A stretch of DNA of 23,811 nucleotides from IMG/VR virus record IMGVR_UViG_3300045733_000118, positions 1 through 23,811 of that record; one strand, given 5' to 3'. Below the pieces are notes generated by a model. That model ran no database searches, was not told the DNA's origin, and saw only the letters and a program-made list of their open reading frames with translations. The DNA comes from a virus. Shown one piece after another: positions 1 through 23,811 of this stretch (position 1 is its first letter; the number at the start of each line of letters is the position of its first letter). Both the position numbers and the translations under genes were made by a program.

Positions 1-620
1 TGACGGAAGCACAAAAGCAACTGGAGGAAATGACTCCTCAGAAAGAACGAGTTGAAGAATTCCAATTTGTAAAGGAATCCAATGATGATTTTGAAAAAGC
101 CCGGTGGGATAAAGATCGTCTGGCGGAAGTCGTGGAGAGCATTGGTGCCAATAAGGCAGAACGTCTTGCCCGAAAAGCTGGAGAAGTGGACGACCTTTTC
201 CTTTTGGCTAAGGAAGCGATTCGACTGGTTCGCGAGGAAGGTGCGTTGGTTACTTTGGTGGATTCGATTTCCGCGCAAATGAGGAAAGCGCAAGTGCCTC
301 CTTCTTTTGTTCCCGTGTCAGTGGCATGGACTACGATGATGAATCAGTCAGATGCCTTGGAGGATCTGAAGGGACTGATTAACCAGATGGGGAAGTGCCT
401 TGTCTATTTCCCACCCGATTTCAGTGAAGTGTCGCGTGCGCGGGATACAAAGGTAGATGCCGCTTCGGACTATACAGAATTTAGTGGACTAATTGGATCC
501 ATCGAAAGAGCAACAGTCAGAATGCAAACGGCGTCCTCCTTACTCAGAACAATGGAGAGGCGATTTCACGACCAGATCAAGAACACCATCTGCCCCCTAT
601 GCCAACAAGCCATCCTATAG
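1..620 (+). CDS. Rad50/SbcC-like ATPase, N-terminal half ending at zinc hook (5' partial)
   Basis: The frame is open from base 3, so the gene enters from the left and its N-terminus (where a Walker A motif would lie) is not visible. The roughly 205 visible residues are charged, helix-rich and coiled-coil-like. The last residues are TICPLCQQAIL, a CxxC motif of the Rad50/SbcC zinc-hook type (Cys codons at 591-593 and 600-602), and the stop follows only five residues after the second Cys. In ordinary Rad50 the chain turns at the hook and returns to a C-terminal ATPase lobe. Here that return arm is absent and a matching C-terminal lobe is encoded at 2316-2888. The inferred role is the coiled-coil arm and dimerising hook of a phage Mre11-Rad50 complex. 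The next gene, an Mre11-like nuclease, starts inside this one. The family call rests on hook plus context; the ATPase part is unseen. Confidence 0.7.
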   Translation, partial: TEAQKQLEEMTPQKERVEEFQFVKESNDDFEKARWDKDRLAEVVESIGANKAERLARKAGEVDDLFLLAKEAIRLVREEGALVTLVDSISAQMRKAQVPPSFVPVSVAWTTMMNQSDALEDLKGLINQMGKCLVYFPPDFSEVSRARDTKVDAASDYTEFSGLIGSIERATVRMQTASSLLRTMERRFHDQIKNTICPLCQQAIL

Positions 621-1495
621 CCATCGCTTGTGCGGACCTTCACTTGTCTCTGCTCCAGCCTGTGTGTCGGGCGGATGCAAATTGGCTCTCTGTCCAGGCC
701 CACTACCTTGACCAGTTGAAGGATATTGCTGGAGATTTACCTATCCTTTGCAGCGGTGACATCTTCGATAGGTGGAATGCCCCTCCAGAACTGATCAATT
801 TTGTTCTGAAGAATTTGCCAGACAACATGCTCTGCATCCCCGGTCAGCATGACCTTCCGAATCACTTGATGGACCAAAAGCATCGTTCTGGTTATGGTGT
901 GTTGGTTCAAGCTGGGAAAATTGTGGATCTTTCCGCATGCACATTCTGGAATGACACTGATTTCCAAGTTCAAGGATTTGGTTGGGACGTTTCAATCGCT
1001 CCCCCAATCCCGTCTGATTCAATCCGAATCGCGGCCATCCACCGTTATTGTTGGACGAAAGGCCACAAGTATCCTGATGCGCCAGAGTCTGCCAACGTGT
1101 CCAATCTGGAAAAGGAATTGCAAGGGTATGACATTGCCGTAGTCGGGGACAACCATAAGGGCTTCTTATCCAGATCCGGCAAATGTATTGTTTGCAACGT
1201 GGGCGGATTCATTCGCAGGAAGTCCGATGAAATCGACTACGCTCCTTCCGTTGGTGTCATCTACTCAGACGGATCCGTAGTGAGGAAGCCGCTGGACACG
1301 TCCATTGACAAGTTCCACGACATCGAAGAACAACGAGAAGAGGTTCCGTTGAATCTAAAGGAATTCATTGATAAGTTGGAAGGATTGGGCGAGCACGGAT
1401 TGAACTTTCGTGAAGCGGTAGAGAACCATTTGCGAACTGAGGACATCAGCCCCGCCACGAAACAGATCATCTTGAAAGCACTGGAGACAACATGA
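599..1495 (+). CDS. Mre11/SbcD-like metallophosphoesterase (DNA repair exonuclease)
   Basis: A 298-aa calcineurin-like phosphoesterase with the motifs in order: DLH (residues 13-15), GDIFDRW (53-59), GQHD (82-85), an HRY segment (His148) and GDNH (183-186). This is the layout of the Mre11/SbcD/T4 gp47 nuclease, which processes DNA ends with a Rad50-type ATPase. Two positions depart from the textbook motifs: GNHD is GQHD and GHxH is GDNH, so metal coordination may differ from classical Mre11. The protein is short and lacks a long C-terminal extension. Its ATG overlaps the second hook-Cys codon of the preceding gene (22-bp overlap), which indicates translational coupling with its Rad50 partner. 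Its stop overlaps the start of the following gene as ATGA. Confidence 0.85.
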   Translation: MPTSHPIAIACADLHLSLLQPVCRADANWLSVQAHYLDQLKDIAGDLPILCSGDIFDRWNAPPELINFVLKNLPDNMLCIPGQHDLPNHLMDQKHRSGYGVLVQAGKIVDLSACTFWNDTDFQVQGFGWDVSIAPPIPSDSIRIAAIHRYCWTKGHKYPDAPESANVSNLEKELQGYDIAVVGDNHKGFLSRSGKCIVCNVGGFIRRKSDEIDYAPSVGVIYSDGSVVRKPLDTSIDKFHDIEEQREEVPLNLKEFIDKLEGLGEHGLNFREAVENHLRTEDISPATKQIILKALETT

Positions 1496-1875
1496 CACCT
1501 GAACAAAAATCGGTCCTTGAATTCCACAAAGCATTTGGACTCACCATCAACACCAGTCCCACTTGCCCCATCCCAGCGGATCGTCTGTTGCGTGAAAAGC
1601 TGATCCTGGAGGAGTTGAGGGAACTGACCGAAGCCGCAACCATCGTTGACGTGGCAGACGCACTTGGGGATCTGCTCTACGTTGTCCTTGGTGCGGCCGT
1701 CACCTACGGAATCGACTTGGAGCCAGTTTTCAAAGAAATCCACCGTTCCAACATGACGAAACTTTGGAATGGAATCGAGGTGAAGAAGAACGCGGATGGG
1801 AAAGTGATCAAGCCACCAACCTACTCACTCGCGAACGTCAAAGCTGAAATACTCCGACAAGCTGGAAAGAAGTAA
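1492..1875 (+). CDS. MazG/PRA-PH-like nucleotide pyrophosphohydrolase
   Basis: A 127-aa all-alpha protein with the metal-binding signature of the MazG/HisE (PRA-PH) superfamily: EExxE at residues 40-44 followed by DVADALGD (53-60). The tail segment with HRSNMTKLW and GKVIKPP is typical of the phage PRA-PH-like subfamily. Such enzymes hydrolyse (d)NTPs to NMP plus pyrophosphate, and in phages they are proposed to clean modified nucleotides or adjust nucleotide or alarmone pools. The specific substrate cannot be told from sequence. The start is fixed by an ATGA overlap with the nuclease gene and a GGAG at 1483-1486, five bases upstream of the ATG. It sits between the pieces of the Rad50/Mre11 system. 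Confidence 0.85.
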   Translation: MTPEQKSVLEFHKAFGLTINTSPTCPIPADRLLREKLILEELRELTEAATIVDVADALGDLLYVVLGAAVTYGIDLEPVFKEIHRSNMTKLWNGIEVKKNADGKVIKPPTYSLANVKAEILRQAGKK

Positions 1876-1907
1876 ACGAATTCACCTACAACCGGGGATA
1901 ACAAGAT

Positions 1908-2081
1908 ATGAAGAAACCGAAATTCAAAGTCACAATCACTTTCACGCTTAACCCTCTTGATTATTGCGATGTCCGGGCCACCAAGACTAGTGTGAAGGAG
2001 ATGACCAAAGCCATGTTGAAACATGAGGCGGACATGCCCAGAAATCGTCAAATCAAAGTGGAGGACATCACCAATGGCTGA
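1908..2081 (+). CDS. Small hypothetical protein (57 aa)
   Basis: A short reading frame filling the gap between the pyrophosphohydrolase and the coiled-coil gene. It starts at ATG 1908 after a 32-base spacer and ends with TGA at 2079-2081, overlapping the next start (ATG at 2074). The product is basic at its N-terminus (MKKPKFKVTITFTLNP), suggesting a beta strand, and ends in a charged helical segment. No domain is recognised. The tight fit and stop/start overlap support it as a real gene. Its start ends in AAGATATG, like several late-gene leaders in this window. Confidence 0.6.
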   Translation: MKKPKFKVTITFTLNPLDYCDVRATKTSVKEMTKAMLKHEADMPRNRQIKVEDITNG

Positions 2082-2319
2082 GATTACTGAGCAAGCATTC
2101 CGACAACTCAAACGGGAAGTCGAAGACGCCAAAGCGGAAGCGGATAGGGCACAAGGGGCGTTGGATCAACTCCTTGTCCGCCTCAAGGAAGAGTTTGAAT
2201 GTGACAGTTTGAAGGATGCCAAAACCCTTCTCACTGAGCTCCATGCCAAGATGGAGAAGGCCCAGTCTGAGTTTGACAAAGCATTCCGCGATTACCAAAC
2301 CAAGTGGCATCCCCAATGA
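2074..2319 (+). CDS. Coiled-coil protein, possible detached Rad50 arm (81 aa)
   Basis: Almost entirely charged heptad-like helix (for example QLKREVEDAKAEADRAQ and LHAKMEKAQSEFDKAF), predicted coiled coil with a break around residues 42-50. I chose ATG 2074 because a GGAGG at 2060-2064 precedes it by nine bases and it overlaps the upstream stop; a longer reading from 2023 lies inside the previous gene. The stop overlaps the next ATG as ATGA (2316-2319). Lying directly before the C-terminal Rad50-like ATPase lobe and one frame away from it, it may be part of the missing returning coiled-coil arm made as a separate chain. Its composition also fits many unrelated small coiled-coil proteins. Confidence 0.75.
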   Translation: MAEITEQAFRQLKREVEDAKAEADRAQGALDQLLVRLKEEFECDSLKDAKTLLTELHAKMEKAQSEFDKAFRDYQTKWHPQ

Positions 2320-2888
2320 TCGACCTTGAACAAGAGGCAGAAGAGGTTGGGAAGATCCTCGCCAAGATTGACCATCTGGAGAGGACCGTCACCACTGAGG
2401 CCGGCGAGGTTTCCAAAGTGACGGAGCGATTGAAGCGGACCCAAGACGCACAAGAGGTCCTTCAGCTCCTTGCCCAGGCGGTCCAGCAACAGGCACACCA
2501 ACGGATTTCCGCCGTCGTCTCCTCCTGCCTGTCCGCCGTGTTTGGTGAGGGTGCTTACACGTTCAAGATTGAGTTTGAGCGGAAGCGGGGCAAGACAGAA
2601 GCCAGCTTGCGCTTCGTTCGTGGTGATTTGGACATAGACCCACTGACTGCAAGTGGGGGCGGTGCGATAGATGTGGCGGCTTTTTCACTGAGAGTTGCTT
2701 GCCTCGTTCTCCACCGTCCTCGCCTGAGCCGGGTTGTGGTCCTTGACGAGCCGTTCCGTTACGTAAGTGCAGAATATCAGGACAATGTGCGTGGGATGCT
2801 GGAGGGGCTGGCGAAGGACATGGGGATTCAAGTGATCATGGTCACACATCAAGAAGTCTATGAAACTGGGGAGATTATCAATTTGTGA
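2316..2888 (+). CDS. Rad50/SbcC-like ATPase, C-terminal half
   Basis: A 190-aa protein with a short N-terminal coiled coil (about residues 1-65) followed by the C-terminal lobe of an SMC/Rad50-type ABC ATPase. It has an ABC-signature region LTASGGG (110-116) leading into a helix, Walker B RVVVLDEPF (about 139-147) with the catalytic Glu145, and the H-loop IMVTHQ (His178). There is no Walker A, which must come from another chain, presumably the gene running in from the left edge. The start chosen is ATG 2316, whose ATGA overlaps the upstream stop; a GTG at 2304 is possible. With the Mre11-like nuclease it would form an end-processing complex encoded as a split Rad50. Confidence 0.85.
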   Translation: MIDLEQEAEEVGKILAKIDHLERTVTTEAGEVSKVTERLKRTQDAQEVLQLLAQAVQQQAHQRISAVVSSCLSAVFGEGAYTFKIEFERKRGKTEASLRFVRGDLDIDPLTASGGGAIDVAAFSLRVACLVLHRPRLSRVVVLDEPFRYVSAEYQDNVRGMLEGLAKDMGIQVIMVTHQEVYETGEIINL

Positions 2889-3115
2889 GTGTCGTAGTGA
2901 AACACCGAAGAGCGGGCCAAAATTCCCTTCCGATTTCCAACCTAGCACTTTGCATTGAACGAGGATCTTTGACTTGGACCAGCACTTGTTACTTGGATCA
3001 CCCGGACGGATTACGAGCAAAGGATGGACGGATTTGGAGGTATCGTGCTTACCCGGGAGGAGTCATTCTTGTTCCGTGTTTCATGCCCAAGTGGGTTGAG
3101 GCACTTCATGGCTAG
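2885..3115 (+). CDS. Small hypothetical protein (76 aa, GTG start)
   Basis: Begins with GTG in a GTGA overlap with the stop of the ATPase half, so it would be translated by coupling. The product is mildly basic, with two or three Cys and Trp residues and a C-terminal half rich in aromatic and beta-like residues (GRIWRYRAYPGGVILVPCF). No family is recognised. It is the last gene of the plus-strand operon; the inverted-repeat terminator starts about 70 bases downstream. Support is position and overlap only. Confidence 0.55.
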   Translation: MSVVVKHRRAGQNSLPISNLALCIERGSLTWTSTCYLDHPDGLRAKDGRIWRYRAYPGGVILVPCFMPKWVEALHG

Positions 3116-3187
3116 ACATCAACGCGGAAGAGTGTATTTTTGAAGTGCTTCCAAGGCCACGCTTAGCGGGCGTTTGTAGATCGGTCC

Positions 3188-3236
3188 AATCGGCCAGCAT
3201 GTTGCCTAGACAGCAATTATCACATGCTGGCCGATT
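3188..3236. terminator. Terminator-like hairpin between convergent operons
   Basis: A perfect 14-bp inverted repeat, AATCGGCCAGCATG (3188-3201) and its complement (3223-3236), with a 21-base loop that can itself pair TTGC/GCAA. On the plus strand it is followed by CCTTTT, so it best resembles an intrinsic terminator for the plus-strand operon. On the minus strand it lies just beyond the stop of the tail-tip gene but lacks a T tract, so action in that direction is less certain. Confidence 0.75.
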
Positions 3237-3240
3237 CCTT

Positions 3241-6200
3241 TTATGGATAGGCTGGAATCATCTGCTCCGCCGTGATGTTCGTCAGGATCTCATTTCCCCA
3301 TACGTCAAAGATTCCGACAACCCAGTAATGGGGAGCGTGTCCACCAGATGTATCCAACGGAACTTCCAAGTAAGCACTCGTTGGCATCCCAGCAGACCCA
3401 GGATAACTGATGATTTCATCAATGACCGGGACATCTACATTCGGATCAAACCCAGACGTGTCGGATAGCCAGATTTTCAAACGAATCAAATCTTCCTCAG
3501 CGGGGATCGTCCACGTCGCCAAGTAAACAGCACTGTCACTGTTCTCACTGTAGAAGGAGGATGCTGGCGAACCGGGAGCTTCGGGAACAGCGTTAGTCAG
3601 TTCCAATGAAGTAGGTGGTGCCTCGCCGGCAGTAGTATCATCCACAAACAAAGGAGTCACAGTGACCAACATGGATCTATTTATATTCCCATCTGCTTCC
3701 GCCATCGCAAACGTGTATTCAAATTCACGTGTTGCTAATGGAAGCCCCGCAGTATGTTTCAAAACTGGATTCGTATTGGAATTGTCATAGACATCAACGC
3801 GATAGCCCGTCTCACTTGATGCCATGTTCCAACGGATACCCCAAGCCACGTCATTCCAAGGAAGGTAATTGTCCAAGCCAGCAATCAAACCAACGTCCAA
3901 CGTCTCTTGTTTCCAAGGCCCCTGTCCATTATTGACTGCCGCCACTCGGAACCAAAGAGCACCTGGACTGACTTGCAACTGAATGGACGTTCGGTTTGTT
4001 GTTCCACGATTCCGCCAGTTCTCCCCATCTTCACTGGTTTGAATGATGTAGTATTGCGCTCCAAAAGTAGCGGACCATGATGCCTGAATGATCTGCAACG
4101 GGACATCAATTTGTGAAAGAGTTAAGAAATCAATCTCAGGCAAGTCCGGAGGAATTGGAGTGAGTGATGGTGTGTTAAGGGCCGGCGTCACCATATCATC
4201 AAAGGAGTGAATGATGGGCTCGTCATTGACCGCTGTGATTCGCACTGTCTCCCCACCTTGGGGCTCCACCTTGACAACCTTCCCATATTTCGTAACAGAT
4301 CCAGAAAGCCCGAACAAATAGAGCATCGGCTCCGTCGTTCCCCCAAGCAGGAAATCAACAGATCCACTGGTGTCGTCTGGCAGAACGACAATGACCTGTT
4401 TCGGATCGGAGGTCGGTTCCACCGAAACGGGGCCGATGATCGTGGAGGGCCGTCCACGAAATAGCATGACGTAATCCCCGGACTCGCTCCAATCCAGTTC
4501 CTCAGAAAGCCAGATCCGGTAATTGTCCCCGCTTTCTTGTTCAGCATGAACAACAAGCCCTGACTGTCCCCAACGCGGCACATCATGAGAAATAGCAATC
4601 AAATCCCCAAAGATCGGGATGTGTCCTTCCATCCCGGTATCAAAAGTGATGTTCTCTCGCAAATAACGCTCCGATGCCAGAATGTAAAGAGCTTCATGGT
4701 ATGCTTGGGCACGCACAGAAATCCCGGGAAGTTTAACTTCCTTCGGACTGTCCGTTGTGCCCCCGGGAAGAGTGGCGATTGCCTGTTCCTCTTTGTAGCC
4801 CGTAGCCGGCTCAATGTAGGTAACGGAGATGCTGTCGTATTCGTAGGGCTCCCAAAGCACAACATTCCATTGAAAAGATCCCTTTACCATGTTGTCGGGA
4901 GTGAACATGGCTACGGGGATGTCAAGTGGCCCGTCCCGCTTCATCGTAATGAGAGAACCCACAAGCAATGGTGTGGCACGTCCGGCACGGGCGATAGCAC
5001 GACCAGCCTCCCAAACTGTAATTGGATCTCGAAAGATCCAGTCAAAGTAATCTCCCCTCGCTTCGTAAAACGCATCCAACACGGTTAGCGCATCAAGATC
5101 AAAAAAGGCGTCGCTGGCGATTCTGCCCCCATAAACACTTTTGAACGCATCTACAAAAGCCCAAACAATGGAGCGTGTGGCTTGTGGAGCAGTCCATCCC
5201 CCAGAGTCGTAGATGGGAAGTTTGCGCGTGGCGATTACGTTGAACGCCGCATTTGTAGAAGCATTCAGATTGTTGGTTGCCTTGATCTTCACCGCCACCA
5301 AAGTCACATTTCCAAAAACGGGAGTGTCAGAAAGGTAGGCACGCATCCCATCCCATTCCGTGTCCATCCCAACATTCGTTTGGTCAAAGAAAATGCTACT
5401 CCTCCGAACACGAACTTCGTAGCGCCCCAAAGGAACATCTGCCGAATACGTCTTTCTCTGAGGTGTGTTCGTGGCCATGTCCACCGAGATTGGATATGGG
5501 GATACAAGTGGGAAATAAGCACCAACAGGTGCACCCAGGTCATTGATCTCTCTTGCCTCAACTTCCACTTCCAAACCCACACGCTGCAACTGCCCCTTCT
5601 TGTCAATTTGATAGACCCCCTTTGGAAAATTCAAATCAATTTGGATCTTGTTCGTTTGTGTATTCGCAGGATTGGATGGGAAAGGCCCAACCCATCCGGG
5701 AGCGACATACTGTGCTTGGTTGTAAGCGTAAAGGGCCTGCCCACCGGCCTCTTCTGATGTGTAAACATTAATCGGAAAAAGAGTGGGCATTACTCCGGGT
5801 CCGGTGATTTCGTAAGATGCTTCTTGGTAAGATGCGATTGCCGTGTCGCTAATCTGGACTGTTTCAATCTCAAACTCCCCTTGCCCAAGACAGAACAAAC
5901 TGAATTGATATTGGTCGTTGTTCTCGTATTGGTAGTAAGGGCGGGAAGCGTAAGCGGGGTAAATTCGATTCTTCCCGTAAACAACCTCGATGGGTTCTCC
6001 TAAACGGATCGAGTTACTTCTACCTTTGACAGAGAAGACAGGATCCGACGCAGGCGTTTCCCCGGGAGTTACGGGAAGTGGCATCAGAATCGCCATAGCG
6101 ACAGCCATCACTACCATGATGATCGTCATGACCAACATGGAACCTTCGCCATAAACCCCCACAAAACTCACCACGTCATCCTTGCCAATGATCTTGTCCC

Positions 6201-6375
6201 ACTCCTTACGAAGCAACGCCTCTCCGTTCCGTATGCAAATCGTTGGCGATGGGAATTCCACAAACCCCGGGAAGCGCCATTCCAGCCATTCCCGAATGGA
6301 CATCCCCCCGGAACTGACATGCTTCTTAAATTCAGTCAGGTGAAAGGGATTTGGAATTTCAATTATGAAGGCCAT
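3241..6375 (-). CDS. Tail-tip / host-specificity protein (lambda J-like)
   Basis: A 1044-aa central tail-tip protein, last gene of the tail operon and directly after NlpC/P60 and DUF1833 genes, as J is in lambda-like phages (lambda J is a little over 1100 aa). Residues 1-75 look like a beta-grasp domain (SIREWLEWRF, ICIRNGEALLRKEW), followed by a strongly hydrophobic segment at about 80-101. This arrangement recalls the separate lambda I protein and suggests an I-J fusion. Residues 110-720 hold the hub region, with a phage-tail domain around 400-490 (AFVDAFKSVYGGR, DWIFRD). Residues 750-1040 appear to be three fibronectin-III-like beta domains, likely exposed at the tip and involved in host recognition. 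The start overlaps the NlpC gene by 13 bases. The exact receptor-binding part is not identifiable. Confidence 0.85.
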   Translation of the reverse strand: MAFIIEIPNPFHLTEFKKHVSSGGMSIREWLEWRFPGFVEFPSPTICIRNGEALLRKEWDKIIGKDDVVSFVGVYGEGSMLVMTIIMVVMAVAMAILMPLPVTPGETPASDPVFSVKGRSNSIRLGEPIEVVYGKNRIYPAYASRPYYQYENNDQYQFSLFCLGQGEFEIETVQISDTAIASYQEASYEITGPGVMPTLFPINVYTSEEAGGQALYAYNQAQYVAPGWVGPFPSNPANTQTNKIQIDLNFPKGVYQIDKKGQLQRVGLEVEVEAREINDLGAPVGAYFPLVSPYPISVDMATNTPQRKTYSADVPLGRYEVRVRRSSIFFDQTNVGMDTEWDGMRAYLSDTPVFGNVTLVAVKIKATNNLNASTNAAFNVIATRKLPIYDSGGWTAPQATRSIVWAFVDAFKSVYGGRIASDAFFDLDALTVLDAFYEARGDYFDWIFRDPITVWEAGRAIARAGRATPLLVGSLITMKRDGPLDIPVAMFTPDNMVKGSFQWNVVLWEPYEYDSISVTYIEPATGYKEEQAIATLPGGTTDSPKEVKLPGISVRAQAYHEALYILASERYLRENITFDTGMEGHIPIFGDLIAISHDVPRWGQSGLVVHAEQESGDNYRIWLSEELDWSESGDYVMLFRGRPSTIIGPVSVEPTSDPKQVIVVLPDDTSGSVDFLLGGTTEPMLYLFGLSGSVTKYGKVVKVEPQGGETVRITAVNDEPIIHSFDDMVTPALNTPSLTPIPPDLPEIDFLTLSQIDVPLQIIQASWSATFGAQYYIIQTSEDGENWRNRGTTNRTSIQLQVSPGALWFRVAAVNNGQGPWKQETLDVGLIAGLDNYLPWNDVAWGIRWNMASSETGYRVDVYDNSNTNPVLKHTAGLPLATREFEYTFAMAEADGNINRSMLVTVTPLFVDDTTAGEAPPTSLELTNAVPEAPGSPASSFYSENSDSAVYLATWTIPAEEDLIRLKIWLSDTSGFDPNVDVPVIDEIISYPGSAGMPTSAYLEVPLDTSGGHAPHYWVVGIFDVWGNEILTNITAEQMIPAYP

Positions 6376-6770
6376 TGTAGGTGTCGGAAGAAGGCAACCG
6401 TGCGAAATCCTTTACTGGATAATGACTTTAGCGTATCAGCGACGACATTACGCCCATCCCACCCATGCACAATCCTGCCCCCATCAGCATTAACGTAAAC
6501 TCCCACATGATGAAGAGCCTTGCGCATCCCCATGCCAACGGCACATCCCTCAAACGGTTTGGGGATCTGAATCCAATCTGATTGGACAGAATCCCGGAGA
6601 GTGGAGTTAATCGCGATTGCGGACGCCGCCGCGATGCCAGGAAACTCAGGAAGCTCAATCCCGAACTGTTCATGATAAATCAGCCAAAGAAGCCCCCAAC
6701 AATCCACACAATCCTCCCGGCGAGCACCAAGCTCGTAAGGCATCCCGATATATTTCGTGGCCCAGTGCAT
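6363..6770 (-). CDS. NlpC/P60 cysteine peptidase, tail assembly protein (lambda K-like)
   Basis: A 135-aa NlpC/P60 domain. The catalytic Cys lies in DCVDCWGL (Cys24), the His in HHVGVY (His88) and the third polar residue in IVHGWD (His102), giving a Cys-His-His triad in the expected order and spacing. Enzymes of this family cleave peptide bonds of the peptidoglycan stem. In siphoviruses the lambda K-like member sits at the tail tip and helps local cell-wall opening or tip maturation. There is no separate N-terminal JAB/MPN domain as in lambda K. The start overlaps the DUF1833 stop (TGATG) and the end overlaps the J-like gene, so the three are likely translated in series. Confidence 0.9.
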   Translation of the reverse strand: MHWATKYIGMPYELGARREDCVDCWGLLWLIYHEQFGIELPEFPGIAAASAIAINSTLRDSVQSDWIQIPKPFEGCAVGMGMRKALHHVGVYVNADGGRIVHGWDGRNVVADTLKSLSSKGFRTVAFFRHLQWPS

Positions 6771-7270
6771 CAGCCAAGGGACGGGAACCTTGCCCGTGTG
6801 TAAAGTTCAATGGGAAATTTCCGGTTCACCACGTCCATGAAAGTGGCCTTGCCCGTAACTTGGTGCGTGGTGATCTGTAATTCTTTCAGGTAAAGCACCA
6901 AGGGAGGGATCATCTGGGGTGCGGTGTTGTCATCACTGAGGTAAGGACGATACCACATCTCCACCGGGACATTCTCAGACTTTGCCGTGTTCACGAAATC
7001 ACTCACTCGCCGGCCGATGTTGTCGATAGCGATGTTGAGGCTTCGGAACCCTTCTTCATTGGACGGTGGCAGACTAAACTGAAACCCAACTGGTTCAAAC
7101 GTTCTCAGAGTGTCATTCTCGTCAAAAGCAACCCAACTCTGGCGAGCCTGGACCATGTAAATAGAAGCCTGCACACCCGTCTGCCTCACCTCAATCGTCT
7201 GGAGAATGACCTTGTTGTGAGGAGCAAGAGCGAACGCCTCCTTGAGAGCTTCTTGATAGGATTCGTTCAT
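6770..7270 (-). CDS. DUF1833 minor tail protein (lambda L position)
   Basis: A 166-aa protein matching the DUF1833 pattern: an N-terminal helix with SYQEALKEAFALAP, the central motif IDNIGRRVSDFVNTA, then VEMWYRPYLSD and a C-terminal beta part ending in VVNRKFPIELYTRARFP. Members lie directly upstream of NlpC/P60 and J genes in lambda-like tail modules and are taken to be tail-tip components; the biochemical role is not established. I chose the ATG at 7268-7270, which overlaps the TAA of the preceding gene (TAATG), rather than a start 57 bases further upstream inside that gene. Confidence 0.8.
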   Translation of the reverse strand: MNESYQEALKEAFALAPHNKVILQTIEVRQTGVQASIYMVQARQSWVAFDENDTLRTFEPVGFQFSLPPSNEEGFRSLNIAIDNIGRRVSDFVNTAKSENVPVEMWYRPYLSDDNTAPQMIPPLVLYLKELQITTHQVTGKATFMDVVNRKFPIELYTRARFPSLG

Positions 7271-7980
7271 TATGCCATTTTCCGATGGCGGATGTTGAAG
7301 GTCAAGAATTGAGTCACGCGCTCCCAATACACGAAGAGGTGGGTGAATGCCCCGTCCGTGCCCTCAGCCACCGCCAACGTCTTTGAGGCGGCGTCCACTG
7401 CCCCACCGCCAATTCCGGAAACTCCAGAAACATTCACCATGTCATCTACAATCATGGCTTCCTCAAATGCGGCATTCGAGACGTCCGCTTGGGCGCCCGT
7501 TGCGTTATTCGTCCAGAACTTCATCCCGTAGTTCGGAGTCCCTTTTGTGATCTCAAGAATCATCGCATTGCGGGCGGGAGTGCCGCATTCCGGCAAGGCG
7601 CAGAGACTGTTACCAAAGGCCGCGCTCGCGTCCGTATATGTGGTGCCCACCTTCTTGAACCCTCGATAGGCACCGTTAGAACCGGACTCATATCGCTTGG
7701 GCGGTCCCGCTTGATAGGTCCACGTTGGATTGACGTTCCTCACTCCGATGACGTGAGTGCTGGTGCCGGCGATGAAAACATTGGACGTTCCGGCGCACAA
7801 TCCAAACGCGAAAACAGGGGTCCCCGTGATGTTGGAAGTTCCAGCATTCCGGTCGATGGAGAAGAGGAGGCCAATGCGAATTCGATTCCATGAAGAAAAC
7901 CAAACCGGTTGGCGGATGGCTTCTCCGTTTGCCAATACCAATCTTCGATCTCCGCTGTAGGTAATGAGTTGTTGTGACAT
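7270..7980 (-). CDS. Minor tail protein of unknown function (236 aa)
   Basis: No known family recognised. The product begins MSQQLITYSGDRRLVLANG, is rich in Gly, Thr, Ser and Ala with predicted beta structure, and carries two Cys close together (SLCALPECG) in the middle. ATG 7980 is preferred because it begins the conserved-looking part and sits 11 bases after the previous stop; a reading from 8019 would overlap the previous gene by 28 bases. There is no clear Shine-Dalgarno. Its place between the repeat-bearing tail protein and DUF1833 makes a tail-tip or baseplate structural role likely. Confidence 0.65.
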   Translation of the reverse strand: MSQQLITYSGDRRLVLANGEAIRQPVWFSSWNRIRIGLLFSIDRNAGTSNITGTPVFAFGLCAGTSNVFIAGTSTHVIGVRNVNPTWTYQAGPPKRYESGSNGAYRGFKKVGTTYTDASAAFGNSLCALPECGTPARNAMILEITKGTPNYGMKFWTNNATGAQADVSNAAFEEAMIVDDMVNVSGVSGIGGGAVDAASKTLAVAEGTDGAFTHLFVYWERVTQFLTFNIRHRKMA

Positions 7981-7991
7981 AATTCGATCTA

Positions 7992-10271
7992 TTAGTTGAT
8001 TGTCCAGGCCCCGGTCCATCCCGCCCCACCATTCATGGCATCAGCGGTCGTCGCATCGGAGTCATCTGCGTATGATTCAAAATCGTCCAGGAGGTTGTCT
8101 GTCCCAAAGACCCACGGTCCTGACGCCCACGCCTCTCCTCCTTCTAGGGTTACCGCAGTGGCATCAGCCGTATCAGTGTAGGAAAGAAAATCATCCCCTC
8201 CGGCCACGATGGGAGGGAAGATCCATGAAAGTTGGAACCCAAAATCATTTGTTGCCCAACCAGTCCCTAGATTCATTGAGCCGTCAATAGGAGCCACCGC
8301 CGCGTCCGCGTATGATTCAAAATCATCTTGGCAGCCCACCCCATCAATGAAAATCCACGCTCCCACCCAACCATATCCCCCGGAATAGTCATCGCCCACC
8401 CAACCCGTGTCAACCAAGTAGTCCCAGCCATCCACGCTTGCGCCCTGTTGGAACACCCAAGCCCCTATCCATCCCGTGCCTGATACCATTGTCAGTGATG
8501 AAGTGTCAGACGAATCATCGTAACCCTCAAAGTCGTCGCCGTCAACAGGGGGAGCTGCCGGAGGAGCAGGAGGAGATCCTACGATAGGAAGGGTTCCGAA
8601 TTCATTAACGATGGAAAGGAGATAGTCCCATTGGGAGTATTGACGAAACAGAGATGCGTCTATGTTACAAGGGTGTTCATTTCCAACGGTGATGCAAAAG
8701 ACAGAACTGACAACCTCTGCGGCATGGAACGCCCCGCCTGGACCACAAAGCCCCCCTCCCATCGTTGCCACCATCTTGAATCTATAGACCAAGGGAATCT
8801 CTGAATTGGATCCATCTATTCTTGCGTCCAGATCGAATCGAGTAAAGACTACCGGAACCCCGCAGGCCTGTTCAACATATTCACAAACCAATGGAACATT
8901 ATCCCAATGAGGATGGCGTGCGATGGGATCAAGTTCTGTTGGGCGGAAACGTGTGGCGGTGACTCGATAGGATTCCCACCCCAAGTAATCCGGAGGCATG
9001 TAATCCTCCTGGGTGTTCTGATACACGATCCAATGAGAGCTACTGAGAGCACGGAAGGTGTTAGAGCAAGCCACCGCTTTGATATTGGATTTGAAGTTGA
9101 GCTGTCCACCGTAAATATGTTCGCAATCCGCACCAGACCAATGAATCCCCTGGGGCAGATCACAGGATCCATATACGGAAGATCCTGGACCCGTTGGCGC
9201 GACAGGGATGATCACAGACAGCATGGCGAACCGCTTGTCTATTGCAATGACTGCAATGGGGCTTGTGCATCCTCCTGAGAAGCATCGAATCTTGACAACC
9301 ATTCCGAAATCATCGCGTCCACAAGCCAAATCGTTCACTTCTCGAAAGACGGGAAGAAAAGTATCAATATCAGGATCAGATCCATCCCGAGTCCATTTCC
9401 ATTCCGATCCAGGCGGAGCACTATTCAAGGACACCACTTGAGAAGATGGAGAAGAAGCGTCGTTCCATTCGAGTCTTTCAAGGGGCTCGATATACATATC
9501 ATCTACGGAGATGAGCATGTTCTCATTTCTAGACGCCGGTTCGTAAATTCCGTCACCGATATTAATGACCCTCCGATCTCTCACCGCAGACAAACCACTA
9601 ATGGCCCAATCCGGTAACGGGACAGCACTTTCTGCGGGATGGACGGTGGTGGTGAATACGTTGCCTTCATAGTTCGAGGCTCGAAAGAAACGAGCTCCCC
9701 CAAACTGATTGTTGATCTTCACTGTCATCACACCCGCCGCCAGTTGAGCCCCCGTAGGAACGGCCTCAATATAATCATACCACGTGCCACCTTCGATACG
9801 AGTCTGAACGAACCCGGGGTGATCTCCAGTAAAGGCCCAACGAAGGGAAAAGTAGGTTCGACAACCACTGGGATCAGGAATAAGTGTTGGGTCACTTCCA
9901 TCGTAGGACCATAGCAGATTTTGCGGAGGGGGCGTTCCACTGTATGGAACGGTCACTTCCAACGTGGCCGTAACGGAAAAAAGATTGTCCGTGCGTGAAA
10001 AAGAATAAGTCGCCTGCCAGAAAGAAAGTGTCCCCACTTCCTCCCAATCAAACGTTAAAGATCCATTTACTAAAGTCTCGTTGAAGAACGTCCTGAAATC
10101 ATCAAACTGATCTTGTGTGAAGTTCCAAGATACATCCATCAAATCAATGGGTATCAAATGACTTCGACGTTTTCGGAGCCGTCCACTTTCCATCGTCACG
10201 CTTTCCGACCGGGAATTGCGAGTGCGCTTCCTTTCAATCAGTGGTAACGGAAGTTGTGTAGGCCAGACCAT
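7992..10271 (-). CDS. Modular minor tail protein with C-terminal DDFxxY/GW repeats (759 aa)
   Basis: Residues 1-110 resemble the whole of the adjacent 131-aa protein (WPxxxPLP start, VxW, FxxFxNxTLxNG, C-terminal TLEV), so the two share a domain. Two segments contain the DGSDP signature seen in chitobiase/beta-hexosaminidase C-terminal-like domains (WSYDGSDP about 121-128, WTRDGSDP about 293-300). Residues about 315-535 are Cys-rich for a phage protein. A Pro/Ala linker (566-578) leads to five imperfect repeats reaching the last residue (579-759). It is likely an exposed tail-tip component or adhesin whose repeats may bind a surface. The start lies one base after the previous stop. The family name is unknown to me; the tail role is from context. 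Confidence 0.75.
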   Translation of the reverse strand: MVWPTQLPLPLIERKRTRNSRSESVTMESGRLRKRRSHLIPIDLMDVSWNFTQDQFDDFRTFFNETLVNGSLTFDWEEVGTLSFWQATYSFSRTDNLFSVTATLEVTVPYSGTPPPQNLLWSYDGSDPTLIPDPSGCRTYFSLRWAFTGDHPGFVQTRIEGGTWYDYIEAVPTGAQLAAGVMTVKINNQFGGARFFRASNYEGNVFTTTVHPAESAVPLPDWAISGLSAVRDRRVINIGDGIYEPASRNENMLISVDDMYIEPLERLEWNDASSPSSQVVSLNSAPPGSEWKWTRDGSDPDIDTFLPVFREVNDLACGRDDFGMVVKIRCFSGGCTSPIAVIAIDKRFAMLSVIIPVAPTGPGSSVYGSCDLPQGIHWSGADCEHIYGGQLNFKSNIKAVACSNTFRALSSSHWIVYQNTQEDYMPPDYLGWESYRVTATRFRPTELDPIARHPHWDNVPLVCEYVEQACGVPVVFTRFDLDARIDGSNSEIPLVYRFKMVATMGGGLCGPGGAFHAAEVVSSVFCITVGNEHPCNIDASLFRQYSQWDYLLSIVNEFGTLPIVGSPPAPPAAPPVDGDDFEGYDDSSDTSSLTMVSGTGWIGAWVFQQGASVDGWDYLVDTGWVGDDYSGGYGWVGAWIFIDGVGCQDDFESYADAAVAPIDGSMNLGTGWATNDFGFQLSWIFPPIVAGGDDFLSYTDTADATAVTLEGGEAWASGPWVFGTDNLLDDFESYADDSDATTADAMNGGAGWTGAWTIN
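7995..8537 (-). repeat. Five imperfect protein repeats (DDFxxY ... GWxxxW)
   Basis: In-frame tandem units of about 30-45 residues at the C-terminus of the 759-aa tail protein. Unit openings are DDFEGYDD (residue 579), WDYLVDTGW (616, degenerate), DDFESYAD (649), DDFLSYTD (693) and DDFESYAD (729). Closings follow the pattern GxGWxGAWxF. Some DNA identity remains between units, for example GTATGATTCAAAATC occurs in both the last and third unit, so duplication was probably recent for those. Confidence 0.8.
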
Positions 10272-10272
10272 A

Positions 10273-10668
10273 TCAGGATGCAGCGTCAGAAATTGTTGTT
10301 TGTCTAACTAGATCCAACTTGGACTCAACTGTTGCCACGCCATCCGTGTAAGACACACCGTAAGTATCCACGAAACGAACCATCCATTCCGTCAACTGGG
10401 AATTCTTGGGGAATCGTAGATCAATCGAAAAACAAGACGTTCCATTCCCCAACGTGTCATTATAGAACGTTTCAAACAAAACCAACTCAGCCGCAGTGAG
10501 AACCCATTGAACCGAAAGTGTTCCGTAAGACGTGCCAAATCGGGAACGCTGTTCAATACGTGGACTTTCGATAGTAGAAGAGATCGTAGCGTTTCTAGGA
10601 CTCCCGGAGAAATCCAGAAATGGAAGTGGAATCGTTTCAGGCCATGCAATGTCCACGGTGATTGTCAT
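10273..10668 (-). CDS. Minor tail protein (131 aa), paralogue of the next gene's N-terminus
   Basis: Lies directly after the tape measure with an ATGA stop/start overlap, in the position of lambda M. The sequence has WPETIPLPF near the start, an Arg-rich segment (SPRIEQRSRF), VQWVLT, then LFETFYNDTLGNG and a beta-rich C-terminus. The same pattern opens the following 759-aa protein, so this gene and that domain look like products of a duplication. Proteins of this pattern are common after tape-measure genes in siphoviruses and probably belong to the distal tail ring or tip. No enzymatic motif is seen. Confidence 0.75.
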   Translation of the reverse strand: MTITVDIAWPETIPLPFLDFSGSPRNATISSTIESPRIEQRSRFGTSYGTLSVQWVLTAAELVLFETFYNDTLGNGTSCFSIDLRFPKNSQLTEWMVRFVDTYGVSYTDGVATVESKLDLVRQTTISDAAS

Positions 10669-13600
10669 TGCTGACCTCTACGAAGATTGAAGCTCCCCTG
10701 TAGTGCTCGCGTGACGTTGCCACGTCCCTCACGAATCTCTGAACTAATTTCATCTTTGGCGCGACGGATCATCACCTGAATGACACGCTCGTTGCCTTCC
10801 TGCCGTTCCGTAACTTCCGGACGTGCATCCGTGTAGTTGTTAATCACAACTCGCGTGGATTGTCCCCTTCCCATCAAAACGTCATTCGACAAGATAGTTC
10901 CATTTTGTGATGGAACAAATGCTTCCTGTCCACGCTCGCCAACAAGGTAAGCCCTTCCTTGGGACACCGGACCACCCATTGCTTTCTCGCCGGCAAACGC
11001 CAGACGAGTCGCCATGATGTTAGTGACAATGCTTGCCGTCTGAGTTGCCACTTCCGCCATCGCCGCAAGATTGGCTGGGAAAGGAAGTCCGGAAGCTGCC
11101 TTGGAAAGTGCAACCCCGATGTTGACCATGGCCACACCAATAGCGAACGCCTTCTCAACCGCGAACATGGCCTTGTAAGCCGCAGACTGTTTACCGCCAA
11201 AAGACTCAGCCATGGAAGCGAAAGCGGTGAACATCTGTTCTCCACTGGAAAGAGCCATCTTGACCTTTTGCGTCTCAACTAACGCAATCCGTTTAGTATA
11301 ATTATCAATGATCCCCATTATTTGCTTCTGACTCTCCTCCGTAAGATCCTTCTTCGTTTTGAGAAGCCCCTCATACCTAGCAATTTGGTTTTTGTAGTTG
11401 GCTTCCTCTTTGTTCGCCTGCAAAGCCTGATCTACCTCACTGGAAATCATCCCCATCGCCGGATGGTCCAATGCCGGAAGTTTTGATTCCTCCTGGAGTT
11501 TCTTAATCAATTTGGCGGCGCTTAACTTCGCTTCAATGTCCGCCAAAAGTGGAGTCCCCTCGATGTTCGGGTTTTCTCGAATGATCCTATTCAGATCAAT
11601 GATGTGCTTCTCCGACTCCTCGATGTCCTCCAGCTTTTTGAAATATGAATCCAGTTCCGGGAAAAGATTGGAAGTTTTCAACTGCCCATACACACCCTTC
11701 TTTGAAAGGCTCAAAGCATCCAGTTCCTTTTGTGCTTTTTCCACCGCCGCGTAAACTTCAATCGCCCGGGCTTTCGCATCGTCCACAGCAATTTTCGTCA
11801 CCTTATCTTCCATCTTGGCATACTCAGTCAGGTAAGTAGATCCATATACTTCAGCAAACTTCACAGCGGCATTGTGAGCATCCATCGCGGACGGTGGAGC
11901 AAGCGCCGGTTGGCCTGCACCCGCCTTCTTCCACAACCCACCAGGAAAATACTTGTCAGCAAGATCAGATAGATCCTTCCAGTATTTTTGGATGTCCAGT
12001 TTGTCGAAAGCGATTTGCTCCTTGATGCCGGCAGATGCCTCCTTCATGCCGGTGCGAATGTCTTTCCCAGATGAAGTGAAAAAGTTTCGTTGGGCAACGT
12101 GAGCGCCCGCCCACAATTTGACAAGCTCCTCATACAAAGAAAAAGTGGCATCCGACTTTCCACTACCAAACTGCATATCCCAAAAAGATTTCCTAAAATC
12201 ATTTACCTTGCTGATTACCGTCTCCACCCTTGTCAGTTCTGTAGATAGATCCTTCACCAACTTGATCGCATTTTCAAACAACTTGATAGTTGTCTTCAGC
12301 CAAGCAGTCGCCCCAATAAACGTCTCAATCAATGCCCCAGAGATGGAAGAGGCGAGTGTATCCAAAATCGTTTTGAATGCTACCGCACCCAAGGCGGCGG
12401 CTTTGAACATATCTGCCAATGTCGTAAACGTTGCGGAGACTTGTCCGGCTTGTGTTTCTGCTTTCCCTAAAGACTCAGTAACCCCCAACAACCAATCATT
12501 CAAATCTTTGAGAACTGGAGTTAAGGATTGCCCAATAACGATAAATAGATCCTTAACGTTGTTCCAAGTAACAGCCAGTTTGTTGATAAGGGAATCCAGT
12601 CGCTCTTTTGCCATTGTCTCCGTAACACCCCCGGCACTCAGCAATGCCTTCTCAAAATCTTTGATCTTCTCGGATGCTCCCAGCATGGTGAGCATCGCCT
12701 TCATAGATCGTTCTTGCAAACCGGAAATACTGAGAGCCAAACGACGTGTTTCGTCAGGAAGAGGCCGAAGCAGTTTCTCAAATTGAGTAAAGATGACACC
12801 CACATTGTTCATCTTCTTCGTGATGGGATCAAACACGTCAATCCCGAACAACTCTGTCCAGACTTTCTTGTTCTCAATGGCAACACGCGAAATGTCACGC
12901 ATGGCCATGAACATGTGCTCACCCCCCGATGCGCCACGATCCCCCGCCTCTGCAAAAGCTGCCAAAAGAGCCACACCTTCTTCAAGACTCTTGTTCATCA
13001 CCCGAATAGCTTGAGCACCGCCATGTGTCAACGCTTCACCAAACTCCTCAACAGATCCCTGACCCAACCGATTTGCCTCAGTCAAAACATCAGCAATCCG
13101 CGTCATGCTGACAAGATCCTTGGAAGCGTCTCCCGTCTTCAATCCAAGTGACCCCATGGAATCAATCAGCATGGACGTGGCTTTTTCCAACTTCAAGTTA
13201 CCAGCGATTGCGAATGTATCTACAATCGGAAGGAGCTTAATGGAGGCGATAGCGTCGTAGTTCGCGGACGCCAAAAGATTGTAAGCCTTAGTGAGTTCAA
13301 CAGCGGAATTGAGGCTTTGCTTTCCAATCGTGCGAGCGGTCAATTCCAATTCAGCCCGCAACTCTTTCGTCACCCCTCCCATGACTGCGGTGGCACCAAC
13401 CATCCCCTGCTCAAACTTGGCGTATTCACGGAGCCCCAATGCCGCCGCCAACCCCAAACCAACACTACCCACCAAAGCCGTGGTGGACAGTCCCTTTATT
13501 GCGGTGCCAGCCACGATTGCCGCACTACTCGCATTTGTAGCAGCATTCGCCATCTGTGTAGAAGCGTTCATGTAAGCAACAGAAGTTGCCGCATGCCCCG

Positions 13601-13886
13601 CCGCCGCTGCCCCTCCCGCCGCCGCCAATGCCGCGTAATTTCTCGCCGCGTTCGCCAAAGACGCAGACATCAACAAAAGCTGTCTCTGTATCTTGGAAGT
13701 TGCCGCCGTGGTGGATGCCGCCATGCCCGCCATGCTGCCGGCCGTTGTCCTGTCCAGCATCGCGAAATCCTTCTGCATTCGCGTGGTGCCATAGATTACG
13801 GAACGAGTCGCGGAATCCATTCCACCAATCAAGCTGGAGGCATCCGCTGTTAGTCGGACGAAGAGGGTTCCGAGTCCGTAAGCCAT
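10665..13886 (-). CDS. Tail tape measure protein
   Basis: A 1073-aa tape measure, the longest gene here. The N-terminus is Ala-rich and helical with a hydrophobic stretch around residues 130-155. A TP901/PhageMin-type core follows (VELTKAYNLLASANYD, GQGSVEEFGEALTHGGAQA, ERLDSLINKLAVTWNN). A second hydrophobic region (about 900-960) precedes the common C-terminal motif GGPVSQGRAYLVGERGQEAFVP (about 971 on). In the tail it sets length and is ejected ahead of DNA. By the roughly 1.5 angstrom per residue rule from lambda-like phages this would give a tail near 160 nm (inference). The ATG at 13886 lies two bases after the stop of the frameshifted chaperone; a reading from 13922 would begin inside that gene. 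Confidence 0.93.
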   Translation of the reverse strand: MAYGLGTLFVRLTADASSLIGGMDSATRSVIYGTTRMQKDFAMLDRTTAGSMAGMAASTTAATSKIQRQLLLMSASLANAARNYAALAAAGGAAAAGHAATSVAYMNASTQMANAATNASSAAIVAGTAIKGLSTTALVGSVGLGLAAALGLREYAKFEQGMVGATAVMGGVTKELRAELELTARTIGKQSLNSAVELTKAYNLLASANYDAIASIKLLPIVDTFAIAGNLKLEKATSMLIDSMGSLGLKTGDASKDLVSMTRIADVLTEANRLGQGSVEEFGEALTHGGAQAIRVMNKSLEEGVALLAAFAEAGDRGASGGEHMFMAMRDISRVAIENKKVWTELFGIDVFDPITKKMNNVGVIFTQFEKLLRPLPDETRRLALSISGLQERSMKAMLTMLGASEKIKDFEKALLSAGGVTETMAKERLDSLINKLAVTWNNVKDLFIVIGQSLTPVLKDLNDWLLGVTESLGKAETQAGQVSATFTTLADMFKAAALGAVAFKTILDTLASSISGALIETFIGATAWLKTTIKLFENAIKLVKDLSTELTRVETVISKVNDFRKSFWDMQFGSGKSDATFSLYEELVKLWAGAHVAQRNFFTSSGKDIRTGMKEASAGIKEQIAFDKLDIQKYWKDLSDLADKYFPGGLWKKAGAGQPALAPPSAMDAHNAAVKFAEVYGSTYLTEYAKMEDKVTKIAVDDAKARAIEVYAAVEKAQKELDALSLSKKGVYGQLKTSNLFPELDSYFKKLEDIEESEKHIIDLNRIIRENPNIEGTPLLADIEAKLSAAKLIKKLQEESKLPALDHPAMGMISSEVDQALQANKEEANYKNQIARYEGLLKTKKDLTEESQKQIMGIIDNYTKRIALVETQKVKMALSSGEQMFTAFASMAESFGGKQSAAYKAMFAVEKAFAIGVAMVNIGVALSKAASGLPFPANLAAMAEVATQTASIVTNIMATRLAFAGEKAMGGPVSQGRAYLVGERGQEAFVPSQNGTILSNDVLMGRGQSTRVVINNYTDARPEVTERQEGNERVIQVMIRRAKDEISSEIREGRGNVTRALQGSFNLRRGQQ

Positions 13887-13888
13887 AA

Positions 13889-14562
13889 TCAGTTCAGGTT
13901 CAATTTCAACGCCGCAGCCCAACTCTGCTTTGACTTCTCCACCTTAGCCTTTTTGTCTGGTGAAACAAGCTCAATGAAAAAGTCAGAGATTTTGACCTTG
14001 CGAGGATTCTCCACGAAGCTCCTTCTCACCTCCGCCGCTATCTGTGCCAAATAATAATCCATCTTGGAATGACGCAATTCCTCCAGGTTGAGGAATTCGC
14101 ACCAGTCCAGGAATTCTGTGAAAGTGATCCTGCGCTTCAACTCACCAACAGGAACCTTCAGGTGGGAGGCGACTCTAAACCAATTCAGCCTCTCACCCGT
14201 CAACCGTTTTTTGCCGGTTCGTCTTTCTTCTCTTCGTTCAGGTGGTTGAGTTCCTGAGCAGATTCGTAGATTCCTCCAGCAACCGACGCCGGCCACTTCT
14301 GGACTTCCGCTTTCGTCACGGCTTTACCTTCTGAATCAAACACGCAAAGGGTGAGAAGATCCGCCTGCATCCCTTCAAACTTCTTGATGCCACAGGGCTT
14401 TCCCTCCGGACCGTAACGAACCCGATCCCCAAGCGTGTCCAGGTATTTTTCACGGGACGCGGAGGACATCTCGCGAAGTTCGTAGTTGACGGTCTTCCCA
14501 TCCACCGTGGTCAGGGTGATGGGAACGATTTCTGTGACAAGCGTGAATTGAAGGGGAGTCAT
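13889..14562 (-). CDS. Tail assembly chaperone, -1 frameshift fusion (lambda GT-like)
   Basis: Translation starts at ATG 14562, reads 119 codons in the G frame, slips back one base on A AAA AAC (14206-14212) and continues for 105 codons to TGA at 13889, giving a protein of about 224 aa. The T-like part contains FLDWCEFLNLEELR and MDYYLAQIAAEVRR, like the DUF4035/T-type chaperone domain. The open frame containing it (13889-14296) has no convincing start of its own, and its first part only shadows G. In lambda the G/GT ratio controls loading of tube protein on the tape measure. Position between tube protein and tape measure fits exactly. Confidence 0.88.
14159..14212 (-). promoter_or_regulatory. 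Programmed -1 ribosomal frameshift element
   Basis: On the minus strand: slippery heptamer A AAA AAC in the correct phase for the G frame (14206-14212), spacer GGTTGA (14200-14205, which contains the zero-frame stop), then a stem of CGGGTGAGAGGC (14188-14199) against GCCTCCCACCTG (14159-14170). That is 10 Watson-Crick pairs, one G-U pair and one A-C mismatch, with a 17-base loop. Slippery site, six-base spacer and stem are the three standard parts of a -1 frameshift signal. Confidence 0.88.
14200..14562 (-). CDS. Tail assembly chaperone, unshifted product (lambda G-like)
   Basis: A 120-aa protein from the same start as the fusion, ending at the TGA two codons after the slippery site (…EPAKNG). 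Its beta-rich N-terminus (FTLVTEIVPITLTTVDGK) and charged tail (LNHLNEEKKDEP) fit a G-like tail chaperone. It lies between tube protein and tape measure, as in lambda. It is expected to be the abundant form, with a minority of ribosomes making the fusion. Confidence 0.88.
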   Translation of the reverse strand: MTPLQFTLVTEIVPITLTTVDGKTVNYELREMSSASREKYLDTLGDRVRYGPEGKPCGIKKFEGMQADLLTLCVFDSEGKAVTKAEVQKWPASVAGGIYESAQELNHLNEEKKDEPAKNG

Positions 14563-14600
14563 GGGGATGAGATGGTTTCAGTAGACGAATCCGTTAAGAA

Positions 14601-15053
14601 TCAGGTGAGGGAGCCCGGTTCAATGTAGTTCGGTTCCGTCTCCACGCCGTTGTTATCCCGGTTGGAGGGCTGGACCTTGAGCGCGGCCGTGGGCTGTTCA
14701 CCTTCCTTGAAACTTCCGGGCGTGAATTCTTCAAGCCATCCGTAGAACTCGATGGAAGAGCCATCCGGGAAGGTGACAGTGACAAGCTGGTTGACCGCGA
14801 TTTGTGCCATGATTGCGTCAATGGCATCCGTGGCGAAGGCCACCGTGGCGGAAACGCCCGTGAGACTCTTCAGTTGACGCGGGGACATCGTGCGCCATGC
14901 CGTGTTCCGCATGGTCGTGGTGTCGATGGGGCCACCGGAGGTAATCCCGGGAGGAGTGACTTCCTTCTCAAAGATTTTGATGGTGGGGATGTTGGCGAAG
15001 GTAATGATGGTTGAAAAACCATCATCAAGGCGAAGTGTGTTGGCGGCTGGCAT
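14601..15053 (-). CDS. Major tail tube protein
   Basis: A 150-aa protein with a tail-tube-like layout: IPTIKIFEKEVTPPGI near the N-terminus, an SPRQLKSLTGVSATVAF segment, then VTVTFPDGSSIEFYGWLEEF and a C-terminal strand with AALKVQPSN. Position just upstream of the G/GT pair and downstream of the tail terminator matches the tube protein of lambda-like phages (V), though it is shorter than lambda V and lacks an Ig-like extension. Hexamers would stack to form the tail tube. The leader is A/C-rich with only a weak AGAAAG and ends GATATG. A 9-bp hairpin lies in codons 10-17. Confidence 0.85.
   Translation of the reverse strand: MPAANTLRLDDGFSTIITFANIPTIKIFEKEVTPPGITSGGPIDTTTMRNTAWRTMSPRQLKSLTGVSATVAFATDAIDAIMAQIAVNQLVTVTFPDGSSIEFYGWLEEFTPGSFKEGEQPTAALKVQPSNRDNNGVETEPNYIEPGSLT
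15004..15025 (-). other. Hairpin within the 5' coding region of the tail tube gene
   Basis: Perfect 9-bp stem ATGATGGTT/AACCATCAT with a 4-base loop (UUUC in the mRNA), spanning codons 10-17 of the tail tube gene. The arms are partly forced by the amino acids, so it may be chance; if it forms, it could tune early elongation or mRNA stability. Confidence 0.45.
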
Positions 15054-15071
15054 ATCGTGTTCTTTCTTGTG

Positions 15072-15497
15072 TTAGATTTCCTGCAAAGTCAATACTGCAT
15101 TGATTGTAAAATTGTGCCTGCGGCGGTCCCCCTCTTCCTCAACTCCCAATGGAATGATGGGACTGGTTCGTGACACGTTATCCAAACGATAGGCTTCTTC
15201 CGTGGAAATGACAACCTCTGTTCTCATCTGGAGATCCAAGGCACGCGCAATCGCCGTGGCCTTGGCATGTGTCTCAATGTAGTTTTGTCCACGAACTCGC
15301 ACTTGCACGCCCGGATGCTCTATCTGTTCTCCGGTTGCCATGATACGCCCATCCTGTCTTCCCATCGTGTCGTAAACGCAAATGGCACTGTCCGGACGAT
15401 CTGGCAGAAAGGAAACATAGACAGACCAATCCCCGGACTCAAATCCTAAAGATAGATCCAGCAATAATTGGCGAATGACTTCGGCAGGAGTGCTCAT
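15072..15497 (-). CDS. Tail terminator / minor capsid protein (Gp12-like)
   Basis: A 141-aa protein of the small alpha/beta type found just before the tube gene: STPAEVIRQLLLDL at the start, YVSFLPDRPDSAICVYDT, HPGVQVRVRG, then IARALD and a C-terminal strand with NFTINAVLTL. This pattern fits the tail-completion/terminator group (lambda U-like; the Gp12-type minor capsid family). Such proteins cap the tail tube and join it to the head. The start overlaps the previous stop as ATGA. Terminator rather than head-closure is inferred from position and fold pattern. Confidence 0.75.
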   Translation of the reverse strand: MSTPAEVIRQLLLDLSLGFESGDWSVYVSFLPDRPDSAICVYDTMGRQDGRIMATGEQIEHPGVQVRVRGQNYIETHAKATAIARALDLQMRTEVVISTEEAYRLDNVSRTSPIIPLGVEEEGDRRRHNFTINAVLTLQEI

Positions 15498-15961
15498 GAT
15501 CGTATCTGTCCCGTCACTGTGATTGGGAATGGAAGAACAAGTTCCTTCATTACGGAAGCAGCAATGATCGCTTCCATTTCGGGCATCATCATTCTCGCCG
15601 GACGTTCAAGAAACTTGGCACTTGCTTGAGGCTGAGGATCCCAATACTTGCCACGCGGAGGCAACTTGCCACGTTGCTGCTTTCTGGGTTTTCCCTTGAG
15701 CTTCATTTGCACATACTCATGGACGTAAACTCCATAAAGTGCCGTGTAGCCAACCTTGACAACCGTGTTAAGTCCCTTTCCTTCCGCCCGTGTAAAAGCT
15801 GAATCTTTCAAAACACTGAACTCTACTGGGACCATGCCTTGACTCCTCTTTTGAAGAGCAACGCCCGCCTTCTTCAATCCTCTGGACACACCAGTCCCTA
15901 TCCTAGTTTCTGTTTCCAAAATTGCACTCAGCACGAAATTGATGCCAGAAATGCTACTCAT
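15494..15961 (-). CDS. HK97 gp10-like head-tail joining / tail completion protein
   Basis: A 155-aa basic protein with an N-terminal helical part (RGLKKAGVALQKRSQGMVP) and a central VGYTALYGVYVHEYVQMKLKGK, where the YGVYVHE motif is characteristic of the HK97 gp10/lambda Z-like family. A Lys/Arg-rich loop (KPRKQQRGKLPPRGK) and a helical C-terminus (FLERPARMMMPEMEAI) follow, the latter also typical of the family. The role is joining or completing the tail at the neck. ATGA overlaps occur at both ends, placing it in a tightly coupled run with the closure and terminator genes. Confidence 0.85.
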   Translation of the reverse strand: MSSISGINFVLSAILETETRIGTGVSRGLKKAGVALQKRSQGMVPVEFSVLKDSAFTRAEGKGLNTVVKVGYTALYGVYVHEYVQMKLKGKPRKQQRGKLPPRGKYWDPQPQASAKFLERPARMMMPEMEAIIAASVMKELVLPFPITVTGQIRS

Positions 15962-16296
15962 AGGTGGGCGATGTAGAGGGTTTCCGTCGCCTTGAGATTG
16001 GGGATTTGCTGAAACGATTTGATTTCAAAAGCACCGTCAAGCGTCTTGGGGTCATCCATGTTCGATTCCAGATCCCCCTTCTTCAATTTGTCCCCAACCG
16101 TCATCTCCCGGTCCACGTAAACAACCGCCTGCGAAAGCAAAATCTGGCCTTCCGTATTGCGATACTCCTCTTGCCGGTCATCCCATCGGCAGTCTATCTC
16201 AACCGGATCAGCGAAAACAAAAGCGCCACAATGGTCAGGCGCAAGTCTTGCCCACCAAACGGCAGTCTGTTTTCGCATTCTTCGGATAAGGCTCAT
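15958..16296 (-). CDS. Head-closure / head-tail adaptor protein
   Basis: A 112-aa protein opening MSLIRRMRKQTAVWWARL, with DPVEIDCRWDDRQEEYRNTEG, SQAVVYVDREMTVGD and IKSFQQIPNLKATETLYIAHL. This is the pattern of short beta-barrel head-completion proteins located between connector and gp10-like genes. The start is taken at ATG 16296 because it overlaps the preceding stop as ATGA; reading from 16341 would run 49 bases into the upstream gene. The family call is by pattern and position. Confidence 0.75.
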   Translation of the reverse strand: MSLIRRMRKQTAVWWARLAPDHCGAFVFADPVEIDCRWDDRQEEYRNTEGQILLSQAVVYVDREMTVGDKLKKGDLESNMDDPKTLDGAFEIKSFQQIPNLKATETLYIAHL

Positions 16297-16931
16297 GTCA
16301 GCGTAGAGAGAAAGTCTTGCACGGGGATCCTGGGAAAGCAATCCAGACGACTCTCATCCGTGACATTGAACACCTTCACTGGAGAATGAAAGAGGCTTTG
16401 CGCCATATCCCGCATCCCCCTCAAATGACGCTGGAAAGCAACCTCACTGGTAACTTGAGCACGATGACTGTGCCAATGAGATTTTGAAGCTACCAAAGCC
16501 ATGTCAAATCCAAGTAAATAGATTCGACTAGCTTTCAAGTGAACTGCCAAGGAAATTGCCGCCGCTCCGGTGGAATAGTGCCAAGCCAGATAGTTCCCAT
16601 CACCCATCCGATCAGCAGCACGCCCCAACTTCAACAGCCATGGCAATTGCATGGATTGTAAGGATGACGCGACACTGACAACTTTCCCCGTGAACAATTC
16701 CAGATCCCACTTGTTCTTTTGAAACCATGTTGCATCCCCGAAAATGCAAATCTTAACGATGTGGGGACCAATGCGGAAAGCGTCGTTGACTCCAATCACA
16801 TTTCGACCAGCCAACAAATCAAAATTGAATCCCTTTAGAGAAGCACCCCCACCAATAATGAAAGCATCCATTCCAGCCCATTCCCCATCAGGATCAATCC
16901 TTGGGAAATCCACAAATGGGACTGGTGCCAT
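16293..16931 (-). CDS. Rossmann-like DUF115 / GT42 sialyltransferase-like protein
   Basis: A 212-aa protein unlike a structural component. It has a nucleotide-binding-style N-terminus, AFIIGGGASLKGF (23-35), then NVIGVNDAF (44-52), CIFGDATWF (62-70), a central STGAAAISLAVHLKASRIYLLGFDM (120-144) and a His-rich HWHSH (152-156). The IIGxGxSL, TGxxA, IYLxGxD order recalls GT42 sialyltransferases and DUF115/MptE-like proteins, which bind nucleotide-activated substrates. Related genes occur in the head-tail regions of other phages with no assigned function. Possible roles include virion or host-surface glycosylation. It lies one base after the connector gene and overlaps the closure gene, so it is co-expressed with neck proteins. 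The fold call is moderate; the activity is a guess. Confidence 0.6.
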   Translation of the reverse strand: MAPVPFVDFPRIDPDGEWAGMDAFIIGGGASLKGFNFDLLAGRNVIGVNDAFRIGPHIVKICIFGDATWFQKNKWDLELFTGKVVSVASSLQSMQLPWLLKLGRAADRMGDGNYLAWHYSTGAAAISLAVHLKASRIYLLGFDMALVASKSHWHSHRAQVTSEVAFQRHLRGMRDMAQSLFHSPVKVFNVTDESRLDCFPRIPVQDFLSTLT

Positions 16932-16932
16932 G

Positions 16933-17313
16933 TTAAGTCTCCAACGCAGTTCCCAACCACGTCAACTTGACTGAAACTTTTCCTTTGGAAATGGCCTTCA
17001 ACGTTCCCGTGGTGTCCAACGTCATTGCCATCTGTCCGTAACGTGTGCTGGAAAGATTCAAAGCAACCGCACTTTGGTAAGTTGCTGCAACTGGACCCGC
17101 CCGCTCCGAAACGGGGGATGCAGATGGATCCCGCATGCAGTAGAAATGAGCAGCAAGCCACGTCTCAATGATGGTCAAAGCCGCACCATTTAGTAGATCC
17201 TTCTCGTCTATACTGTCCACTAAAAGCGAAGCGGCCCCGATGAAAGGATCGAGGCCGATTCGTACATCCACTTCGACTATCTCACCAACCAAGGTTGAAG
17301 TGGTTCTTGCCAT
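16933..17313 (-). CDS. Head-tail connector (adaptor) protein
   Basis: A 126-aa mainly helical protein with VRIGLDPFIGAASLLVDSI, an ETWLAAHFYCMRDP motif, SERAGPVAATYQSAVALNLSSTRYGQMAMTLD and a C-terminal KLTWLG. The WLAAHFY/YGQ.A..LD combination is recurrent in phage head-tail adaptor proteins encoded just after the capsid gene. It would bind beneath the portal. A 12-bp hairpin lies directly before its start, and no Shine-Dalgarno is visible. Confidence 0.78.
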   Translation of the reverse strand: MARTTSTLVGEIVEVDVRIGLDPFIGAASLLVDSIDEKDLLNGAALTIIETWLAAHFYCMRDPSASPVSERAGPVAATYQSAVALNLSSTRYGQMAMTLDTTGTLKAISKGKVSVKLTWLGTALET

Positions 17314-17325
17314 GGCTGGTTTTGA

Positions 17326-17354
17326 GATGTTCCCGGCCGAATGCCGGGAACATC
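17326..17354 (-). other. Intergenic hairpin before the connector gene
   Basis: Perfect 12-bp inverted repeat GATGTTCCCGGC (17326-17337) / GCCGGGAACATC (17343-17354) with a 5-base loop. It begins at the stop of the 77-aa gene and ends 12 bases before the connector ATG. There is no following T tract on either strand, so a processing, stabilising or partial-termination role is more likely than full termination. Confidence 0.7.
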
Positions 17355-17586
17355 ATTCGGTGGAAGGAGGTTCAGCGGGAGGCAATGGAGCATTCTTCTG
17401 CCCGCGCAAAGAACCACGACTTGCGGGCTTGGCCGGCTGAGGAGCAGTGGTGGAAGGCCCCATATCCTCAAACTTCCCGACGAACAGCTTGACAAGATCC
17501 GACTCGCTGACGATCACGTCACCCTTGACGTACTCCCGGCCACCCTCGTTGTGGGTTCCGGCAACCACTCTGTATCTTCGTGCCAT
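17353..17586 (-). CDS. Small head-module protein (77 aa)
   Basis: A basic N-terminal half (MARRYRVVAGTHNEGGREYVKGD) with a small beta domain pattern, VIVSESDLVKLFVGKFEDMG, then a Pro/Ala/Lys-rich disordered tail (APQPAKPASRGS). Short proteins with a GxHxEGGxxYxxGD opening are common between capsid and connector genes in phages; their function is unassigned. ATG 17586 was chosen because the family-like sequence begins there and the leader ends TTTAATATG like other late genes. It is flanked by hairpins on both sides. Confidence 0.75.
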   Translation of the reverse strand: MARRYRVVAGTHNEGGREYVKGDVIVSESDLVKLFVGKFEDMGPSTTAPQPAKPASRGSLRGQKNAPLPPAEPPSTE

Positions 17587-17611
17587 ATTAAATGAATCCA
17601 GTTGTTTGTTG

Positions 17612-17642
17612 AGTTGTGTGGCCGGATCACGACCACACAACT
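17612..17642 (-). other. Hairpin downstream of the major capsid gene
   Basis: Perfect 10-bp inverted repeat AGTTGTGTGG (17612-17621) / CCACACAACT (17633-17642) with an 11-base loop, 10 bases after the capsid stop. No T tract follows on the minus strand, so it may stabilise the capsid mRNA 3' end or reduce read-through rather than terminate. Confidence 0.65.
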
Positions 17643-17652
17643 GAAGTGAACC

Positions 17653-18714
17653 TTACGCGGCGGGACGTGCGTGGACGATGCCGGTGTTACCGTTGAAGTC
17701 AGCGCGGATCTGGGGAACCATGATCGCCATGACCTTGAAGTTGATCCGCATGCCGCCTTCGGTTTCCCACTGAAGCGTGGTGATGTCCATGCCGGTGACG
17801 AGACGAATCACGTCACTGGTCTGCTGAACAAGGATCATTTGGAACCCGGTGAGGAGATCCACAGTCCGAATGGCGGTAATCCCGCTGATTGACTCAAGAC
17901 GCTGGCGGAGGGAATTGTCACCCTTCTCAGCCGAGTAGTCATCGTCCATATACTGATCCCATGCCGGCGAGACGTAGAGCACCCAAGGACCGTAATGGAA
18001 CTTGGCCACCGAGAGGGCTCGCATCGCCAGAATTTCAGCGAGCATCGTCTGAGGAGTCCATGCGGGATTCGTTGGCGGGGTGAGATCCGTCTTGGTGATG
18101 CGGTTCGGGAAGTTGGTCAACCCGTAAACCGATCCACCCGCGTAATTCACCGTGGGTCCGATGCCGAGCACCAGTTTCTCCGCTTCCTCCGCGACGCGGC
18201 GAGCGGCGAGTTGTGCCGTGGTGACATCAATCGAGGCCCCGCTGTTACGCGAGGTGGCGACCTGACGGGCGCTGAAGAAGAAGTCCTTGTGAATAACCGG
18301 CAGGGGGAGGCTGGTCAGGTCATACTCAGGACGATCCGCTTCACTCTTGCGAGCCGGATCCATGCTGACGATCGCCGCCGTGATGTCACTGACAGCTTCC
18401 GTTTCCAGGACCGTCTTGCCCATCCCGTTCGGGATGTTGAAGGTGAGGCCGGCCGAACGCAAGTCAGCGACGACGCGGAGGCGTTCCTTGGCAGCGGCGA
18501 TAACAGCGGTGTCCAGTTCCACCCATTCCTGCTTCAGGAGAGTAGCCGTGGCGTTCATGGTAGGAACCGCGATGCGTTTCCCCTCATGATTGCGAGTGAT
18601 GTAAGACCGGCCATCCTTGCCGATCCATGGGCGGAGAGCCGCCATGTCGAAACCGTTACTCAGAAGAGTCGAAGCGACGCGCCCCTGAGCCTGTCCGTTG
18701 AGAATGAATTCCAT
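17653..18714 (-). CDS. Major capsid protein, HK97-fold, encapsulin (Linocin-M18)-like
   Basis: A 353-aa protein following protease and cement genes, the expected place for the capsid. The central part resembles encapsulin/Linocin-M18-type HK97-fold proteins: SLPLPVIHKDFFFSARQVATS (about 135-155), then TTAQLAARRVAEEAEKLVLG (an E-rich spine-helix-like segment), YGLTNFPNRI, and an A-domain-like GPWVLYVSPAWDQYMDDDYS. Late segments (LTGFQMILVQQTSDVIRLVTG, MRINFKVMAIMVPQIR) also fit. Multiple copies would form the icosahedral shell. There is no obvious N-terminal delta domain, consistent with a separate scaffold. The leader lacks a Shine-Dalgarno and ends TCAATATG. The capsid call is strong; the exact subfamily is less certain. 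Confidence 0.88.
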   Translation of the reverse strand: MEFILNGQAQGRVASTLLSNGFDMAALRPWIGKDGRSYITRNHEGKRIAVPTMNATATLLKQEWVELDTAVIAAAKERLRVVADLRSAGLTFNIPNGMGKTVLETEAVSDITAAIVSMDPARKSEADRPEYDLTSLPLPVIHKDFFFSARQVATSRNSGASIDVTTAQLAARRVAEEAEKLVLGIGPTVNYAGGSVYGLTNFPNRITKTDLTPPTNPAWTPQTMLAEILAMRALSVAKFHYGPWVLYVSPAWDQYMDDDYSAEKGDNSLRQRLESISGITAIRTVDLLTGFQMILVQQTSDVIRLVTGMDITTLQWETEGGMRINFKVMAIMVPQIRADFNGNTGIVHARPAA

Positions 18715-18753
18715 ATTGATCTTGTTAGTTGAGTGTGTTTGGACAGTGGTTTC

Positions 18754-19209
18754 TTACAGGATGCGGACGCGGATGCGAACCGCCGTGTTTTCGCCGGTAT
18801 CACTGTTGTCAACCGTTTCCAGCGGCACAGCCAGCCGGATGTCGGAAGATCCGGCGACTTGGAGCGTTCCATCGCCGTTGGAAGCGAGAAACTTGGAGGG
18901 ATCAGCGGACTCGCCGGCAGCAAGCCAAGCGTAAACCACATCACCAGTCTGTGCCATGACGATGAAAACGATGTCCGGGGTGTTCGCGCTGTCATTGACA
19001 GCGTAAGCGTCGTCAATCGTCTTGCCCTGCAACGCATCCTCCTGAGCGAAGGACTTTTCAGCCCATCCGCCAGCAGAGTTGTGTTTGATGACATCGCCAT
19101 CACTGTTGAGCTTCACCAGATGCCCGGGCTTGATAACCTCGGCAGCAAGTGCTTCCTCCATTCGGCCATCACCGATGAGGTAGATTCTCTTTGGGAGTTC
19201 AGTAGCCAT
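18754..19209 (-). CDS. Capsid cement / head decoration protein
   Basis: A 151-aa beta-rich protein just upstream of the capsid gene, as cement proteins often are. The pattern includes MATELPKRIYLIGDG, VIKPGHLVKLNSDGDVIKH, SFAQEDALQGKTIDDAY, a DVVYAWLAAGE strand and FLASNGDGTLQV. This resembles the decoration/structural-cement group, in which ALEDxLQGKTIDDAY is recurrent. It would bind the outer capsid surface and stabilise it. The leader is AT/C-rich without Shine-Dalgarno, ending CACAATATG. Confidence 0.82.
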   Translation of the reverse strand: MATELPKRIYLIGDGRMEEALAAEVIKPGHLVKLNSDGDVIKHNSAGGWAEKSFAQEDALQGKTIDDAYAVNDSANTPDIVFIVMAQTGDVVYAWLAAGESADPSKFLASNGDGTLQVAGSSDIRLAVPLETVDNSDTGENTAVRIRVRIL

Positions 19210-19246
19210 ATTGTGAATGAATTGATTTTTGTGGGTGACTGGCGAA

Positions 19247-19759
19247 TCAGGCTTTGGCGAAGTTCATCACCGGGACTTCCAACGCCTCTTCGACATCCGT
19301 GCCAGTGGGAACAGGAGCTTGGCCGGCATAGTTCGCCGTGGGACGTGCGCTTTCCGTGACAGCCATCTTCGCCATGTTCCGGAGGGTCTTCATCGACATG
19401 GCGTCCAGTTCTTCCTTGGTGAAGGCATTCTGCTTGTGCGCCATGATGGTCATAACCATCTTGTCCTTTTCCTCGTTGTGAACCGCGAGGCTGTTGCGAA
19501 GCACTTCCTGGATCTCAGGCGGGGCCTGATTGATGAAGTCAACCACGGTGATCTTGACGGGAGTTTGATTCGTGGCGGGCACGACTGCTTCGACCTTGGT
19601 GGCTTCGACTTTCGCCGGCTCCGTCTTGGGCGGAGTGAGTCCGTTTTGGACGATCTTCAACTGATCTTCCGTGAAAGCCATCAGCGCGGCACGATCAGAC
19701 TCTTTCCAGAGCGATTGCGTGTTGGAGATGATAGCATCCACCAGTTCTTTCTTGTTCAT
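19247..19759 (-). CDS. Probable separately initiated scaffold protein (internal start)
   Basis: The Met at residue 322 of the protease gene (ATG at 19757-19759) opens MNKKELVDAIISNTQSLW, which reads like a natural protein N-terminus. The preceding bases, CAACCAAACAAACAAAACACAGAT, are the same A/C-rich, G-poor type that precedes the capsid, cement and 77-aa genes, and end in GATATG. The 170-aa product would be a free scaffold, as Nu3 is in lambda. Evidence is leader similarity and analogy. Confidence 0.55.
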   Translation of the reverse strand: MNKKELVDAIISNTQSLWKESDRAALMAFTEDQLKIVQNGLTPPKTEPAKVEATKVEAVVPATNQTPVKITVVDFINQAPPEIQEVLRNSLAVHNEEKDKMVMTIMAHKQNAFTKEELDAMSMKTLRNMAKMAVTESARPTANYAGQAPVPTGTDVEEALEVPVMNFAKA

Positions 19760-20722
19760 ATCTGTGTTTTGTTTGTTTGGTTGGGATGGTGTCTGGTTGC
19801 CGACAAAGGTTCCTGAAGCGGTTCGATATTCGGTTACTCTCACAACTTCGGCCGGGGGTTCGTCACTCAGGACAATCCCAGTGTCCGAAGTCGTGTAACC
19901 CAATCTATACAGCTTTCCGCCGAACTCGTAAACAACGAAATTGGAATAGACATCCTGCACCCAAAGATAGGGAGCATCTTGGCCCTCTGCATTATTGCGC
20001 TTCCTGAGTGCTTCGCAAAGGCTCTGAGAGATGTTGGAATGGGACATCTCATTGTCCATGAGGCCAATCTTGCCAAGTGCCTTACGAAGTGCCGTGAAAA
20101 CTGAATTCGTTTTGCCTTTTTCTGTGTTCCGAAGAAATCCAGCCCCGTCCGCGATGGAGCAAGCCCCAATCTGGTCAGGAAGAAGTGCGAGATGATCGGG
20201 ACGATAGTTGCGAGCAACGCCAACGTAAGCCTCGCCTTTCCATTCTCCAGGAGTCGCGTCATTATCCACGAAAACACCGGTGGAAAGTTCCATCATCTCC
20301 TTCTTATCAACCGCCACCATGATGCGGTTATCAACAATATCAGCACGTCCCTTTTCAATCCAGGCTTCCGACTTGAGACGCCCACCTTCAAACTTGGTGT
20401 TGAGCATTACCCCAATCTTGCGACTGTTGATAATGAGTGGGTCACACGCCGAGATGCCCACACCATTCATCGTGGGATGGTAAACAACGATAGGTTTGTG
20501 ATTCCACACAACCGGCGTCTTGGAAAGTTCCTCTTGGGGGTAGAGAATCGGGCCTTCAGATCCGTTGTGAACGCCCTCCGTCAAAATCACCATCGGGACA
20601 ACCACGCATTCACGTCCCTCCAAAGTGTCAAATCGGCATGAGGTAGGAAGCAGATTACAAACAAATCTAGCTAGATGCCCTTCGGGATTTACCTCATTAC
20701 GAACCAAGACGGATCTTTTCAT
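19247..20722 (-). CDS. Prohead maturation protease (DUF2213-type) fused to scaffold-like domain
   Basis: A 491-aa protein. Residues 40-195 match the DUF2213 prohead-protease pattern: VVPMVILTEGVHNGSEG, YPQEELSKTPVVWNHKPIVVYHP, LSTGVFVD and YRPDHLALLPDQIGACS (Asp-His within the last). Residues 230-310 form a second domain (WVQDVYSNFVVYEFGGKLYRL). After a Gln/Asn/Thr linker, residues 322-491 look like a scaffold: helical, charged, with Pro/Glu/Ala-rich spacers and no Cys. Such proteases cleave scaffold and capsid during head maturation. The layout recalls lambda C/Nu3, where scaffold is the C-terminal part of the protease gene made from an internal start. Catalytic residues were not firmly assigned. 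Confidence 0.85.
   Translation of the reverse strand: MKRSVLVRNEVNPEGHLARFVCNLLPTSCRFDTLEGRECVVVPMVILTEGVHNGSEGPILYPQEELSKTPVVWNHKPIVVYHPTMNGVGISACDPLIINSRKIGVMLNTKFEGGRLKSEAWIEKGRADIVDNRIMVAVDKKEMMELSTGVFVDNDATPGEWKGEAYVGVARNYRPDHLALLPDQIGACSIADGAGFLRNTEKGKTNSVFTALRKALGKIGLMDNEMSHSNISQSLCEALRKRNNAEGQDAPYLWVQDVYSNFVVYEFGGKLYRLGYTTSDTGIVLSDEPPAEVVRVTEYRTASGTFVGNQTPSQPNKQNTDMNKKELVDAIISNTQSLWKESDRAALMAFTEDQLKIVQNGLTPPKTEPAKVEATKVEAVVPATNQTPVKITVVDFINQAPPEIQEVLRNSLAVHNEEKDKMVMTIMAHKQNAFTKEELDAMSMKTLRNMAKMAVTESARPTANYAGQAPVPTGTDVEEALEVPVMNFAKA
19760..19783 (-). promoter_or_regulatory. SD-less A/C-rich translation leader inside the protease gene
   Basis: On the minus strand this reads as a run of CAA/AAC triplets ending CAGAT before ATG, with almost no G. 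It encodes the low-complexity linker QPNKQNTD. It matches the style of leaders at the starts 15053, 17586, 18714 and 19209, all of which end in (A/G)ATATG. Confidence 0.45.
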
Positions 20723-20775
20723 TTGTCAATGGATAACTACGTGATGGTTGTGAAAAAGCAACAAGATTGTTCAAG

Positions 20776-21159
20776 TTACTGCTGCCACGGACGAATGAGC
20801 GACCATTGATGCGCGGTGAGATAACGTGTAGCGTAGGCCCAAACTGATGCGGCAATCCCCTCACTTTCCACGGATGCGGACAAGACGGATGCCACCCAAA
20901 TCGTTTCGTGCATGGTCAACCCACCAATGATTGCGGTGGCAACAAGAGCCACGTCATCTCCATCCGTGTAGGCACCAATCGTCCCAGTCAGCTTGTATTC
21001 TCCAGTCGCACTATTCGCAACCGTGACTGTCACCCCCGCGTCAATCACACCATTCTTCCAAATCTTGGCGGTAGGCAATGAGTCCGCATTTGCCGCACCC
21101 GCTGCGAAAGTGGCCGTGTGAAGGACTCCCGAAAATGATTCAGATGGTCGAAGGATCAT
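20776..21159 (-). CDS. Small beta-rich structural protein of unknown function (127 aa)
   Basis: Begins MILRPSESFSGVLHTATF and continues with AANADSLPTAKIWKNGV, VTVTVANSATGEYKLTGTIGAYTDGDDVALVATAIIGG, then a helix ending IAASVWAYATRYLTAHQ. The middle is a typical Ig-like/beta-sandwich pattern seen in phage appendage or adaptor proteins (DADSLPTA, NGV, ATGxY). The VWxYATRxLT ending is also frequent in such proteins. The role is probably an adaptor or decoration linked to the neighbouring large appendage. The start lies three bases after the previous stop; a 53-base gap with no clear signal separates it from the protease gene. Confidence 0.65.
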   Translation of the reverse strand: MILRPSESFSGVLHTATFAAGAANADSLPTAKIWKNGVIDAGVTVTVANSATGEYKLTGTIGAYTDGDDVALVATAIIGGLTMHETIWVASVLSASVESEGIAASVWAYATRYLTAHQWSLIRPWQQ

Positions 21160-21162
21160 AGA

Positions 21163-21507
21163 TTACTTTCCCGTGATAGTTACCGTTCCCACACTCTCAC
21201 CCAACTTCCCCAGTTGCAAATTAATCACTTCAATCTTGTCTTGAAGAATCGTCTTTTGATCGTTGAGGAATTCAACACTCCTGACCTTCTCCGTTGGGGT
21301 AGTTCCGGCTTCAATCGCCGCAAGCATTCCAGTAGCAGTGGGGATCTCATCCGCTTGAATGTCTGCTTGAGAACCACCGCTGACAACTTTTCCGTCAACA
21401 TCAAGCCACGAAAAGTAAATCTTTCCATCTCGTAGATTGATTTGCGTGACATCTGCCTGCGTAATTTCACTACGCAAGCCCAGTGGTTGTGTAAGTGCGA
21501 TAATCAT
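21163..21507 (-). CDS. Hypothetical structural protein (114 aa)
   Basis: No family recognised. The N-terminal half is beta-like (MIIALTQPLGLRSEIT, INLRDGKIYFSWLDVDGKVVSGG). The C-terminal half contains a helical segment (EKVRSVEFLNDQKTILQDKIEVINLQLGKLGE) that could form a short coiled coil, ending in VGTVTITGK. It sits between the large appendage and the 127-aa beta protein, so an attachment or trimerising linker role is possible. The leader ends ATTCATTTTATG without Shine-Dalgarno. Confidence 0.6.
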   Translation of the reverse strand: MIIALTQPLGLRSEITQADVTQINLRDGKIYFSWLDVDGKVVSGGSQADIQADEIPTATGMLAAIEAGTTPTEKVRSVEFLNDQKTILQDKIEVINLQLGKLGESVGTVTITGK

Positions 21508-21516
21508 AAAATGAAT

Positions 21517-23811
21517 TCATTGAACAAGATCGTAAACCACTGTCACATCAATCGTGCCCGCCCAATTTGCAGAATCAGGATCAATGAACATTGCTTGGTG
21601 AGTTCCATCAGGAAGTCCGGTGACAAGCGTGTAGTTATTGTAACCAATCGCCATCGGTGCAAGAAGCACGTATTTGTTTGCTGTCGTTCCATCGCCAATG
21701 GTGATTCCAGCGATTGACGCAGCGGTAGAACGAAGCGCGATGCTTCGGATAATCGCATTCAACGGGAGAAGCACACCACCTGTTACAGCCGTTCCACCAA
21801 TTGACTTTGCCTCATGTGAACCACCAGCCCAAATAAGTGTGTCTTTCAACACCAATCCAGTCGTTTTCGGATTCAAGTGTGTGTGAGTAGTGAGCGGCAG
21901 AAAGAAATGAGCATTGTTTCCACTCCGCCCGATCAATTCATTTCCTCCACCTTCAGCACAGTTCGCATCGAACACACAACCATCCGTTGCTCCGCTAAAT
22001 GATCCACCCTTGCTGATTGCGCTTCCACTTGCGATGCGTAATCCAGTTGAAATGAGTTCATCAATAAGTGCCTGCGTAAGTGTTCCACGACCAACCCTGA
22101 ACACGAACACAGATCCAAGTGTGCGTTGACCAGAAGCCGCCAATCCAAAGTGATAGTTAGTGCTCGTCAAATCCGCAGCCCATGTTGGTGGAGTTCCCGC
22201 AACAGTCTCAATATATGCCGTGGGACTGCCATTAATCCACACCTGCAAACCGGTGGCAGTGCGGCAACCCACAATCACAGGCACTTTGCCACCATACATG
22301 CTCACGATGTTAGAAATCTGAGCTTGTCGATAATCGCTAGTGGTAGCACCAAACACACGGATCAGAAGATTTCCGCTCGTATCAATTCCAGCATTCGCAC
22401 AAGCTGCGGCAGTTGTAGTAAGCGACGACGAAATGAGAAACAATCCACCAGCGGTTGAAGCAGGAGCAGCAGATGGAATCTCGCCAGACCATTGAAACCA
22501 GAACGCACCAACATCAATATCTTGTGCGGGAATTGGAATAGCAGTTCCTGCTTGTCCAGCACCACCAGCAAAATAGATTCCTCCACCCATTAAAGCACGC
22601 CGTTCGCGAGAGAGTCGTGTGTTCTCGTCGAGAGTTGCGAGACGGGCCTGCCCAATCACAATGTTTGGGTAGATTCCCGATGCAGCGTCGAGCGTCATGC
22701 CGAACAGCGTCGCGTCACCGGAGCCTGCTTGATTTGCCCAGCGGAGCGTGTGGTTGTCGAGGCCCCACGGGCTGAAACTGGCGATGTTTCCGAGGGGGAT
22801 GAGTTCTACGTTATCCAGCCACACAGACATCCCCGCCAAATTCTGCCTTTTGATTATTAACTGACCACTTTTCGCAACAGCATCAAAAGTCCACAGCGAC
22901 CATGATGTTGGAACGGTCTTGGTTTGACCAGTAAATGTGTCCGAAACTGATATTACAGCAGCGGCATTATCAGAGATCACCCAAGCCGAGAATCTGTAGA
23001 GTTGACCCCCTTTAATTGCCGTTGATTGAATGTCAATATACTCATTTCCAGCCCCGCCTGTGAATTTGCATGTATTAACACCTGCGTATGCTCCCGTAAC
23101 GGAAACCGAGATGGTGGATGGTGCTGATACTGTTTCCACCCAGCCCGCAAACACGTCCGCACCACCTCCACCCAAAGTCTCGAATGATCCATTGGTCAAC
23201 ACCACCGGACTGACAACCACATTTGACAGCGTGAAATTCAGCGCCCCGCCGACGGCCTGAAACAGGAGATAATGCACGCCCGTGGTGGGCGTGAACTCGA
23301 ACCAATAATTTCCGTTGGCTGTGACCGTTCCTATTGTCACATATTTGGTCGTGCCAGCCACACTGTCTGCGAGGTAGAGCGTTGCGCTGTTTCCGCCGTA
23401 GGTTCCGCTCGCGACAGTGAACGAAACGCGGTGGAGTTGACCGGCTTTGTACTGAGTCTGGTAAGCAGGCGCGAGACTGATGCACTCGCCGACGGCAGCG
23501 AACACTGCCGCACCAGCGGCGCTGATTGTCGATGTTCCGGTCGTTGCCCAATCCGTAGCGGCTGCACTGAAAACGCTGTTGCGCTCGATGTTCGCAATCT
23601 GATTCATCCCATAAGCCGTGTTCGCCGGCCAAGGGCGATTCGCGCTGGTGATTCCGAAGTCGATGAACTCGGCAACTTGTGCGGCGGTTAGGGCGTAGTT
23701 GAACACGTCAACCGACGTGATGTGATCGTTGAACAGGTTTGCCGCCCTTCCTCCAAATTCGATGTATTGCCCAGAAATCGTTTCCGAAAACGAAGTCACC
23801 CCATGAGCAGC
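21517..23811 (-). CDS. Large multi-domain carbohydrate-binding-like appendage protein (5' partial)
   Basis: The frame stays open through the window edge (four more codons before the first GTG), so the N-terminus is missing; about 764 residues are visible. The first 50 look like the end of a LamG/concanavalin-like domain (VFNYALTAAQVAEFIDFGI). Two CBM-like beta-sandwich domains follow at about 75-200 and 200-335 (from LTNGSFETLGG to MSVWLDNVELIPLG), then another LamG-like domain at about 425-605 (LQVWINGSPTAYIE, TLTQALIDELIS). The C-terminal 130 residues contain FFLPLTTHTHLNPKTTGLVLKD and a beta-rich end. Such architecture suits a surface-binding fibre. Its place upstream of the protease gene, away from the tail tip, raises the possibility of a head fibre or decoration. 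No catalytic motif is seen. Confidence 0.7.
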   Translation of the reverse strand, partial: AAHGVTSFSETISGQYIEFGGRAANLFNDHITSVDVFNYALTAAQVAEFIDFGITSANRPWPANTAYGMNQIANIERNSVFSAAATDWATTGTSTISAAGAAVFAAVGECISLAPAYQTQYKAGQLHRVSFTVASGTYGGNSATLYLADSVAGTTKYVTIGTVTANGNYWFEFTPTTGVHYLLFQAVGGALNFTLSNVVVSPVVLTNGSFETLGGGGADVFAGWVETVSAPSTISVSVTGAYAGVNTCKFTGGAGNEYIDIQSTAIKGGQLYRFSAWVISDNAAAVISVSDTFTGQTKTVPTSWSLWTFDAVAKSGQLIIKRQNLAGMSVWLDNVELIPLGNIASFSPWGLDNHTLRWANQAGSGDATLFGMTLDAASGIYPNIVIGQARLATLDENTRLSRERRALMGGGIYFAGGAGQAGTAIPIPAQDIDVGAFWFQWSGEIPSAAPASTAGGLFLISSSLTTTAAACANAGIDTSGNLLIRVFGATTSDYRQAQISNIVSMYGGKVPVIVGCRTATGLQVWINGSPTAYIETVAGTPPTWAADLTSTNYHFGLAASGQRTLGSVFVFRVGRGTLTQALIDELISTGLRIASGSAISKGGSFSGATDGCVFDANCAEGGGNELIGRSGNNAHFFLPLTTHTHLNPKTTGLVLKDTLIWAGGSHEAKSIGGTAVTGGVLLPLNAIIRSIALRSTAASIAGITIGDGTTANKYVLLAPMAIGYNNYTLVTGLPDGTHQAMFIDPDSANWAGTIDVTVVYDLVQ

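Follow-up and report, generated by a model that had tools for sequence, protein, structure and literature searches.

Conserved slippery heptamer and hairpin suggest programmed −1 frameshifting between tail chaperone genes G and T in a lineage of uncultivated phages

We analyzed a 23,811-nt stretch of viral DNA, here called the window, and found on its minus strand a slippery heptamer followed by a hairpin at the end of tail assembly chaperone gene G. Judging from these sequence elements, G is very probably joined to a T extension by programmed −1 frameshifting, with A AAA AAC as the slip site and the hairpin as an aid. Relative to G, the heptamer (14212–14206) is phased X XXY YYZ, and it is the only AAAAAAC on either strand of the window. 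Downstream of it, a 6-nt spacer, GGTTGA (14200–14205), contains the zero-frame stop codon TGA, which ends at 14200, so that the end of G reads ...GAA CCG GCA AAA AAC GGT TGA CGGGTGAGAGGC TGAATTGGTTTAGAGTC GCCTCCCACCTG... on the minus strand. The 5′ arm of the hairpin (CGGGTGAGAGGC, 14199–14188) and its 3′ arm (GCCTCCCACCTG, 14170–14159) form a stem of 12 positions, 11 of them paired and one an A·C mismatch, around a 17-nt loop (TGAATTGGTTTAGAGTC, 14171–14187), to which the MFE structure adds a small inner extension. After a −1 slip past AAC, reading would continue with CGG TTG ACG GGT GAG AGG in a frame that is open to 13889. The predicted G-T fusion comprises 119 G residues and 105 T residues, 224 aa in all, with the junction EPAKN-RLTGER, as compared to 120 aa for G alone. 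An earlier note on this DNA had described the phase of the heptamer, the spacer with its stop codon, the dimensions of stem and loop, the slip into a T-like frame, the sizes of both products and the junction peptide, and our reading of the sequence agrees with it in every coordinate and number.

Protein families, the predicted fold of G and the gene order support the identification of G and T as tail chaperone genes. Gene G (14562–14200, minus strand, zero frame, 120 aa) matched the tail assembly chaperone family phrog_344 (E = 4.1e-6), and its AlphaFold model (pLDDT 88.7) adopts an HK97 chaperone fold, the best PDB match being the HK97 tail assembly chaperone itself (2ob9; probability 1.00, TM 0.48–0.58), with the phage-like YqbN (3klu) lower in the ranking of structure matches. 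The T open frame, of which the part read after the slip (13889–14206, minus strand; 105 codons plus stop) would form the T domain of the fusion, matched PF06223 (Phage_tail_T; 27.5 bits, cut-off 25.9) and the tail protein family phrog_337 (E = 2.6e-12) and is conserved in 80 viral loci; its structure model is of low confidence (pLDDT 64.7). The gene order in the window is tail tube candidate–G–T–tape measure, with T in the −1 frame and overlapping G. Directly downstream of T, the tape measure gene (10665–13922, minus strand) matched phrog_1538, other tape measure families and PF10145; its start codon is not fixed, with the ATG at 13886 as an alternative. Directly upstream of G, a 150-aa protein (14601–15053, minus strand) is a candidate major tail (tube) protein, named solely from its position in the gene order; Pfam and PHROG searches gave nothing for it at E 0.1. 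A similar open reading frame sits upstream of G in one relative (L002).

Elsewhere in the window, we noted a DUF6260-family major capsid protein (17653–18714, minus strand), whose best cultured match is from Brevundimonas phage StAshley (38%), and a 759-aa protein (7992–10271, minus strand) with several DDFESYAD...GWxxAW-like motif repeats in its C-terminal part. On the opposite strand at the left end (599–2888, plus strand), a metallophosphoesterase-like protein (599–1495) and a short SbcC-like ATPase (2304–2888) recall an SbcCD-type nuclease pair, as judged by eye from their translations.

Relatives of the window have kept a heptamer of the X XXY YYZ type, in phase, ahead of the G stop. A DNA pattern scan returned 13 contigs but selects for the heptamer and the 5′ arm; conservation was therefore measured on loci fetched with a T protein alignment (T core) that starts downstream of the hairpin and thus imposes no selection for the signal. 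This search yielded 81 loci, namely 80 viral loci and one from a genome collection (MAG, L135). A script, which as a control recovered the known lambda GGGAAAG site and the AAAAAAC of CcrSwift, found an in-phase heptamer in 79 of the 81. After deduplication, and with the window and a locus fetched by G (L004) included, there were 64 distinct junctions: 48 with AAAAAAC, 10 with GGGAAAC, five with AAAAAAA and one with AAAAAAG. Up to 60 nt from the G stop, AAAAAAC was in the slip phase in 48 out of 48 cases and never in the other two phases, as compared to a background rate of 0.0002 per position in the same loci. In most relatives the G stop lies 3 nt past the heptamer. The slip phase also codes for Lys-Lys-Arg in T, and conservation of the heptamer may therefore be partly at the protein level; slipperiness rather than Lys-Lys appears to be what is kept, because ten relatives switch to GGGAAAC (Gly-Lys). 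One locus (L078) failed the script's filter only because it is cut by the contig end, and AAAAAAC is present there. The pattern that the earlier note had set against its own reading, a destroyed heptamer with both frames intact, was sought in all 81 loci and had one clear example, L037, which is untruncated, has both frames open and carries no heptamer near the G stop (around 2440–2500 of that locus). Further upstream in L037 there is a C AAA AAC; the locus may contain a sequence error or use another mechanism.

In the window, the hairpin begins 6 nt past the heptamer, within the 5–9 nt expected of a hairpin-stimulated −1 signal. It is kept by compensatory changes and is stronger than the T protein demands, and is thus under RNA-level selection beyond the protein code. 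Folding against dinucleotide shuffles was uninformative, the 64-nt stretch taken alone being unremarkable (z = −1.2, 27/200), and was replaced by synonymous recoding calibrated on neighboring stretches, in which the T protein was held fixed and the codons were redrawn from each locus's own usage. By this measure, the window hairpin stood apart from the recoded T frames (z = −3.28, p = 0.003), and the relatives reached a mean z of −2.8, with 78% at p ≤ 0.05, compared to mean z values of −0.2 to −0.6 and 10–16% at p ≤ 0.05 for nine neighboring stretches of G and T. The recoding test therefore runs slightly low, yet the hairpin site stands out. L039, L058, L080 and L088 are among the relatives in which synonymous recoding gave no hairpin signal. 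Covariation was counted on 46 gapless aligned sequences, where the stem was paired in 79.5% of cells as opposed to 39–54% when slid by 1–3 columns, and where 43 double-change cells were observed versus 17.3 ± 4.2 in shuffles (0/500 as high). We give most weight to the slid control because the shuffles ignore the relatedness of the sequences. RNAalifold run on the divergent set returned a partial consensus, and the counts for the named structure were clearer. Of the evidence that the signal is no product of chance, the comparison across relatives is decisive. Conservation of heptamer and stem in related phages had been proposed beforehand as a check, and both turned out to be kept, as seen across the 64 junctions and in the recoding and covariation tests.

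We considered a dnaX-like three-part signal, consisting of a Shine–Dalgarno (SD)-like stretch, heptamer and hairpin, and rejected it for the window, where the SD-like stretch is missing: ∼10 nt upstream of the heptamer, the value was −2.9 kcal/mol, weaker than the synonymous null. The signal had previously been called complete, which applies to the heptamer, spacer and stem but not to this upstream element. Among relatives, an SD-like stretch upstream of the heptamer was enriched (77% versus 21%), and a null in which the acidic protein sequence was held fixed reached 58%, accounting for most of this enrichment. With the protein fixed, the family mean was −6.12 versus −5.23 ± 0.29 (1/200), a weak family-level signal of an SD-like stimulator that is absent in the window.

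The T frame could also be reached by other routes. Termination–reinitiation would produce T as a separate protein with no ribosome slip, and the stop codon is indeed overlapped by a TTG in the window (14203–14201, giving TTGA) and by an ATG in some relatives. However, just 13 of the 64 distinct junctions have ATG or TTG as the codon over the stop, the others having CTA, ATA, CTG, TTA or GTA, and many relatives have no ATG, GTG or TTG between the opening of the T frame and the T core (L004, L038, L039, L045, L051, L055, L057, L069, L072 and L074, among others), which argues for a frameshift. Because the T start codon is not conserved, and because reinitiation explains neither the in-phase XXXYYYZ nor the hairpin, we consider it extremely unlikely as the shared mechanism; in the window alone, reinitiation at TTGA is possible. 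Slippage of RNA polymerase rather than the ribosome on the A run would be another source of the T frame, given that the heptamer is A-rich and that one relative (L019) contains a run of eight A. Yet the run is only six A long in the window, ten of the 64 junctions carry GGGAAAC with just three, and polymerase slippage needs neither a strictly kept codon phase nor a covarying hairpin 6 nt downstream, leaving this explanation with practically negligible probability.

A further question is whether the heptamer alone matters, with the hairpin arising as a by-product of the conserved T protein (GERLxW...ASHL). The hairpin arms do code for conserved T residues, and lambda and CcrSwift manage without such a hairpin. 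Against this, synonymous recoding that preserves T destroys the hairpin in most relatives, and its pairs are maintained by compensatory changes, including in relatives with different arms (L036, L087), which makes a mere by-product very unlikely.

In the hairpin-helped −1 frameshift that we favor, most ribosomes would read G and stop at the TGA two codons past the slip site, releasing the 120-aa gpG. The hairpin would pause a minority of ribosomes with the Lys (AAA) and Asn (AAC) codons in the P and A sites, and these would re-pair one base back and enter the T frame, yielding the 224-aa gpG-T. If these proteins work as in lambda, gpG would coat the tape measure protein and gpG-T would recruit the tail tube protein, in which case the ratio of gpG to gpG-T would matter for tail assembly. 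The analysis demonstrates the layout of the signal, its conservation, selection on the hairpin as RNA and the identities of the genes; slippage, its efficiency, its stimulation by the hairpin and the role in assembly are what we infer here.

That tail chaperones undergo programmed −1 frameshifting is already textbook knowledge, and AAAAAAC at the junction has already been reported; the hairpin conserved across dozens of uncultivated relatives is a modest novelty, and the accepted picture of tail assembly is unchanged. What is gained is a slip site and hairpin with evolutionary support in phages that cannot be grown, and the missing G-T fusion can now be annotated in dozens of contigs. The junctions with AAAAAAC, GGGAAAC or AAAAAAA, with and without a hairpin, also form a natural series with which to study how phages adjust the proportions of their two tail chaperones. 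More broadly, we lean slightly toward the view that a wide lineage of uncultivated phages uses hairpin-assisted G-T frameshifting, in which the hairpin either makes up for AAAAAAC being a weak site with E. coli ribosomes or governs the ratio of the chaperones regardless of the heptamer, and that lambda and phiCbK-type phages manage without it.

Across long-tailed phages, frameshifting between G and T at a low level is widely conserved (PMC5009743), and frameshifted tail chaperones are, as the earlier note stated, well known in siphoviruses. AAAAAAC at the G-T junction has been reported for phiCbK relatives (PMC3556154) and for the haloarchaeal virus HCTV-2 (PMC5009743), and two chaperone genes of the HK97-like cluster gave 6–7% frameshifting in reporters (PMC3711429). 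A hairpin was judged likely to be relevant in one of the five phage clusters of a further study (PMC4066793). Ribosomes of E. coli shift far less readily on A_AAA_AAC than on A_AAA_AAG (PMC5009743, PMC4066793), so the efficiency at the site in the window would depend on its host.

The lambda G/G-T system resembles that of the window in its V-G-T-H order, the −1 direction, the slip at the end of G and the T domain as an extension (PMC5009743). It differs in its heptamer, GGGAAAG, a contrast already drawn in the earlier note and consistent with the site recovered by our script, in a stop codon 15 nt further on and in the absence of a hairpin signal (z = +0.59); a profile comparison of lambda G and T with G and T of the window returned nothing significant. 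The pre-tape-measure chaperones of phiCbK-type Caulobacter phages share A AAA AAC (PMC3556154), and in CcrSwift the stop directly follows AAAAAAC and the hairpin signal is absent (z = +0.48). Outside tail genes, the signals of E. coli dnaX and the IS3 family likewise combine an A-run heptamer with a downstream hairpin, but in unrelated genes and with A AAA AAG. The dnaX signal also has an upstream SD-like stretch (PMC3711429), which the window lacks and for which many of its relatives have a purine-rich equivalent that is largely due to acidic codons.

Among records of named phages, genes 18–21 of Streptomyces phage Yara follow the same order as in the window, with GGGAAAC and no hairpin; the heptamer (1498–1504 in L137) is in phase, with the G stop 36 nt further on, and would join genes 19 and 20, for which the record gives separate annotations. 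Moraxella phage Mcat13 (L138) encodes a distant T homologue (25%); its G stop follows 3 nt after a heptamer in the slip phase, and there is a strong hairpin (z = −4.25), but its heptamer is AAAAAAG and the two genes were deposited as separate, with no note of a frameshift. The site at 1480–1486 is likely to be an unannotated G-T frameshift in the record of a cultured phage.
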